From: Natrialba swarupiae
GTDB taxonomy: Archaea; Halobacteriota; Halobacteria; Halobacteriales; Natrialbaceae
Reading direction: 5' to 3'
Length of the DNA stretch: 64,000 nucleotides
NCBI RefSeq assembly: GCF_008245225.1
Contig: NZ_VTAW01000010.1
Coordinates: forward strand, 1-64,000
Part shown: positions 1-64,000 of the stretch, piece by piece
Layout: every line of letters begins with the position of its first letter
Numbering within the stretch: position 1 is the first letter of the stretch
The notes under the pieces: generated by a model
Seen by the model: only the letters and a program-made list of their open reading frames with translations
Told to the model about the DNA's origin: nothing
The model's database searches: none
Translations under genes and position numbers: made by a program

Positions 1-221
1 AACCGAGTCGTGAATGCTGAACAGTAATTGCTGAGAAACTGTAGCCCTTCCGCCTGAGCACGTTTCGTCTCTTTCATTCTGTCAATAGACGTGTTCTACG
101 CCGAAAAACAGCTGCTGGAACTAAACCCCGGAAGTACTGCTAGTGCTCTACAATTGTCAGCCGCAGGAACGAGCCGATCACTGTGTTGTATCCCCCCTCA
201 CACTTCGCTCTATACTCGATT
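1..221. other. window edge, no gene seen
   Basis: Moderately AT-rich sequence downstream of the minus-strand sugar transferase. No convincing coding region, RNA gene or strong hairpin is visible. It is probably the 3' flank of the glycan gene cluster that continues outside the window. Confidence 0.4.
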
Positions 222-1649
222 CTACGACGAAAAATCCTCAATGATCGTCCAGATTTGTCGAATCACAATCTTCAAATCGAGCCAGAACGACTGCCGACGA
301 ATGTACTTGAGGTCGTAGTGCAACTTCTCACCCGGATTCGTACTGGTAGCGTCGTTCACTTGTGCGAGACCGGTTAGTCCGGGCTTCACGAACCAACGCT
401 TTCGCCAGGCAGGTGTGTCTTCCTGGAGCAACACCTCTTCTTCGGTCCAGGCGGCTCGTGGCCCCACGACGCTCATGTTACCGATTAGTATTGACCAAAG
501 CTGTGGCAGTTCGTCTAGGTGAGTCCGTCGCAATACGGACCCAACCCGAGTAATCCGACCGTTGTCGGCGTCCTCTGACGGCGTAGCTGACTCCCCTTTG
601 GGAACCATTGTTCGGAACTTGTACACGGCAAATGTTTCTCCAAATCCAGCCGTTCGGTTCTGGCTGTACAGTACTGGACCGGGATTGTCGAGTTTGATCG
701 CAAGCGCGATAACTACGAATAGTGGTGCAAATGTTACCAATCCTGCGACAGCGAATCCAACGTCGAACACACGTTTGAATAGATGATCGAGTGGATCCCA
801 CGGTTCGAGATCGACATTGATTATCTCGCCAACGTCACCCTCCGATATTAGCACGCTGTCGGCGAATTTGTGGTGAATCTTCACGTTGACGCCATGTTCG
901 TGACATGTGTCGAGTGCGCCGAAGAACTCGGCCCGGTCGGCGTGACAAAACGCAAGCACGACGGTATCGATGTCGTAATCGATCAGGATGTTCTCTAGTC
1001 TAGACAGGCCACCGATCCGATCGAGAGCATTGAGTCCCTCTTTACTCACCGTACTATCGTTCTCGACGGACACCCCACCATCCGCAACTGTTTCAACTGC
1101 CATGTGTTCGCCGTTGGCACTACTGATGACTGAGGGACAAAGATAGCCAAGGAGCGGTGTGGTGGCCGAGCGCGAAATTTGATCGATCTGCCCCAGGTCG
1201 TCACCGACAATCAACGCTCGTTTGGCATCTTCATTTGGTCGGTTACGGATCCAGACGAACCACAATGGAAGCACGATGCTTAGCACTCCTATGGTCATTA
1301 CGAGCGTTGCCCGCGGCAGTCGGTGGGACCACTTGAAGTAACCGAGCGTCGCGAGCGCTAGTCCGGCGACGAGTACACGTTTTTGCACGAGAAATACAGT
1401 ATCGAGAACTCGTCTTGGCTGTGGTTTGTACAGTGGGGCGAGACTCGCAAAGACTGCTAACGCGCTCAGTGTGAGTATCCAATATAGAGACGAACCGGTC
1501 AACACAGTCGCCTCGAGTCGGTCGAACAGCGGAACGTACGTCGTGAACAGCAGTTGTGACGTCGGGTGGTTCGCCACCGCGACGGCTCCGGCGGTCAGCA
1601 CGAAGACGCCAAGCACACTGACCACTCGATACCGCCATCCGGTGACCAT
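222..1649 (-). CDS. polyprenyl-phosphate sugar-1-phosphate transferase (bacterial sugar transferase family)
   Basis: Membrane enzyme that loads the first sugar-1-phosphate onto a polyprenyl phosphate carrier to start an exopolysaccharide or surface glycan. The 475-residue protein has several N-terminal membrane helices (about residues 10-130), a central nucleotide-binding-like region and, from about residue 285, the catalytic sugar transferase domain with a membrane helix, the KFRTM element, a DELPQLW segment and an SVVGPRA-like motif. This is the full-length two-part architecture of WbaP/CpsE-type enzymes. It lies downstream of STT3/AglB and a sugar nucleotidyltransferase on the same strand, which supports a role in surface glycosylation. 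A weak TATA-like element lies near 1670. The exact sugar cannot be told from sequence. Confidence 0.9.
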   Translation of the reverse strand: MVTGWRYRVVSVLGVFVLTAGAVAVANHPTSQLLFTTYVPLFDRLEATVLTGSSLYWILTLSALAVFASLAPLYKPQPRRVLDTVFLVQKRVLVAGLALATLGYFKWSHRLPRATLVMTIGVLSIVLPLWFVWIRNRPNEDAKRALIVGDDLGQIDQISRSATTPLLGYLCPSVISSANGEHMAVETVADGGVSVENDSTVSKEGLNALDRIGGLSRLENILIDYDIDTVVLAFCHADRAEFFGALDTCHEHGVNVKIHHKFADSVLISEGDVGEIINVDLEPWDPLDHLFKRVFDVGFAVAGLVTFAPLFVVIALAIKLDNPGPVLYSQNRTAGFGETFAVYKFRTMVPKGESATPSEDADNGRITRVGSVLRRTHLDELPQLWSILIGNMSVVGPRAAWTEEEVLLQEDTPAWRKRWFVKPGLTGLAQVNDATSTNPGEKLHYDLKYIRRQSFWLDLKIVIRQIWTIIEDFSS

Positions 1650-2174
1650 TTACCGCGTGGGACATCCACCGTATTCATAACTGATTTGGCTTTTTCTCGA
1701 GGTGATATAGCACCGAAACATGATTGGTTCGATACAATTGCGTATTCAGCCACCGAAACCGTATTGTCATCGATACTGAAATACACCCACTGCTGAACAA
1801 TGCCAGAACGAACTACTGGTGCACAGATCCTGTGTAGCTGGTCTCCGTCCGATATCCAATCCGATCACGCAGTCTCGAAACTGCGTTTTACGTTCTCGAC
1901 TACAGCGTACTCTCGAGGCAATACGGAGTTATCTATCCGAAAACTATCGCCGACCTCTCACGTATCGAGTGGACCAATGGTAATCCAACCAATCGGCCAG
2001 GATCGTTCAATTTACTCTGATCGGTAGACCAGACAACAACAGAGGTAGAGGAACCAACGGGGTCAGTCTGTCAACGACAGGTGATTCCCAAGATGTTGCC
2101 GCCATCGGTGTTTCGACTCACTCACGTCTCCACCGAGTCCGGGTCAGACATCTTATTACTCCGCCAAGCGTCGA
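1650..2174. other. long gene-free stretch upstream of the sugar transferase
   Basis: Less GC-rich than its surroundings. It carries the presumed promoter of the sugar transferase near 1670 and a small hairpin (ACGCAG at 1867, CTGCGT at 1881). Short open frames here have no coding character. The lower GC, the hairpin and the following palindromes suggest DNA left by mobile elements. Confidence 0.4.
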
Positions 2175-2213
2175 CTGCAGGGTCGAATCACACCACCGAA
2201 TTCGACCCTGCAG
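2175..2213. repeat. perfect 14-bp inverted repeat (hairpin)
   Basis: Arms CTGCAGGGTCGAAT (2175-2188) and ATTCGACCCTGCAG (2200-2213) are exact reverse complements around an 11-nt loop. It sits 17 bp from the palindromic element at 2231. It could be the end of an insertion element or a transcription-stopping hairpin. No T-tract follows. Confidence 0.7.
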
Positions 2214-2230
2214 AGCAGGCTTGCCAAAGC

Positions 2231-2318
2231 ACTATAGTAACAACTGAAACGATTCACACACTGATCGCCGATCAGTCTGGCGCTCAGGTGTGCAATGACG
2301 TTCAGTGGCTACTATAGT
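2231..2318. mobile_element. 88-bp MITE-like palindromic element
   Basis: The left end starts ACTATAGTAACAACTGAA; the reverse complement of the right end starts ACTATAGTAGCCACTGAA, so 16 of 18 terminal bases match. The similarity continues inward with gaps, so the whole element can fold into one long imperfect hairpin. It contains no reading frame. This is the form of a miniature inverted-repeat element; the parent transposon is not in the window. Its right end lies only 15 bp from the 3' end of the oligosaccharyltransferase gene. Confidence 0.6.
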
Positions 2319-2332
2319 ATCGTCCACGCTGC

Positions 2333-4768
2333 TCACTCGAGTGCGATCGACTCCCCGTCTTCGACTGCCTCGGGTGGAACGTCGACCTCGCGGTCGCCGA
2401 CGGTGTACTCGCCAGGGTAGGGAACTGTCACGGTGGCCGTTCCGTTCTCGTCGACGGTCACGTCCCGTTCGTAGGGGAACGTCACGCCGGTGACGGTGAC
2501 CTCGGTCTCGAGCGCCACGGTCTCACCCGGTTCGCCGGGTACGGTGATCGTCGCGCCGGGGACGACGGCGAACGCCGTCGCCTCGCTGCTCACGTAGATC
2601 GTCCGGTAGTGCTCGAGCGGTTCGGTCTCCGCACTGCCGGTACCGAGATAGTTGTGCAGTTGCACGTGCGAGCTCTCCTCGTGATACCCACTCGAGCCCG
2701 TCATAACGACGTACCCGACGTCGTCTTCGTCGAAGCGCTCGTACCAGCCGTCGGGATCGTCGTCGGTCTGGAACTCACCAAACGTTTGAGAGGCGTACGA
2801 GTAGGTCTCCGATTCCCCGTTGACGAAGTAGTTGTACATCCGGTTGTCGCCCCAGTTGCTCAGGACGTAGGTTTCCGGGTATTCCCGTTCGGTCTCGCCC
2901 GCGTGCTCGGCGATGGTCGTGGCGGCTTCGAACTGGGCGTCGCCGTGTGCAGTCTGTGCGGTCAGCGCGGGCGCGAAGACCAGGCTCGTTCCACAGATCA
3001 GGAGTACGATCCCGACCAGGGCCACGATCGTTCGGAGATCGGTCGGGACGAGGATACTGCGCCTCCGGCCGCCGTCGGCCACCGTCCCGCGATTGGTTGC
3101 CGTCTCCGCTCGTCTGGAATCGCTGCTGTGACGAAACGGTCCTGGAACCCGGACGAGCCCAGCGCGGGCTAACAGTGTGAGGAGTGCCAGCCCGCCCAGT
3201 ACCGAGAGCGGTATCGTTAGCTGCCCCGCGAACCGTCCCTGGAACGCCGCCAGTCCGAGCCAGAAGAGCGCGTAGACGGCGATCACCAGCCATCCGGGTT
3301 CGTACCGGCGAGAGGCGACCCACCAGGCCCATCCGAGCGTCAGAATCGCGAGATAGAAGTCGAATCCGAGCTGCATCATCGGCTCGAAGACGTACGCGTT
3401 GTCCGCGGCGAATATCGATCCCGACTCGGTCGCCCCCTCCCGGAAGAACAGGGCGTCGGCTCGCTCGGTCAACCGATTCCACTCCGCCGAACGATACGCC
3501 CGGAGCGCCCAGATCCCGACTCCAACCAGCGCGACCTCGAGTCCAACCAGCGGCGCAGTCGGCCACTCGAGGCGGTACCACAGTTCTCCGAAGACCGCTA
3601 CGACGAGTGCGCCGACGACCACGAGAACCGGGACGACCGCGACGAACGACTCGTGCCACCCCAGCCGGAGGTGCAGTGCCGTCGCGATTCCCCACCCGAG
3701 AGCCAGGCCAGCGACGACGGGCGCGTTCGCGAGCAGCGGTGAAAGACCCGCTCGAGCGTCGAGTGGGGCTTTCAATCCGGCGTACGCCGCGAGAGGCACG
3801 AGCATCAGTACCGACCCACCCCACGCGTGCATGGAGAAGGCGATCGACGCACCGAGGGCGACGCTCGCGATCCAGGTCCACGGGGACAGCAGGTGGCCAC
3901 GGACGGGCTCGAAACCCCCGTCCGACGAACCAGCCGCCCGCCGTCTCCGCTGGAGGTCGACTGCCAGCCAGGCGAGCGCCAGCATCGTCACGCCGAGCCA
4001 GACGTACTGGTGGAGCCGGTGCTCCAGGAAGCCGATACCGGTGTAGACGGCGTGGGCGGGCGTCAACGCGAAGAGGATAACCGACGCGATGCCAACCCGC
4101 ACGTCGTCGGCGACGACGACCGCGAGCCAGTAGACGACGACTCCCAGCGCCAGCGTCGCGACGACGGGGAGCCAGGCGGCGACCTGATCGGCGGCCCACT
4201 GGTCCCCACCGAGGAGTTCGGCGAGAAACCAGTGAACCGAGTGGGTCAGCGGCCGTCGCTCGGCAGCCCCCGGGGGCAGGTTCGCGACGATACCGATGTC
4301 CGTGATCCCGTCGGACTCCGCGAGCAGTTCCTCCATCCAGTAGCGGTAGTGATACGGATCGTTCGCGGGTGAGACGACGTGATCGCCTCGCATCACTTCC
4401 TCGTAGTTCAGGATCCGCATTCCGAACAGGAACGCGAGCGCGCCGGCGAGCGCGCCGGCAGCGCGCAGATCGAAGGTGGTCGTAAACGGCAATCCCGACG
4501 CGCTCTCGCCACCATCGGCGTCGCTCCCATCCACTCCGTCACGGACTGCCGTTCGACTCGAGATCCGGTACCCACCGTCGACGGCCGTCACGATTCCGCG
4601 GGAGACGAGTTCGCCGACCGTTTCGGCGTCCACCGAAACGTCGTCGACGGTCCACGCGTCGTACTCGGCGTCGACTGCGAGGACCGACTCGATCGACTGC
4701 TCGCCGTCTTTGTACTCCTCGCAGAACGTCGCCGTCGCGTCGGCGATGGTGGTTGGTTCGTCGACCAT
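2333..4768 (-). CDS. aglB: STT3/AglB-type oligosaccharyltransferase
   Basis: Transfers lipid-linked glycans to asparagine residues of exported proteins. The 811-residue protein has about 12 membrane helices followed by a soluble extracellular domain. The first external loop carries the STT3 signature region NDPYHYRYWMEEL (about residue 135), and an LEHRLHQY element follows further on. The position of the WWDYG motif is occupied by SNWGDNRMYNYF (about residue 638), a departure from the canonical form. Residues 1-90 form an extra cytosolic domain that resembles a winged helix and ends in an acidic linker. The neighbouring nucleotidyltransferase and sugar transferase fit an agl cluster. It may be a paralogue rather than the main AglB of the cell. 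Confidence 0.8.
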   Translation of the reverse strand: MVDEPTTIADATATFCEEYKDGEQSIESVLAVDAEYDAWTVDDVSVDAETVGELVSRGIVTAVDGGYRISSRTAVRDGVDGSDADGGESASGLPFTTTFDLRAAGALAGALAFLFGMRILNYEEVMRGDHVVSPANDPYHYRYWMEELLAESDGITDIGIVANLPPGAAERRPLTHSVHWFLAELLGGDQWAADQVAAWLPVVATLALGVVVYWLAVVVADDVRVGIASVILFALTPAHAVYTGIGFLEHRLHQYVWLGVTMLALAWLAVDLQRRRRAAGSSDGGFEPVRGHLLSPWTWIASVALGASIAFSMHAWGGSVLMLVPLAAYAGLKAPLDARAGLSPLLANAPVVAGLALGWGIATALHLRLGWHESFVAVVPVLVVVGALVVAVFGELWYRLEWPTAPLVGLEVALVGVGIWALRAYRSAEWNRLTERADALFFREGATESGSIFAADNAYVFEPMMQLGFDFYLAILTLGWAWWVASRRYEPGWLVIAVYALFWLGLAAFQGRFAGQLTIPLSVLGGLALLTLLARAGLVRVPGPFRHSSDSRRAETATNRGTVADGGRRRSILVPTDLRTIVALVGIVLLICGTSLVFAPALTAQTAHGDAQFEAATTIAEHAGETEREYPETYVLSNWGDNRMYNYFVNGESETYSYASQTFGEFQTDDDPDGWYERFDEDDVGYVVMTGSSGYHEESSHVQLHNYLGTGSAETEPLEHYRTIYVSSEATAFAVVPGATITVPGEPGETVALETEVTVTGVTFPYERDVTVDENGTATVTVPYPGEYTVGDREVDVPPEAVEDGESIALE

Positions 4769-5094
4769 TGTGATTCTCCGTCGTGTACGGTCCGGACGCC
4801 GGATGACGCGGCGCCGAATCCGACTCGAGACGTCTGCCCCTCCTCGCCGGCCTCACTCCCGGATGGGTCGGCCGACGACCGTGGGTGATGGGTTCGGAGT
4901 CTCCGGTTCGATTCCTGACGGCGTCTCCGGTTCGGTTCCCGCCGGTGGACTATTGTTTGCGGTTGCTTACGCAGATGTTCGACTGACGAGTCACCACGTC
5001 CTCGACCTGGAGGACGCGATACGGGTGCGATCACGCCCGGGTAATCCCGTCTTGACCGGCTCGAGCGACTCCATCTCGGCGAGCGAAGTCTGTG
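4769..5094. other. intergenic stretch between aglB and the nucleotidyltransferase
   Basis: GC-rich sequence upstream of the oligosaccharyltransferase start. It must hold the aglB promoter if that gene is transcribed separately; the segment near 4950-4970 is the only AT-richer patch. No conserved-looking small reading frame, RNA gene or strong palindrome is seen. Confidence 0.4.
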
Positions 5095-5868
5095 TCAGTC
5101 GGTTTCGCCGCCGATCACGCGTTCGGCCTCTGCGTGGACCTCCCCTGGGTCGACCGACTCGTCCTGCAGTCGCTTCTCCGCCCGATCGCGGTCGTCGGGA
5201 TAGCCGACGTCAACGCGCCATCCTTCCATCCGGATCGCGTCGATCGTCCGACCCGACTGAATCAGCAGGTCGATCGCATCCGGAAGTTCGTACTCGCCGC
5301 GGTCGCTCTGCTGGACGAGCTGGCAGGCGTGGAAGATCGCCGGCGTAAACGTATAGAAGCCAGTCATCGCGAGATTCGACGGTGGCTCCTCGGGTTTTTC
5401 GACCACCTCGACGATCTCGCCGTAGTCGTTCGTATCGAGCACGCCGTACCGACTCGCCTCCTCGTAGGGAACCTGCTCGACCAGAAACGCCGCGTCGGCC
5501 CGATCCTCCCGCTGGCGGTTCACGACGTCTGCGAGGTTCGCTCGAAAGACGTTGTCTCCGAGCATCAAGGCGAAGTCGTCGTCGACCATCGGTTCCACCT
5601 GTCGGATCGCGTGTGCCAGACCCAGCTGTTCGCGCTGGTGGGCGTACGTGATCGGAACGTCCCGGTAGGAGTCTCCGTACCGGTCGATGATCTGTTCTTT
5701 GCGGTGACCGACGACGACGATCAGCTCCGAGACGTCGAGTGCGAGCAAGTTATCGAAGACGTCTTCGACGATCGGTCGTCCGTCGACCTCGACGAGTGCC
5801 TTCGGTTTGTCTTCCGTCAGCGGTCGGAGGCGAGTTCCCTTTCCCGCCGCGAGGACGACAGCTTGCAT
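5095..5868 (-). CDS. sugar-1-phosphate nucleotidyltransferase (AglF/RmlA type)
   Basis: Activates a sugar-1-phosphate with UTP or dTTP to give a nucleotide sugar for glycan assembly. The 257-residue protein opens with the Rossmann-like nucleotide-binding segment AAGKGTRLRPLTEDKPKAL (residues 7-25), the classic motif of this family, and has GDN at the metal site and an EKP motif further on. The length is that of the short archaeal form with no C-terminal left-handed helix domain. It lies upstream of aglB on the same strand, so a UTP-glucose-1-phosphate uridylyltransferase role like AglF is plausible. Substrate specificity is inference. Confidence 0.88.
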   Translation of the reverse strand: MQAVVLAAGKGTRLRPLTEDKPKALVEVDGRPIVEDVFDNLLALDVSELIVVVGHRKEQIIDRYGDSYRDVPITYAHQREQLGLAHAIRQVEPMVDDDFALMLGDNVFRANLADVVNRQREDRADAAFLVEQVPYEEASRYGVLDTNDYGEIVEVVEKPEEPPSNLAMTGFYTFTPAIFHACQLVQQSDRGEYELPDAIDLLIQSGRTIDAIRMEGWRVDVGYPDDRDRAEKRLQDESVDPGEVHAEAERVIGGETD

Positions 5869-6059
5869 GTCCTCTGTGGATTCGAATCGGGGCTAAATAG
5901 CTGACTCCGTAACTGCTGGTTTCCGAACCGTTTCGGTCCGGAAGGCGACAGACCCGGTTGCGCTGGAACGGTGGTATCGACGGATTGACTCGCCCGCTTC
6001 AGACCTCGGTCGACTCGTCTCCTCCGTTTCCGTCAGATGGAGCTAGGTCGGTGAACCAC

Positions 6060-6102
6060 CACTAGTACCAGTAGACCGGGCGTAGAACGTCTAGTACTAG
6101 TG
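6060..6102. repeat. inverted repeat CACTAGTAC / GTACTAGTG
   Basis: Perfect 9-bp arms at 6060-6068 and 6094-6102 with a 25-nt spacer, between the convergently placed upstream region of the nucleotidyltransferase and the 3' end of the HTH protein. The right arm overlaps CTAGTACTAG, itself a palindrome. It may terminate transcription of the HTH gene or bind a regulator. The remaining 5869-6167 interval shows nothing else. Confidence 0.5.
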
Positions 6103-6167
6103 CGGAGTCCGCCGTCCGACGAGCGATTCGAGGCTCGAGCGTCGCCGAGACGACCGTCCGTTTCGAG

Positions 6168-7361
6168 CTACGTCGGTTCCGAATCGCCGCCGACGACCGC
6201 CTTCAGGACGCGTAACTCCTCTTTTTCGGTGATGTGTTCGTCACTGAGACAGGCGTATAGAATCTTGTGGACGAGTTCCGGATCGGACGGGAGCTCGGGG
6301 CGTCGATTCGTCCGGTGTTCCGGCGGGAATCGCTCCTCGAGGGCCTCGATTCGACGTGAGAGGTGTGTCACCTGTTCGGAGAGCTCCTCGACGGAGTCGG
6401 CGAGCGCTCGCTCGAGGTCGTCGTCGGTCGCCGCGTCCCCATCTTCGCCGTCCTCGCGCTCGGGGGTCGACTGCCGGGCTGAGCCATCGGCCAGTACGGG
6501 TTTTCGATCGGCGTTCGACGCCCCTCCCTCCGACGTCCCGTCCACGCGGTCGGGTCCGTTCCCGAGGAGATCCGCGACGAACTGTTGGCGGTTCGACCAG
6601 TCGAAGCCGTCGATGCCGTTGACGCGCTGGCTGATCGTCGCACTGGTGACGCCGAGATTGTCGGCGAGTTCGGCCTGCGTTGCCTCGGGGAATCGGGCGA
6701 TCTCTCGGAGAGTTTCCAGTTGCTTTTCGGTCACGTCCGACGGCTCGAGTGACGTCCCGATCTGCGTTCTGGTGGATCGATCCCGATCGCTCGTCGGTGA
6801 TCGATCCGACGACGCTGGATCGGCCGCGGTTTCGGTGTGGTCGTCGCGGTCGGGTTCGTCGGCGTCTCGGTGGTTGCGGTCGGCTTCGATGGTCGACCGA
6901 GTACCGACCTCGGTTTCGTCGGGACCTCGGTTGTCGGACTCGATGGCTGTCGGTTCGTCCACGCCCACGACCGATCCAGTGGGTTCGGCGTCGCTGTCGG
7001 CGGTTTCCCCGGACCCGTCCTCGGTCACGTTTTCGGTGGCGTCGCTGCCGTCTTCGCTCCCACTTTGGCCGGCGTCGCTGCTGTCTTCGCCCCCACTCTC
7101 GGTGGAGTTTGCGTCGGTCTCGTCGCCGAGATCGGTTGAGCCACCGTCGGTCTCGTCTTCGGTTTCCGCCGGGTCGCCGTACTCCTCGAGGACCCTCTCG
7201 ACGATCGAGGTCGTCGCGGCGCTTACGTCGTCGGCGATCTCTTTCATCGATGCGTTCGGTCGGGCTTTTGCCGTATCGAGGATTTGCTTGTGGACGACCG
7301 CCCGTGGGGAGTCTGCTTGCTGGTCCCGACGTCGACGGGGAGGCGTCGTCGAGTCACTCAT
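6168..7361 (-). CDS. two-HTH DNA-binding protein with long acidic linker
   Basis: Probable transcription regulator of 397 residues. Residues 20-60 (AKARPNASMKEIADDVSAAT) resemble a winged helix; residues 212-255 (QAELADNLGVTSATISQRV) are a clear helix-turn-helix. Between them lies a 150-residue low-complexity stretch of Asp, Glu, Ser, Thr and Gly. A coiled-coil-like segment (EELSEQVTHLSRRIEALEE, about 320-343) follows, then a short helical tail. The start at 7361 (MSDSTTPP) is preferred over an upstream in-frame ATG at 7523 because the extra residues are Trp/Arg-rich and unlike haloarchaeal protein. Target genes are unknown; it stands alone. Confidence 0.75.
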   Translation of the reverse strand: MSDSTTPPRRRRDQQADSPRAVVHKQILDTAKARPNASMKEIADDVSAATTSIVERVLEEYGDPAETEDETDGGSTDLGDETDANSTESGGEDSSDAGQSGSEDGSDATENVTEDGSGETADSDAEPTGSVVGVDEPTAIESDNRGPDETEVGTRSTIEADRNHRDADEPDRDDHTETAADPASSDRSPTSDRDRSTRTQIGTSLEPSDVTEKQLETLREIARFPEATQAELADNLGVTSATISQRVNGIDGFDWSNRQQFVADLLGNGPDRVDGTSEGGASNADRKPVLADGSARQSTPEREDGEDGDAATDDDLERALADSVEELSEQVTHLSRRIEALEERFPPEHRTNRRPELPSDPELVHKILYACLSDEHITEKEELRVLKAVVGGDSEPT

Positions 7362-7882
7362 AGTCCATCTAATCGGGCATCCATTCACCCCTGACCACCC
7401 CGTCTCGTCTGTTATACCTTTTTGGTACCGCCGGTGAATTACGCCGCTCCAAACACGATGGTGGAAGCCGCACCCGGACCTCGTCTTCCCCAGCTGACTC
7501 GTTCGCTCGTTGCACTCGCTCACTCCTCTCTCGCGGATCGGCGAGACGTCTTCGCAGTGCTCGGAAATCTCGCGAGCGGGTCACCTGGCCGGGAGTGTGG
7601 CTCGAGCACCGCGAGAGTCGAGCGACTCGGCGAAAGAGCAAGCTCTTTCGAGCATCGTGGAAGCAAGCTTCCGCTCGACGGGGGAGGACAGGCAGCTGTG
7701 CGGTGGCTGGTGGACTTTCGTCGCAGTATCGAGAGTCGAGACGCGCAATACATTTCACGAAACCAACACATTCTCGGTCGCCCGATCAGGGCACGTCGTA
7801 GTTGCAGAGTCGTCTATGTCAGTTGCAGTTTTTAGTTTCAGTGTCGGCTTCAGATGCGGGCCCGAACGAAGGATTTGCGCTA
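7362..7882. other. gene-free stretch with paired hairpins
   Basis: Holds the promoter region of the HTH gene (an A-rich TATA-like patch near 7410-7425) and then about 400 bases without coding character. Two small perfect hairpins share the same GC-AA-GC centre: 7631-7650 (CGAAAGAGC/GCTCTTTCG) and 7659-7672 (GGAAGC/GCTTCC). A GGTGGAAGCC segment at 7462 is partly echoed at 7658. The composition (CTCGCTCAC, GCGAGCG words) resembles the repeat arrays found behind the tRNA genes in this window. Confidence 0.45.
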
Positions 7883-8722
7883 CTATCGACTGCTCCCATA
7901 CCCAGGCGGGGCCACGAGCCGTCGAACGGCGGGGTAGAGAGCGCCGACGAGCCCACCGAAACAGACGATTGCGACCATTCCAACCCGGTGAACGTACGGG
8001 ATCGGTCTCTCGAGTCCCAGCGCGGTGTCCATCCAGATGGGCGCTGCGAACGCGGCGACCACCCAGGCACAGAGTCCGAGAAGTACGCCCAACACGGCCC
8101 CACCGAGCGGCGTCGCTCGGCGCGTGAAGCCACCGACTGCCGAAACAACCAGCGCGAAGGTGGCGCCGCCAGCGAGCGCGACCGCCAGGACGAGAGCCAG
8201 CGCTGTACGTCCCCCCTCCCTCCCGACCAGCGTGGCAACCGGCTCGAGACGGCCGGTTGCAGCCAGCACGACGGCGACGGTCGCGGCGGCGAGACCGGCG
8301 GCGACGACGACGGCGTACCCGCTGACGAGTAACCGGAGCGCGATCGAGTGGCGAGTGGGTGGATCGGACCGATTCCGACCGTGCGGGTCACTGACCGCGG
8401 TGCCGGTCGTAAAGACCGTCACGGAGACGAGAAACACCAGTATGGAACCGGCGATGCTCTCGAGGGGGTTCGTCGCGAACGGTGGCTGATCCAGGGTGTA
8501 GTGAAACGCGAACAGATCGGCCACCCACGACTCGTGAAGCGTACGCAACTGCGTCTCGAAGACGGGGCTGACGTAGTGGACGTCCGGAAACAGTCCCCAG
8601 AGACCGCCGACGCCGACGAGCCAGAGGCTCCGTCGCTCGGCGCCAGTCCGCAACGCGAGCGGGACTGCGAGCAACACGGCGAGCGACGCGCCGACGAGGA
8701 AGTGGACGATTGCGGGTGCCAT
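7883..8722 (-). CDS. integral membrane protein, unknown function
   Basis: 279-residue protein with about seven membrane helices. The N-terminus reads MAPAIVHFLVGASLA, and GLFPDVHYV follows about 35 residues later; a His near the N-terminus and a PDxH motif after the second helix recall the membrane-bound YdjM/metal-dependent hydrolase family, but the match is short. The helices are linked by short polar loops. It is followed by no obvious partner. Start chosen at the only early Met; an AGCTCTCTATAAG patch near 8760 may be its TATA box. Function not recognised. Confidence 0.7.
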   Translation of the reverse strand: MAPAIVHFLVGASLAVLLAVPLALRTGAERRSLWLVGVGGLWGLFPDVHYVSPVFETQLRTLHESWVADLFAFHYTLDQPPFATNPLESIAGSILVFLVSVTVFTTGTAVSDPHGRNRSDPPTRHSIALRLLVSGYAVVVAAGLAAATVAVVLAATGRLEPVATLVGREGGRTALALVLAVALAGGATFALVVSAVGGFTRRATPLGGAVLGVLLGLCAWVVAAFAAPIWMDTALGLERPIPYVHRVGMVAIVCFGGLVGALYPAVRRLVAPPGYGSSR

Positions 8723-8993
8723 CGGGGAGACCGGAATCGGTCACTGCGGCGTAGGTCACAGCTCTCTATAAGCGGCGTGCTGGAATCCGTCGCCCGCGAA
8801 CACCCCACGTGAAAGAGTTAACTGCCGGGTCGGAATAGGAGGGGACGTCACACCCTCGAGCGGATACTGCGATCCCCTCGAGAAACCACCTGGCCACTCT
8901 CGACCGGGGTCTCTCGTCCGACTCGAGAACCTACCTCACTCTCTCGAGCGGGACACCTCGTCCCGTTCGGGCGAACGGCTCAGCGTCACCATC

Positions 8994-9695
8994 ATGAACC
9001 GTAGTCTCGGCGTGACGGAACTGATTCGACGCCTCCTGCCGGAGTGGACCGTTCCACTTTTCGAACTCACCGCGGTACTCGGCGACGAACTGCTTGTCGT
9101 CGCCGTCTTGCTCGGCATCGGCGTCGTGGACGTCGGTCGGTCGATCCGGAGCGACGACGATCGGTTGCTCTCTGCCGACGTCGCGACACTGCTCGGTATC
9201 GTCCTCGGCGGACTCGCGCTTACGCTCGCGCTGAAGACGGCGCTCGACTTCTCGAGACCGCCGGCATCGATGCAAGCGGTTCCGCGCGACAGTGCCGGGT
9301 TTCCGAGCGGACACACGATGGCGGCGACGATACTCTGGGGTGCACTCGCCGCGTGGATCGACCGCGGAACGCCTCGGGTTCGGCTGCTCGCCGCCGCGAT
9401 CGTCGTCTCGCTCGTCGGCGTCTCTCGGCTCGCACTCGGCGTCCACTACCTCGTCGACGTACTCGCGTCGGTCGGGGTGGGTGCTGGATACCTACTCGTC
9501 GCGACGCGGATCGCAGACGGCGAGCCGACGCGGGCGTTCGCCGGGGCTACGGTGCTCGGGGGGGCGGCGCTTTTGATCACGGCGGGGAGCACCGACGGCT
9601 GGCTAGCGTTCGTCGGTTGCGTCGGCGCCGCGGCGGGGTGGTGGACCATCAGCCGCCCGTCCGTCCGGAATCGGCTGCTCGCCGTCACGCGGTGA
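8994..9695 (+). CDS. PAP2-family membrane phosphatase
   Basis: Membrane phosphatase of the phosphatidic acid phosphatase 2 family; likely acts on lipid phosphates or polyprenyl diphosphates. All three family motifs are present in the 233-residue protein: KTALDFSRP (about residues 81-90), PSGH (103-106) and SRLALGVHYLVD (about 144-155), which supply the phosphate-binding Arg/Lys and catalytic His residues. Six membrane helices are evident. It is convergent with the YqgF-like gene. A role in recycling the isoprenoid carrier for glycosylation is possible but only inference from family knowledge. Confidence 0.88.
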   Translation: MNRSLGVTELIRRLLPEWTVPLFELTAVLGDELLVVAVLLGIGVVDVGRSIRSDDDRLLSADVATLLGIVLGGLALTLALKTALDFSRPPASMQAVPRDSAGFPSGHTMAATILWGALAAWIDRGTPRVRLLAAAIVVSLVGVSRLALGVHYLVDVLASVGVGAGYLLVATRIADGEPTRAFAGATVLGGAALLITAGSTDGWLAFVGCVGAAAGWWTISRPSVRNRLLAVTR

Positions 9696-9711
9696 CCGCC
9701 TCGAGACCGTC

Positions 9712-10599
9712 TCACTCCTCGTCCCCGCGGTGTTCGGCGAGCGCCTCGTCGATCGTCAACTCGCCGGCAGCGACGCGACGCGCCAACATCTCGTCGATCG
9801 CGCGGTTTCGGTCGCTTCGCTCCCGCGAGCGGTCCTTGATGAGCTGAAGTTCGCCTTTCGTCGGCTCGATCTCTCGCGAGTCGACGACCTCACCCTCGAG
9901 ACGGGCGATGTTGACGGCGGCGAGAACGTCTTCCATCCCCCGTGCGCCGGTGCCGAGGTAGGGCGTCGTCCCGGTTTCGTCGACGAGTTCGACCCGGACG
10001 TCCTCGAGGTCGTTGACGAGCCTCGCACCGTGGAGGCGCGAGCCGTCGCCGATCCGGACGACGGGGGTGGCGGCGTCGCGTACCTCGCGCTCGATGACGT
10101 CGACGGCGTCCGCAAGCGGGACCTGGAACGCCGCGACGACGACACCGCCGTTGAGGACGGCGATACCCGGTTTTCGTCCTGGATCGACGCCGATGACCGT
10201 TCGGCCGTCCTCGCCACGGATCGTGGTCAACGCTTGGTCGACGGCGCGACGCGGATCGTCGGGATCGGCGACGATCGTCGCCACGCCGTCGAACGTCGCA
10301 GCGTTGTCGGCATCGGTGACGACGACGGCCGTTCGGTCGGGAACCGTCTCGTCGGGTTCGACAGTCGTGAACGTGACACTGCGGTCGCGTAGCTCGGTAA
10401 CGACGCCGTGGTACACCTCGAAGTCCGACGTGGCGACGACGATCACGTTCGACCGTTCGGCTCCGGGGAGAATAAACGTGTCCGACCGCGAGGAGTGCTC
10501 AGCGTCTCGGATCGGCGGATGGCTCGATTCCCCGCCCGCGTCGCTTCTCGAGTCGGTCTCTGGCCCGGTTCCGGGGGGTTTTTGCGAGGACGGTACCAA
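9712..10599 (-). CDS. YqgF/RuvC-like RNase H-fold protein
   Basis: 295-residue protein. After a poorly ordered N-terminus (1-45) and a small alpha/beta domain, residues from about 134 hold an RNase H-fold: VIGVDPGRKPGIAVL with a first acidic residue, VELVDETGTTPYL matching the DE(R)xTT element of YqgF/RuvX, and MEDVLAAVNIAR supplying a last Asp. This suggests a nuclease or a resolvase-like role. It is divergent from radB with only 8 bp between the two annotated starts, so its true start may lie downstream (an internal GTG) or promoters overlap. The C-terminal 60 residues are charged and helical. Confidence 0.75.
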   Translation of the reverse strand: MVPSSQKPPGTGPETDSRSDAGGESSHPPIRDAEHSSRSDTFILPGAERSNVIVVATSDFEVYHGVVTELRDRSVTFTTVEPDETVPDRTAVVVTDADNAATFDGVATIVADPDDPRRAVDQALTTIRGEDGRTVIGVDPGRKPGIAVLNGGVVVAAFQVPLADAVDVIEREVRDAATPVVRIGDGSRLHGARLVNDLEDVRVELVDETGTTPYLGTGARGMEDVLAAVNIARLEGEVVDSREIEPTKGELQLIKDRSRERSDRNRAIDEMLARRVAAGELTIDEALAEHRGDEE

Positions 10600-10607
10600 C
10601 TCAACCC

Positions 10608-11387
10608 GTGAACGACGAGCCGATTTCGACCGGCTGTGGTCCGGTCGACGAGCTACTCGGCGGGGGGTTCGAGCGGGGAACCGTCACGCAGGTGTACGGA
10701 CCGCCGGCCGCCGGGAAGACGAACCTGGCGCTGTCGGCTGCGGTCGAGGCGGCCATCGACGGCGGCACCGCCGTCTACATCGACACCGAAGGGCTTTCGG
10801 TCGACCGCTTCGAGCAACTGCTCTCGGCTCGGGTCGACGACGCCGATCGACCGACCGCCGACGCCGCGAGCGACGACGCGAGCGGGCGCCCCGATCCCGA
10901 CGGGGCCGACCCGACAGTCGAGGCCGTCGCCTCGCGGATCGTCGTCGAGGACGCACTGGATTTCGAAGAGCAGGCCGAAGCCGTCCGCGACGTCGAGGAT
11001 TTCGCGGATCGTGCCGACCTCGTCGTCCTCGACAGCGCGACGGGCTTTTACCGACTCGAGCGAACCGGCGACGGTGACGAGGGGGAGTCGCTCAGACGTG
11101 TCGCCCGACAGGTGACCCACCTCCTCTCGCTCGCTCGCAAACACGATCTGGCGATCGTCCTCACGAACCAGGTGTTCGCCGATCCCGACTCGGATCGGAC
11201 GCGAGCGCTCGGCGGGAACACCTTAGAGCACTGGACCGGCGTCATCCTTCGTCTCGAGCGCTTCCGCGGCGGCAACCGACGGGCGACCCTCGAGAAACAC
11301 CGGTCGAAGCCGGTCGGCGAGTCGGCTCAGTTCCGGATCACGAACGCGGGACTCGAGGGCGGTGACGAGACGACACACCGCCGATAG
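10608..11387 (+). CDS. radB: DNA repair and recombination protein RadB
   Basis: RecA/Rad51-family paralogue that assists RadA in archaeal recombination. The 259-residue protein begins with GTG. It has STGCGPVDELLGGGFERG, the Walker A motif GPPAAGKT (residues 31-38) and the Walker B strand ADLVVLDSA. It lacks the N-terminal helix-hairpin-helix domain of RadA, as expected for RadB. A 40-residue acidic insertion after SARVDD is longer than in most homologues. Upstream it faces the YqgF-like gene; a T-rich patch (GGTTTTTGCG) near 10577 is the probable promoter. Confidence 0.93.
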   Translation: MNDEPISTGCGPVDELLGGGFERGTVTQVYGPPAAGKTNLALSAAVEAAIDGGTAVYIDTEGLSVDRFEQLLSARVDDADRPTADAASDDASGRPDPDGADPTVEAVASRIVVEDALDFEEQAEAVRDVEDFADRADLVVLDSATGFYRLERTGDGDEGESLRRVARQVTHLLSLARKHDLAIVLTNQVFADPDSDRTRALGGNTLEHWTGVILRLERFRGGNRRATLEKHRSKPVGESAQFRITNAGLEGGDETTHRR

Positions 11388-11549
11388 GGAAGTGGAAGTC
11401 CTCGCGAGCGTACCGGAGTGTCACCCGCCAAAGCAATCCGGTCGTCGAATGTATCCCGGCCCGAGCACCGGGGGCCGCCGTTCGGTCGTCCCCACGGACG
11501 GTAATTCTGGGATGGTTTTATTCCGCTCGTCGCCAACCGATACGACGAG

Positions 11550-11972
11550 ATGGCGCGAACGATTCTCGTCCCACACGATGGCTCGCCACACGCCCAGGAT
11601 GCTCTCGAGTACGTCCTCGAGACATTCCCGCGGGCTGAGATCGTCCTGTTTCACGCGATCGATCCGTTTGACCTCACCGACCAACCCGAGCGCTCGCCGT
11701 TGACCGAACGGTGGCTCGACGATCGACGGGAAGACACGGCGGAGCTGTTCGACGAGGCACTCGCCGACCTCGAGATGGGTGACGCGACGGTCGACACGGA
11801 GACTGCGGTCGGATCGCCCGGCCAGACGATCGTCGCGGCCGTCGATGACGTCGGTGCCGATCAGATCGTCGTCGGTACTCGCGGCCGCGGGAACGTCGCC
11901 AAGGCGCGGGTGGGGAGTACGGCGGAACTCGTCGTCAGGCGTGCGGACGTCCCGGTGACGGTCGTCCGGTAG
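11550..11972 (+). CDS. universal stress protein, single UspA domain
   Basis: 140-residue UspA-fold protein that probably binds ATP. It opens with ILVPHDGSPHAQDALEY and closes with the phosphate-binding pattern GTRGRGNVAKARVGSTAE, matching G-2x-G-9x-G(S/T). A TTTTATT element near 11515 sits about 35 nt upstream of the start. First of four Usp genes within 6 kb. Confidence 0.92.
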   Translation: MARTILVPHDGSPHAQDALEYVLETFPRAEIVLFHAIDPFDLTDQPERSPLTERWLDDRREDTAELFDEALADLEMGDATVDTETAVGSPGQTIVAAVDDVGADQIVVGTRGRGNVAKARVGSTAELVVRRADVPVTVVR

Positions 11973-12010
11973 CAGTTTCGGCCCTCGTCAACCGCGTCGA
12001 AACAGTGTCG

Positions 12011-12466
12011 TCACTCGTCGGGACCCCGGACCACGGTGACCGGAACCGGTGCGCGACGGACGACCAGTTCCGCGACGCTACCCAGGAGGAGTCGGGCCGG
12101 TCCAGTCCGGCCGTGACTTCCCATCACGACGTGGTCGACGTCGTTCTCCTCGACGTAGTCGATGATCTCCCGTGCAGGATCGCCGGACCTGTGGTCGGTC
12201 TCGAGTTCGGCGTCGTAGTCGTCCGCGATTTCCCGGGCCCGGTCGAAGACCCGTTGTTCCTCCGTGTCCGCGCGCTCGTACCACGCGTCGGAGCCGTGTG
12301 GTGGCTCCGTCCGCACGTCCACGTCGGTCGCAACGCTGTATCCCGGGTCCCACGGGTCGACGACGTGAAGCGCGACGACGCGGGCGTCGTCGGTCTCGAA
12401 GGCGTGTTCTAAGGCGCGCCAGGACATCGGCGAACCGTCGATCGGGACCAGTAGCGTTCTGGACAT
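12011..12466 (-). CDS. universal stress protein, single UspA domain
   Basis: 151-residue UspA protein (MSRTLLVPIDGSPMSWRALEH) with the nucleotide-binding end GSHGRTGPARLLLGSVAE. It is convergent with the preceding Usp gene, from which it differs clearly in sequence, so the pair is not a recent duplicate. An AAAATAGTATCC patch near 12495 on this strand is a fitting TATA box about 30 nt from the start. Confidence 0.92.
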   Translation of the reverse strand: MSRTLLVPIDGSPMSWRALEHAFETDDARVVALHVVDPWDPGYSVATDVDVRTEPPHGSDAWYERADTEEQRVFDRAREIADDYDAELETDHRSGDPAREIIDYVEENDVDHVVMGSHGRTGPARLLLGSVAELVVRRAPVPVTVVRGPDE

Positions 12467-12745
12467 CGACTGTCTTTACCGTCCACCGGACCAAAATAGT
12501 ATCCGTCACCCGCCTGGTGAAATGAAAGACCAGTGATACGTCTCCGACGCGTGTCTTCCGTCCAGTTCGGAACGCAGCGCTCGAACGAATGCAGCGAATC
12601 GCCACCCCGAGATTTATACCGTTCTTCGAGGTAGCCCTCCTACATCGGATCCTCCCACGGAGTGGCCCCGCTGCGACCGGTCGGTGTGACACGGATGGTG
12701 TGTGGGATCTGATCCAGTCGAATACTGACACGGTACACGATCGAT

Positions 12746-13135
12746 ATGAACTACAAGGAATTCGTCGGTCAGGTTCAGCACAGACTCGAGTACGCGCAGT
12801 TCGGGCAGGCGGTCCGGGCAACCCGGGCCGTCCTGACGACGCTCGGTGAACGGTTACAGGAGGGAGAGGCGACGGATCTCGCCAGTCCGCTTCCGATGGA
12901 GATCGACCGCTACCTGACGGAAGCCGACCACGGCCAGCGTTTCGACTACCAGGAGTTCCTCGAGCGCGTCGCCGAACGCGAGGGCGTCGATCGGGCGGAT
13001 GCGAACTACCACGCACAGCAGCTACTCGCCGTCGTCGCGGACGTCGTCCCGCCCGGAAACATCGAGAAAGCACACAACCAGTTGCCCGAGGAGTTCGACG
13101 GGCTCTTCGAACTGATCGAATCGCCGGAGGAGTGA
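12746..13135 (+). CDS. DUF2267 domain protein
   Basis: 129-residue, mostly helical protein (MNYKEFVGQVQHRLEYAQFG) covering one DUF2267 domain. In this family the repeat is built of two halves, and both are seen (residues 1-60 and 60-125). Function unknown; it often stands beside stress genes, as here between two Usp genes. A TTTATACC element near 12612 is rather far upstream, so a leader of about 100 nt or another promoter is needed. Confidence 0.85.
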   Translation: MNYKEFVGQVQHRLEYAQFGQAVRATRAVLTTLGERLQEGEATDLASPLPMEIDRYLTEADHGQRFDYQEFLERVAEREGVDRADANYHAQQLLAVVADVVPPGNIEKAHNQLPEEFDGLFELIESPEE

Positions 13136-13189
13136 CCGCGATCCGCCCGTCGGCGACGACGGCAGCGGTACGAACTGATGGCAGCCGCG

Positions 13190-14071
13190 TCAGTCCGACG
13201 CGGGCGCGCCTCGAACGAGCGTAACCGTCCGCGGAGACCGGCGTGCGACGCGTTCGGCGACTGATCCCGTGATCAGTCGGGCCGGAAGCGACCGGCCGTG
13301 ACTCCCCATGACGATCTGATCGGAGCCGTTCGACGCACGGTCGACGATCGCCCTCGCGGGCGAGTCGTTCCCGGTCGCCGTCTCGAGTGTCACCCCACGG
13401 TCGTCGGCGACGGCCCGTGCGGACTCGAAAATCCGTTCGGCTCGGCGTTCGCGATCGTCGAGAAGTGCTTCGAGGTACGTTCCCTCGACGTCCTCTCGTG
13501 GCCGATCGAACGGAAGCGAGAGCGCGTGAAACGCCGTAAACGAAGCCGTCGGGTACGCCTCGATCGCGAACTCGAGGGCCGCCGTCGCCTGTTCGGAGCC
13601 GTCGAGCGCCACCAGGATCTCTCCCGGAAGCTCCCGTTCGTCGAGTTCGGTCGTCGTCTCGGGAACGATCGTCGTCGAGACCGGCGACCGACGGACGACG
13701 GCCTCGCTTACGCGACCGAGAAACGGACGCGTGATCGGTGACTGTCCGTGACTGCCCACCACGACGTGGTCGACGTCCGTCGCCGCCACCTCGAGTATCT
13801 CCGTGTGTGGTGTCCCGGTCCGAAGCGACGTTCGGAGGTCGACGTCTCGGTCCGTCGCCCGATCGGTCGCACGATCGAGCACTCGTTCGCCGTGTGCCTC
13901 CGTTCGCTCGAGGGACGTATCGGTCGAACCGGCGGTCGCCTCGTCGTCGCGGGTCGGGTCGACGACGTACAGTGCGGTTATCGTCGCGTCGGGTAACGAT
14001 CGAAAGCAGTACTCTAGTCCTGCGAACGCGTGGTCAGATCCGTCGATCGGAACGAGGACGTGTCCTGGCAT
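13190..14071 (-). CDS. universal stress protein with two UspA domains
   Basis: 293-residue protein of two tandem UspA domains. The first starts MPGHVLVPIDGSDHAFAGL and ends with GSHGQSPITRPFLGRVSE; the second starts ILVALDGSEQATAAL and ends GSHGRSLPARLITGSVAE. Both keep the ATP-binding glycine pattern. The start at 14071 is preferred over longer in-frame forms because upstream residues are Thr/Ser/Arg-rich, and because a GGCTTTATACC TATA element lies at about 14120-14130 on this strand. It follows the TIM-barrel gene with 88 bp between. Confidence 0.9.
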   Translation of the reverse strand: MPGHVLVPIDGSDHAFAGLEYCFRSLPDATITALYVVDPTRDDEATAGSTDTSLERTEAHGERVLDRATDRATDRDVDLRTSLRTGTPHTEILEVAATDVDHVVVGSHGQSPITRPFLGRVSEAVVRRSPVSTTIVPETTTELDERELPGEILVALDGSEQATAALEFAIEAYPTASFTAFHALSLPFDRPREDVEGTYLEALLDDRERRAERIFESARAVADDRGVTLETATGNDSPARAIVDRASNGSDQIVMGSHGRSLPARLITGSVAERVARRSPRTVTLVRGAPASD

Positions 14072-14159
14072 GGAGATCACCTGGCGAGCCTCGACTCGCA
14101 CGCGAACGGTTACGACGACGTGTGGTATAAAGCCGAAGTACCGTCTCCGCAGATCGCGA

Positions 14160-14921
14160 TTAGTCGTCCGCCGGGGACGTCTCCAGGGCCGCCGTCGCCC
14201 GCCGAGCCGTATCGTCGAGCAGGTCGAGATCGTCCGTGAACACCTCGAGGGCGACGGTGCCGTCGAACCCGGCGAGATGGTCCGTGACGACGCCGTAGTC
14301 GATCTCACCGGCACCGATCGGGATGTGCGTATCCCCTCGACTTCGAGCGTCGTGGACGTGCAGGTGCGAGACGAGATCGCCGTACCGAGAACAGAACCGA
14401 TCGACGCCGTCGTCGCCGTCTTCCATGTAGGCGTGGCCGACGTCGAAACAGACCGACGTACCGGTTTCACGGGCCAGATCCCCGAGAACCGTCAGCTGGA
14501 GGCCACGCGCCTGGTGACCGACGTTCTCGACGACGAGTTCGACGCCGGCGTCCGCCGCGGCATCGTCGATAGCGGCCAGTTGCTCCGCGAACATCGGTCG
14601 GAGATCCGTATCGTGTGGGTTACGAGCCGTCCCGTGAAGCACGGCCTTTTGCGCGCCGGCGGAGCCCGCCCACTCGAGCAACCGCGTCTGGTAGTCGCGG
14701 ATGGCGTCGTTGATCTCGGGAACTGGCGTTACGACGTCTTGCTTGAACGGGAGATGAACGCACAGATCGGCGTCCGCGGCCGCGAGGGTCGACTCGAGCC
14801 GCTCGGTATCGACGTCCGTCGGGTCGGTTCCTTCGCCGATGGAAAACTCCGCGAAATCGTAGCCGTCGATCGTACGCTCGAGGCGATCGAGCGAGTCGCC
14901 GACGGTGAGACCAACGTCCAT
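14160..14921 (-). CDS. xylose isomerase-like TIM-barrel protein (sugar phosphate isomerase/epimerase family)
   Basis: 253-residue protein with the AP endonuclease 2/xylose isomerase-like fold. Visible strands and metal-site residues include LCVHLPFKQD, KAVLHGTAR, ELVVENVGHQARG, VCFDVGHAYME and SHLHVHDARSRGDTHIPIGAGEIDY: the repeated Glu, His and Asp residues bind the divalent metal. Substrate unknown. Start at 14921 (MDVGLTVG) is chosen because the upstream in-frame stretch overlaps the divergent FMN-protein promoter and is Arg-rich. Confidence 0.85.
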   Translation of the reverse strand: MDVGLTVGDSLDRLERTIDGYDFAEFSIGEGTDPTDVDTERLESTLAAADADLCVHLPFKQDVVTPVPEINDAIRDYQTRLLEWAGSAGAQKAVLHGTARNPHDTDLRPMFAEQLAAIDDAAADAGVELVVENVGHQARGLQLTVLGDLARETGTSVCFDVGHAYMEDGDDGVDRFCSRYGDLVSHLHVHDARSRGDTHIPIGAGEIDYGVVTDHLAGFDGTVALEVFTDDLDLLDDTARRATAALETSPADD

Positions 14922-15057
14922 ACGGATCGAGTGGCGGCCACACCTATAGATTCCGGGGATCGCGTTCGGAGTCGTCCCCGACCGACTCCGTAGAGCGATC
15001 GACCGCGACAGACGGCGGGTACCGGGTTTTTTAGCCTCGACGTGGTACGCCCTCGCG

Positions 15058-15498
15058 ATGACGGGACTCCGCTGGGTAACCCTCACCGGTGACGAACGCG
15101 ACGCGTTCCTGGCACCCGGTGGCACGGGCGTGCTCTCGTTCGCGACCGACGACGGACCGCCGGCGTCGCTTCCAGTGTCGTACGGCTACTCCCGTGGGGG
15201 CGGGACCTTCTACTTTCGGCTCTCGTTTCCACCGGGGAGCAACAAATCCGATGTGATCGAGAACCCGGTTTCGCTGGTGGTATTCGACGAGACGGCGGAT
15301 GGCTGGCGAAGCGTCGTCGCCACCGGGACGCTCGAGGAACTGGCAGATTTCGATCCCGAGTCGGCGACGGTCCAACAGATGTGGGCGGTTCAGATTCCGA
15401 CGGTCGACGTGTTCGACCGACCCCGAGATGAAATCGATTTTCAGGATTTCTGTCTCGAACCGGAGTCCGTGTCGGGTCGAAAGAGCGTGGACGAGTAA
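15058..15498 (+). CDS. pyridoxamine 5'-phosphate oxidase-like FMN-binding protein
   Basis: 146-residue split-barrel protein of the PNPOx-like superfamily. GVLSFATDDGPPASLPVSYGY is the strand pattern that precedes the flavin site, and GSNKSDVIENPVSLVVFDE follows it. Such haloarchaeal proteins are of unknown substrate. A GTTTTTTAGCC patch near 15028 is a good TATA box 28-30 nt upstream of the ATG. Confidence 0.8.
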   Translation: MTGLRWVTLTGDERDAFLAPGGTGVLSFATDDGPPASLPVSYGYSRGGGTFYFRLSFPPGSNKSDVIENPVSLVVFDETADGWRSVVATGTLEELADFDPESATVQQMWAVQIPTVDVFDRPRDEIDFQDFCLEPESVSGRKSVDE

Positions 15499-15611
15499 TA
15501 CCGTCTGGGACGGCTGAGTAAGTACGGTACCCCTTTCGAGAACTATCGAATATCTGGAATTACACCGTTCGTTAAATACCTCCGGCCGAACCCTCGAACA
15601 ACGACTTCACT

Positions 15612-16199
15612 ATGGCAACCAAACGTCGACCTGCGGAACGAACGCTCGAATCGTCACTACTCGGCCGCACAGTCTCGTTTAACTACTCCGAAACGTGGGT
15701 CGCATACTCGATCGTCGGATTGCGACTCGTGATGGCCTGGGTGTTCCTCCAGGCTGGCCTCGAGAAGTTGGCGGACGGCGGATTTGGGGACCCGCTCGCG
15801 TGGTCGTCGGCGGGCTTTCTGAACAACGCGATCGCCGAGGCAAACCCCGTCCACGGGCTGTTCCTCTGGTTCGGGGAGTACGCGTCGATCGTCGACCCGC
15901 TGGTCATCTTCGGACAGATTCTCATCGGTCTGGCGCTGTTGTTCGGCGCGTTCTTCCGATTCGCCGCGCTGATGGGAGCACTCCAGATGCTGTTCTTCTG
16001 GACCGCAGCCTGGCAGGGCGGATTGCTCGAGGGATTCCCGGTCGAAAACGGCTTTTTCATCGACAGTTCGTTCGTCTACATGCTGTTGTTGTTCGGGCTC
16101 GCCGCATGGGGTGCCGGTCGACTGGCCGGCGTCGACGGCATCCTCGAGTCGACTCAGCCCGTCCGGTCGAACCCGTGGATCCGGTACCTGCTCGGGTAG
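15612..16199 (+). CDS. DoxX/DoxD-family membrane protein
   Basis: 195-residue membrane protein with four helices. The first carries LRLVMAWVFLQAGLEKL, the DoxX signature; the second to fourth match the DoxD subfamily related to the small subunit of thiosulfate:quinone oxidoreductase. Likely a quinone-linked redox helper; no TQO partner is near. Upstream TTAAATACC near 15573 is a plausible TATA box. Confidence 0.88.
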   Translation: MATKRRPAERTLESSLLGRTVSFNYSETWVAYSIVGLRLVMAWVFLQAGLEKLADGGFGDPLAWSSAGFLNNAIAEANPVHGLFLWFGEYASIVDPLVIFGQILIGLALLFGAFFRFAALMGALQMLFFWTAAWQGGLLEGFPVENGFFIDSSFVYMLLLFGLAAWGAGRLAGVDGILESTQPVRSNPWIRYLLG

Positions 16200-16232
16200 C
16201 GTACGTCGTCCCGTCCGGTCGACCGATATCGA

Positions 16233-16625
16233 CTACGCCCGTCGGCGCTTTCCGAGCGCACGGGCTGCGAGCACGACGAGCGCGAATCCAAGAACTCGAA
16301 CGCCCGTGACGAATCCCTCGTTCCAGTTGACCTCCTCTGGCCGGTCGTACGCGAGGGACGCGCCGGCATCGAGATACTGCTTCGGCGCTACGGCCGCCAC
16401 CAGTCCGGCGACGCCGGCGACGTTTAGTAGCCAGCCGTACGCTCGACCGCCGGCGAGGGTCGCGAGCACGTAGAGGACACCCTCCGCTCGGACCGCCGGC
16501 GCGAGCCACGGTTTCGCCGAACACTCCTCCGGATTCTCGAGTGCGATCGCCTCGTAACTCTCGATGACGCCGTCCGGAAACAGTGCGACGACGACACCGA
16601 TCAGACCGAACACGATTCGTGACAT
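16233..16625 (-). CDS. small membrane protein, unknown function
   Basis: 130-residue protein with about four hydrophobic segments (SRIVFGLIGVVVALFPDGVI at the N-terminus, then APAVRAEGVLYVLATLAGG and others). Start at 16625 is chosen because an AT-rich TATTATTCG element lies about 28 nt upstream on this strand, giving a leaderless transcript. It is convergent with the DoxX gene. Function not recognised. Confidence 0.7.
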   Translation of the reverse strand: MSRIVFGLIGVVVALFPDGVIESYEAIALENPEECSAKPWLAPAVRAEGVLYVLATLAGGRAYGWLLNVAGVAGLVAAVAPKQYLDAGASLAYDRPEEVNWNEGFVTGVRVLGFALVVLAARALGKRRRA

Positions 16626-16846
16626 AGCCAAAACATTCACACGAACGAATAATAATCGTACCGGCGCGGCGGTCGTATCCGGACCACAGTCGATCACGTC
16701 CGGTGGCTACGGGACGGGTGCCGCCGGCAAACGATGAGGACGCTCACCCAGCGGGAGTTTCGGCGGCAATCGTCGTGTGGCCGCGCCGAAACGAGAGACG
16801 GCCAGGACAGACGGGGCCGAGCCCTCGGCTGGCGACGGTCTTCCGA

Positions 16847-17311
16847 TCACTGACTCACGTCGCCCGTCTCGACTGGCGTCTTTACGACTGTCACCGGCCG
16901 GGCCGACATGTGGGTAACCCGTTCGGCGACGCTGCCGAGCAGCCGGCGATACTCGCCGGATCGATTCTTCGAGCCGAGGACCGTCAGTCCGACGTCGGCG
17001 TCGTCTCCGTACTCGAGGATCTCCTCGTGGGGAACGCCGTGGCGGACGACGGTCTGGGTCTCGACGCCGGCGTCGTCCGCTCGTTCGGCGATCGAATCGA
17101 CGGCGTCACGTCCCGCGTTCTCGAGTGCGCTCTCGAGGCCCTCGAACTCGTGGACGTACTCGTCGCCGGGGTAGGAACTGTACGCCTCGGCGTCGACGAC
17201 GTACAGGACGTGCAGTTCGGCATCGTAGCGCTGTGCCGCGTCGATCGCGTGTTCGATCGCGTCGTCGACACCAGCGCTCATGTCCGTCGGCAGGAGGATC
17301 GTCTCGTACAT
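16847..17311 (-). CDS. universal stress protein, single UspA domain
   Basis: 154-residue UspA protein (MYETILLPTDMSAGVDDAIE) with the end GSKNRSGEYRRLLGSVAE, which keeps the last Gly-Ser of the nucleotide-binding pattern but has Asn-Arg in place of the usual His-Gly. Start at 17311 is chosen over longer frames since the upstream part is Arg/Ser-rich and overlaps the region in front of yjbQ. Fourth Usp gene in this area. Confidence 0.9.
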   Translation of the reverse strand: MYETILLPTDMSAGVDDAIEHAIDAAQRYDAELHVLYVVDAEAYSSYPGDEYVHEFEGLESALENAGRDAVDSIAERADDAGVETQTVVRHGVPHEEILEYGDDADVGLTVLGSKNRSGEYRRLLGSVAERVTHMSARPVTVVKTPVETGDVSQ

Positions 17312-17474
17312 TCCGTTCGGTGATACGGGTTCCCCTACGATAGTTTTGGGGCCACTTCCAGCCGACTCCGAACGGGACAGGTCGTGACCGCCCGCCCGAA
17401 GCGAGCGAATTCCGTCGAACGACGGCCCGGTCGAGACGTAACGATCGTATCGGTGGAGCCCGTCGTGAACGCGT

Positions 17475-17879
17475 ATGAGCGAACCAGAGGACGATCGCCA
17501 CGCACAGTTCTCGATCGCGACTGACAACCGGCTCTCGGTACGCGAGATCACCGACGAGGTCGAACGGACACTCCCTGCGGGCGTATCCGGAACCGCGACC
17601 GTCTTCGTCCAGCACACGACCGCCGGTGTGACGATCAACGAGGCGGAACCGCGCCTGCTCTCGGATTTCGAGGACGCCCTCGAGGACCTCGTTCCGAACA
17701 CCGGCTGGAACCACGACGAACTCGACGGGAACGCCGACTCACACGTCCGCTCGATGCTCGTCGGCCCGAGTGTGACTGTCCCGGTCAGCGACGGATCGCT
17801 CGCGCTCGGTACCTGGCAGTCGGTGCTGTTCGTCGAGTGTGACGGTCCCCGAACCAGAACGGTACAGGTGTACTGGTAG
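17475..17879 (+). CDS. YjbQ-family protein (UPF0047)
   Basis: 134-residue protein of the YjbQ/UPF0047 family, reported in other organisms to have weak thiamine-phosphate synthase activity. Conserved features seen are VFVQHTTAGVTINEAEP, the NTGWNHDE...NADSHVRSML metal-binding His set, and GTWQSVLFVECDGPRTR near the C-terminus. Physiological role in archaea is uncertain. Confidence 0.9.
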   Translation: MSEPEDDRHAQFSIATDNRLSVREITDEVERTLPAGVSGTATVFVQHTTAGVTINEAEPRLLSDFEDALEDLVPNTGWNHDELDGNADSHVRSMLVGPSVTVPVSDGSLALGTWQSVLFVECDGPRTRTVQVYW

Positions 17880-17890
17880 CCGCCGAACCA

Positions 17891-19444
17891 CTACTCGACG
17901 ATCCAGTCCGCGAAACTCCCCTCGAGTAGCGTTTCACGCTGTCGCTCGACGTATCGTCGCTGCATCGATTGGATCGCTCCCTCGAGCGTGGCACCGTCGT
18001 CGACTGCGGTCCGAACTCGCTCGTATTTCCACCGACCCGGCGTCACCGTCTGCCGGACGCGACGACGGAGCGGGTAGAGATACTTCGCGGCCTGCTCCTC
18101 GGTCAGCCCGCGGTTCGTCAGTCCGTCCTCGGCGTGAGCGAGGAGGTCTTCGTACAGTGCGAGCGAGTCCGTCGTCTCTTTGCCGTCGTTCGTGATCCAG
18201 CTCAGGTCGGCCTCGAGACCGTCACGCATCGCCGCGTAGAAGTTCTCGCGGGCGATCTCCCAGTCGAGTTCGTTGACCGGATGCTCGAGTCTGGTCAGAC
18301 TCTCCATCAGGCCGGCGAAGGCCGCGAGAAACGAGACGGAGTCTCGGACCGTCGGCTGGGCCGGGATCGGCCGGAACTCGATGCGCGCATTGGCAGCGGA
18401 ACGGGTCGGACCGCCGAAGACCGGACGAACCCACCGCCAGTAGGTGCCGTGTTTACGCCGGAAATGGGGGAACCGATCGTCGAACCGTTCGCCGGCTTCG
18501 ACCGGCATCGGGACCATGGTGTCGTCGGCCGCGACCCGGTCGACTGCCTCCTCGACGGTCGAGAGATCCCTGGGGAACCGAACTTTCCCCTCGCCAGTCG
18601 AGGGGTCGTTGAGGACGGTCTCGAAGACGCTGATCCGGTGTTCCATCCAGCAATCGCCGAGGACGCCCGCCGCGGTCGCCCCCTCGTCGTAGAGATCCGG
18701 CGGGAAGAACGGCGAATTGACGCCCAGTGCGAGCAGCGGCCCGGCGACCCGGAGGGCGTAGTTGAAATACAGCGGGAGGTCGATCGCGTGGGGCACCTGG
18801 TAGTGTGGCTGGATCGACGTGATGAGACTCTCCGGCATCACGGTATCGCCCTGGAGTGAGACGTGTGGCGCTTCGACCCGCATCCCCGCCGCGCTCGCTC
18901 GCTCCGTGTTCGCCATCGCGTGATAGCGGGCGGAGTCGCTCATATTCGTGGCGATGCGAAACGATCGCTCGCGCCCGTCGCGGGAGGGGACGGTTCGATC
19001 GACGCTGTCCGTCAGATAGGTCGCGGCGTCCTCGCCCTCGGGCGGAATCGTCCAGAGAGCGTCGCTGACCAGCCGCATCCGTTCAGAGCTGGTCACGTCG
19101 AGTGCCGTCTGCAATCGCGCTTTCACCTCCGATTCCTGGGCCGCCAGCCCGTGGGCGTTCAGCGGCTGTGGGCTGGTCGTCATCTCCGCGTTGTGCAATC
19201 CCAGCTCCTTTTCGAACCCGATCAACTCGAGGAGCCGCCGCGGCACTCGCCGGAGGTCACAGCCGTCGTCTTTGACCGCGTAGAACTCGTACTCGAGGCC
19301 GACGATCGCCTGCGGGTTGTCGAAGACGCCGTCCTCGAGGGCCTCTTTGATGACGGCGGCGTCTTCCTCGGCCCGTCCCCGGAAGTCCTCGGCGTCGACC
19401 GATAACACGTCGGCGACTCTCGCGGCGAGTTCCTCCTCTGGCAT
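17891..19444 (-). CDS. glutamate-cysteine ligase-like protein (GCS2 superfamily)
   Basis: 517-residue ATP-grasp-like carboxylate-amine ligase. It has IVGLEYEFYAVKDD (acidic substrate/metal site), HNAEMTTSPQPLNAHG, RIATNMSDSARYHAM and RSAANARIEFRPIPAQP, which follow the order of conserved acidic and Arg motifs in the GCS2 family. Haloarchaea use gamma-glutamylcysteine as main thiol, made by GshA of this superfamily, but this protein is longer than the typical GshA and may be a paralogue. Start at 19444 is supported by a TTTAAA box at 19471-19476, 27 nt upstream on this strand (leaderless). Confidence 0.7.
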   Translation of the reverse strand: MPEEELAARVADVLSVDAEDFRGRAEEDAAVIKEALEDGVFDNPQAIVGLEYEFYAVKDDGCDLRRVPRRLLELIGFEKELGLHNAEMTTSPQPLNAHGLAAQESEVKARLQTALDVTSSERMRLVSDALWTIPPEGEDAATYLTDSVDRTVPSRDGRERSFRIATNMSDSARYHAMANTERASAAGMRVEAPHVSLQGDTVMPESLITSIQPHYQVPHAIDLPLYFNYALRVAGPLLALGVNSPFFPPDLYDEGATAAGVLGDCWMEHRISVFETVLNDPSTGEGKVRFPRDLSTVEEAVDRVAADDTMVPMPVEAGERFDDRFPHFRRKHGTYWRWVRPVFGGPTRSAANARIEFRPIPAQPTVRDSVSFLAAFAGLMESLTRLEHPVNELDWEIARENFYAAMRDGLEADLSWITNDGKETTDSLALYEDLLAHAEDGLTNRGLTEEQAAKYLYPLRRRVRQTVTPGRWKYERVRTAVDDGATLEGAIQSMQRRYVERQRETLLEGSFADWIVE

Positions 19445-19531
19445 ACCTCCGAGTGCGAGCCCGATCCCTTTAAAGCCGGCTCTCTCCGACGAAACACTTC
19501 CAGCGATCCCGATTCCGCCCAAAGAAATTTG

Positions 19532-19547
19532 GTTGTGCTGACACAAC
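19532..19547. promoter_or_regulatory. palindrome GTTGTG-CTGA-CACAAC between divergent genes
   Basis: Perfect 6-bp arms (19532-19537 and 19542-19547) separated by 4 bp. The site ends 8 bp before the ATG at 19556 and lies downstream of an AAAGAAATTT patch that could be the TATA region of that gene, the position expected for a repressor operator. It is about 90 bp from the start of the opposite GCS2-like gene. Confidence 0.5.
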
Positions 19548-19555
19548 ATTTTCCC

Positions 19556-20119
19556 ATGGCCCCCATACCAACCCTCCAGTCGCTCGCGACCGCGTGTAAG
19601 CGATTCGGCCCCGGACGGCTGCCGCGCGCGGACCAGCGAGAGCTCGGCGCTGGCTATGCGGGTGCGGCGGCCGCCGTTTCGATCGCCGTCGTCTACGCGT
19701 TGGCCACGACCGTCGTCTACCTCCTCGGCGTCACGCACGACTTCGTCCACCCGTTCTGGAGCGCGAGCGCGCTCGTCGCGGTCCCGTTCGTCGTCCCGGC
19801 CGCCTTCCTCGTCGCCGCGGCAGTCTGGCGATACCTCCCCGATCGCACTCCGTTCTTCGGGGCCGTCGCCGGAGCGCTCGCGACCGTGTTGACGTACGCA
19901 TTCGCGCTCGTCCTCGTCTTTCTCACCCTCCTCGTCGTGCTGGCCGTCGGCGGAACCGGAACGGGAATCGAGACGACGACGGAGCTGCTCGAGGTCGCAT
20001 CGATGCTGACGGTCGTCATCGGCATCTTCGCCGTGATCCTGACCGGCTGGCTGACGATCCCGATCGGCTGTCTCAGCGGAACGATCTACGAACGCGCTCG
20101 AGCCGTCCCGGTTCGGTAA
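19556..20119 (+). CDS. small integral membrane protein, unknown function
   Basis: 187-residue protein with four hydrophobic helices (AGAAAAVSIAVVYALATTVVY, then SASALVAVPFVVPAAFLVAA, FALVLVFLTLLVVLAVGG and MLTVVIGIFAVILTGWLTIP). The N-terminal 35 residues are basic and cytosolic. Start at 19556 is preferred to an upstream in-frame Met (19529) that would run over the palindrome. Function not recognised; it is divergent from the GCS2-like gene. Confidence 0.65.
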   Translation: MAPIPTLQSLATACKRFGPGRLPRADQRELGAGYAGAAAAVSIAVVYALATTVVYLLGVTHDFVHPFWSASALVAVPFVVPAAFLVAAAVWRYLPDRTPFFGAVAGALATVLTYAFALVLVFLTLLVVLAVGGTGTGIETTTELLEVASMLTVVIGIFAVILTGWLTIPIGCLSGTIYERARAVPVR

Positions 20120-20208
20120 TCACGCCTCGAGGCGTCGGTCGCTTTTCGACCATCCAGGCCGAGCGGGTCTCAGAACCGTTTTACCCCCGCCGGGGATAGC
20201 AACGCCCG

Positions 20209-21960
20209 ATGAAGTTCGCGACGTTCGCCGAGCGAGCCGCGGAGATCGACGCCGAATCCGCCGACCTCGAGATCGTCGAGTGCGTCACGGACCTCCTCGT
20301 CGACGCCGGCGACGAGATCGAGGTGATCGCCCGCTTCGTCCAGGGTCGCGTGTTCCCGGCCTGGGACTCGACGACGCTCGACGTCGGCCCGTCGGCGTGT
20401 TACGAGGCGATTGCTCGCGCCGCAGGAACGAACGTCGACGCCGACGACGTCGAGGACCGGCTCGCGGAGATCGGCGAGATCGGGGAGGTCGCGGCCAGCT
20501 ACGAGTTCGGCGGCCAGCAGGGGCTCGGTGCGTTCACCGGCGGTAGTGGCGGAGACGACCTCACCGTTCGGGAGGTCCACGAGACGCTTACCGACCTCGC
20601 GGCCACGGAGGGCTCCGGAAGCCAGGACCGGAAGGTCGACCTCCTGTTTGGCCTGTTCAATCGCTGTGCGAGCGAGGAAGCCCGCTATCTCGCACGACTC
20701 GTCCTCTCGGAGATGCGCATCGGCGTCGGCGAGGGGGCCGTCAGAGATGCTATCGCCGACGCGTTCGACCTCCCCGACGATCGGGTCGAACGCGCCCTGC
20801 AGGTGTCGAACGATTACGGCCGGATCGCTCGCGTCGCCCGCGAGGAGGGCCTCGAGGGACTCGACGCCGTCGACCTCGAACTCGGCCGTCCCGTCCAGGC
20901 GATGCTCGCCCAGGCCGGAACCGTGACCGATGTACTCGAGGAGTGGGCGGAAGCCGCCGTGGAGTGGAAGTTCGACGGTGCGAGAATCCAGTTGCATCAC
21001 GATCCCGACGGCCTCGAGCACGATCCCGGTGCCATCGGCGTGTCGTCCGACGCCCGACCCGACGACTCGAGAGCCACCACGCGCGCCTTCTCGCGAAACA
21101 TGGAGGACGTCACCGACGCGCTGCCGGAGGTCGTCGAGTTCGCCGAGGAGACCCTCGAGGAACCCGTCATCCTCGACGGCGAAGTCGTTGCCGTCGACGA
21201 CGCCGGCGAGCCGCTGCCGTTCCAGGAGGTGCTCAAGCGATTCCGTCGCAAACACGACGTCGAGAAGGCCCGCGAGGACGTCGCCGTCCGGCCCGTCTTC
21301 TTCGACTGCTTACACGCCGACGGCGAGGACCTCCTCGAGGAACCGGTAGTCGACCGCCACGACAGGCTCGAGAGCGTCCTGCGGGCCCGGGTTGGAAACG
21401 ACGTCGGACCCGAAGACGTCGACGGCCTCTCCTTGCTCTGGATCACCGACGACGCCGGCCAGATCGAGTCGATCGACGCCGACGCACTCGAGGCGGGCCA
21501 CGAGGGGATCATGCTCAAAGACCCCGAATCGGCGTATACGCCCGGCCGTCGGGGGAAGAATTGGCGAAAGCGAAAGCCAGACGTCGAGACGCTCGACTGC
21601 GTCGTCACCGGTGCGGAGTGGGGCGAAGGCCGGCGTGCGACGTTTCTCGGAACGTTCGAACTCTCCGTTCGCGACGGCGACACGCTCGAGACGGTCGGCA
21701 AAGTCGCGACCGGCATCACGGACGAGAAACTCGCCGAACTCACTGACCTCCTCGAGCCCCACGTCGCCGCCGAGGACGGCCAGGAGGTGACTCTCGAGCC
21801 CGCGGTGGTCTTCGAGGTCGGCTACGAGGAGATCCAGACCTCGCCGACGTACTCCTCGGGCTACGCGCTTCGGTTCCCCCGGTTCGTCGGGGTTCGCCAC
21901 GACAAGAGCCCCGACGACGCCGAGACGCTCGAGCGCCTCGAGTCGCTTCGGTCGTCGTAG
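20209..21960 (+). CDS. lig: ATP-dependent DNA ligase
   Basis: Seals nicks in replication and repair. The 583-residue protein has the N-terminal helical DNA-binding domain (LLFGLFNRCASEEARYLARL, EMRIGVGEGAVRDAIADAF), the adenylation motif EWKFDGARIQ with nucleophile Lys254, EEPVILDGEVVAV, EGIMLKDPESAYTPGRRGKNW (written in two parts: EGIMLKD and YTPGRRGKNWRKRK) and a C-terminal OB domain ending FPRFVGVRHDKSP. An acidic, halophile-specific insert follows the adenylation motif. It is followed after about 70 bp by a uracil-DNA glycosylase on the same strand, a base excision repair pairing. Confidence 0.95.
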   Translation: MKFATFAERAAEIDAESADLEIVECVTDLLVDAGDEIEVIARFVQGRVFPAWDSTTLDVGPSACYEAIARAAGTNVDADDVEDRLAEIGEIGEVAASYEFGGQQGLGAFTGGSGGDDLTVREVHETLTDLAATEGSGSQDRKVDLLFGLFNRCASEEARYLARLVLSEMRIGVGEGAVRDAIADAFDLPDDRVERALQVSNDYGRIARVAREEGLEGLDAVDLELGRPVQAMLAQAGTVTDVLEEWAEAAVEWKFDGARIQLHHDPDGLEHDPGAIGVSSDARPDDSRATTRAFSRNMEDVTDALPEVVEFAEETLEEPVILDGEVVAVDDAGEPLPFQEVLKRFRRKHDVEKAREDVAVRPVFFDCLHADGEDLLEEPVVDRHDRLESVLRARVGNDVGPEDVDGLSLLWITDDAGQIESIDADALEAGHEGIMLKDPESAYTPGRRGKNWRKRKPDVETLDCVVTGAEWGEGRRATFLGTFELSVRDGDTLETVGKVATGITDEKLAELTDLLEPHVAAEDGQEVTLEPAVVFEVGYEEIQTSPTYSSGYALRFPRFVGVRHDKSPDDAETLERLESLRSS

Positions 21961-22032
21961 CACCTGCTCTCTCGGTGATCGTGATCGGCCATCAGTCGCG
22001 TTTCTTTTAGTATCTGGCCCCGAGGTTCGGGT

Positions 22033-22689
22033 GTGGACGCGAATCAGCGAACTCGAGCGAACCCGTTCAACATGGACGAGGAGTGTCGGAACTGCCCCGC
22101 GCTCTGTGAGACGCGAACGCAGGTCGTCCACGGCTACGGCGACGTCGGGGCAGACTTTCTGTTCGTCGGTGAACGGCCCTCTGCCGCCGCAGACGACGTC
22201 GGCGTTCCGCTCGTCGCGAACGCGGGCGACGACACGGGTGACGAGGGGGAGGGGGACGGCCTCCGGCGGATCCTCGAGCGCCTCGCACTCTGTGACGCGA
22301 CGTCGCCGGCGGATCGACCGAAACTCGAGAACGTCTACCTGACGAATCTCACGCGGTGTCGGGATCCCGAGCGGTCGCCGACCGACGAGGAGATCGACAA
22401 CTGCGAGCCGTATCTGAACGCCGAGATCAGGATGATCAACCCCGAGGTCCTGATCCCCGTCGGTGAGCGCGCGCTCGCCGAAATCGCGACGGAGTACACG
22501 ACGACGCCGGCCTCGGAACTCGTGTTTCCGGACGTCCACGCGACGACGATCCGCGGTCGCGGGTTCGCACTCGTCCCGATGCTCGAGGCGCGATCGCAGA
22601 CCGACGAGCAGACCCAGGCGTGGGTCGAACACTTCGCGGCGCTGATGGCCTCGGACTACCGCCAGACGAAGGGACGTCGGGAACGATAG
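22033..22689 (+). CDS. uracil-DNA glycosylase family 4-like iron-sulfur protein
   Basis: 218-residue protein with GTG start at 22033 (an ATG at 22072 is the alternative). Cys18, Cys21 and Cys25 (CRNCPALC) with Cys109 and Cys124 match the 4Fe-4S ligand pattern of family 4/5 glycosylases. LFVGERPSAAADDVGVPLV stands where the uracil-binding motif lies, but the usual EQE/ED acidic pair is altered. YLTNLTRCRDPERSPTDEE matches the second conserved segment. The PMLEAR end lacks the HPS motif typical of motif B. A changed substrate range is possible. It sits next to DNA ligase. Confidence 0.75.
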   Translation: MDANQRTRANPFNMDEECRNCPALCETRTQVVHGYGDVGADFLFVGERPSAAADDVGVPLVANAGDDTGDEGEGDGLRRILERLALCDATSPADRPKLENVYLTNLTRCRDPERSPTDEEIDNCEPYLNAEIRMINPEVLIPVGERALAEIATEYTTTPASELVFPDVHATTIRGRGFALVPMLEARSQTDEQTQAWVEHFAALMASDYRQTKGRRER

Positions 22690-22720
22690 CGGGCGACCGA
22701 AAGCGCCTCGGAGTGTTGCA

Positions 22721-22939
22721 CTACCAGTACGGTGTGGCCAGTCGACGGGACCCACCCGTTCCGAGGCCGACCAGGGCGGCGACGACGACGATCACGACCG
22801 CGAGCGTCGCGGCCGTCGGCGCTCCCAGCGCGCCAGCCGACTCGAGGAGGTACCCCGAGACGAGGCCGTAGACGCCTAGGACGACCGCACAGCCGACGAT
22901 ACTGACGCCGAACGCACCGGCGAGCGTTCGTTCGTTCAT
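22721..22939 (-). CDS. small two-helix membrane protein
   Basis: 72-residue protein with two hydrophobic helices (GAFGVSIVGCAVVLGVYGLV and TAATLAVVIVVVAALVGL). Convergent with the UDG gene and divergent from the CofC-like gene. Coding character is good (Gly/Ala/Val-rich helix, normal codon use). Function unknown. Confidence 0.6.
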   Translation of the reverse strand: MNERTLAGAFGVSIVGCAVVLGVYGLVSGYLLESAGALGAPTAATLAVVIVVVAALVGLGTGGSRRLATPYW

Positions 22940-23022
22940 ACGTTCTTCTCGATGCCGGTCGGCATATCGGTTTTCGTGTCACAAGCGCCGCGTTCAAGGG
23001 TCGCGACGCCGGAGTGACGAAC

Positions 23023-23766
23023 ATGATCGTCGTCGTTCCCGTCGACCCACCGTGGGATGGGCTCGCCCTCCCGTCGCTCGTCGAGACGACTCCGTTGACC
23101 GAATCCGAGGCGTCCCTGCTGTCCGAGGCCGCGACGGCGGACGTCCTGCGGGCCGCCGCGGCGAGCGGTGGGGACCTCCTCGTCAACTACCGAGACGAGG
23201 GGACCCTTCCCGACGACGTCGACGTGGGCGAGGAGCCCGAAGATGCGATTCGCGACCTCGCTGCAGACGCCCTCGAGGGACTCGAGGAGGTCCGGTTCGA
23301 ACGGCAAGTCGGCTCCACGCGTTCGGCGCGGATCGGCAACACCGTCACCCACCTGCTCGAACGCGAGGAAGTCGGCACGGTGGGCGTCCTCGAGCCGACC
23401 GCGTCGCTGGTCGGCCGGTCGGACATCGATGGCGCGGCGATGGGGCTCAGACGCCACGACGTGGTCCTCGGGCCGTCGTCGGGCGGACGCGTCTCTTTTG
23501 CGGGGTTTACCGATACGATCGACTTCGCCGAGGCGTACGCGACGCCGGCGCTCTCGACGCTGGCACGCCGGACCCGGGCGGCCGGGCTGGACCTCGGGTT
23601 CGCGCCCGTGATTCCCTCCGTGGCGACGGAGTCCGGGCTGTGTGCGACCGTCGCGGCGCTTGAGGCGCGCGAGATCGCCGGCAGACCTGGCGGGGAGGCG
23701 ACGGCGGCCACAATCGAGGAACTCGGGCTGGCGGTCGGAGAAGACGGTCGACTCGAGCGGCGGTAG
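23023..23766 (+). CDS. CofC/DUF2064-like nucleotidyltransferase-fold protein
   Basis: 247-residue protein, start at ATG 23023 (GTG 23014 in frame upstream). MIVVVPVDPPWDGLALPSLV begins like a glycosyltransferase-A fold nucleotide-binding strand, and GLRRHDVVLGPSSGGRVSFAG resembles the DxVLGPxxDGGY-type element of DUF2064/CofC proteins, which make activated phospholactate or related compounds. The canonical metal-binding Asp residues are not all clear, so specificity is open. It ends 42 bp before tRNA-Ser. Confidence 0.55.
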   Translation: MIVVVPVDPPWDGLALPSLVETTPLTESEASLLSEAATADVLRAAAASGGDLLVNYRDEGTLPDDVDVGEEPEDAIRDLAADALEGLEEVRFERQVGSTRSARIGNTVTHLLEREEVGTVGVLEPTASLVGRSDIDGAAMGLRRHDVVLGPSSGGRVSFAGFTDTIDFAEAYATPALSTLARRTRAAGLDLGFAPVIPSVATESGLCATVAALEAREIAGRPGGEATAATIEELGLAVGEDGRLERR

Positions 23767-23807
23767 ACCGATAACCATTTTTGAACGCGTGGGGAAGATG
23801 TGGGTGA

Positions 23808-23891
23808 GGTGGGGTGGCAGAGCGGCCCAACGCGCCTGCCTTGAGAGCAGGTGGCTGTCAAGCCTCATGGGTTCAAATCCCATCCCCACCG
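23808..23891 (+). tRNA. tRNA-Ser (anticodon UGA)
   Basis: 84 nt. Acceptor GGTGGGG pairs with CCCCACC at the 3' end, discriminator G. The anticodon stem CCTGC/GCAGG holds the loop CTTGAGA, giving anticodon TGA (reads UCA). A long variable arm (GTGGCTGTCAAGCCTCAT region) marks it as class II tRNA-Ser. T-arm ATGGG TTCAAAT CCCAT is canonical. CCA is not encoded. Two and a half copies of a tail-derived module follow. Confidence 0.95.
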
Positions 23892-24165
23892 TTGCTGTCG
23901 CGAACAATCACGTGAGCGACAGCGAGGCTGATGGGATTTAAAGCATACTGAGGTTCTGCGAGCGAAGTGAGCAGGTTCTCAGGAGCGGTTCAAATCCCAT
24001 CCCCACCGCTTCTGCGACGAACGGACGTGAGGAGCGAAGCGTGGATGATGGGATTTGAATCAGACCAGTCGCGCGCAGCGGAGCGAGCACGTCTGGGCGT
24101 GGTTCAAATCCCATCCCCACCGTTTTCCTGCGACCAACTGCGACGAGCGGACGTGTCACGCAGAT
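23892..24165 (+). repeat. array of tRNA-Ser tail modules (two full, one partial)
   Basis: The 22-base 3' tail of the tRNA (T-loop through discriminator, starting GGTTCAAATCCC) recurs exactly at 23987-24008 and 24101-24122, periods 117 and 114 bp. Each module also holds an inverted partial copy of the tail: GATGGGATTT (23930-23939) and GATGGGATTTGAA (24047-24059), so each forms a long stem ending in the tail. Internal hairpin GCTGTCGC/GCGACAGC lies at 23894-23923. The third module starts at 24123 and breaks off after CGGACGTG near 24155. A core at 24067-24094 recurs behind tRNA-Leu. Confidence 0.8.
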
Positions 24166-24241
24166 TGTTAGCGGACTATCGGTAGAATACCGGAGCAGGT
24201 TCACGGAATAAGTTTATGCGGTGTATGCTGGTCGGTCGAAC

Positions 24242-24436
24242 ATGCGGATCGTAGTTAATGTAGTTACGAAAACAATTCATAAACCGTCGCATAAGACCGC
24301 CCTGCAGCCGTCACACTGTGGTGCACTGAAACACGTATCCGATGACCAAATTCGAACATCCACCGAAGCGGAACTCGAGCCTGAACGGGAGTTCGACCGT
24401 TGTGGCCGGTGTTTCGAAGATTCAGGTGGATACTAG
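24242..24436 (+). CDS. small CxxC protein, possible zinc finger
   Basis: 64 residues: starts MRIVVNVVTKTIHKPSHKT, contains CGALKHVSDDQIR and ends FDRCGRCFEDSGGY. A single Cys followed by a CxxC pair and nearby His residues suggest a small zinc-binding fold of the sort common in haloarchaea. A GTTTATG box about 30 nt upstream gives a leaderless start at 24242; an upstream in-frame ATG at 24221 is less likely. The remaining 24437-24558 gap shows nothing. Confidence 0.55.
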   Translation: MRIVVNVVTKTIHKPSHKTALQPSHCGALKHVSDDQIRTSTEAELEPEREFDRCGRCFEDSGGY

Positions 24437-24558
24437 GACTGGGCTGCAGACCCACCACAGTGTTTCGATCGGGGCGAGCACGCACAGTCGTCTGGACCTT
24501 GGGGACTGGAGTAACGTCCGTATCGGTTGCATTCTGACGGTTCTCCCTCAGAGCGGTC

Positions 24559-25053
24559 TCACTCGAGTTCCAGATACTCCTCGAGCCACGATGGTTCGTC
24601 GGTGTAACGCCACTCGGCCCACTCCGCCTTCTCGCCGGCGTAGTAGGCGCGGTAGGCCGCTACGGTGTCGTCGGGGTTCCGGTACTCTTCGGGCATCGCC
24701 TGCGGTCGGGGCGTCGGCTCCTCGCTCGGAAACGCGATCTCGTCGGGATCGATCCGGTCGATCACGGTCCAACTGGCGTGGTCCTCGGTCTTCTCGTAGC
24801 GTTCGACGAACTCCGCGTTGAGCGCCTCGGCGTGGTCGCGCAGTCGGAGCCAGTTCGCGCGTGACTCGGTCGCCCACCGCGTAACTGGATGGTCGACGTG
24901 GGTCGACTGGTAGAGATAGTCGGCCTCGGAGCCGTTCTCGCGGGCGGCAGTACAGAGGACTTGCGCGGCCTCGAGCAACAGTTTGTTCACGTGTTGATCG
25001 CAGTGATAATGGGCGGCGAGTCTGGGGTCTTCGTCGAGCCAGAAGACGTTCAC
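24559..25053 (-). CDS. conserved protein resembling a family common in phage genomes
   Basis: 164 residues starting MNVFWLDEDPRLAAHYHCDQ and followed by HVNKLLLEAAQVLCTAA, STHVDHPVTRWATES and NWLRLRDHAEALNAEFVERY. This order of HCDxHVxK, HPxxxW and (E)YxxRYxK elements recalls an uncharacterised family seen mainly in phages and cyanobacteria (from memory; not searched). The His, Cys and Lys residues are possible active-site residues. It lies 400 bp beyond the tRNA-Ser module array, fitting a gene brought in at a tRNA integration site. Confidence 0.6.
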   Translation of the reverse strand: MNVFWLDEDPRLAAHYHCDQHVNKLLLEAAQVLCTAARENGSEADYLYQSTHVDHPVTRWATESRANWLRLRDHAEALNAEFVERYEKTEDHASWTVIDRIDPDEIAFPSEEPTPRPQAMPEEYRNPDDTVAAYRAYYAGEKAEWAEWRYTDEPSWLEEYLELE

Positions 25054-25084
25054 GGCGAAAGGAAGGGCCGACGAACCGAGAGTC

Positions 25085-25185
25085 TATCGCTCGAGCCGGG
25101 AGTCGTTCGGCTTCGGGAAGTTCGAAGGGTTATCGCTCGAGCCGGGAGTCGTTCCGTTTCGGGCGGTTCGGAGGGTTATCGCTCG
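25085..25185. repeat. 46-bp tandem repeat, 2.2 copies
   Basis: Units start TATCGCTCG at 25085, 25131 and 25177. Units 1 and 2 differ at a few positions (for example GGCTTCGGGAAG versus CGTTTCGGGCGG). The third, partial copy is the 3' end and stop codon of the next gene, so the repeat probably arose by copying the gene end. Confidence 0.8.
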
Positions 25186-25532
25186 GCGGCGGTGCCCCGG
25201 TAGCCGGCAGTGAACTCGTACGCGACGACCGCGACCAGCAACGCGGCGACGAGGCCCGCGATGATCAGCCGCTCGGTCGCGTCCGCGCCGGAGAATCCGA
25301 GCATCGCGATGACGAGTGCGAGGACGGCGGCGATCCGAACGCGTTGACGTCCGGGAACGTCGTCGTCCGTAGCGGCCAGGTACAGTTGCGGGAGGACGAT
25401 CCCGACTCCGGCCAGGACGACGAACGCCAGCACCGAACTCTCTGCGCCGATCCCCGTCAGGCCGACGATCGTCACGACGAGCCAGACCAGAAAGAGCGAT
25501 CCGAGGAGGACGCGGTTTTCGCGGGAAACCAT
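25176..25532 (-). CDS. four-helix membrane protein, unknown function
   Basis: 118 residues with four hydrophobic helices: LLGSLFLVWLVVTIVGLTG, SSVLAFVVLAGVGIVLPQLY, IAAVLALVIAMLGFSG and LIIAGLVAALLVAVVAY. No charged residues of note within helices. Its stop codon lies inside a 46-bp repeat unit. Function not recognised. Confidence 0.65.
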   Translation of the reverse strand: MVSRENRVLLGSLFLVWLVVTIVGLTGIGAESSVLAFVVLAGVGIVLPQLYLAATDDDVPGRQRVRIAAVLALVIAMLGFSGADATERLIIAGLVAALLVAVVAYEFTAGYRGTAAER

Positions 25533-25681
25533 GAACGATCGGGAGTAGGATCCCGTGTTAGGTAATTGTTACGTCTGCGAACCCGTACGCAGTCGGGACG
25601 GGTTCCCGAACTCGAATCGGTCCTCGGCGCACGGAAACGGACTCCCACACGCTTAACGCGACGGCAAGCGAACGGCCGACT

Positions 25682-27160
25682 ATGATAACAGGCGAGCGGA
25701 TGGCCGCCGTCGACGAGAACGCCGCGGCCCTCGGCGTGCCGAGAAAGCAGCTGATGGAGTCGAGCGGACACGCGGTCGCCCGGGCAGTCCGGGACGTCGC
25801 GGACACGGGCTCGAGCGTGGCGATCGTCGCTGGCCGCGGGAACAACGGCGGGGACGCGTTCGTCGCCGCCCGATTTCTGGACGGTGCCGAACTACGTTCG
25901 GCGTCAGACCGAGACGCATCGCGTCTCGGGCGTGAGTACGAGACGACGACGCTCTTGCTGGGACGGGCCGAGACGATCGGCACCGAGATTGCCCGCGAGA
26001 ACTGGGACGCCCTCGAGCGCGCCGACTACGACGTTCGGGAGGTGACCGACTCCCGGTCGTTCGACCTCCCCGAGGCCGACGTGATCGTCGACGCGATGCT
26101 CGGGACGGGGATCAGCGGCGACCTCCGGGAGCCGGCGGCGACGGCGGCGCGGGCGATCAACGACGCAGACGCGACCGTCGTCGCGGTCGACGTCCCGTCT
26201 GGGTTCGACGCCGACGGTGGGGACCACGCCGACAACGGGGTCGAAGCCGACCACGTCGTCACTTTTCACGACGTGAAACCCGGACTCGAGGACCTCGGTG
26301 CCGAGATCACCGTCGCGGACATCGGTATCCCGGCCGCCGCCGAACGGTTCGTCGGCCCCGGCGACGTCGGCCTCGCCCGCTCGACCGACCGCGAGGGACG
26401 ACCGTACGTCATCGGCGGCGGCCCCTACACCGGTGCACCCGCACTCGCCGCCCAGTCAGCGTTACGCGCGGGTGCAGAGCTGTCGTTCGTCGCCGCCCCC
26501 GACACTGTCACGGGCGAGATCCAGGGCTACAGCGAGGACCTCATCGTCCAGCCGTACGAGGGCGACGTGCTAACGCCCGATCAGGTCGACGAGCTGGTCG
26601 AGACCGCAGAGCGCTACGAGAACGTCGTCGTGGTCGGCCCCGGCCTCGGCACCGCCGACGAGACCCTCGAGGCCGTTCGCCAGTTCCTCGAGTCCTACAC
26701 CGGCCGCGCAGTCGTCGACGCGGACGCGCTTTCGGTCGTCCCCGAGGTCGAGACGGACGCGACGCTCGTCTGTACGCCGAACCGGGGTGAACTCGAGCGG
26801 ATGGGCGGTCCAGACGCGGATTCGTTGGCAGACGTCGCCGACGAGATCGAAGCCTTCGCGGCCGATCTGGGCCACGTCGTCCTCGCCAAGGGGGCCGACG
26901 ACGTAATCACGGACGGCAGCCGAACGCGGATCAGTCGCTCCGGAACGCCGGGGATGAAAGTCGGTGGAACCGGCGATACGTTGGCGGGGATCGTCGCCGC
27001 GCTAATGGAGCACGCGGAACCGCTTGACGCCGCTGCGGTGGGCGCACACGTCAACGGACTCGCCGGCGAACGGCTCGCAGAAGACGGAGGGTACGGCTAT
27101 CTCGCCACCGACCTGCTCGAGGAGATTCCCGCCGTGTTGTGGGGTGAGACCGATGTCTGA
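25682..27160 (+). CDS. nnr: bifunctional NAD(P)H-hydrate epimerase / dehydratase
   Basis: Repairs hydrated NAD(P)H. The 492-residue protein joins the YjeF_N epimerase (residues 1-215; AIVAGRGNNGGDAFVAARFL, VDAMLGTGISGDLR, AVDVPSGFDADGG) to the ribokinase-like dehydratase (about 220-492; GGGPYTGAPALAAQSALRAG, VVVGPGLG, TPNRGELERMGG and GTGDTLAGI near residue 430). It overlaps moaC by 8 bp with the sequence ATGTCTGA, so translation may be coupled. Confidence 0.95.
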   Translation: MITGERMAAVDENAAALGVPRKQLMESSGHAVARAVRDVADTGSSVAIVAGRGNNGGDAFVAARFLDGAELRSASDRDASRLGREYETTTLLLGRAETIGTEIARENWDALERADYDVREVTDSRSFDLPEADVIVDAMLGTGISGDLREPAATAARAINDADATVVAVDVPSGFDADGGDHADNGVEADHVVTFHDVKPGLEDLGAEITVADIGIPAAAERFVGPGDVGLARSTDREGRPYVIGGGPYTGAPALAAQSALRAGAELSFVAAPDTVTGEIQGYSEDLIVQPYEGDVLTPDQVDELVETAERYENVVVVGPGLGTADETLEAVRQFLESYTGRAVVDADALSVVPEVETDATLVCTPNRGELERMGGPDADSLADVADEIEAFAADLGHVVLAKGADDVITDGSRTRISRSGTPGMKVGGTGDTLAGIVAALMEHAEPLDAAAVGAHVNGLAGERLAEDGGYGYLATDLLEEIPAVLWGETDV

Positions 27161-27689
27161 GGAGCCGTCCTCCGCCGAGGGGTCGAACCCGGACCCGAGA
27201 ACCGACGCCGCCGAGGGGCTCACGCATACGACCGACGAGGGTGACGTCCAGATGGTCGACGTCGGCGACAAGCCGGACAGCGAGCGTCGAGCGGTCGCAG
27301 TCGGCGAGATCCGCCTTCGGCCGTCGACGATCGAGGCGATCCGAGCGGACGAAGTCGGCAAGGGAGACGTGCTCGCGACCGCCCGGATCGGCGCGATTCA
27401 GGCTGTCAAACACACCTGGGAGACGATCCCGATGTGTCACCAGATCCCGATCACCAACGTCGACACCGACTTCGACCTCGGCGAGGATCGGATCGAACTC
27501 ACAGTCGCCGTCGAGACCACCGGGAAGACGGGCTGTGAGATGGAGGCGCTCGAGGGCGTTACCACCGGTCTGAACGTCGTCTGGGACATGGTCAAAGCGG
27601 TCGAGAAAGACGACGACGGCCAGTATCCCGACACCGGGATCGAAAACGTTCGGGTACGCAGGAAGGAAAAACACCGGAGTTCGGACTGA
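27153..27689 (+). CDS. moaC: cyclic pyranopterin monophosphate synthase MoaC
   Basis: Molybdenum cofactor synthesis, second step. The 178-residue protein has the MVDVGDKPDSERRAVA start of the domain, ETIPMCHQIPITNV (about residues 90-103) and TGKTGCEMEALEGVTTGLN, all diagnostic. The N-terminal 30 residues are an acidic halophilic extension. The start at 27153 overlaps the end of nnr. No other Mo-cofactor gene is in the window. Confidence 0.95.
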   Translation: MSEEPSSAEGSNPDPRTDAAEGLTHTTDEGDVQMVDVGDKPDSERRAVAVGEIRLRPSTIEAIRADEVGKGDVLATARIGAIQAVKHTWETIPMCHQIPITNVDTDFDLGEDRIELTVAVETTGKTGCEMEALEGVTTGLNVVWDMVKAVEKDDDGQYPDTGIENVRVRRKEKHRSSD

Positions 27690-27702
27690 CAGGACGGGAT
27701 GG

Positions 27703-27730
27703 AATCACCGGAAGTGATATACCGGTGATT
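27703..27730. promoter_or_regulatory. perfect palindrome AATCACCGG/CCGGTGATT over the TATA region
   Basis: 9-bp arms at 27703-27711 and 27722-27730 flank GTGATATA, which lies about 30 nt upstream of the ATG at 27750 and is the likely TATA box. A regulator bound here would cover the TATA box of the nitronate monooxygenase gene. It could alternatively act as the moaC terminator hairpin, but no T-tract follows. Confidence 0.6.
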
Positions 27731-27749
27731 CGAACCGACGTGCCGTGAA

Positions 27750-28784
27750 ATGACGATTCACACGGCACTCTGTGAAACCGTCGGTATCGAGTACCCGATC
27801 GTCCAGGCGCCGATCGGGAGCGCGACGAATCCCGAACTCGCCGCGGCCGTCTCGAACGCCGGCGGTCTCGGTCATCTGGCCGTCACGTGGCGCGACATAG
27901 CGGAGACGAGTCGAGTGATCCGAGAGACCTGCGAGCGAACCGACGAACCGTTCGCGGTCAACCTCGCACTCGACGACCGGACCACGATCGTGGACACCGA
28001 CGATCACCTCGAGGCGATCCTCGATGCCGGTCCGGACGTCGTCACCTTCTCCTTCGGCGACGCCACGCCCTACGTGGACCGGGTCCACGAGGCGGGCGCG
28101 CTCGCGTTCCAGACGGTCGCCAGTGCCGCAGCCGCCCGCGATGCGGTCGACGCCGGCGTCGACGTCGTCGTCACGCAGGGCCTCGAGGCGGGTGGACACG
28201 TCCAGAGCGAGGTGGCGACGACCGCGCTCGTCCCTCGCGTCGCGGACGCTGTCGGCGACGAACTACCGATCGTCGCCGCGGGCGGGATCGCCGATGGCCG
28301 GGGGATCGCGGCCACACTCGCACTCGGCGCGGACGGCGCATGGCTCGGAACCCGGTTCGTCGCGACCGAGGAGGCGACCGTCCACGAGACGTATCGGGAA
28401 CGAGTTCTCGAGAGCGACGAAACGGACACACGGTACACGACGCTGTACGACAAGGGCTGGCCCGGTATGGCCCACCGGGTGCTCGAGAACGGAACGCTCG
28501 AGCGGTGGGACGCGGCCGGGCAGCCGGAATCCGGCGAGCGCCCGGGCGAGGACGACGTCGTCGCGACGACCGAATCGGGGAAACCGATCGAACGCTACGA
28601 CGAGGCGCTGGCCACGCCAAACGTCGATGGATCCATCGAAGAGATGGCACTGTACGCTGGCCAAAGCGGTGGGTTAGTGGAAGAAAGTCGACCAGCCGAG
28701 GAGGTACTCGAGGCGCTCGTCACGGAACTCCGTGAAGCTATTTCGGGTCTCGAAAGCCAGGGGGCTTCGGACCCGGGTGCGTAA
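27750..28784 (+). CDS. nitronate monooxygenase family flavoprotein
   Basis: 344-residue TIM-barrel FMN enzyme of the 2-nitropropane dioxygenase family. Visible are YPIVQAPIGSATNPELAAAV, AVNLAL, VTQGLEAGGHVQ (phosphate/FMN site), IVAAGGIADGRGIAATLALG and ADGAWLGTRFVATEE. The catalytic His lies in the EAGGH segment. It may detoxify propionate 3-nitronate or act on enoyl substrates; the FabK branch is an alternative. The palindrome over its TATA box suggests tight control. Confidence 0.88.
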   Translation: MTIHTALCETVGIEYPIVQAPIGSATNPELAAAVSNAGGLGHLAVTWRDIAETSRVIRETCERTDEPFAVNLALDDRTTIVDTDDHLEAILDAGPDVVTFSFGDATPYVDRVHEAGALAFQTVASAAAARDAVDAGVDVVVTQGLEAGGHVQSEVATTALVPRVADAVGDELPIVAAGGIADGRGIAATLALGADGAWLGTRFVATEEATVHETYRERVLESDETDTRYTTLYDKGWPGMAHRVLENGTLERWDAAGQPESGERPGEDDVVATTESGKPIERYDEALATPNVDGSIEEMALYAGQSGGLVEESRPAEEVLEALVTELREAISGLESQGASDPGA

Positions 28785-28820
28785 TCAGCGGGGACAGCGG
28801 AGTCGTCGACGGTCGTCGGG

Positions 28821-29564
28821 TTACAGGTCCATGCCGCCGTTGACGTCGATCACTTCGCCCGTCACGTACGACGACTCCTCGCTGGCGAGAAAGCGGACGA
28901 CTGCGGCGATATCTTCGACTTCGGCGAGTCGCTCGAGCGGGATGCCGGCGACGATCCGATCGAGGACTTTCTCCGGGACGTTCTCGACCATGTCGGTGCG
29001 GGTGAACCCTGGCGCGACGCAGTTCGCGGTCGAACCGCCCTGAGCGAACTCGAGGGCGATCGTTCGCGTGAAGCCGAACATCCCGCTTTTCGCGGCGGCG
29101 TAGTTTGCCTGCCCGAAGTTACCTTGTTTGCCGACGACGCTCGAGATGTTGATCAGTCGACCTTCGTCTGCGTTCCAGATGTCGTCGTAGAACTCCTGCG
29201 TGCAGTTGAACATCCCGCCCAGGTTGACGTCCATCACCCGATCCCACTCCTCGCGAGTCATCTCGGTAAACTGGTCGTCGGCCGTGATCCCAGCGTTGTT
29301 CACCAGAACGTCAGCGGAACCGAACGCCTCGTGGCAGATCTCCCGCATGTGCTCGACCTCCTCGCGGACCGCCACGTCAGCCTGTGCGGTGACCGCGTTC
29401 CCACCTGCCGTCTCGATCGCGTCGGCGGCCTCGAGTGCGGCCTCCTCCGATGATCGGTAGTTGACGACGACGTTCGCTCCCTTCGCACCGAGATGCTCGG
29501 CGATACCTCGTCCGATACCGCGTGCCGACCCGGTGATGACGCACGTTCGTCCCTCCATAGACAT
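28821..29564 (-). CDS. phaB: acetoacetyl-CoA reductase PhaB (SDR family)
   Basis: Makes (R)-3-hydroxyacyl-CoA with NADPH for polyhydroxyalkanoate. The 247-residue protein has TGSARGIG (residues 11-18), NNAG (89-92) and the catalytic set Ser141/142, Tyr155, Lys159. The start at 29564 (MSMEGRT) fits a CGTTATTTACG TATA element at 29591-29600 on this strand, about 30 nt upstream. It follows phaC after 133 bp. FabG activity is the alternative, but the context favours PhaB. Confidence 0.9.
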   Translation of the reverse strand: MSMEGRTCVITGSARGIGRGIAEHLGAKGANVVVNYRSSEEAALEAADAIETAGGNAVTAQADVAVREEVEHMREICHEAFGSADVLVNNAGITADDQFTEMTREEWDRVMDVNLGGMFNCTQEFYDDIWNADEGRLINISSVVGKQGNFGQANYAAAKSGMFGFTRTIALEFAQGGSTANCVAPGFTRTDMVENVPEKVLDRIVAGIPLERLAEVEDIAAVVRFLASEESSYVTGEVIDVNGGMDL

Positions 29565-29697
29565 GGCTGGATGAACGTTCACTCTCCGATCGTAAATAAC
29601 GACCTGTGGAACGAATTACCATTCAGCCGATCTCGTCGACGGCGACGAGATTCGTGCGTTCGCGGCGAGCAAAAACCGCTCGAGTCTGCCGGGGTAG

Positions 29698-31182
29698 TTA
29701 CCGCTCACCGGCCTGATCGATCCAGTCTTCGATACGGCTCGGCGAGATTCCCGTCTCGGTTGCGAGTTCTGCGGGATCGGCGTCGGCGAGCTGGTCGAAC
29801 GTCTCGATGCCGGCACTGTGGAGATCCTCCGCGTACGCCTGTCCGACGCCGGTTAGTTCGGTCATGTCGTCGGTTTCGGCCTCGATCGCCGAATCGGATT
29901 CGGCGTCGTCGTCGGCCAGTTCCTCGACGACGTCCTCGTCGACGGCCATCTCTCCGGGCTGGGCGGGTTCTTTCTGAACCTCTCCTTCGCCGCGGGCGGC
30001 GATCTCCTCGTCCGATCGATCCTCGCCGTGGAGGTCGCTCGTCTTCGCGTCGAGATCGCCACTCGACTCGAGGGTCGAAGCGTCGTTCTCGATTTCTCCG
30101 TTCGAACGCTCCTCGAACCACTCACAGACGTCGGGCCACAGTTCCGCGTGGCTCCGCGAGGAGACCGACATTCCGATGTGGCCCGTCGCGAACTCCATGA
30201 TCTCGGTGTCCGTCGACGGAATGCTGTCGTTGAACGGCTTCGAAGCCCCCGGCGGAATGAGGTGGTCGTACTCGGCGACGATCTGGAGAACGGGCATCTC
30301 GATGTTCGAGATGTCGACGTGCTCGCCGTTCAGGTGGAGTTCGTTCTCGTAGAGCTTGTTCTCCTGGTAGATGTCCGCGATAAACTGCTCGTATGCCCGT
30401 CCTGCGACGTCGATACCCTCGTCGAGCCACCGCTCCATGCGCGCGAAGTTCTCGACGAACTCCTCGTCCTCGACGTTGTCGTAGAAGCGGACGTACTTCG
30501 TCACGTTGTTCGCGACGGGGTCCATCAGCGCGAAGCCGACGTCCAGAAACTCGGCCGGCACGTTGTCGAACGTCTCGCTGACCGTCTCGGGATCGTAGTA
30601 CTCCTCGGCACCCCACAACTCGAGGACGCCGCCATCACCGGCAAAGCAGAGGCCCGCGGCCATCAGCGCGAGGTTCTCGACCTTTTCGGGGAACATCGCG
30701 GCGTACATCGCCGACATCGTTCCACCCATGCAGTAGCCGAGGACGTTGATCGAGTCCTGGCCGGACCGTTCGCGGACGACGTCGGCGCAGTTGTCGATGT
30801 AGCGGGTGACGTAGTCTTCGAGTCCGAGGGTGCGATCGAGCTTCGAGGGCTCGCCCCAGTCGATCAGGTAGACGTCGAACCCCGCCTCGAGTAAGGTCTG
30901 GACGACCGACCGATCGGGCTGGAGATCGAGGATGTACGGCTTGTTGATCAGCGCGTAGACGACGAGGATCGGCACGTCGTGTTGCTGTTCGGTCTTCGGC
31001 TCGTAGTGGAGCAATCGAAGTTTGTTCTCCTCGTAGACGACCTCGCTCGGGGTCGCACCGACCTCGACGTTCTCGATCGTCTCGGTTCGGTCGGGGGCGA
31101 TTCGGGTCTTCTCGGCCAGGTCGGCCGTCTCCTCCCAGGCCTGCCGTTGGATGTCCAAAACGGTTGCGTAGGGGTTTTTCAT
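29698..31182 (-). CDS. phaC: PHA synthase subunit PhaC (class III, haloarchaeal)
   Basis: Polymerises hydroxyacyl-CoA on the granule surface together with PhaE. 494 residues. The alpha/beta hydrolase core has [16 protein letters not shown] with nucleophile Cys151, [14 protein letters not shown] with the Asp, and [12 protein letters not shown] with the His. From about residue 365 there is an acidic linker, and residues 440-494 ([20 protein letters not shown], then [18 protein letters not shown]) form a helix-hairpin-helix-like domain. A long C-terminal tail is known for haloarchaeal PhaC. Its ATG overlaps the phaE stop by 4 bp. Confidence 0.96.
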
Positions 31183-31724
31183 TCTTCTAGGTGCTCGAGG
31201 ACGCGGTCGAGTTTTCGCTCGACGGCGTGTTGGCGTCGCTCGAGTTCGACGAGTCGGTCGCCGACTTCGAGAACGCCGGATTCGGTCGCGAAGCCGAGCG
31301 TTCGGAGCGTCTCTTCGGAGGCTTCGTCGGCCTGTTGTTGCAGTTCGAGGACGTCACCGACCGTCTCGCCAGTCATTCGGGCGAACGCCGTCGTCGACAT
31401 GACGTCCTTGAACGCCTCGTTGGCCGTGTTGAGCCAGACGTCGCGAAACTCCTCGAGTTCGACGTCCTCGCCTTCGAGTTGGTCGTTCATCCGGTCGACC
31501 ATCTGTTTCGAGGCGCCCATCCACGTCTCGTAGGCTTTCGCGTAGCCCTCGACGCCGTCGGAGATTTCCTCCTCGTCGGACATCTCGCCGACGGTCTCCG
31601 ACCAGCTCTCGACGAACTGCGCCTGTGCTTCCATGTTGTCCTCGAGTGCATCGAGGAACTGTTCGTTCCACTGTTCGACGAACGCGTTCCAGTTCTGGGC
31701 CTGGGGCTGCTCTGAGTCTGACAT
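31179..31724 (-). CDS. phaE: PHA synthase subunit PhaE (haloarchaeal)
   Basis: Partner of PhaC. The 181-residue protein is almost wholly helical: [20 protein letters not shown] at the N-terminus, [20 protein letters not shown] in the middle and a C-terminal coiled coil ([20 protein letters not shown]). Haloarchaeal PhaE is much shorter than bacterial PhaE, as here. The stop overlaps the phaC start (ATGA). Confidence 0.93.
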
Positions 31725-31774
31725 TGAATACCTGTAGGGGTGTGGGTGTGAAAAAGCTGGGCTGTCTCGACGGT

Positions 31775-32260
31775 CTACGCGGAGACGTCGAACTCGTCGG
31801 CGGCGTCCTCGACGTTCTCGGCGACGGCCGTCACGTTCGCTTCGGCCTGCTCGTGGGCCTCGAGAAAGGTGTCGAAGGAGGTGTCGACGACGTCGGCGTA
31901 GGTGGCCGCGAACTCGTCGTAGGCGACTTCGGACTCCTCGAGCGTGTCGATGGCAGCTTCGATCGACTGGGTCTGGGCTTCGGTCGTGGAATCGACGCTT
32001 TCGTCGACGAACTCGCGGAGTTCGTCGAAGTCGGCGGCCTCCTCGGGGAACGTCGACTCGAGGGCGTCGAAGTAGGCGTGGGCGGCCCCTTTGGCGAGTT
32101 CGGCGTTGGACTCGACGAGCGATCCCGACGTCTCGAGGGCGTCGGCGAACGCGTCGAACGACGTCCGCTGTGCCTCGAGGGCGTCGTGGGTGAGCGTCTG
32201 GGACTGTTCGACGGCGCTGCGCTGTGCGTTGAAGACTGTGGTGAGTGGGTTCTGAGTCAT
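31775..32260 (-). CDS. phaP: PHA granule phasin PhaP
   Basis: Structural coat protein of PHA granules. The 161-residue protein (MTQNPLTTVFNAQRSAVEQS) is helical throughout, Ala/Glu/Asp/Thr-rich with few basic residues and no membrane helix, as expected for haloarchaeal PhaP. It starts 2 bp after the stop of phaR and lies 50 bp before phaE. Confidence 0.9.
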   Translation of the reverse strand: MTQNPLTTVFNAQRSAVEQSQTLTHDALEAQRTSFDAFADALETSGSLVESNAELAKGAAHAYFDALESTFPEEAADFDELREFVDESVDSTTEAQTQSIEAAIDTLEESEVAYDEFAATYADVVDTSFDTFLEAHEQAEANVTAVAENVEDAADEFDVSA

Positions 32261-32262
32261 GA

Positions 32263-32577
32263 TTACTCCTCTCGGTTGCGTTTGACGGGAACGACGATCG
32301 TCTGAACGATATCGCCCTCTTCGATGTCGAGGGCCTCCCGTTCGGGACCGGGAATGCTGATCCGACCGCCGCTCTGGACGCGAGCTTTGAACGTCGCCGT
32401 TCCCATGTTCATCGGGCCGAACGCGGAGACGTCGTCGAACGGGTTCGACGATCCGGCCTGCATCAACTGTTTCATCATCTCCGTCTGGGATTCGGCGACC
32501 TGCTCGCCCGTCTCCTGCATCTGCTCGGTGAACATCGCCGGCGGAAACCAGAGCGATCGGTCGGAATCGTCCGTCAT
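32263..32577 (-). CDS. phaR: PHA regulator PhaR (AbrB-like)
   Basis: 104 residues. The C-terminal half (TATFKARVQSGGRISIPGPE, then DIEEGDIVQTIVVPVKR) is an AbrB/SpoVT swapped-hairpin DNA-binding domain. The N-terminal 60 residues form an amphipathic Met/Gln/Glu-rich helix (FTEQMQETGEQVAESQTEMM) that likely binds the PHA granule. In haloarchaea PhaR represses the phaRP promoter until granules titrate it. It is the first gene of phaR-phaP-phaE-phaC. Its promoter has a CTTATTA box near 32602-32608 with an upstream purine-rich BRE-like GGAAAGG. Confidence 0.92.
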   Translation of the reverse strand: MTDDSDRSLWFPPAMFTEQMQETGEQVAESQTEMMKQLMQAGSSNPFDDVSAFGPMNMGTATFKARVQSGGRISIPGPEREALDIEEGDIVQTIVVPVKRNREE

Positions 32578-32620
32578 CGAGTAGATCCACGCCCCCTATC
32601 GTAATAAGCCTTTCCACAAA

Positions 32621-32648
32621 ATACCATCTAATACCATCTAATGCCATT
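32621..32648. promoter_or_regulatory. 10-bp direct repeats upstream of phaR promoter
   Basis: ATACCATCTA occurs at 32621-32630 and 32631-32640, and a third imperfect copy ATGCCATTTC follows at 32641. The period of one helical turn places identical bases on the same face of the DNA. The repeats lie 15-40 bp upstream of the phaR TATA-like box, a fitting site for PhaR itself or an activator, and between phaR and the divergent phaJ. Confidence 0.6.
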
Positions 32649-32801
32649 TCGTGTCCCAGGAGGACGAGGTAACGGAACCGAATCCGCCGGGTTACCCGGT
32701 AAAATCCGCTTACGGCGGAACGATTCCGCCACCGTCGGATGGGAATGCAGGGAGATAGTTCGGCCAAAGAGTGATATGTCTCGCTCCCGAAACACCGGGA
32801 G

Positions 32802-33434
32802 ATGTCACACCAGGACACTGGGGGGAACAACTTTGCCGCCATGACGAACGCATGGACGACGATGACCCAAAATTTTCTTCAGGGTGCAACCGCCGCCAAC
32901 CGGGCAGCGGTCTCCGCGATGTTTCCCGTCGACTCCCGTACCGCGTCGAACGGCGATTCAGTCCCCGCCTCGATTCCGTCAATCGACCACTCGGAGCTCG
33001 AGTGGTCGTTTGATCAGACCGTCGACGACCCGGCCGACATCGACGTCGGCGACACCGTCACGTTCGAGAAGACGCTCTCGGAAGAGGACGTTCGAGCGTT
33101 CGCCCGGATCAGCGGCGACACGAACCGTCTCCATCTAGACGACGAGTTCGCCAGTCAGACTCGGTTCGGCGAGCGCATCGCTCACGGCACGCTCGTTTCC
33201 GGGCTCATCAGCGCCGCCCTCGCCCGGCTTCCCGGCCTCACGATCTACCTCTCACAGGACCTCGAGTTCAGCGCCCCCGTCGGTATCGACGACCGCGTCT
33301 CCGCACGCGTCGAGATCGTCGAGTCCCTCGGGAACGCACAGTACCGTCTCGAGACCACGGTTCGAAACGAAGACGACGACGAACAGGTGATCGACGGCGA
33401 AGCCGTCGTCCTGATCGACGACCACCCGGAGTGA
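32802..33434 (+). CDS. phaJ: MaoC-family (R)-enoyl-CoA hydratase with phasin-like N-terminus (PhaJ-like)
   Basis: Hydrates enoyl-CoA to (R)-3-hydroxyacyl-CoA, feeding PHA synthesis from fatty acid oxidation. 210 residues. The hotdog domain (about 75-210) has FARISGDTNRLHLDDEFASQ with the catalytic Asp and His, then GERIAHGTLVSGLISAAL. Residues 1-45 (NNFAAMTNAWTTMTQNFLQG) form an extra Met/Gln/Asn-rich helix like the N-termini of PhaE and PhaR. It is divergent from phaR; a GTGATATG patch near 32772 is about 30 nt upstream of the ATG. Confidence 0.85.
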   Translation: MSHQDTGGNNFAAMTNAWTTMTQNFLQGATAANRAAVSAMFPVDSRTASNGDSVPASIPSIDHSELEWSFDQTVDDPADIDVGDTVTFEKTLSEEDVRAFARISGDTNRLHLDDEFASQTRFGERIAHGTLVSGLISAALARLPGLTIYLSQDLEFSAPVGIDDRVSARVEIVESLGNAQYRLETTVRNEDDDEQVIDGEAVVLIDDHPE

Positions 33435-33466
33435 CCGGGTCACGTCGAGCGTGTTTCGGTCCGATG

Positions 33467-33547
33467 ATACGGATTACTGTCGCGATGTACCGGTGAGACC
33501 GCCTCCGGGTCGCGGTCTCACCGGAACTGATCGACAGTAAACCGTAT
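33467..33547. repeat. nested double inverted repeat (81 bp)
   Basis: Outer arms 33467-33482 (ATACGGATTACTGTCG) and 33532-33547 match in 15 of 16 positions as reverse complements. Inner arms 33490-33502 (CCGGTGAGACCGC) and 33512-33524 match perfectly, with a 9-nt loop. The element can fold into one long hairpin with a small internal bulge. It lies behind phaJ and before glmM. It may be a bidirectional terminator or a dispersed palindromic element. Confidence 0.75.
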
Positions 33548-33663
33548 GAGAGGATCCAATGGATCGGCTGAAAACAACGGGAGACCCGTCTGACCGCCGA
33601 ACCGAGCTATCCCCGGGACTCGAGCCGACAGTATCTAAACACCTCCTCTCGAAACGGGACCAC

Positions 33664-35040
33664 ATGACGCTGTTCGGGACCGCAGGAATCCGTGGGCCGG
33701 TCGAGCAGATCACCCCGTCGCTCGCACTCGCGGTTGGACGGGCCGCCGGCGAACCCGGGGAAACATTCGTCGTCGGGCGCGACGGTCGCGAAACCGGTCC
33801 CGCGCTCGCCGCCGCGATGGAGGCCGGACTCGAGAGCGCTGGCGCGGACGTCGTCCGGGTCGGTCAACTTCCGACGCCCGCGCTGGCGTTTGCCTCCCGC
33901 GGCCGGCGCGGCGCGATGATCACCGCGAGTCACAACCCGCCGACGGACAACGGGATCAAACTGTTCGTCGACGGCGTCGAGTACGACCGCGAGGCCGAAC
34001 GAGCGATCGAAACGACAGTCGACGCGGACGAACTGGCGCCGTGGGACGAGTGGGGTCGTTCGACGACGCTCGCGGTACTCGGGGAGTATCGGGATGCAGT
34101 CGCCGCCTTCGTCCGCGATCAGTTCCACGACCCGGAGAGGTCTGGGCCGTTGCTCCCGGGTCTCTCCGTCGCCGTCGACTGCGGCAACGGGGTCGGCGCG
34201 CTCGCGACGCCACAGGTCCTCGAGCGGCTGGGAGCCGACGTCGTCGCGGTGAACGCGACCGTCGACGGCCACTTCCCCGCCCGAGAGAGCAAACCCACGC
34301 CGGAGACGCTCGCGGATTTCTCGACGTTCCTCGAGGCCGGATCGTTCGACCTCGGCCTCGCCCACGACGGCGACGCTGACCGGCTCGTCGTGCTCGGCCC
34401 CGATGGCGAGGTGATTCACGAAGACACCGTACTCGCCGTCGTCGCCGCCCACTACACGGGCGAACACGACGCGGCGGATCCCGTCGTCGTCACGACCCCG
34501 AACGCCTCCGCACGGATCGACGAACGGGTCCGCGCCGAGGGCGGGCGGGTCGAACGGGTCCGACTCGGCGCACTTCACGAGGGAATCGCACGCGAACGGG
34601 CCGCCAGCGGGGAAGAGACGGCGGTCGTCTTCGCCGCCGAGCCGTGGAAGCACGTTCACACGGCCTTCGGCGGCTGGATCGACGGCGTCGCGAGTGCGGC
34701 GACCGTCGCCGCGCTCGTCGTCGACGCCGGCAGCACCGACGCGCTCAGAGAACCGGTTACCGAGCGCCCCTACCGGAAGGTGAGCGTCGACTGCCCGGAC
34801 GACCGCAAATCCGAAACGATGGACGTCCTCGAGACCGACCTTCCGGAGGCGTTCCCCGACGCGAGCGTCGACACGGAGTACGGCGTCCGCCTCGAGTTTC
34901 CGGACGCATCGTGGATCCTCGTCCGACCGAGCGGCACGGAGCCGTACGTTCGCATTTACGCCGAGAGCGACGGTGTCGACCGGCTGATCGACGACGCGAG
35001 CGCGGTCGTGGAATCGGCCGTCGACGCCGCCGATCCGTAA
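33664..35040 (+). CDS. glmM: phosphoglucosamine/phosphohexomutase (GlmM type)
   Basis: Interconverts hexosamine or hexose 6- and 1-phosphates. The 458-residue protein begins LFGTAGIRGPV and has AMITASHNPPTDNGIKLF with phosphoserine Ser89, the metal loop DGDADRLV and VRPSGTEPYVRIYAES near the C-terminus, which binds the substrate phosphate. The start at 33664 is preferred since upstream residues do not fit the family. It may supply sugar phosphates for UDP-GlcNAc. Exact sugar preference is uncertain among archaeal mutases. Confidence 0.92.
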   Translation: MTLFGTAGIRGPVEQITPSLALAVGRAAGEPGETFVVGRDGRETGPALAAAMEAGLESAGADVVRVGQLPTPALAFASRGRRGAMITASHNPPTDNGIKLFVDGVEYDREAERAIETTVDADELAPWDEWGRSTTLAVLGEYRDAVAAFVRDQFHDPERSGPLLPGLSVAVDCGNGVGALATPQVLERLGADVVAVNATVDGHFPARESKPTPETLADFSTFLEAGSFDLGLAHDGDADRLVVLGPDGEVIHEDTVLAVVAAHYTGEHDAADPVVVTTPNASARIDERVRAEGGRVERVRLGALHEGIARERAASGEETAVVFAAEPWKHVHTAFGGWIDGVASAATVAALVVDAGSTDALREPVTERPYRKVSVDCPDDRKSETMDVLETDLPEAFPDASVDTEYGVRLEFPDASWILVRPSGTEPYVRIYAESDGVDRLIDDASAVVESAVDAADP

Positions 35041-35134
35041 CCCTCACTCGAGTCGCCGTCGTTTGCCGAATTTGAGTCGGCGTCCGGTCCCACTGGGCGG
35101 TGCTTTCTTGCACTTCCCCGTCTCATCAGCGATC

Positions 35135-35539
35135 ATGACTGACCCGAACGACGATCTGCTCGAGGCCGCACGCGAGATCCAGTCGGCCGCACACGTCCCC
35201 TACTCCGAGTACCGCGTGGGCGCCGCCATAGAGACCGAAAGCGGCGACGTCTTCCTCGGCTGCAACATAGAGAACGCGAACTTCAGCAACAGCCTCCACG
35301 CCGAGGAGGTAGCGATCGCCGAGGCGGTCAAGAACGGCCACCGCGCGTTCGGCCGGATCGCGGTCAGCTCGGGCAGACGCGACGGCGTCACCCCCTGTGG
35401 AATGTGTCGCCAGACGCTCGCCGAGTTCTGCGAGCCCAACCTCGAAGTGATCTGTGACGAAGGCGAGGGCGAAGCACCGAGCGTCTACACGCTCGGCGAA
35501 CTGCTCCCCGATACGATTTCCCAGGAGACACTCGAGTAG
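35135..35539 (+). CDS. cdd: cytidine deaminase
   Basis: Deaminates cytidine to uridine in pyrimidine salvage. 134 residues. The zinc site is His55-Ala-Glu57 (SLHAEEVAIAEAV) with Cys88 and Cys91 (TPCGMCRQTLAEF). CNIENANFSN is the substrate-binding segment. The length is that of the homotetrameric class. The uridine phosphorylase gene lies 1.2 kb downstream on the same strand, separated by a repeat-rich gap and a gene on the other strand. Confidence 0.95.
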   Translation: MTDPNDDLLEAAREIQSAAHVPYSEYRVGAAIETESGDVFLGCNIENANFSNSLHAEEVAIAEAVKNGHRAFGRIAVSSGRRDGVTPCGMCRQTLAEFCEPNLEVICDEGEGEAPSVYTLGELLPDTISQETLE

Positions 35540-35736
35540 ACGGATACCCTCTCGCCTACGGGTGTCACAGAAGCCTTCCACCCGTATCGATCACACCGAC
35601 TTCTCCGGTGAATCTCCCGACGAGCAGGTCTGTGTAGTGGTCGATATACTCGCAGGTGTTGACGAGACGAAGATGTGTTTACTCGCAGGTGTTGACGAGA
35701 CGAAGATGTGTTCTGCGATTGTGGCGACGGGGAATG
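35540..35736. repeat. intergenic stretch with perfect 33-bp tandem duplication
   Basis: A 33-bp unit starting TACTCGCAGGTGTTGACGAG occurs at 35647-35679 and again, without a change, at 35680-35712. It is in no gene. It directly precedes the left arm of a long inverted repeat at 35737. The exact identity indicates a recent slippage or duplication event. Confidence 0.8.
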
Positions 35737-36067
35737 GCCACGTCCTCCCCAGCCGATTCGCTCCCTCCGGTCGCTCATCCCTCGCGCAGTATCGTCGAGC
35801 GGTCTCGTCGTTACTCGACCGCTCGCCAGCGCGCGCCACCGCAAGCCGGAGCGGTACAGTGAGCTGGTGCTCTCTTCGCCTGTACTGACCGTTCGTCGGC
35901 TAGTCGCGGAGTGGATGTGAGAACCGTTCTACGACGCCCTCTTTCGCCTCGCTACTGCCGAAATGGCGCGCTGGGGCGCGGTGAGCGGACAGCGAACCGC
36001 GCCGTAACTCGCGAGGGATGAGCGAGCGATCGTCGATCGCGAGCGAATCGGCTGGGGAGGACGTGGC
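35737..36067. repeat. 331-bp segment bounded by long inverted repeats
   Basis: Left arm 35737-35790, right arm 36007-36067. The outer 25 bp (starting GCCACGTCCTCCCCAGCCGA) are perfect reverse complements, as are 16 inner bases (TCGCTCATCCCTCGCG); the part between has diverged and in the right arm carries a palindrome (GCGATCGTCGATCGC). The 215-bp interior has no convincing reading frame. It resembles a non-autonomous element. The rest of the gap to 36233 shows nothing. Confidence 0.7.
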
Positions 36068-36233
36068 TACTCAGCGTTGCCGGCTTTAAGGGGAAGAACC
36101 GTTCAACTGGCAGGGATTTCTCGCTGCGGCAGTTCAACTCGCACGGACTGCTGTCTATCGGTTCCGGACCAACCAGAAACACGCGTGCCGTCGCTCGGCG
36201 GCCGCTCCGTGAGTACACCGGACGACATCCACG

Positions 36234-36725
36234 TCAGTCCCGAAAACGCCCCTCGAGCACCTCCCGAAGAATCGTCCGGTGACAGCGTTTCTTCTCCGTG
36301 TTCTCGTAGCAGACGAGCGCGATCGACTCGCCGTCCTCGAGTCGCTTCTGGATATCCGCAAGTGCCGCCTCGGCCTCACTCGAGCCCTCGAGGTGTACCC
36401 GATAGGCTTCGCTGAACCCGACCTGGTCCCAGGCGGCGTTGTGTGCTTCCTCCTCGCAGATGCTGCGCATCTTCAACTCGTCTTCGGCCTCGCGAACCGA
36501 CTCGAGGAGATCGGCGGGCGGGCCGAGTTCGGGCCGGTTCTCGTCGACCGCGGCGTGAAACCACGACGTCGGCTTCCGGACGACGCCCACGAGCGTCGCG
36601 TCCGGCGGAACGTCGGCCAGGTCGTGCTGGAGGGCGGCAACGTACGTGTCGGTGAGGTCTCCCCGGTCGGCATCCGGTCCCCGGCCGGTCCGGTCCGAAT
36701 CCGGACCCCCATCCTCCCGGTTCAT
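36234..36725 (-). CDS. DUF488-like protein
   Basis: 163 residues from ATG 36725. The C-terminal segment ESIALVCYENTEKKRCHRTI has the CYE and CHR elements of DUF488, a family of unknown function with a possible phosphatase- or nucleic-acid-related fold; FHAAVDENRPELGPPADLL precedes it. An in-frame ATG at 36749 would overlap the TATA box of the divergent udp gene, so the shorter start is preferred. Confidence 0.75.
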   Translation of the reverse strand: MNREDGGPDSDRTGRGPDADRGDLTDTYVAALQHDLADVPPDATLVGVVRKPTSWFHAAVDENRPELGPPADLLESVREAEDELKMRSICEEEAHNAAWDQVGFSEAYRVHLEGSSEAEAALADIQKRLEDGESIALVCYENTEKKRCHRTILREVLEGRFRD

Positions 36726-36748
36726 ACCCAACCCACGACCGCCCCGCA

Positions 36749-36757
36749 TTTATATAC
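36749..36757 (+). promoter_or_regulatory. TATA box of the uridine phosphorylase gene
   Basis: ATTTATATA about 28-35 nt upstream of the ATG at 36785, the spacing of a leaderless haloarchaeal promoter. It lies in the 59-bp gap between the divergent DUF488-like and udp genes. Confidence 0.6.
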
Positions 36758-36784
36758 GACGTCGCTACGAATCCCGTCTATCAC

Positions 36785-37609
36785 ATGCCAGCAGACAGCG
36801 AAGACCCACACACAGACGTGCAGTACCACCTCGAGGTCGGCCCCGATGACGTCGCCGAGACTGTCCTCCTGCCCGGCAATCCGGAGCGACTCGAGAAGAT
36901 CGTTCCCCACTGGGACGACCACGAGATCGTCGCCCACCACCGCGAGTACCGGACGGCGACGGGAACGGTCGAGGAGACGCCGATCTCGGTCACCTCGACG
37001 GGGATCGGCAGTCCCTCCGCGGCGATCGCAGTGGAGGAACTCGCACGCGTCGGCTGTGAGACGTTCATCCGCGTCGGCTCCTGTGGGGCGCTCCAGCCCG
37101 AGATGTCGATCGGCGACCTCGTGATCACCACCGGTGCAGTACGCCAGGAGGGGACGAGCGACGAGTACGTCCGCGAGGACTACCCCGCGGTCGCGGACTA
37201 CGAAGTCGTCTCGGCGCTGGTCGCCGCCGCCGAACGGCTTGGCTACGACTACCACACCGGCATCACGATGAGCGCCGACTCCTTCTACGCCGGCCAGGGA
37301 CGAGAGGGGTACGACGGCTACCGGGCCGCCGGCTCCGAAGAGCTCGTCGACCAACTCGTCGAGGCCAACGTGAAGAACATCGAGATGGAAGCGAGCGCGA
37401 TCTGTACGCTCGCGAACCTCTACGGCCTCCGGGCCGGCGCCGTCTGTACGGTCTACGCCGACCGCGACGGCGGCGAGTTCGCGACGAAAGGCGAGTCCAG
37501 AGCCGCCGAAACCGCCTCGCTCGCGACGCACCTGCTCGCACGAATGGACGAGATCAAACGCGAGGCCGGCGTCGACCGCTGGCACGCCGGACTCTCGCTC
37601 GAGGAGTAA
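36785..37609 (+). CDS. udp: uridine phosphorylase / nucleoside phosphorylase
   Basis: Cleaves nucleosides with phosphate in salvage. 274 residues of the PNP/UDP family: LLPGNPERLEKIV (phosphate-binding strand), VTSTGIGSPSAAIAVEEL, FIRVGSCGALQPEMSIGDLV, and NIEMEASAICTLANLYGL with the ribose-binding Glu-Met-Glu. With cytidine deaminase nearby it forms a pyrimidine salvage route from cytidine to uracil. The exact base specificity is from family context. Confidence 0.92.
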   Translation: MPADSEDPHTDVQYHLEVGPDDVAETVLLPGNPERLEKIVPHWDDHEIVAHHREYRTATGTVEETPISVTSTGIGSPSAAIAVEELARVGCETFIRVGSCGALQPEMSIGDLVITTGAVRQEGTSDEYVREDYPAVADYEVVSALVAAAERLGYDYHTGITMSADSFYAGQGREGYDGYRAAGSEELVDQLVEANVKNIEMEASAICTLANLYGLRAGAVCTVYADRDGGEFATKGESRAAETASLATHLLARMDEIKREAGVDRWHAGLSLEE

Positions 37610-37636
37610 CTCGAATCCGACAGTTCCGTACCCTTG

Positions 37637-38401
37637 TCAGTCCCGAACCCGAACGATCTTGTCGTCGAGCACCCGCCGATTGAGCACGATGTACTCCTCG
37701 GAGTCGTCCTCGATTTTCGTCACGAACAGGTCGATCTCCTGGACGATCCCGGATCGGTCGTCGACCTCGATCCGATCGCCGATCCCGTAGGGCTGGTTGA
37801 GCAGGAGGTAGATCCCCGCCGCCCCCGAGATGAGAAAGTCCTTGAACGTGATCGCACCGACGACGACGATCCCCGCGGCGTAGACGACGAGCAAGATCAG
37901 CAGCGGGAAGACGTAGACGCCGATCTGTCCGAGCGCGACGAGAAACGCCACGTACAGGACGGAGTACTTGACGAGCTTCGGAATCATCGACACCTCCGGA
38001 ATCTTCACGCCCCGGAGGTACTCGCTGACCATCAACTCGGATTTGTCGGCGACGATGAAGCCGAGGATGAGCACGAGAATCGCGATGAACGCCTGCGGGA
38101 TGAACCCGATGACCTGATTCCAGAACGCGTCGGTATCGAGCAACTGGGCGATGTGGATCGCCGTCAACACCGCGATCCCGTAGATGAACCACGAACTCAA
38201 CCGGGCGACGATCTCGACCGTCGACGTCCCGATCGACTGGGCAGTCCGCTCGAACGGCGTTCCCTCGACGGTCTCGGGAACCCCCGAGGCCGTCAACAGC
38301 TCCTTGTTGAGCCGCCCGACGAGGTAGCCGACGACGAGTCCAAGCGCCAGTACCGCCGCTGCGATCACCGCCGGTTCCTCGATCAGCGTCTGCCAGTCCA
38401 T
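37637..38401 (-). CDS. MscS-family mechanosensitive channel with TM_helix segment
   Basis: 254-residue membrane protein. Five hydrophobic helices include FIPQAFIAILVLILGFIVAD, the conserved helix of the TM_helix/CmpX group, followed by the MscS beta domain QPYGIGDRIEVDDRSGIVQEI and VLNRRVLDDKIV. It lacks the large cytosolic C-terminal cage of full MscS. The ATG at 38401 begins next to the dacZ stop (38403), with 1 bp between, so the two genes form an operon. Opening under osmotic downshift, perhaps set by c-di-AMP, is inference. Confidence 0.88.
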   Translation of the reverse strand: MDWQTLIEEPAVIAAAVLALGLVVGYLVGRLNKELLTASGVPETVEGTPFERTAQSIGTSTVEIVARLSSWFIYGIAVLTAIHIAQLLDTDAFWNQVIGFIPQAFIAILVLILGFIVADKSELMVSEYLRGVKIPEVSMIPKLVKYSVLYVAFLVALGQIGVYVFPLLILLVVYAAGIVVVGAITFKDFLISGAAGIYLLLNQPYGIGDRIEVDDRSGIVQEIDLFVTKIEDDSEEYIVLNRRVLDDKIVRVRD

Positions 38402-38402
38402 C

Positions 38403-39215
38403 TCAGTACGCCTCCGGATCGACCTCGAGGATGAGTTCGCCGGCTTTGAACGCCCGGACGAGCCCATCGCTCTCCGAGAGGACGACCGCGATGGCGTTCG
38501 TATCCCGCGTGATCGCGCCGCCGGCCATGTGACGCGCGCCGAGACCTTTCGGGATGTCGACGCCCTCCGCGGAGGGCTCGAGGTAGCGGTAGGCCGAGAC
38601 GAGTTTGCCCGCGTCGGAGATGACGAACGCCCCATCGAGACGCGAGAACTCCTTCAACATCACGTTAACGATCGGATCGCCGACGTGAACGTGGGACTTC
38701 TCGAAGGGGTTGTACGACAGGGGCCGTGATTTGTTCATCACCTTCCCCGCGTCGCCGACGATAAACAGCGCGCCGACCGGTTTCCCCTTCTGTCCTTTCT
38801 TGCCGAGTTCGATCGCGAGTTCGACGACCGCCTTGATCACCTCCGGCTCCGCGCGGGATTTGGCGAACAGGTCGTAGATACCCGTCCGGTCGTCGGCACT
38901 CGCGCGGACGCGGGAGACGGTATCGATCTCGTCGTCGAAGACGCTCGTTGCACAGACGAGTTCGTCCCCACCCTCGATGACGCCCTGCTCGAGGCCACCC
39001 TCGACCCCGAAGCTGATCCGTTCACCGACCTCGTCGAACTCGAGTGGTAACTCGACGAAGACGTCCGCACCGAGGTCGTTTTCGGTCCCGACGACGATCA
39101 CGTCGATGTCGTCGATCGTCGCGAACCGCTCGTAGTACGAGCCACTCGGCCCGAAGAGCATGACGGCATCGACATTCGAGAAGATATCCCCGAACACGTC
39201 GTCTAACCCGGCCAT
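38403..39215 (-). CDS. dacZ: diadenylate cyclase DacZ
   Basis: Makes c-di-AMP from two ATP. 270 residues with a DAC domain: LDGAFVISDAGKLV (Asp194-Gly-Ala) and GARHMAGGAITRD (Arg228-His229), the two catalytic motifs, the second with HM in place of the common HRA. The N-terminal 130 residues form the archaeal DacZ-specific domain. DacZ was shown in Haloferax volcanii to be the c-di-AMP synthase. A GCTTATTCG box lies about 30 nt upstream on this strand. Confidence 0.93.
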   Translation of the reverse strand: MAGLDDVFGDIFSNVDAVMLFGPSGSYYERFATIDDIDVIVVGTENDLGADVFVELPLEFDEVGERISFGVEGGLEQGVIEGGDELVCATSVFDDEIDTVSRVRASADDRTGIYDLFAKSRAEPEVIKAVVELAIELGKKGQKGKPVGALFIVGDAGKVMNKSRPLSYNPFEKSHVHVGDPIVNVMLKEFSRLDGAFVISDAGKLVSAYRYLEPSAEGVDIPKGLGARHMAGGAITRDTNAIAVVLSESDGLVRAFKAGELILEVDPEAY

Positions 39216-39568
39216 TGCTCATACAAGCCGTGCCCGCGCGAATAAGCGTTTTGGACCGTCAGACGTTCGTCTGCCGATTTACTCGCGCGCCGCGACTAAT
39301 CAATTATCCAAGTGTTTGCGTCAGGACCCACCTGCGAGCGTCTGGCCATAACACCCGGTTTCGCACGCCGTTCGTACCAAGCGGCCGGCACTCCAGGAAA
39401 AGTGGAAAATGACGTGTACTCCCGGTCTGTTCAAAACCGAGCGAACGCCAACCCGGCCGAACAGTCGATCGTCTCCGTCCCAACGCAATCGCCACTTACT
39501 TTTTCCGCTCGCTTGGTCGACGAACAACTCTCGAGTCGATTCTATGTCGATGGCACACCCCGTTTTGC
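39216..39568. other. gene-free stretch upstream of dacZ
   Basis: Contains the dacZ promoter near 39240-39250. The rest has no coding frame with halophilic character, no tRNA and no strong palindrome. It leads into the decayed gene at 39569. Confidence 0.4.
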
Positions 39569-40080
39569 GTGCCGATGTCGACGAACACATCCCCGGTTGA
39601 CGCGAGATCCAACGCGGTTGACGCGAAATCAGACGTGGTTGACGCGAGATCAGACGCGAGCGGAGTGTACCGTTTCACGCCGGGAAACGATAGCGAACGA
39701 GCCGGCGGCATCTCGCGACGACAGTTCGCCGCGGGTGCCGCGGGAACGACCGCTGGCACGGCCCTCCTGCCCGGCGTCTCGACCTCGAGCCGTTCGTCTC
39801 GTACCACGGCGGGGGCGGCGTCGGTGCGTACCGGGCGCTCCAGGCGTTCGTCGACGTCTTCTCGATCGCTTCGGTCCGGTCGAGGGGCCGGATCTGCCGG
39901 CAACCGGGGTCGCCGACCCCGATCACGCCGGCACGTATCTCACCCCAATTCTGCTCGAGACCGACCGGTACAACGCCATCCTTGGACTGGGGGATTCGCC
40001 ACCCGAACGGCACGACGCGCTCGCGTTCCCCACGCTGGCGAACGAGACGATCTGCCGAACAGTTCGGAATAGTTATCTTT
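39569..40080 (+). pseudogene. decayed Tat-exported protein with heptad repeats
   Basis: The first frame reads a twin-arginine leader: residues after a 40-residue start are ISRRQFAAGAAGTTAGTALL. Before it lie three 7-residue repeats (VDARSNA, VDAKSDV, VDARSDA) encoded by 21-bp tandem units at about 39596-39660. After PGVS the frame becomes Arg/Ser-rich, while coding character moves to the +1 frame (LEPFVSYHGGGGVGAYRALQ, about 39783) and then to the third frame (FGPVEGPDLPATGVADPDHA, then TYLTPILLETDRYNAILGLG, about 39870-40060). Two frameshifts are needed. The protein family was not recognised. Confidence 0.4.
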
Positions 40081-40101
40081 CCATAGCGGGCAGAACAGTC
40101 G

Positions 40102-40611
40102 ATGCTCGACGCAACCGACTGGATCGAACGGCTCGGTCTCGAGAGACACCCCGAAGGCGGGTATTACGCCGAAACGTACGCCGCCGACGCGATCGTCGAC
40201 GAGGCTCACCTTCCCGCCCGATACGACGATGACAGGCCGACCGCGACGGGGATCTACTACCTGCTCGAGGCCGATGACTTCTCCGCGTTCCACCGGCTCA
40301 GGTCCGACGAAATCTGGCACTTCTACCGCGGCGATCCGCTTACCCTGTACGTCCTCGACGACGGACTCGAGACGATCGAACTCGGTCGCGACCGCTTCCA
40401 GGCGGTCGTCCCCCACGACACCTGGTTCGCCGCCGAACTCACGCGGGACGGCAGCGACCACGGCTACGCGCTCGTCGGCTGTACCGTCACGCCCGGATTT
40501 CACTACGCCGACTTCGAACTCGCCGGTCCCGAGCTGGCCGACGAGTACCCACACTACGGCGACCTGATCGTGCGATTGACGCGGCGAGCGAACGCGGTCT
40601 CGGACGACTGA
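40102..40611 (+). CDS. DUF985 cupin protein
   Basis: 169-residue cupin. The DUF985 marks are IERLGLERHPEGGYYAETY at the start, TGIYYLLEADDFSAFHRLRS and DEIWHFYRGDPLTLYVL (metal-binding His/Glu), and GCTVTPGFHYADFELA. Such proteins bind sugar nucleotides or small acids in other organisms; the role here is unknown. A TAGTTATC box near 40071 lies 30 nt upstream. Confidence 0.9.
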   Translation: MLDATDWIERLGLERHPEGGYYAETYAADAIVDEAHLPARYDDDRPTATGIYYLLEADDFSAFHRLRSDEIWHFYRGDPLTLYVLDDGLETIELGRDRFQAVVPHDTWFAAELTRDGSDHGYALVGCTVTPGFHYADFELAGPELADEYPHYGDLIVRLTRRANAVSDD

Positions 40612-40862
40612 CGTCCATCGGATCCGACCTCCATTTATCCGCGGTTTTCGAGGTATCCAGGCGGTGCCGTATCACGTACCGTCGCCACGCTACTCGCTCG
40701 AGACATGGCACTCGAGACGACCGACAGCGAGCCCCCGGTCGACGAGACGGTTCCAGTACGACGTAGGCCGTCGCGATCCGTTCCCGGTCGATACGGCATC
40801 GTCGCTTCCGGGCCGACCAGTCGCAAGCCTGCTTGACTGGCTTCGGCTCTGATCTGGGGGAG

Positions 40863-41240
40863 GTGTCGGCGGACAGTTCGTCGGTCGGTCTCGTCGACTC
40901 GAGGCGGTCGAGTCGGGTGCTCGAGATCCGCGAATCAACCATTGCACGCGTCGAAATCGGGTTCACGGCTGGAAACAACGTCGACGACGACTGGTACTGG
41001 TTCAACTGGATCGAACCAGAACGGTCGTTCGCGCTCGGGTGGCACCGTGACAACGACCATCCAGAACTCGGGCCAACCCACGTGCAAATCAATCAAAGCG
41101 ACTCTATCGTTGCTCGAAAACCTGTGAAACCGATCGAGGGTCATCCTGGGGCGATGTTCCACGGACGACTGGAACAACCCCCTCGGACGCTCGGAGCGAT
41201 CGAGTGGGACGGTGACCAAGCCATTGGGTTTGGGGAGTAA
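40863..41240 (+). CDS. hypothetical protein, possibly a remnant
   Basis: 125 residues from GTG 40863 (TTG at 40833 is also in frame). IARVEIGFTAGNNVDDDWYW, then FNWIEPERSFALGWHRDNDH and PELGPTHVQINQSDSIV look like genuine protein: aromatic, His-rich and unlike shadow frames, which here are Arg-rich. No clear promoter and an unusual start reduce confidence. It lies in a poorly conserved area between the cupin and tRNA-Leu. The 40612-40862 gap before it shows nothing. Confidence 0.45.
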   Translation: MSADSSSVGLVDSRRSSRVLEIRESTIARVEIGFTAGNNVDDDWYWFNWIEPERSFALGWHRDNDHPELGPTHVQINQSDSIVARKPVKPIEGHPGAMFHGRLEQPPRTLGAIEWDGDQAIGFGE

Positions 41241-41411
41241 TGCGACCGTTTCTCTGAATCTGATATGTTTTCGACGCGTCAGCGTCCGTAAACACGGAGT
41301 TCCTGTTTTCGCCCATCTTCTGTGCCCGCCAACGGAATTCGGCGTTGACGAGGTGGTCGTCGAACGCTGTCTCGAGTGCGTTAGGCCCTGCTGGATGTCA
41401 CACCTTGGTAA
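41230..41411 (-). pseudogene. possible gene fragment upstream of tRNA-Leu tail module
   Basis: On this strand a frame without a start reads NALETAFDDHLVNAEFRWRA followed by QKMGENRNSVFTDADASKTY and QIQRNGRITPQTQ. The residue make-up is protein-like, unlike other frames here, but it follows directly on a stop codon and has no promoter. It may be the tail of a gene lost at the tRNA locus. Family not recognised. Confidence 0.25.
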
Positions 41412-41456
41412 CCAACTCTACTCGGAACACGATACTGCGAGACCGGACGATACCAG

Positions 41457-41578
41457 TGTGTGGGACCGGATTCGAACAACGCGAAGACGTGCTCGCTGCG
41501 CTGCGCGCGACTTCTCTCGTTCGAATCCGCTCTTGCTCCTTCACTGCAACTGCTCGCTTCGCTCGCAGTTTTGTTCAG
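41457..41578 (-). repeat. tRNA-Leu tail module
   Basis: A degenerate copy of the tRNA-Leu 3' tail (GTTCGAATCCGGTCCCACA in tRNA orientation) ends at 41457, 122 bp beyond the end of the tRNA. Between the two lie an inverted tail copy (41519-41529, CGGATTCGAAC in tRNA orientation), a hairpin with GCGAGCGAAGCGAGC, and a 28-base core at 41485-41512 that matches the core of the tRNA-Ser module (24067-24094) in 27 of 28 positions. The order of parts is the same as behind tRNA-Ser. Confidence 0.75.
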
Positions 41579-41663
41579 TGCGCGGGACCGGATTCGAACC
41601 GGCGGACCCCTACGGGACAGCGTCCTAAGCGCTGCGCCGTTGGCCTAGCTTGGCTACCCGCGC
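41579..41663 (-). tRNA. tRNA-Leu (anticodon UAG)
   Basis: 85 nt. Acceptor GCGCGGG pairs with CCCGCGC, discriminator A. The anticodon arm CAGCG-CTTAGGA-CGCTG gives anticodon TAG (reads CUA). A variable arm (TCCCGTAGGGG region) marks class II tRNA-Leu, and the T-arm CCGG-TTCGAAT-CCGG is canonical. CCA is not encoded. The D-arm contains GCCAAGC and GGCCAACGGC elements. Confidence 0.95.
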
Positions 41664-41709
41664 TCACCCCGAGGTTTTGCCGATTCGAGTAAGAACCTGT
41701 CGATCCGTT

Positions 41710-41883
41710 TTACTCGTGTTTGACCGGCTCCTCGGGCGACCAGTCCGGCGGAACGATAAACGTCACGTGCTCCGGATCCCGAAGCTGATGTAGCTCTGCC
41801 GCCTGTTCGGCCAGCGATCGATCTCGATACGGCATCTCGAGACCGCAACCGGTACAGACGAGCTTGCAGGTTGGCTCTTTCAT
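41710..41883 (-). CDS. 57-residue zinc-finger-like protein
   Basis: Short gene starting MKEPTCKLVCTGCGLEMPYR, with TFIVPPDWSPEEPVKHE at the C-terminus. Cys6, Cys10 and Cys13 with a following His (LHQLRDPEH) could hold zinc. The acidic C-terminus and codon use fit a real haloarchaeal gene. It is read away from the TFB-like gene and ends 47 bp before the tRNA-Leu 5' end. The 41884-42125 gap holds the two divergent promoters, including GATTTATCA near 42089. Confidence 0.7.
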   Translation of the reverse strand: MKEPTCKLVCTGCGLEMPYRDRSLAEQAAELHQLRDPEHVTFIVPPDWSPEEPVKHE

Positions 41884-42125
41884 GACGAACGACTCCCCGA
41901 CGAGTGCGGGTGGCGGGCGTCGACACCATCTTGGCTGGATCCGTGCTTAAGTAGTTATCTCCTAGTGAAATCCGGACAGAACGGCCATTCTCCCTAGCTA
42001 TTCGTAGCCAGACGTTGGCTCGAGTAGCACGCTGTTGCCGTTTCCGACGGTAATCGATCTTGGAGGGGCGACGGACGACCGACACCGACGGGAGATTTAT
42101 CACCGACGAAGGAAAACGATGACCC

Positions 42126-42434
42126 ATGCACAGCGCACGTGACCGCGTCGAGTACGCGGCCTGGCTCGAAGAACTCGAGAGTGTGGCCGACCGACTACAA
42201 CTCTCGGGGGAGGCGCGATCGTGTGCGATGGATCTCTTTCTCGTCGACGTTCCGGACGAAGACCGGTCCAAGCGGGCGGTTCTCGCCGCGAGCGTCTACG
42301 CGGGATCGTTGATCGCCGGCGACGGTCGAACGCAGGGCGAGGTTGCCGAGGCGGCCGACGTCTCTCGGCTCTCGATTCAATCCCGATGGAAAACGCTCCT
42401 CGAGGAAGCGGGACTCGAAGCGCCTCGCTGGTGA
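42126..42434 (+). CDS. single-cyclin-domain TFB-like protein
   Basis: 102 residues that look like one cyclin repeat of transcription factor B: YAAWLEELESVADRLQLSGE, AVLAASVYAGSLIAGDGRTQ and GEVAEAADVSRLSIQSRWKT, the last like the helix-turn-helix end of a TFB repeat. The zinc ribbon, B-finger and second cyclin repeat are missing. It may compete with or modulate TFB, or be a regulator derived from it. A TTTATC box lies about 35 nt upstream. Confidence 0.7.
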   Translation: MHSARDRVEYAAWLEELESVADRLQLSGEARSCAMDLFLVDVPDEDRSKRAVLAASVYAGSLIAGDGRTQGEVAEAADVSRLSIQSRWKTLLEEAGLEAPRW

Positions 42435-42507
42435 CGTTACACCGTTTCGCGGATACAGCGGCCGGCTTACCCGACCGAACGGTCCAGTATGGGGAACGAA
42501 ATACCGG

Positions 42508-42987
42508 TTAGGTGTCGCCGGTTCCGCCGTCGAGAACTCTCCCGTGTTCGTCGATTTCGCCACGGACGATCCTGGTACTCGAAATGATGTCACCGTCATC
42601 GGCACGGAGATGAGGGACGACGACGACCTCGAGCGGGTCGTGTCCCCGCTCGCGGCGGATCTCGTTGATCCGCTCGCCGCCGTCGCGGGTTTCGGGGGAG
42701 ACGACGAGGTAGTCGAACTGGGGTTCGATTGCGATCCCCGTCGGTTCCTCGAGCGGTCTGATCTCGAACTCGCAGTCGTACTCGGCGGCGATCGGTTCGA
42801 GCGCCTTCTCGAGGGCGTTTGCGCGCTCGTCGTAGGAGTTGACGTGTCGTTCGACGTGTCGCGTTTTCGGGGCGAGTTCGTCGCTGGTCAACCCGATCGT
42901 CACGTCCCCGAGTTCGAACGCCCGTTCGAACAGCCGACGGTGACCGTCGTGAACGGGGTCGAACGTCCCACCAAGCGCGACGTCCAT
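42508..42987 (-). CDS. coaD: phosphopantetheine adenylyltransferase (archaeal CoaD)
   Basis: Fourth step of coenzyme A synthesis. 159 residues: ALGGTFDPVHDGHRRLF with the nucleotide-binding Thr8 and His13/His16, GLTSDELAPKTRHVER, FDYLVVSPETRDGGERIN and the ISSTRIVRG end. This is the eukaryote-like archaeal type. TTTTATAC on this strand at 43010-43019, about 25 nt from the ATG, gives a leaderless transcript. Divergent from the malic enzyme gene. Confidence 0.92.
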   Translation of the reverse strand: MDVALGGTFDPVHDGHRRLFERAFELGDVTIGLTSDELAPKTRHVERHVNSYDERANALEKALEPIAAEYDCEFEIRPLEEPTGIAIEPQFDYLVVSPETRDGGERINEIRRERGHDPLEVVVVPHLRADDGDIISSTRIVRGEIDEHGRVLDGGTGDT

Positions 42988-43103
42988 ACGCCACTCCACT
43001 AGGGCGGCCCGTATAAAACGGTCGAATGCAACCCTCCTGAGGTTCGACGATCGTCGATTTCCACCTTCGCATCGTTTTAGTGGTCCCCCGTCGTGTCCCC
43101 CGT

Positions 43104-45359
43104 ATGGGACTAGACGAGGACGCACTCGAGTATCACCGGATGGAACCGTCCGGCAAGATCGAAATTTCGACCACGAAACCGACGAACACGCAACGCGATC
43201 TCTCGCTTGCGTACTCGCCGGGTGTCGCAGCGCCGTGTACCGAGATCGCCGAGAGCGAGGCCGATGCATACACGTACACGGCGAAGGGGAATCTCGTCGG
43301 GGTCGTCTCGAACGGCTCCGCCGTGTTGGGACTCGGCGATATCGGCGCACAGGCCTCAAAACCCGTCATGGAAGGGAAAGGCGTGTTGTTCAAGCGCTTC
43401 GCTGATATCGACGTCTTCGACATCGAACTCGACGAAGCCGATCCCGACAAGGTCGTCGAGGCCATCAAAATGATGGAACCGACGTTCGGCGGGATCAACT
43501 TAGAGGACATCAAAGCGCCCGGCTGTTTCACTATCGAGGAACGTCTGCGAGAAGAGATCGACATCCCGGTCTTCCACGACGACCAACACGGCACGGCGAT
43601 CATCTCCGGTGCCGCGCTTCTCAACGCCGCAGATATCGCCGGCAAGAGCCTAGAGGAACTCGAGATCGTCTTCTCCGGGGCGGGCGCGAGTGCGATCGCG
43701 ACGGCTCGGTTCTACGTCTCGCTTGGCTGTCGGAAAGAGAATATCACGATGTGTGATTCCTCGGGGATCATCACGGAGGCCCGCGCCGAAGACGGCGGTG
43801 TCAACGAGTACAAGCGACAGTTCGCCCGCGACGTGCCGGAGGGTGGCCTCGCCGACGCGATGGAGGGTGCCGACGTCTTCGTTGGTCTCTCGATTGGTGG
43901 TATCGTCTCCCAGGAGATGATCGAGTCGATGAACGAGAACCCGATCGTGTTCGCGATGGCGAACCCGGATCCGGAAATCTCTTACGAGGATGCGAAGGAA
44001 GCCCGCGACGACACGGTTATCATGGCGACGGGCCGGTCGGATTACCCCAACCAGGTGAACAACGTCCTCGGTTTCCCCTTCATCTTCCGCGGCGCACTCG
44101 ACGTCCGCGCGACCGAGATCAACGAGGCAATGAAAGTCGCCTGCGCGGAGGCGCTCGCCGATCTCGCACGCCAAGACGTTCCCGACGCCGTCGTCAAAGC
44201 CTACGGCGACGATCCGATCCAGTACGGGCCCGAGTACATCATCCCGAAGCCGGTCGACCCACGCGTACTGTTCCGCGTTGCGCCCGCGATCGCCGAGGCT
44301 GCGATGGAATCCGACGCCGCACGAGCCGAGATCGACCTCGAGGAATACGAGGAAGAACTCGAGGCCCGACTCGGTAAGTCCCGCGAGCTGATGCGGGTGG
44401 TGCTCAACAAGGCGAAAAGCGACCCGAAGACCGTCGCGCTGGCCGAGGGTGAAAACGAGAAGATGATCCGGGCGGCCTACCAGATCCAGGAACAGGGGAT
44501 CGCGGCGCCGATCTTGATCGGCGACGAGAGCGAGATCCGGCGAACGGCGGCGAATCTCGGTCTCGACTTCCAGCCCCAGGTCGCCGATCCGACCGTCGGC
44601 GACTACGAGGCCTACGCCGATCGACTACACGAACTTCGCCAGCGCAAGGGGATCACCCGGACGGAGGCGGGCGAACTCATCGAGCGCGACTCGAACTACT
44701 TTGGCAGTGTGATGGTCGAACAGGGCGACGCTGACGCCTTGCTGACCGGACTCTCCCATCACTACCCCTCCGCGCTGCGTCCGCCGCTGCAGGTTATCGG
44801 GACCGCCGACGACGTCGACTACGCCGCCGGCGTCTACATGCTCGCGTTCAAAAATCGCGTGGTCTTCGTCGCCGACGCCACGGTCAACCAGGATCCCGAC
44901 GAGGACGTCCTCGCGGAGGTCACGAAACAGACCGGCAAACTCGCCCGGCGGTTCAACATCGAACCCCGCGCCGCGTTGTTGTCGTACTCGAACTTCGGCA
45001 GCGTCGACAACGAGGGTACCCGAAAGCCCCGCCGCGCCGCGAAGATGCTCCAGGACGACCCCGCGGTCGACTTCCCCGTCGACGGCGAGATGCAAGCCGA
45101 CACTGCCGTCGTCGAGGACATCCTCGAGGGAACCTACGGCTTCTCCGACCTCGAGAAGCCGGCGAACGTGCTCGTCTTCCCCAACCTCGAGTCGGGCAAC
45201 ATCGGCTACAAGCTGCTCCAGCGACTGGGCGGCGCGGACGCCACCGGCCCGATGCTCGTCGGGATGGACGAACCGGTCCACGTCCTCCAGCGAGGCGACG
45301 AGGTCAAAGATATCGTGAACCTGGCGGGCGTCGCCGTCGTCGACGCACAACAGGAGTAG
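43104..45359 (+). CDS. maeB: malic enzyme with C-terminal phosphotransacetylase-like domain
   Basis: Oxidative decarboxylation of malate to pyruvate. 751 residues: the malic enzyme part (1-430) has [60 protein letters not shown] and [17 protein letters not shown] (NAD(P)-binding); the C-terminal part (about 430-751) is related to phosphate acetyltransferase and serves regulation or assembly. This is the usual MaeB hybrid. Start at 43104 ([20 protein letters not shown]) follows a GTTTTAGTGG box by 30 nt. Confidence 0.95.
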
Positions 45360-45363
45360 AGTC

Positions 45364-46791
45364 GTGAGCGAGCAGTCGTCCGATCGACCGAAGACGGCGG
45401 GGCCCGAGACGGCAACGGGAATGCCGACCAGACGGAAGCTCCTGGCGACGGTCGCGACCGCCGGGCTGGCCTCGATCTCGGGCTGTACGACCGCGTACGG
45501 GCGGATGAGCCCTAGCTGTTCGCAGGCAACGGCTGACGCCGGTCCGACGACGACGCCCCGACCCGTCGCCGACGACGTGACGATGTTTCGTCGTGGGCTG
45601 CGCCGGTGGGGCTACTACCCCGAGGCGACCGTCCCCTCGGACGTGCAGGTCGACTGGTCGGTTCCGGTCAACGGAATCGGCCACACAGCGGCGAAGTCGA
45701 CGCCCCGGCCGATGCCGGACGGCGAGACGATCCTCGTCGCGAGCGACACCGGCGAGATCCACGCCGTCACGCCCGAGGGCGAGAACCGCTGGACCCTCGA
45801 GACGGGAGCCGGGGTCGGGCCGGGGAGTCTCGGATTTCACGGAACGCCGGCGGTCGTCGGCGACACCGCCTACGTCGGGGGGTACGACGGTGCGCTGTAC
45901 GCCGTCGACGTCGAGGCGGGCGAGTTGACCTGGCGAACCGGTGCCCGCGAGTTCGGCGGCTCGATCGCGATCGGCTCGAGTCCTGCCTACATCGACGGGG
46001 CACTCTACATCCTTGCGGAGTACAGCAATCCGGCGAGCGGAGCGCTGTGGGAGATCGACGCCCGGACCGGGCGGCCGACCTGGAGCGACGACGATATCTG
46101 GGGGATGCCCCATCCCTCGCCCGCGATCGACTGCGACGCCGGCCGGCTCGTTACCGGCTCGAACGACGGCGTCGTCTACTGCTGGGAGTTTCCATCACTC
46201 GAGCGCGCCTGGACGTTTCAAGCCGGCGGCGAGGACGGCCCCGACGGCGAGGAGATGGCCGACGGAGCGTTCACCCTCGGTGCGGAGATCAAGGGAACGA
46301 CCCCCGTCTACGACGGTGCGGCGTTCGTCGGCTCCTGGGACGGGCGCTTCTACCGGCTCGACCTCGAGGACGGACGCGAGGAGTGGTCGTTCGACACCGG
46401 CCGCGTGATCATGTCGAACCCGGCGCTCGATCCGGAGGGCGGCGTCGTCTACGTCGGAAGCGACGACAACCACGTCTACGCGCTCGATACCGATACCGGA
46501 GAGCAGCTGTGGTCTGCGAACGTCGGTGGTACCGTCATCGGCTCGCTGACAGCCACTGCGGAGACGATTCTCGTCGGCTCTTACGACACCCATCTCTACG
46601 CACTGGACCGCGAGACCGGCGAGCGTCGGTGGCGCGTCGAGAACCGCGGTCACGTCACCGGCGGCGCGATCCCGCGAGACGGGCGGATCTACTACAGCGA
46701 ACGCGGCGTCTTCTCGAACTACTGGGACGACGACGAAGAGACCGTTCTCGAGGAGCGGGGCCACGCCTACTGCCTCGTGGCGGACGACTGA
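45364..46791 (+). CDS. Tat-exported lipoprotein with PQQ-like beta-propeller
   Basis: 475 residues, GTG start 4 bp after the maeB stop. The N-terminus has Arg23-Arg24 (PTRRKLLATVATAGLASISG) and lipobox Cys41: a twin-arginine lipoprotein. The mature part is a propeller of PQQ/quinoprotein type repeats: VASDTGEIHAVTPEGENRWT, GGYDGALYAVDVEAGELTWR, GSWDGRFYRLDLEDGREEWS, GSDDNHVYALDTDTGEQLWS and GSYDTHLYALDRETGERRWR. A PQQ cofactor is not proven; many such haloarchaeal proteins act as binding scaffolds. Confidence 0.9.
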   Translation: MSEQSSDRPKTAGPETATGMPTRRKLLATVATAGLASISGCTTAYGRMSPSCSQATADAGPTTTPRPVADDVTMFRRGLRRWGYYPEATVPSDVQVDWSVPVNGIGHTAAKSTPRPMPDGETILVASDTGEIHAVTPEGENRWTLETGAGVGPGSLGFHGTPAVVGDTAYVGGYDGALYAVDVEAGELTWRTGAREFGGSIAIGSSPAYIDGALYILAEYSNPASGALWEIDARTGRPTWSDDDIWGMPHPSPAIDCDAGRLVTGSNDGVVYCWEFPSLERAWTFQAGGEDGPDGEEMADGAFTLGAEIKGTTPVYDGAAFVGSWDGRFYRLDLEDGREEWSFDTGRVIMSNPALDPEGGVVYVGSDDNHVYALDTDTGEQLWSANVGGTVIGSLTATAETILVGSYDTHLYALDRETGERRWRVENRGHVTGGAIPRDGRIYYSERGVFSNYWDDDEETVLEERGHAYCLVADD

Positions 46792-46956
46792 GGTGGATTC
46801 CTGTCCCGATTTTCCGGCACACCCGCCCCACGGGTCGCGGGTTCGCCGGGAGATCGGGACGCATCCGTCTCAGATACTGCCAGTCGACGCCGTCGGCCCC
46901 GTGACTCGGCGTCACTCACACAAACATATATATCAAACATCGGCTATTGGTTGGGC

Positions 46957-47313
46957 ATGCGTTCGAAACTGACTCCTCAACGGATTTTCCGCCACCCCGA
47001 CGTGTTCGTCGCCTCGGTCAAACATCACAGCTACCGGGTACTGACTCGTCCAATTCACACGGGCGTCTCGATCGTCGTGACGTACGCTTTCGTACTCTTG
47101 CTCGTCGCGTTCGCGACAAATCCCGACGGCGTACGGGCGCTCTCCGAGTCGGGCGTGTCGATCGGTACGGTCGTTCCGTTGCTCCCACCGGTGACTGTGT
47201 TGGTCGTCCTCGCCGGTGCCACGATAGTTGGCGTTCCAGTCGGAACCGTCTCTCGCGGCGTCCGGCGTGACCTCAGCTCGAGTCGACGGCGGCGACAGCG
47301 CCGGCGTGAGTGA
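46957..47313 (+). CDS. small two-helix membrane protein
   Basis: 118 residues with two hydrophobic helices (THTGVSIVVTYAFVLLLVAF-like segment and PPVTVLVVLAGATIVGVPVG) and a very basic C-terminus (SRRRRQRRRE). A CATATATATC box at 46925-46934 lies about 25-30 nt upstream of ATG 46957. The basic tail is unusual for a halophile and could contact nucleic acid or phospholipid. Function unknown. Confidence 0.6.
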   Translation: MRSKLTPQRIFRHPDVFVASVKHHSYRVLTRPIHTGVSIVVTYAFVLLLVAFATNPDGVRALSESGVSIGTVVPLLPPVTVLVVLAGATIVGVPVGTVSRGVRRDLSSSRRRRQRRRE

Positions 47314-47458
47314 TCGGGATCGATACCGTTCGATCCGGGAACGGACGAAGAACGTGTGGGTTCGTCCGAACCGCTGTTCGACTCGAGTCGGGCTATCGAC
47401 GCCGACGGCTTCGAGACGAAAGCGTGCATTCAAGTAGACGCCGGATCTTTTCTCGCGT

Positions 47459-47830
47459 ATGCAAAATCAGGGACGCTCCACGCGAAAGCGTACCGGTGGC
47501 CGACTGAAAAACGTTCGAAAGCGCCGAAAGGACGAACTCGGCCGACTCCCGACGGAGACGCAGGTCGGTGAGCCACGATTCCGGACCGTCGACGTCCGCG
47601 GCAACGGCCAGAAAACCCGCGCACTCGCGACGAACGTCGCAAGCGTCAACGACGGCGGCGAGACGCTCTCGGCGGAAATCGAAGACGTCGTCGAAAACGA
47701 CGCGAACCCCAACTACGTCCGCCGGAACATCATCACGAAAGGCGCAGTTATCGCGACCTCCGAGGGTGAGGCCCGCGTCACGTCCCGACCCGGCCAGACC
47801 GGTCAGGTCAACGCCGTTCTCCTCGAGTAA
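47459..47830 (+). CDS. rps8e: 30S ribosomal protein S8e
   Basis: 123-residue ribosomal protein. GRSTRKRTGGRLKNVRKRRK is the basic rRNA-binding N-terminus; VRGNGQKTRALATNVASVND and NPNYVRRNIITKGAVIATSE complete the archaeal S8e pattern. It stands alone with its own promoter, convergent with the phoU-like gene. Confidence 0.96.
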   Translation: MQNQGRSTRKRTGGRLKNVRKRRKDELGRLPTETQVGEPRFRTVDVRGNGQKTRALATNVASVNDGGETLSAEIEDVVENDANPNYVRRNIITKGAVIATSEGEARVTSRPGQTGQVNAVLLE

Positions 47831-47873
47831 CGTTTCGACTGTTTTCCGAGTCGTCGCGTTCGAACTCCTCGAG

Positions 47874-48869
47874 CTACGGCCGCGGAGCCGCCTTCTGTAA
47901 CGCCGTCTCGGCGATGTTTCCGCCGTAGTCGGCGCTCCGGGAGAGCGAGTCGACGATCAACCCGAGCGACTGGGCCTGGACGGGATCGAGGTCGCGCAAC
48001 ATGTCGTCGATCGTTCGGGTGTGTTCGTCGATCTCGAGCACTGCTTCGTGGGCCGCGTGTCCCAGCTGGCTCGCCTCGTCGCTCTCGTCGGCGAACAGCG
48101 CGTCCATCGATTTCTCGAGGACGTCGGTAGCGTCGGCTTGCAGTTCGGAGAGTGCGGCGGCGACGTCCTCCGGAATCTCGTCGAGTTTGAGCGCCAGATT
48201 GCTGATCTTGGCGGCGTGGTCGGCGACCCGCTCGAGTTGGCGGGCACTCGAGTGGAAGTCGAAACAGTCCTCGCGGGGGACGCCGAGTTCCTCGGCGGCG
48301 CGAGGGGACCGAAGCGTCGCACGAAAGATCCGGGAGACGACCAGCCAGAGGCGGTCGACGTCGTCGTCGCGCTCGATGACGTCGCGGGCGATGTCGTCGT
48401 CGTTTTCGACGAGTGCGATGACGGCGTCTTCGAGCATCGAGGTGGCGATCAGACGCATCCGGGAGACAGCGTTGACGATCGACAGCTCCGAGGAGTCGAG
48501 TAAGTCCTGGATGACGACGCTGTCGGTCGTCTCCTCGAGAACTTCGACGCCGACGAGGCTCTGGGTCGCGTCCCTGATCGCCCGTCGTTGATCCGTCGTG
48601 ATGCGGCCCGCCTCGAGGCGGATGATGTCGAATCCGCTGACGTACATCGTCATTACGGCACGAGTGAGTCGCTCGCCCTCGAGGTCTGAGACATCGAGGG
48701 TCCCCTCCTGGCGCTCGACATCGCTCTGTGGCGTCAACAACAGCGCGTCGTCTTCGGGATAGAACTCGACGGTCGTCCCGGCGCTGACACCGTTTTCCGT
48801 CGCCCACCCCTTCGGGAGCGAGACGGTGTACGTCGACCCTCCCGTCACCTGCACTTTTCGGGTCTCCAT
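47874..48869 (-). CDS. phoU: PhoU-family phosphate regulator with AbrB domain
   Basis: 331 residues. The N-terminal 50 (METRKVQVTGGSTYTVSLPK) are an AbrB/SpoVT DNA-binding domain; the rest are two PhoU-type three-helix repeats with the metal-binding pattern RQLERVADHAAKISNLAL and SLSRSADYGGNIAETAL. This fusion is typical of haloarchaea and probably regulates phosphate uptake genes directly. It is divergent from pstS; TTTATATTC at 48891-48899 is its leaderless TATA box. Confidence 0.92.
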   Translation of the reverse strand: METRKVQVTGGSTYTVSLPKGWATENGVSAGTTVEFYPEDDALLLTPQSDVERQEGTLDVSDLEGERLTRAVMTMYVSGFDIIRLEAGRITTDQRRAIRDATQSLVGVEVLEETTDSVVIQDLLDSSELSIVNAVSRMRLIATSMLEDAVIALVENDDDIARDVIERDDDVDRLWLVVSRIFRATLRSPRAAEELGVPREDCFDFHSSARQLERVADHAAKISNLALKLDEIPEDVAAALSELQADATDVLEKSMDALFADESDEASQLGHAAHEAVLEIDEHTRTIDDMLRDLDPVQAQSLGLIVDSLSRSADYGGNIAETALQKAAPRP

Positions 48870-49017
48870 GTGGCGAGGTTGTGGCGGTGGGAATATAAAT
48901 CTGGCCAGGTCTCCGTACTTCTAGTGAGGCCGTTGTTCCAGGCCAATAATGGTTGATATGCGGATTATCGCTCTGCTACCCTCGTCACCGATCTCGGTAC
49001 CCGTTGTCTAACATAGA

Positions 49018-49047
49018 AATATATAGCAAACATAGTAGGGTATTTAG
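49018..49047 (+). promoter_or_regulatory. pstS promoter with candidate Pho element
   Basis: AATATATAG (49018-49026) is followed by CATAGTAGGGTATTTAG (49031-49047), where TATTTAG is the TATA box about 30 nt upstream of the ATG at 49073. The pstB promoter has ATATATAG and CATAGTATCCTATTTAG in the same order. AACATAG also occurs twice here (near 49010 and 49029). The shared blocks are the likely phosphate-control site. Confidence 0.6.
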
Positions 49048-49072
49048 AGACGATATCACCACTAACTGAGTG

Positions 49073-50116
49073 ATGGCAAACGAGCCGATTACCGGTCGGG
49101 CCGACGCGGTTTCGCGTCGGCACGTTCTACTCGGCGCTGCCGGAACGGCACTTTCTGGGCTCGCGGGGTGTCTCGCACGGGGAGAGGATAGCGGGCTCGA
49201 CGGCGAAATCCGAATGGACGGCAGTAACACGGTCCTTCCACACGGCGCCGTCGTCTCCGAGGAGTTCCAGTGGCGCAACAACCGGGTCGTGATCCCCGTC
49301 CGGGGATCCGGAACGGGTGCAGGGTTCCAGCGCTTTTGTGCCGGTGAAACCCACGTCCAGAACGCGAGCCGGCCGATCCTCGAGGACGAACGGGATCTCT
49401 GTGGCCAACACGGGATCGAGTATCTCGAACTCGAGACCGCACTCGACGGGCTGGCCGTCATCGCGAACCCCGACAACGACTGGTGTGAGTCACTCACTGT
49501 CGAGGAACTCGCGGCAATCTGGGAGTCCGGATCGGACGTCGAGACCTGGAGTGACGTCCGTCCGGACGACCCGGACTTTCCGGACGAAGAGATCGAACTC
49601 TACGGCCGCGATCCCGCTTCCGGCACGTTCGATTACTTCACGGAGGAGATCACCGGCGAGATCGGAAACATTCGCTCGGATTACTCCGCGAGCGCGGATA
49701 CGAACGTGATCGTCCGCGGCGTTCGCGGGAGTGAATACGCCCTCGGGTTCGGCGGTGCAGGCTACTACTACGAGAACGAAGACGAGCTCAAACTGCTCGG
49801 CGTCGACGACGGCGACGGCGTCGTGAAACCGAAACGAGAGACGATCGAAAGCGGCGAGTACCAGCCGTTGACGCGGCCACTGTACACCTACTTCCGAACC
49901 GACGCCTTCGAGCGCGAGGAGGTTCGTGCGTTCGCCCGATTTTACTTCGAGGCGATCGACGGGGAGGCGACCGACGCCGAGATCGTCGAACCTGGGGAGG
50001 AACTGACGTGGACGCAGTGGGCCGCCCGACGCGTCGGCTACTACGCGATTCCGGACGAACAGGTTCGGGCCAGCGCGGAGAAACTCGAGGATGCGATCGC
50101 GGAGGAGCGAGAATGA
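49073..50116 (+). CDS. pstS: phosphate ABC transporter substrate-binding lipoprotein PstS
   Basis: 347 residues from ATG 49073 (GTG 49070 is next to it). Twin-arginine leader Arg15-Arg16 ([20 protein letters not shown]) with lipobox Cys33. The mature part has the phosphate-binding segments [40 protein letters not shown], and [20 protein letters not shown]. Ends overlapping pstC (ATGA). Binds phosphate outside the cell. Confidence 0.95.
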
Positions 50117-51042
50117 GCCAGGCCGAAGGAACGACGGATATCACGACCGGTGGCTCGAGCGGGATCGACGACCGGAAGAACGCGACGATTCGGTACGTCT
50201 TCTTCTCGTGTGCACTCGTCACCGTTCTCACGACGCTCGGAATTATTCTGGTCCTGGTTCAGGGATCGATCGAATTCTTCCAGCAGGTCTCGATCGTCGA
50301 GTACTTCACCGGCACCGAGTGGTCGCCGGTGATCCGGCCGCGAAGCTACGGCGTCTTGCCACTGATCTGGGGGACGCTTCTGATTACGGCCGGTTCGGCG
50401 CTCATCGCGATCCCCGTCGGAACCGCGACGGCGATCTACCTCTCGGAGTACGCCGACCCGCAGGTCCGTAAGGTGATCAAGCCGACGCTCGAGATCCTCG
50501 CCGGGATTCCGACGATCGTCTACGGCTTCTTCGCGCTCTCGTTTATCACACCGATCATCCAGCGCGTATTCCCCGATACCGGAACGTTCAACGCGGCCGC
50601 GGGTGCGATCGTCGTCGGCATCATGGTCATCCCGATGGTCTCGAGTCTGAGCGAGGACGCGATGTCCGCGGTGCCCGACGACCTGCGCAACGCGGCCTAT
50701 GGCCTCGGCGCGACGAAGTTCGAGGTGTCGACCCGTGTCGTCTTCCCCGCGTCGCTATCGGGAGTCATCGCCTCCTACATTCTCGCGCTCTCGCGGGCGA
50801 TCGGCGAGACGATGGCCGTCACGCTCGCAGCGGGGATGCATCCCCAGATCACGATGGATCCGCTCGAGCCGATCCAGACGATGACCGCCTACATGGTCCA
50901 GATCGGGATCAGCGACGTCTCGGTCGGTTCGATCGGGTATCAGAGCCTGTTCGCCGTCGGACTGACGCTGTTTGCCATGACGCTCTTGATGAATCTGTTC
51001 AGCCTGTGGATCAAATCGCGCTACAGGGAGGAGTACCAATGA
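50113..51042 (+). CDS. pstC: phosphate ABC transporter permease PstC
   Basis: 309-residue permease with six membrane helices and the permease-ATPase contact loop [40 protein letters not shown] is the PstC-typical helix. Start at 50113 overlaps the pstS stop by 4 bp, and its own stop overlaps pstA (ATGA), so the three are translated together. Confidence 0.95.
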
Positions 51043-51941
51043 GCACGAGCAATCCGTTCGCCGAAGGCACCGAGGACATCGCCCGCAAGCGATTGATCGG
51101 TCGCGTATTCGTCGCGATCTGTTTCGCGTCGACGCTCGTCGGCATCGTCGCGCTCGTCGCGCTGATCGTGGACGTCCTCTACGAGTCGTGGGGGTGGGTC
51201 ACCTGGGAGTTTCTGACGTACCCGCCCTCGCAGGTGATCGAGAACTTCCTTCCGGGGGGGCGGGGTGCGGGTATCTATCCCGCGATCGTGGGCTCGATCT
51301 TCCTCATCGCGTTGACCGCCGTCTTCACCGTCTTCCTCGGGGTCGGCGCGGCGGTCTATCTGGAAGAGTACGCCGGCGACAACTGGTTGACGTCGTTCAT
51401 CGAAGCGAACATCGCCAATCTCGCGGGCGTCCCCTCGATCGTCTACGGGCTGCTCGGACTGGCCATCTTCGTCCGTGGGATACAACTGGGCTCGAGTCTC
51501 ATCGCCGGTGCGTTGACGCTGACGCTTCTGATCTTGCCGATCGTCATCGTCTCGACACAGGAAGCGCTCCGTGCGGTGCCGGACTCACAACGCCAGGCGG
51601 CCTACGGTGTCGGTGCGACGCAGTGGCAGGTAATCCGTGACGTCGTCTTGCCGCGAGCGCTTCCCGGGATCATGACCGGGACGATCCTTTCGCTGTCGCG
51701 GGCGATCGGCGAGACGGCACCGATCCTGATGGTCGGTGCCGCGACGTCGCTGTTCGTCGCGCCCGACGGCCTCACGAGTCCGTTCAGTGCGATGCCGATG
51801 ATGATCTTCGAGTGGGCGACCCTTCCCGAACCCGAGTTCCAGCACGTCGCCGCCGCCGGAATCGTCGTATTGCTTACGATTCTGTTGTTGATGAACGCAA
51901 TCGCGATCTTCATCAGGAACAGGTACGATCCGCGGAGCTAA
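51039..51941 (+). CDS. pstA: phosphate ABC transporter permease PstA
   Basis: 300-residue permease, six membrane helices, contact loop [20 protein letters not shown], and [20 protein letters not shown] like PstC. The ATG at 51039 overlaps the pstC stop. Followed after 180 bp by a sensor kinase with its own TATA-like element. Confidence 0.95.
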
Positions 51942-52120
51942 CCGGAAATCGATCCGCGGTGTCGGGGTTGCGTCGACAGCGATGCGACGATTGAAAACGT
52001 CTTTTAGTAAACAGTGACGACTATTCCGCCTTCGTTTCGCCTCGCCAATGGCTGAACGTGACACGAGATAGCCACAATTATAATAGTCCCTTGATATGTA
52101 ATGCCAATGGTCGCCGGCGA

Positions 52121-53824
52121 ATGAGGCTAACGTATCGGTTCTGTGTCGCGTTCGTCATCGTCGTGATCGTCTCGGGGGGCGTCCTCGTGGTCACGTTCGA
52201 TACACACCGAACCGATGTGCTCGACAGTGCCGAGGACTCGGTTGCCGAACGGGCCGAGCTCTCGGCGACCATGCTCGACGATCGGATACGCGAACAGCAA
52301 CGAACACTGGCCATCGCAGCGAACAACCCGGACGTCAGAGCACACGGAACCGAACGACAGGGGGACACACTCGAGCAGTTCGTCGACGTTTCCGCGTTCG
52401 GCGGCGTCACCGTAGTCGACGAAACTGGAGCGGTGCGGGCGATCGAAACCAGACAGGCAAGCACCTCGGTGACGATCGTCGGAACGGATCTCAGCGACCG
52501 ACGATACGTCGACCGATCGCTTCGTGGGGAAGAGTACGTCAGTGATCCGCTCGAAGCCGAAACCGGTAACGACGTCATCGTCGTCAGCACACCGATCCGC
52601 GAGGACGGCGAGATTGTCGGCTCGCTCAACGGTGCCTACCACATCGATGACGAACGGTTGTTCGAGCCCATAGCCGAGGACGACCAGGGTGCGATAACCG
52701 TCGAAGCCGACGGGGAGACGGTGTTTACGAACGCCGATCACCTCGACGAGACGATCGAGGACGAGGCGACGGTCGGGACCGTCGACTGGACGGTTACCGC
52801 CCACCGGGAACGGGGAGAGGTTACCGGATCGATCGACCGGTTAGTACTCTTTCAGACGGCCTCGGCCGTCGCGTTGCTCGGTTCGGTCACCGGGTTCGCC
52901 GTGTGGATCTATCGGTCGAAGGTTCGACGGATCGGGCGGATCCTCGAGCGGCTTCGAGCACTCGAGCGACGTGAGTACGGTGACGAACCAGCGATCGGCG
53001 GTGCCGCCGAGTGGCGACGGATCGACCGCGCACTCGATGGGTTGGCGGGATCGCTCGCCCGGCGCGAACAGATGCTCCTCGTCCTCAATCGAATTCTACG
53101 ACACAACCTTCGGAACACGCTGAATCTCGTCGTCGGTCACGCCAACGATCTCGAATCCAGACTCGACGGAGAAAATCGGGAGTCGGCCGCCGAGATCGCA
53201 GCGGCGACGCGTGAACTGCTCGAACTGGCCGACCGTGCCCGAACGACGGAGTCGTTGCTCGATCCGATCGACGACGAGACGCTTCGAACTGACGTCGCGA
53301 CGATCACTCGCGAACGCGTCGACGCGTTCGACGCGGCGAGCCGTTCGCGCGATCTCGAGAGCGTCATCGTCGACGGACCTGAGCAGGCAATCGCGGCCTG
53401 TGGAGAGGGAATCGGCATCGCGATCGACGAACTGCTGGCGAATGCGGCCGATCACGCCGGGCCGAACCCATCTGTGACCATCGAGATCGAACCGACGTCG
53501 GAGTGGATTCGCCTGGCCGTCGAGGACGACGGTCCCGGCATTCCGCCGGAAGACATCTCGGTGATTACGGGCGAGCGGGAAATTTCCCAGGTCAATCACG
53601 CTGGCGGTATCGGCCTCTGGCTCGTCGACTGGATCGTCAGCCGGCACGGTGGTCGGCTCTCGATTTCGTCGTCCGAATCGGCCACAGCCGGGGACGTAAC
53701 CGAGAGAGACGACGCCGGGAGTACGGTCGTCCTCGAACTCCCCCGACCGGCCGAGCCGACGCCACCAACCGAGAACGAAGCCGGGACCGAAGACGCTCGC
53801 TCCGATCGAATCCCCACTCAATAG
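52121..53824 (+). CDS. membrane sensor histidine kinase in the pst cluster
   Basis: 567 residues. One N-terminal helix (RFCVAFVIVVIVSGGVLVV), an extracellular CACHE-like sensor (about 40-240), a second helix (FQTASAVALLGSVTGFAVWI), then a kinase core with the H-box ILRHNLRNTLNLVVGHANDL (phospho-acceptor His328), ELLANAADHAG (N-box), VEDDGPGIPP (G1) and GGIGLWLVDWIV (G2). It lies between pstA and pstB and may sense phosphate. No response regulator is nearby. ATTATAATAG near 52075 is a plausible promoter. Confidence 0.85.
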   Translation: MRLTYRFCVAFVIVVIVSGGVLVVTFDTHRTDVLDSAEDSVAERAELSATMLDDRIREQQRTLAIAANNPDVRAHGTERQGDTLEQFVDVSAFGGVTVVDETGAVRAIETRQASTSVTIVGTDLSDRRYVDRSLRGEEYVSDPLEAETGNDVIVVSTPIREDGEIVGSLNGAYHIDDERLFEPIAEDDQGAITVEADGETVFTNADHLDETIEDEATVGTVDWTVTAHRERGEVTGSIDRLVLFQTASAVALLGSVTGFAVWIYRSKVRRIGRILERLRALERREYGDEPAIGGAAEWRRIDRALDGLAGSLARREQMLLVLNRILRHNLRNTLNLVVGHANDLESRLDGENRESAAEIAAATRELLELADRARTTESLLDPIDDETLRTDVATITRERVDAFDAASRSRDLESVIVDGPEQAIAACGEGIGIAIDELLANAADHAGPNPSVTIEIEPTSEWIRLAVEDDGPGIPPEDISVITGEREISQVNHAGGIGLWLVDWIVSRHGGRLSISSSESATAGDVTERDDAGSTVVLELPRPAEPTPPTENEAGTEDARSDRIPTQ

Positions 53825-53825
53825 A

Positions 53826-53875
53826 GATATATAGTCAACGGTCCCGGACCGGAGAGATCATAGTATCCTATTTAG
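53826..53875 (+). promoter_or_regulatory. pstB promoter with candidate Pho element
   Basis: GATATATAG (53826-53834) and CATAGTATCCTATTTAG (53859-53875) copy the blocks at pstS. Between them is the palindrome CGGTCC-C-GGACCG (53839-53851). TATTTAG lies 26 nt upstream of ATG 53895 and about 145 nt upstream of ATG 54015. Confidence 0.6.
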
Positions 53876-54014
53876 GTGGGCGTTCTCTGTTTGTATGTAC
53901 GTAGAACGAACCCGGACGGGTCGGTCGTCTCGATCGATACGTCCGGCGAACGATCCGGACGAGGAGCGTTTCGGACCAGGCAACTGCCTACTCTCGAAGA
54001 ATGAACTACCGTCC

Positions 54015-54872
54015 ATGACTGCAAACGCCGGTGGACCACGAACGGTATCGAAAGCCGAGACCGACGATCACCGGTCCGAACCGACCGAAGACGACGCACC
54101 GCTTGGCTCACCTCGAGTCGCCGACCCCGTCATCAAATCCCGGGATCTCGACGTCTACTACGGCGACGAGCAGGCACTACACGGTATCCAGATGGAAATT
54201 CCCGAACGGAAGGTGACCGCGCTGATCGGCCCCTCCGGCTGTGGGAAGTCGACGTTCCTCCGGTCGATCAACCGAATGAACGATCTCATCGACATCGCTC
54301 GCGTCGAGGGCGACCTTCGGTTCCACGGAAAGAACGTCTACGACGAGGACGTCGATCCGGTCGCGCTTCGCCGGAAGATCGGCATGGTGTTCCAGAAACC
54401 GAACCCGTTTCCGAAGTCGATCTACGACAACGTCGCCTACGGCCTGCGCGTCCAGGGCAAAGACGACGACGTCGACGAACAGGTCCACACGGCACTCGAG
54501 CGGGCGGCGCTTCTAGACGAGGTCGAGGACCAACTCGACTCCTCCGGGCTCGATCTGTCGGGCGGACAACAACAGCGACTGTGTATCGCTCGAGCGATCG
54601 CCCCCGATCCGGAGGTCATTCTGATGGACGAACCTGCATCCGCGCTGGACCCGGTCGCCACCTCGAAAATCGAGGATTTGGTCGAGGAGTTAGCCGAAGA
54701 GTACACGGTCGTGATCGTCACCCACAACATGCAACAGGCGGCGCGTATCTCAGATAAAACCGCGGTCTTTCTCACCGGCGGCCATCTCGTCGAGTTCGAC
54801 GACACCAACAAGATCTTCGAGAACCCCGAAAGCGAGCGCGTCGAGGATTACATCACCGGCAAATTCGGCTGA
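54015..54872 (+). CDS. pstB: phosphate ABC transporter ATPase PstB
   Basis: 285 residues from ATG 54015. ABC motifs: Walker [11 protein letters not shown]-loop [20 protein letters not shown], signature [16 protein letters not shown], Walker [14 protein letters not shown] and switch [13 protein letters not shown], all PstB-like. The first 45 residues are an acidic halophilic extension. An in-frame ATG at 53895 would add 40 Arg/Ser-rich residues; it fits leaderless spacing to the TATA box, so it cannot be ruled out. It is separated from pstA by the kinase gene and has its own promoter. Confidence 0.94.
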
Positions 54873-54939
54873 TCCTGTCGATCGATTTCGATCCGTAACC
54901 GACAGTTTGATCGTTTTGTTCGATCACGTCCAGGGAAGA

Positions 54940-55086
54940 ATGTATATCACGATCAAGCAAAAGTTCGTGGCGATCGTCACTGGGTTCTTGCTCTGGGTCG
55001 TCTTCCTCCTGTTTTTCCCCTGGTGGCTCGCCTTCATCGCACTGTTCGCGATGGTGCCGTTCTTTTGGAAGATACTCCGGTCGTGA
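54940..55086 (+). CDS. 48-residue membrane protein
   Basis: MYITIKQKFVAIVTGFLLWV, then VFLLFFPWWLAFIALFAMVP and FFWKILRS: two hydrophobic helices, few charges, Trp-rich. It follows pstB by 67 bp on the same strand and could be co-transcribed. Codon use is normal. Function unknown. Confidence 0.6.
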   Translation: MYITIKQKFVAIVTGFLLWVVFLLFFPWWLAFIALFAMVPFFWKILRS

Positions 55087-55388
55087 GACGGGGGATTCGG
55101 GGGTAAACGGATTCTCTAATCCGACTATCGGTCCGCAGAGGAACTGTCGTTCCGATTTTCCGATGGCATTCCAGATTGGTCGTAGCAACATCGAAAACGA
55201 TTCACAACGGCCCAATTGTGGACAGCGATCGACAGGGGAACCAGAACGACGACAGTGGTATCGTCTCGCGCATCAAGAGCGTGTTCAGCCGACGCTGAAC
55301 TGGTCGATAGCCGCCGTTCGACTCCGTCTTTCGCGTTTTTCGTTGTGGCACTGCGTCTCGAGTGAACGCTGTGCCAGCCGAATCGTTC
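55087..55388. other. gene-free stretch after pstB
   Basis: No clear gene. A frame ending in DDSGIVSRIKSVFSRR (stop near 55302) has a protein-like end but no good start. No strong palindrome seen. Confidence 0.35.
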
Positions 55389-56546
55389 TCACAGCGAGTC
55401 GTGATCGACTCGAGCGAGAACGACCCGGACCGCGCCGAACGCGACCGCGGCGAGCAGACAGTACAGTGCAAGCGAAAGCCACGTGACCGTCGTTGCGCTC
55501 CCGATGGCGAACTTCGCGACGGTGTTCGCCGGATGTTCGGGCAACACCGTCGAGACGACGAGTGCACCGACGATACCGGTCGAGTACAGCAGTTGTGCCT
55601 GGCGCCGATCCGGAGCCGTGAGTGCAACGGCGCCACCGACGCCGACGACGAGCACGGCGAGCGCCGAGACGAGCACGAGTAGCGCGAACGGGTTCGCGAT
55701 ACCCGTTCCGTTGAACGCGAGCAACGCGAGCCAGGCGATCGCCTGTATCGGCGCGAGCGCGGCGGTGGCGGCCAGCTTCGCGTCGACGACGTCGCCGAAC
55801 GAGACGGGGGAGACGCGAAGCAACTCGAGGGTGCCACGCTGGCGCTCCTCGACGAGCGAGTCGACGACGATCGAACCGCTGATGAACGCCGGCAGGAACA
55901 ACAACAGCGGCAGCAACACGGTGTAGGTGAACTCGGCGTAGGGGCTGGCGTCCGTCTCCCCGGGGACCGACAGCGGCGGCTCCTCGAAGCTGTCTGCGTT
56001 CTCGATCCGCTCGACGTGCTCGATCGTCTCGAGGGTCTCGCGAATCTGAACGACGAGCAGCGTCGTCTCGAGTCCGCCGTCGGGTGCCGTCACGCTGACG
56101 ACGAGTCTGCCGTCGTCGTCTCGGTTCGCGTCGAGGACGGCGTCGACCCATCCTTCGTCGAACGCGTGGTGGGCCGCCGCCCGGTCGTCGTAGAACCGTG
56201 GATCGATTCCGCCCTGCTGGTCGGCGACGGCGAGGAGTTCGTCGGTGTCGCTTCCCGTGACGGCGACGTCGGCCTCGTAGCCGTCCACGGAGTCGGGTTC
56301 GTACATCGAGACGAGTCCGACGACGAGAAACGAGGAGAACGCCGCGATGAACAGCTGGATCGCGATCGCGAGCAGGATCGTCTTCTCCGAGCGAAGCGAG
56401 CGAAGCTGTCGGCGGACGATCGCCCGGCGTGCCCGCCAGACGCCGCTCGAGCGTCGGTCGTCACCGTCGTCTCTCGAGGGTGGGTTCGGCCCGCGGGGTA
56501 CCGAGGTGTCGTCGTCGGATCGCCACTCGTCGCGATCAGCTGACAA
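55389..56546 (-). CDS. ABC-2 type exporter permease (NatB-like), second permease
   Basis: 385 residues. Acidic N-terminus, one helix (KTILLAIAIQLFIAAFSSFL), a 150-residue extracellular domain, then five helices with GTLELLRVSPVSFGDVVDAK, the ABC-2 permease coupling loop. Its start lies inside the end of the PrsW-fused permease (11-bp overlap), so it is the third gene of the operon. Exports an unknown substrate; a NatAB-type sodium or lipid role is inference. Confidence 0.85.
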   Translation of the reverse strand: MSADRDEWRSDDDTSVPRGPNPPSRDDGDDRRSSGVWRARRAIVRRQLRSLRSEKTILLAIAIQLFIAAFSSFLVVGLVSMYEPDSVDGYEADVAVTGSDTDELLAVADQQGGIDPRFYDDRAAAHHAFDEGWVDAVLDANRDDDGRLVVSVTAPDGGLETTLLVVQIRETLETIEHVERIENADSFEEPPLSVPGETDASPYAEFTYTVLLPLLLFLPAFISGSIVVDSLVEERQRGTLELLRVSPVSFGDVVDAKLAATAALAPIQAIAWLALLAFNGTGIANPFALLVLVSALAVLVVGVGGAVALTAPDRRQAQLLYSTGIVGALVVSTVLPEHPANTVAKFAIGSATTVTWLSLALYCLLAAVAFGAVRVVLARVDHDSL

Positions 56547-58602
56547 GGAGGATCACCCCGAGATTGTAGAGGGCGTGGACGAGGGTCGCGACGACGAACG
56601 CCACGGCGTACGTCCCTCGGCCGCGTCTCGCACCCGTGGCAGAGATGATCGCCGTCACCACGTGGAGAGCCAGCGGAGCGAGAAAGAGAGCGAGCAAGAC
56701 GACGAGCGGCAGGTCGGCACCGAGTTCCGGGCCGAACGCGGCGACGCTGATCGGGAGATCCGAGAGTCCCACGAACTGACCGACGTGGGTGATCTTTTCG
56801 CCGACGAAAAAGCCCAGTCCGGAGAGCGCGCCGAGGATCGCGGCCACTCGAATCGTCGGTTCGAATCGTGAGCGGGCGAATCCCGCGTAGACGTGGATGC
56901 TCTTTGCGAACTCCTCGACCGCCGCGGCGAGGACGAACATGACGATCAGTGCGATCGACTCGGGGACGACGAACAACAGCGCAACGGCGAGCAGTTGGGC
57001 CGCGAAGACGAACGGCATGAACACGACCGACAGCACGAACGGGCTCCAGTAACTGGAGACGCGCCTCGAGACGGCGTCGATCTGGCTCGTGATCGCGTCG
57101 ACGATCTTCGCGGGGACCGGCTTCTGGGCGAACATGTCTTCCTCGCGGTAGATGCCGATCCCGAGCAAGAAGAGAACGGCTGCGCTGAGGTAAAACGGGG
57201 TGGTCGAGAAGAGGTACTCGACGAGACGGACCGACTCGCCCTGAAGATCCATTACGACGAGGGTCAGCGGCGAGATCAACGCGATCGGCGTCACTTCGGT
57301 GAAGATCGCCGGCACGAACGTGTACGTCGTCAGGAGGACGCTGATGGTCACGGTGACGAATGTCAGCTCCTTGAACGAACGGGCGAGCATCGCGCCGGCG
57401 AACGTCGACGCGAGAAACACCAGCGCGATCGGAATCGCTGCGGCGACCGAGAGCGTCCGCCCACCGATCACCGCGGCGGTCGCGACGACGATACCGACGA
57501 GGCCGAGCAGATACGGGAGCGTCTTTCCGGCGACGATCTCGTAGCGCGAGGACGGCGACACCAGGAGCAACTCGCCGCGGCGCTTGATCCGTTCGTCCAT
57601 GATCGTACTCCCGTAGGTCTGGATGACGAAGTTCATCGGCACGATAAACAGAAAGGCGAGCACGAGCGACTGAAACGGAAACGGCGGTGACAGCGTATCG
57701 GGCGTCGCGGGACTCGTCTCTTCTGTTGCCGTGGCACCGACGTCGGGAACCTGGAATTCTCCGTCCGCCGTCGGGCTCGTGACGTCGGTCGTCGTCTCCG
57801 GTGACCCGACGTCGTCGTCTGATCCGGACCCGTCGGAACCGACCACATCCCCGGCAGCGTCGGTCGTATCGTCGTCAGAAGCGCCCCTATCTCCGCCGGA
57901 ATCGGCCGCTTCGCTGTCCGAACTGGTTGTATCGCTGTCAGCAACGGCTGTGTCGCCGTCCGTATCGACTATCTCGGTGTCATCATCGGCTGCGCTCTCG
58001 TCGGCATCGACACCGTCTGTGCCGATCACGTCTCCTCCTGTGTCGGACCCACCGTCACCGCTTTCGGCTGCCATACCGGTCTCACGCTCCTGATACTCGA
58101 CGGTCACGAGTACCGGATAGGCGGCGACGTCGTCGTCCTCGGCGGCCATTCGGTCGGCGTTTTCCGCTTCGATCGCCTCGCGGAACGCGTGGAACGCCTG
58201 TTCGCCGTTGTCGCCAACGTACCCCAACTCACCGTCACGGGTCACGACGACGTCGACGTTCGAGTCTCCGCCCTCGTCGATCCGGACGTCCTCGAGCGCG
58301 ATCGTCCGGAACCGATCGCTCTCAGTGGCGACATCGGCGTAGGGATCGTCCGAATCGACGCCGACGACGTACAGTTCGTCCTCGAGGCCGATGCCGTCCT
58401 CGGCGACCGAGAGTCCGACACCGCCGACGACGACGAGTATCGCGGCCACCGCGACGATCGTCCGCCGATCGACGGTTCCGGCGCTTCGGGAGATTTCCCA
58501 GCGGGCGATCCGTGCAGTCCGTCGGAACGAACCGACCGCCCCACGCCGGAGCGAGGCGAGGTGCCGTCGGATCGACTCGGACGATGACCGGTCGTCGCTC
58601 AC
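56536..58602 (-). CDS. ABC-2 exporter permease fused to PrsW-type intramembrane protease domain
   Basis: 688 residues. Helix 1 near residue 45, an extracellular domain with a 110-residue Asp/Ser/Thr-rich stretch, then permease helices (PSSRYEIVAGKTLPYLLGLV is the coupling loop). From about residue 495 a second membrane domain carries PrsW motifs: Glu563-Glu564 in EEFAK, Phe598xxxGlu602 in FFVGE, His647 (LHVVTA) and His676xxxAsn680 (HALYN). PrsW proteases cut membrane-bound regulators. The fusion is complete in one frame. The start overlaps the ATPase stop by 4 bp. Confidence 0.85.
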   Translation of the reverse strand: MSDDRSSSESIRRHLASLRRGAVGSFRRTARIARWEISRSAGTVDRRTIVAVAAILVVVGGVGLSVAEDGIGLEDELYVVGVDSDDPYADVATESDRFRTIALEDVRIDEGGDSNVDVVVTRDGELGYVGDNGEQAFHAFREAIEAENADRMAAEDDDVAAYPVLVTVEYQERETGMAAESGDGGSDTGGDVIGTDGVDADESAADDDTEIVDTDGDTAVADSDTTSSDSEAADSGGDRGASDDDTTDAAGDVVGSDGSGSDDDVGSPETTTDVTSPTADGEFQVPDVGATATEETSPATPDTLSPPFPFQSLVLAFLFIVPMNFVIQTYGSTIMDERIKRRGELLLVSPSSRYEIVAGKTLPYLLGLVGIVVATAAVIGGRTLSVAAAIPIALVFLASTFAGAMLARSFKELTFVTVTISVLLTTYTFVPAIFTEVTPIALISPLTLVVMDLQGESVRLVEYLFSTTPFYLSAAVLFLLGIGIYREEDMFAQKPVPAKIVDAITSQIDAVSRRVSSYWSPFVLSVVFMPFVFAAQLLAVALLFVVPESIALIVMFVLAAAVEEFAKSIHVYAGFARSRFEPTIRVAAILGALSGLGFFVGEKITHVGQFVGLSDLPISVAAFGPELGADLPLVVLLALFLAPLALHVVTAIISATGARRGRGTYAVAFVVATLVHALYNLGVILLVS

Positions 58603-59573
58603 GCCTCGAGTTCCTCCTCGGGATCAGTCGTGTCGGCGTCCGCCTCCGTTTCGGTATCCGAACGGGCTGTTCCCTCGGCGTCGGAACCGCTGGCGATCTC
58701 GAGAAAGATTTCCTCTAAGCTCGGCGTCGTCGTCTGGATGTCGGTGATGCGTCCGCCTTCCGCGTCGACGGCTTCGCGGATCGACTCGACGTCGTCCATC
58801 CCACCGACGACGTGCCGAACCTGGTCGTTCTCGCGGCTGGCCGATATCTCGCCGAGTGCGTGACTCGCGTCGACGGTCGCGTAAACGTGGTACTCGGTAC
58901 CGCCGTGAGTCCCGCGGATCTCGTCGACGGTTCCGCGGGCGACGATCCGACCGTGGTTCATCACCGCGACCCGATCGCAGATGCTCTCGACGTGAAAAAG
59001 GTTGTGTGCGCTGAAGATGATCGTCTTTCCCGCCTCGCTGAGTTCGCGGGTGAACTCGATGATGTAGTTCGTCGTCAGCGGGTCGAGTCCCGACGCCGGT
59101 TCGTCGAAGATGAGCACCTCGGGATCGTTCACGAGCGCCCGGGCGATGGCGACTTTCCGTTTCATCCCCTTCGACATGTTGCCGATTCGCCGGGTCCGAT
59201 GTTCGAGATCGAGCCGATCGAGCGTCCGGTCGATCCGCTCGCGGGCGACCTCCGAGGGGACGTCGTAGAGGTCCGCAAAGAAGGTGAGATACTCGAGGGC
59301 GGTCATCTCCTCGTACAGCGGCGACTCCTCGGGGAGGAAACCGAGTCGGCGTTGCATCGCCGGCTCGCCGGGGGTGTGGCCGGCCACCGTCGCCGTCCCG
59401 TCGGTCGGCTCGATCAGACCGGCGATCATCTTCAACGTGGTCGTCTTCCCGGCCCCGTTCGGGCCGACGATGCCGAACACCTCGCCACGTTCGATCGAGA
59501 ACGTACTCCCTTCGACGGCGGCGAACCCCCCGTACTCCTTGCGGAGGTTTTCGACTTCGACTATCGCCATCAC
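58599..59573 (-). CDS. ABC transporter ATPase (NatA/CcmA type)
   Basis: 324 residues (an internal Met gives a 323-residue form). Walker A GIVGPNGAGKTTTLKMIAGL, signature NMSKGMKRKVAIARALVNDP, Walker B EVLIFDEPASGLDP and FSAHNLFHVESICDRVAVM. C-terminal 90 residues include the usual DUF4162-like regulatory part and an acidic tail. First gene of the three-gene exporter operon. Confidence 0.92.
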   Translation of the reverse strand: MMAIVEVENLRKEYGGFAAVEGSTFSIERGEVFGIVGPNGAGKTTTLKMIAGLIEPTDGTATVAGHTPGEPAMQRRLGFLPEESPLYEEMTALEYLTFFADLYDVPSEVARERIDRTLDRLDLEHRTRRIGNMSKGMKRKVAIARALVNDPEVLIFDEPASGLDPLTTNYIIEFTRELSEAGKTIIFSAHNLFHVESICDRVAVMNHGRIVARGTVDEIRGTHGGTEYHVYATVDASHALGEISASRENDQVRHVVGGMDDVESIREAVDAEGGRITDIQTTTPSLEEIFLEIASGSDAEGTARSDTETEADADTTDPEEELEA

Positions 59574-59686
59574 TCGATTCGAGGCAGGGAGCCCCGCAAG
59601 TAAAGTCTAGCGGCTACGGACAGTTCGGGTTGCGAACTCGAGCGACCGAAACGCCATATTCGCGGCGGACGTACGTTCGTATACGA

Positions 59687-60127
59687 ATGACTCGCGTCCA
59701 GCGACGGCGGACACCCGACGGCGACAGAGTCGAGATCTCTCAGGTCCTCGCAGTGGCCCCGGAACGAGCCTGGGAACTGCTGGCCGATACGATGCGGTGG
59801 CCCGACTGGTCGCCGGTCGTCCGCGAGGTGGAGTCGACCGATCGTTGCGTTCGGGAGGGGACCACCGGTCGAATCCGGGTACCCGGTGTCTGGCTCCCGT
59901 TTACCGTCACCTCGCGGACGGACCGCCGCTGGACGTGGCGTGTGCCGTGCGTACCGTCGGCTGGCCACCGTGTCGACGACCTGGGTGATCGGCGCTGTCG
60001 CGTCGTTTTCGAGGTTCCGTTCCACGCCGCGGGATCGGTTCCGATCTGTCTCGAGGCGCTCGAGAATATCGAATCCGCCCTCGCGGAGGACCGAACGGCA
60101 GCCGGAGAACCCGAGGCGGACCAGTGA
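59687..60127 (+). CDS. SRPBCC/START-like protein
   Basis: 146 residues of polyketide cyclase/dehydrase type: VEISQVLAVAPERAWELLAD and MRWPDWSPVVREVESTD, then GTTGRIRVPGVWLPFTV. A hydrophobic ligand-binding cavity is expected; the ligand is unknown. Start at 59687. It lies 14 bp before the HxlR operator and 87 bp before the HxlR gene on the same strand. Confidence 0.8.
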   Translation: MTRVQRRRTPDGDRVEISQVLAVAPERAWELLADTMRWPDWSPVVREVESTDRCVREGTTGRIRVPGVWLPFTVTSRTDRRWTWRVPCVPSAGHRVDDLGDRRCRVVFEVPFHAAGSVPICLEALENIESALAEDRTAAGEPEADQ

Positions 60128-60141
60128 TCTGCAACGCCAAT

Positions 60142-60160
60142 AGATAACACTGTGTTATCT
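60142..60160. promoter_or_regulatory. perfect 19-bp palindrome, probable HxlR operator
   Basis: AGATAACAC-T-GTGTTATCT: 9-bp arms with one central base. It lies 55 bp upstream of the HxlR ATG (60215). Dimeric winged-helix regulators of this family bind such palindromes and often control their own gene, so autoregulation is likely. It may also affect readthrough from the SRPBCC gene. Confidence 0.7.
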
Positions 60161-60214
60161 CGTTCGATTCCGAACTGCTATGGGGCTCCCGACCGAACGT
60201 CGACGGGAAACCTG

Positions 60215-60571
60215 ATGTCATCGCAACGACCGCAATCGAACGACCAGCATCCGGAGGCCTGCCCCGTCATCAAATCGCTCGAACAGATCGGGTCGCAGTG
60301 GCGTCTGGCCGTCTTACACGAACTACTCGCCGGCGAGCAACGGTTCAACGAACTCAAGCGTTCGACCGGTGCGAACGCGCGGACGCTCTCGCGGGTGCTC
60401 GACGATCTGGGAGAGACGGGGTTCGTCGAACGCCGCATCGAAGAAGACGCGCCGATCGCGACCTACTACAGCCTCACGGACAAGGGTCGGTCGCTCGAGC
60501 CGGTGTTCGACGAAATCGAGTGTTGGGCCGGAAGTTGGCTCGAGGCAGCCGACGAATCGAACCGAAACTGA
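60215..60571 (+). CDS. HxlR-family transcriptional regulator
   Basis: 118 residues: CPVIKSLEQIGSQWRLAVLH with the conserved N-terminal Cys that can sense redox or electrophiles, FNELKRSTGANARTLSRVLD (recognition helix) and GFVERRIEEDAPIATYYSLT (wing). Start at 60215; a longer in-frame ATG at 60152 would begin inside the palindrome. The gene is preceded by a 19-bp palindrome. Confidence 0.9.
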   Translation: MSSQRPQSNDQHPEACPVIKSLEQIGSQWRLAVLHELLAGEQRFNELKRSTGANARTLSRVLDDLGETGFVERRIEEDAPIATYYSLTDKGRSLEPVFDEIECWAGSWLEAADESNRN

Positions 60572-60581
60572 AGCGGCCGAA

Positions 60582-61028
60582 TCAGCCATCGGGCTCGAGT
60601 TCGACTAGCTGAAGACCTCTGTCGAGGTGACAGACGTCGTGGGGTGGATCGCCCACGATCTCGCTGATTCTGTACTCCTCGTCGAACGCGAGGCCGTCGG
60701 GGTCACAGTACTCGTGGCTCGGACACTCGACGTACGGACACGGGCCTGGAAGACTCGATTTGCTTCCGGCGAACGCACCCTTCGAAACGATGTTCGCTCG
60801 CACCGAGACGGGTTCGACTTCGACCGCTCGGACGCCGCCGTCGTGCATCGCACACTCGAGTGTCTGTGCGTTTTCCCGAACGGAGGTGATTCGATAGCGG
60901 GTATCGGCCGAGAGGTTGAGACACTGGCTTCGGTACGGACAGCCGGCACAGGCATCCGCTTCGCCGTGATAGACGAATTCGGTCCCCGGCTGCGCGAGAC
61001 GTGAGCCGACGAGGGTGACGGTGGACAT
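60582..61028 (-). CDS. UPF0179 family protein
   Basis: 148 residues. ACAGCPYRSQCLNLSADTRY and PGPCPYVECPSHEYCDPDG show two Cys-rich clusters, as in UPF0179, an archaeal family of unknown function likely to bind metal or a cluster. Start at 61028 (MSTVTLVGSRLAQPGTEFVY). It is convergent with the HxlR gene with 10 bp between stops. Confidence 0.85.
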   Translation of the reverse strand: MSTVTLVGSRLAQPGTEFVYHGEADACAGCPYRSQCLNLSADTRYRITSVRENAQTLECAMHDGGVRAVEVEPVSVRANIVSKGAFAGSKSSLPGPCPYVECPSHEYCDPDGLAFDEEYRISEIVGDPPHDVCHLDRGLQLVELEPDG

Positions 61029-61120
61029 GCAGTCCACTACTCGCCACCGCCGGTTAAGCCTCACTCTCGAGTGTGTCGGTTCGTCGGCCGACGTATCGGT
61101 TCCCACTCGACCCCGTGAGT

Positions 61121-61513
61121 TCACCCCGTCAGTTCGTCCAATCGATCGAAGTACCGCTCTCGAGGCACCTGATACAGGCCTCGGTAATCGATCTCGCCGT
61201 CGTCGAAGCGGTCTGCGAGTTCGACGACGGACTTGAGGGCGTCGGCTCGCGTCGAGAATCGTTCGCCGCCCTCGAGCGAGACGTCCGGCTCGAGATAGAG
61301 CGTAACGAACCAGTCGTCGTCGCCGGTCGAATCGGTTGGATTCTGACCGGGACGTCTCGTCCGACGACCGTGTGTCAGATACAGCGTCGGGAGACAGGCC
61401 GCGGGAAACTCGTCACCGTCGAAGACGTCCGGCCGGTAGGCGAGGACGAGGCGTCCGTCCTCGCCGTCGGACCAGATCTCCCAAGCCGGCGGGAGGGTCG
61501 CCAGATCGGTCAT
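61121..61513 (-). CDS. small conserved haloarchaeal protein (DUF5820-like)
   Basis: 130 residues, acidic and Trp/Tyr-rich: LPPAWEIWSDGEDGRLVLAY and DDWFVTLYLEPDVSLEGGER, ending RYFDRLDELTG. No cysteine or membrane helix. It resembles a haloarchaea-only family annotated DUF5820 (from memory). It is followed by UPF0179 on the same strand after 92 bp. Confidence 0.65.
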   Translation of the reverse strand: MTDLATLPPAWEIWSDGEDGRLVLAYRPDVFDGDEFPAACLPTLYLTHGRRTRRPGQNPTDSTGDDDWFVTLYLEPDVSLEGGERFSTRADALKSVVELADRFDDGEIDYRGLYQVPRERYFDRLDELTG

Positions 61514-62120
61514 GGTCTCGGTTACGGTCGCCCGCCCTAAATCGTCGTCGTCACGGGTACGCGATCACAGGTTTGTGTCCCCCAGCCGCTGTCGACGGCG
61601 GCTGGTCCTGATCGCGTCTCTGGTTTCGCTCCGTTCTCATCGCGTGCAATCCGACGGGAGATATAGGGGCGATATCGTGCTATTATCACCCACACCGCGC
61701 GCGACCGAACCGCGGCAATGCAGGCGAGTGACTTATGATGAGAGATCCCCGACGGGAGGTGTGGTATCTATTGGCATACAAACATACCTGCATATATTGC
61801 CTGGAATTTATTCTTGGTAAATACCTTTTGGGGCCAAGGTTAAGTAGCTGGATTACTCAATCATTAAATACTATCGATATCCGTACGGCGGGTCGATCCA
61901 CGTCGCGCCCGTCCCCGGCGCACGTCGTTCGAGACCGACACACCGTCTCGAGCGCCGACACGTGGCACGCGAGTACCCATGAAACGACAGACCGCCCGAA
62001 GGGGGTCGCACCCTCCGCGCGAGCTCGTCTCGACGGCGAACGCACGAGGAGTTCTGGGTCGACGACGTCGCGCGGATGCAGCCTCTCAGCCGGCGAGAAG
62101 CGACAACTGGCAATGATACC
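61514..62120. other. long leader region upstream of prkA with AT-rich island
   Basis: No gene is supported. 61735-61880 is notably AT-rich (ATTTATTCTTGGTAAATACC and TCATTAAATACTATCG), holding several TATA-like boxes. If transcription starts here, prkA has a 5' leader of 200-300 nt, unusual for haloarchaea. A plain long promoter or an unrecognised small RNA are the alternatives. Confidence 0.45.
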
Positions 62121-64000
62121 ATGAACGGAGACATCGAGACGCTCGAGAAGCTAAGTTCGGACTACAAGGAATCGATGCCCGCAGACCTGCGGGAGACGAA
62201 ATCGTTCGACTGGTACTTAGCGGAGACCTACGAGGACCCGAAGATCACCCGCAACGCCCACCAGCGCGTCGCAGATATGTTCGATTACTACGGCACGACC
62301 TACGACGAAACCGAGGGTGTCGTCGAGTACCAGCTCGCCAGCGAGGATCCGTTAAACGACGGCGAGAACACCTTCTACGGCAAGGTGATCCACCAGTCGA
62401 TCCACGAGTTCGTCAACAAGGTGAAATCGGGTGCTCGACGGCTCGGACCCGAACGACGGATCAAGCTCCTGCTCGGCCCGGTCGGGTCGGGGAAGTCTCA
62501 CTTCGATAAGCAGGTTCGTCAGTACTTCGAGGATTACACGCTCCGCGAGGAGGGTCGGATGTACACGTTCCGCTGGACGAACCTCTGTGACGTCATCAAG
62601 GACCAGGACCCCGCCGACGACACGGTCCGGTCGCCGATGAACCAGGATCCGCTCGTGCTCCTCCCACGCGAGCAACGCCAGCGAGTGATCGACGACCTAA
62701 ACGAGCGCCTCGAGGCACCGTACACTATCCAGAACGAGCAGGCACTCGATCCAGAAAGCGAGTTCTACATGGACAAACTGCTGGCGTACTACGACGACGA
62801 CCTCCAGCAGGTACTCGAGAACCACATCGAGATCATCCGCTTCATCGCCGACGAGAACAAACGCCAGGGCTTAGAGACGTTCGAGCCCAAGGACAAGAAA
62901 AACCAGGACGAGACCGAGTTGACGGGCGACGTCAACTACTCGAAGATCGCCATCTACGGCGAGAGCGACCCGCGTGCGTTCGACTACTCGGGGGCGTTCT
63001 GTAACGCCAACCGGGGGATTTTCTCCGGCGAAGAGCTGCTCAAACTCCAGCGGGAGTTCCTCTATGACTTCCTGCACGCGACCCAAGAGCAGACGATCAA
63101 GCCCAAAAACAATCCCCGGATCGACATCGACCAGGTGATCGTCGGCCGGACGAACATGCCCGAGTACAAGGACAAGAAAGGCGACGAGAAGATGGAGGCG
63201 TTCAACGACCGCACCAAGCGGATCGACTTCCCGTACGTCCTCTCTTATGAGGACGAGGCCAGCATCTACCAGAAGATGTTGAACAACGCCGACGTCCCCG
63301 ACATCAACGTCGAGCCCCACACTCTCGAGATGGCCGGACTGTTCGGCGTGCTCACGCGGATCGAAGAGCCCGACACGGAGACCGTCGGACTGCTGACAAA
63401 GGCAAAGGCGTACAACGGCGAGATCGACGAGGGCGACGACATCGACGTCAAGAAGCTTCGCGAGGAGGCCGCAGCGAAAGCCGAGATCGGCGAGGGAATG
63501 GTCGGCATCTCGCCGCGCTTTATCGGCGACGAGATCGCCGAGGCGATCATGGACTCGAAACACCGCTCGCGGGGCTTTCTCTCGCCACTGACGGTGTTTA
63601 ACTTCTTCGAGGAGAATCTCGAGCATCACGGCTCGGTCCCCGAGGAGAACTTCGAGACCTACTACCGCTATCTCGAGACGGTTCGCGAGGAGTACCGCGA
63701 GCGCGCGATCGAGGACGTCCGTCACGCGCTGGCCTACGACTTAGACGAGATCCAGCGCCAGGGCGAGAAGTACATGGACCACGTGATGGCCTACATCGAC
63801 GACGACACGATCGAGGACGAACTGACCGGCCGGGAACAAGAACCCGACGAGACGTTCCTGCGCTCGGTCGAGGAGAAACTCGACATTCCCGAAGATCGCA
63901 AGGAGGACTTCCGTCAGGAAGTGAGCAACTGGGTCTCTCGGCGCGCTCGAGAGGGCGAGGCGTTCAACCCACAGGACAACGAGCGCCTGCGCCGCGCACT
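62121..64000 (+). CDS. prkA: PrkA-family serine protein kinase (partial, runs off the window)
   Basis: At least 626 residues; the 3' end is outside. MNGDIETLEKLSSDYKESMP starts the PrkA N-terminal domain; LLLGPVGSGKSHFDKQVRQY is the Walker A site of the AAA+ part, GAFCNANRGIFSGEELLKLQ and RIDFPYVLSYEDEASIYQKM follow, and FIGDEIAEAIMDSKHRSRGF begins the kinase-like part. In many prokaryotes prkA is followed by yeaH and spoVR genes; these would lie beyond the window. Substrates in archaea are unknown. Confidence 0.93.
   Translation, partial: MNGDIETLEKLSSDYKESMPADLRETKSFDWYLAETYEDPKITRNAHQRVADMFDYYGTTYDETEGVVEYQLASEDPLNDGENTFYGKVIHQSIHEFVNKVKSGARRLGPERRIKLLLGPVGSGKSHFDKQVRQYFEDYTLREEGRMYTFRWTNLCDVIKDQDPADDTVRSPMNQDPLVLLPREQRQRVIDDLNERLEAPYTIQNEQALDPESEFYMDKLLAYYDDDLQQVLENHIEIIRFIADENKRQGLETFEPKDKKNQDETELTGDVNYSKIAIYGESDPRAFDYSGAFCNANRGIFSGEELLKLQREFLYDFLHATQEQTIKPKNNPRIDIDQVIVGRTNMPEYKDKKGDEKMEAFNDRTKRIDFPYVLSYEDEASIYQKMLNNADVPDINVEPHTLEMAGLFGVLTRIEEPDTETVGLLTKAKAYNGEIDEGDDIDVKKLREEAAAKAEIGEGMVGISPRFIGDEIAEAIMDSKHRSRGFLSPLTVFNFFEENLEHHGSVPEENFETYYRYLETVREEYRERAIEDVRHALAYDLDEIQRQGEKYMDHVMAYIDDDTIEDELTGREQEPDETFLRSVEEKLDIPEDRKEDFRQEVSNWVSRRAREGEAFNPQDNERLRRA

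Follow-up and report, generated by a model that had tools for sequence, protein, structure and literature searches.

Exchangeable hairpin units behind haloarchaeal tRNA genes: a candidate integron-like cassette system at T-loop copies

Results

Two related modules in the window

The window, the whole 64-kb stretch of DNA that was analysed, is part of contig C4 in a haloarchaeal genome of 4.2 Mb. Behind tRNA-Leu(UAG) it carries the same parts in the same order as behind tRNA-Ser(UGA) (Table 1), just as an earlier note on this DNA had described the module, and the two 28-base cores that the note had found nearly identical (41485-41512 and 24067-24094) differ at a single position, which is N in a GCGNAGC triloop. 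The note had also held that both tail copies at tRNA-Leu match their host. This is true of the direct copy, which is fully host-specific (TTCGAATCCGGTCCCACACA compared with ...CCCGCGCA, 18/20 identities), and only partly of the inverted copy, which is mainly universal T-loop. About 39/50 orthologues of tRNA-Leu(UAG) have kept the unit, in which a Leu-specific anti-tail recurs, and a Leu-specific GAGCAGGACCGGATTYGAA, similar to the inverted copy, is seen again in other families.

Two units stand behind tRNA-Ser(UGA) in the window's genome, one in the relative G344 and none in G341. The sole G344 unit is orthologous to the second unit of the window in its first hairpin (H1) and inverted copy and has a different core, and the DNA 3' of the empty tRNA-Ser(UGA) gene of G341 resembles the DNA that follows the last copy in the window (a weak match, score 17).

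Table 1. Features of the tRNA-Leu(UAG) and tRNA-Ser(UGA) loci in the window.
Feature	Positions	Strand	Basis or remark
tRNA-Leu(UAG)	41578-41663	-	ARAGORN; Rfam RF00005 match ends at 41579 = N73
tRNA-Leu(UAG) tail, T54-N73	41598-41579	-	ARAGORN, Rfam RF00005
Leu(UAG) unit, 102 bp	41578-41477	-	sequence
H1 part of Leu(UAG) unit, GAGCGAAGCGAG hairpin directly 3' of N73	41539-41578	-	sequence, folding
Leu(UAG) inverted copy GAGCAAGAGCGGATTCGAA: anti-T-loop and T-stem, extending imperfectly into acceptor	41520-41538	-	
Inverted T-loop GATTCGAA within the inverted copy	41527-41520	-	
Leu(UAG) core hairpin: 2x3 internal loop and GCGCAGC triloop	41477-41519	-	
28-base core inside the core hairpin	41485-41512	-	
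Direct copy of tRNA-Leu 3' end (T54-N73)	41457-41476	-	18/20 identical
tRNA-Ser(UGA)	23808-23891	+	ARAGORN; T54-N73 = 23872-23891
First Ser(UGA) unit: H1, inverted T-loop, CTGAGGTTCTGC-type core	23892-23988	+	absent in relative G344
Ser(UGA) direct tail copy 1	23989-24008	+	20/20 identical
Second Ser(UGA) unit, with 28-base core at 24067-24094	24009-24102	+	
Ser(UGA) direct tail copy 2	24103-24122	+	20/20 identical

Anatomy of a unit

Units are 60-165 bp long (median 104), non-coding and oriented like their tRNA. They run from a T-rich start through H1, an inverted T-loop copy and the core hairpin, end in CTCCGG, GCGTGG or similar, and are followed by the tail copy. In 126 tRNA/copy pairs, chosen for at least 18/20 matches, the tail copy extends from G53/T54 to N73, with identity of about 95-100% from 53/54 to 73 and background on both sides. 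The units have no terminal inverted repeats (5.2/10 compared with 5.0 when swapped), and no genes were found inside them.

The inverted copy pairs with tRNA positions 54-65. It covaries strongly with its host at R57 (0.89 compared with 0.52 shuffled), Watson-Crick pairing at 62-65 is significant but partial (0.70/0.58/0.40/0.42 compared with 0.50/0.33/0.24/0.32 shuffled), and host specificity is at background from position 66 on. The idea that the inverted copy is a full host-specific tail copy was rejected, its host specificity reaching on average only to about 65, although at tRNA-Leu(UAG) it continues imperfectly into the acceptor. G.T and A.C mismatches at inverted:tail positions 62-65 occur equally often (77 and 69), which gives no sign of favoured RNA wobble pairs; such covariation without an excess of G.T points to copying at the DNA level. 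A 2x3 internal loop, mainly GA/GCG or CT/TYC, lies two to three pairs above the T-loop stem in 70/209 folded hairpins and does not rank among the 15 loop types that are most frequent in shuffled cores. The sequence GCGNAGC, which forms a very stable DNA mini-hairpin, is present in 150/209 units compared with 13.7 after shuffling, and its N takes all four bases.

A second class of module occurs at L012 and L016 (tRNA-Ala) and, after copy 1, at L040 (tRNA-Arg(GCG)); it has an inverted copy of the acceptor end instead of the T-loop and a direct copy of about 10-16 nt. Separately, a (G)TCTTGCRG-like motif, perhaps the arm of an integrated element, lies within about 170 nt downstream of five unit-less tRNAs (L009, L019, L026, L274 and L284).

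Distribution among tRNA genes and genomes

At up to 3 mismatches the window's genome holds five cores and the reversed control none: those at Ser(UGA), Leu(UAG), Val(CAC) and Pro(CGG), and one at C99:134 accompanied by a tRNA-Val(UAC) tail copy. The last belongs to an orphan unit (L005) at a contig start, and the tRNA-Val(UAC) gene itself (L021, C82:2116-2189) lies on another contig and lacks a unit; the two have probably been separated by some event. In three related genomes, 59/132 tRNAs are followed by a copy of their own tail (at least 80% identity, within 330 nt downstream), a frequency not attributable to chance because foreign tails gave such matches in 2.0% of trials and the upstream side in 2/132.

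Named haloarchaea carry the 28-base core at 77 places, in 69 of them directly downstream of a tRNA gene, on the same strand and 49-336 nt behind it, and in 7 beside displaced or cut-off tRNA tails. This is the core search for which the earlier note had called, and with 76/77 cores tRNA-linked and direct flanks matching the neighbouring tRNA at 91%, against 44% when shuffled, the association that it had predicted holds well beyond the window. One exact core alone has no tRNA link (L144). Its hairpin, which no tail copy accompanies, stands close to the 3' end of a dnaK-like gene and possibly represents a terminator-like reuse.

The hairpin pattern of an anti-T-loop, 25-55 bases and a T-loop is present in 378/392 Halobacteriales genomes, where the matches also include background such as tRNA-Ser(CGA) itself, and in 22/204 genomes of the rest of the phylum, with one or two matches each, close to chance. 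Across 33 tRNA anticodon types the units share one core and one architecture. No free, plasmid or viral copy turned up in plasmids, in phages or in viral contigs, the last searched with one core and two hairpin patterns. One 'Bacteroidetes' MAG contig (PXTT01000074.1, L102) carries an archaeal-type tRNA-Val with a unit and is probably a mis-binned haloarchaeal contig.

Turnover of units between relatives

Relatives differ in their number of units, and the breakpoints fall at N73|unit and unit|T54. Units gained or lost are mostly those next to the tRNA, gain and loss being indistinguishable in most single comparisons: tRNA-Arg(GCG) differs between relatives by one extra, tRNA-adjoining unit, and tRNA-Cys by one unit against an empty site. 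Presence and absence at unit boundaries were also seen for Met and Ser(CGA), with degenerate or repeated flanks. In 41/49 informative cases from arrays of several units, preservation is better in the tail copy closest to the tRNA; at some sites whole units were replaced instead of changing stepwise, and displaced units have inserted DNA between them and their tRNA. Leu(CAA) was considered as a perfect empty site, with agreement at 55/55 bases after the last copy, yet was left uncounted because at the G344 locus the duplication is larger and takes in flanking DNA as well.

Two further loci may be mentioned. tRNA-Asp (L022) is tandemly duplicated together with its unit, and tRNA-His (L036) has no unit here and one in G341, the reading frame downstream resembling, by eye, a tyrosine recombinase.

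Exchange of cores

The core changes apart from the rest of the unit. The left arms at the tRNA-Asp copies that stand in tandem in G344 are 94% identical and their cores, at 54%, are unrelated, and in two Haloferax species (L101 and L106) the cores of two neighbouring units are reciprocally swapped. Of 138 pairs of units at the same tRNA, 50 combine a left arm of at least 78% identity with a core below 60%. Between different tRNA types, cores reach at least 90% identity in 240 unit pairs, in 173 of which the left arms are below 60%. This bears out the earlier claim of a core that moves among tRNAs, and it does so independently of the left arm; left arms are common to different tRNA types in 62 pairs. 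The sequence comparisons thus show cores swapped between units and between tRNAs, left arm and tail staying in place. The earlier note had further supposed that the flanks take on the sequence of the host tRNA. Their match to the host stands, while acquisition after a move need not occur: in the cleanest exchanges (tRNA-Asp, Ser(CGA) and Ser(UGA)) the host had a unit beforehand and the core alone changed.

Discussion

The earlier note knew of no described element that follows such a rule, and our search of the open-access literature and of Rfam likewise found none; a scan of six loci returned only tRNA and RNase P above the gathering score and no family for the units. Integrons come close in several respects, with a directional array that stands beside a fixed platform and changes mainly at that end, a junction of the form G|TT, and units that end in an imperfect hairpin with an unpaired spacer and a variable top. 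The R box of attC sites has the consensus RYYYAAC/GTTRRRY, and no GTTRRRY box stands at the junction here, which is G|TTCRAATC, the tRNA T-loop; unlike integron cassettes, moreover, the units are non-coding and their platform is a tRNA gene. The folded attC hairpin, with its unpaired spacer and variable terminal structure (PMC2727003), does have a counterpart in the 2x3 loop, fixed in 70/209 hairpins with variable tops. The PATEs and SMRs of Haloquadratum are likewise non-coding, palindrome-bearing mobile repeats of about 100 bp from haloarchaea, but they make no target duplication and have not been described as tied to tRNAs, and PATEs, with a target of 4-6 bp, relate to IS605 ends (PMC3119063), whereas copies of 20 bp flank the units. 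CRISPR arrays hold unrelated spacers between identical repeats; here the units are related hairpins. Integrons, casposons, CRISPR, PATEs/SMRs and ordinary tRNA att sites each fail in at least one tested defining feature.

The reading that we prefer, to which we give about an even chance, is that these are integron-like, tRNA-attached arrays of exchangeable hairpin cassettes that recombine at T-loop copies with the help of a putative recombinase acting in trans. All changes would be recombination between T-loop-bearing repeats. Exchange of tail with tail would add, remove or reorder whole units, usually beside the tRNA, and exchange at the inverted and direct T-loops would swap the core alone, so that a common core could move among tRNAs with no tRNA damaged. 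Because T-loops are common to all tRNAs, cores could spread while host tails stay, and breakpoints in these universal copies would account for the rule in the earlier note. The least certain step is the enzyme: a recombinase may use the tRNA T-arm (5-bp arms, 7-bp loop) as a double-stranded site and a folded single strand, made of the inverted copy, the 2x3 internal loop and the hairpin, as its partner. The crossover would lie near G53|T54, and the reaction would resemble the joining of attI to folded attC by IntI. Against the cassette reading, the 20-bp repeat could recombine without an enzyme. On a strictly integron-like scheme an inserted cassette would have to bring a host-fitting tail, and whole-unit moves between tRNAs would therefore be limited.

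An unlikely alternative, in our estimate, is that the unit works as RNA, in the form of a 3' trailer that acts as attenuator, terminator or folding checkpoint. Its inverted copy would pair with the tail of its tRNA or with the downstream copy, and its cores would be interchangeable stems. Nearly all genomes of the order carry units, always downstream and on the same strand; the Leu-specific anti-tail is kept at most tRNA-Leu(UAG) orthologues; the T-rich start after N73 and the conserved 2x3 loop fit such a role, and in Haloferax hairpins can end transcription (PMC7237163). A trailer RNA is harder to reconcile with covarying inverted:tail positions that lack an excess of G.T over A.C, with a clear tail copy in under half of the tRNAs in the three related genomes, and with units that come and go within one genus, and the folding results take sense and antisense together. 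An argument for RNA function from conservation alone was rejected because palindrome correction at the DNA level yields the same covariation. Such correction is part of an enzyme-free explanation, which we likewise consider improbable, in which stable hairpins stall replication, and template switching with unequal exchange at short T-loop/tail homologies duplicates units, swaps cores and corrects imperfect palindromes. Every breakpoint falls in short repeats, the inverted copy loses host specificity with distance from the T-loop and GCGNAGC hairpins abound in units, all as this process would have it; yet the edges at 53/54 and 73 are sharp across the whole order, units are confined near-completely to tRNA 3' ends and to one order, and drift is not expected to give a fixed 2x3 loop geometry.

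Elements already known to use tRNA 3' ends were weighed as well. Casposases rely on upstream leader determinants and duplicate a target at a tRNA 3' end (PMC6614799), and the arrangement of repeat, unit and repeat, in which the platform-proximal repeat is duplicated, is shared with casposons and CRISPR adaptation, as is consistent with the tRNA-proximal polarity of the arrays. A Cas1-like integrase that inserts units and duplicates a 20-bp target in this manner is nevertheless very unlikely: casposons have duplications of 14-15 bp and terminal inverted repeats, against repeats of 20-21 bp and no inverted ends here, and the units are homologous hairpins that encode nothing, Cas1 included. We give still less credence to the units being attachment-site scars of ordinary tRNA-integrating elements. 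For archaeal tyrosine recombinases the tRNA 3' end is a frequent att site, and the duplicated sequence is likewise a T-arm/3'-end segment (PMC8371274); some units have also been pushed away from their tRNA by inserted DNA. But such att copies flank kilobase elements with integrases, and what lies between the copies here is a non-coding hairpin unit of about 100 bp, without integrase or cargo and with relatives at most tRNA types; unrelated elements would not leave one core and one architecture over 33 anticodon types. The inserted elements sit between tRNA and unit and therefore form a separate layer.

Whichever reading applies, the units are a near-universal feature behind the tRNA genes of a well-studied archaeal order. 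Carried to its full extent, the cassette reading would make this a Halobacteriales-wide system of gene-less cassettes, in which the T-arm of nearly every tRNA gene is an integration platform and small non-coding hairpins are its folded single-stranded partners, a proposal that we advance tentatively and as somewhat doubtful. If the units are cassette-like, they would represent a new kind of recombination system whose platforms are tRNA genes, which might help to explain the integration hot spots at tRNA 3' ends; if they are RNA-based, they would represent a new kind of tRNA trailer control. Both readings are testable in genetically tractable haloarchaea.
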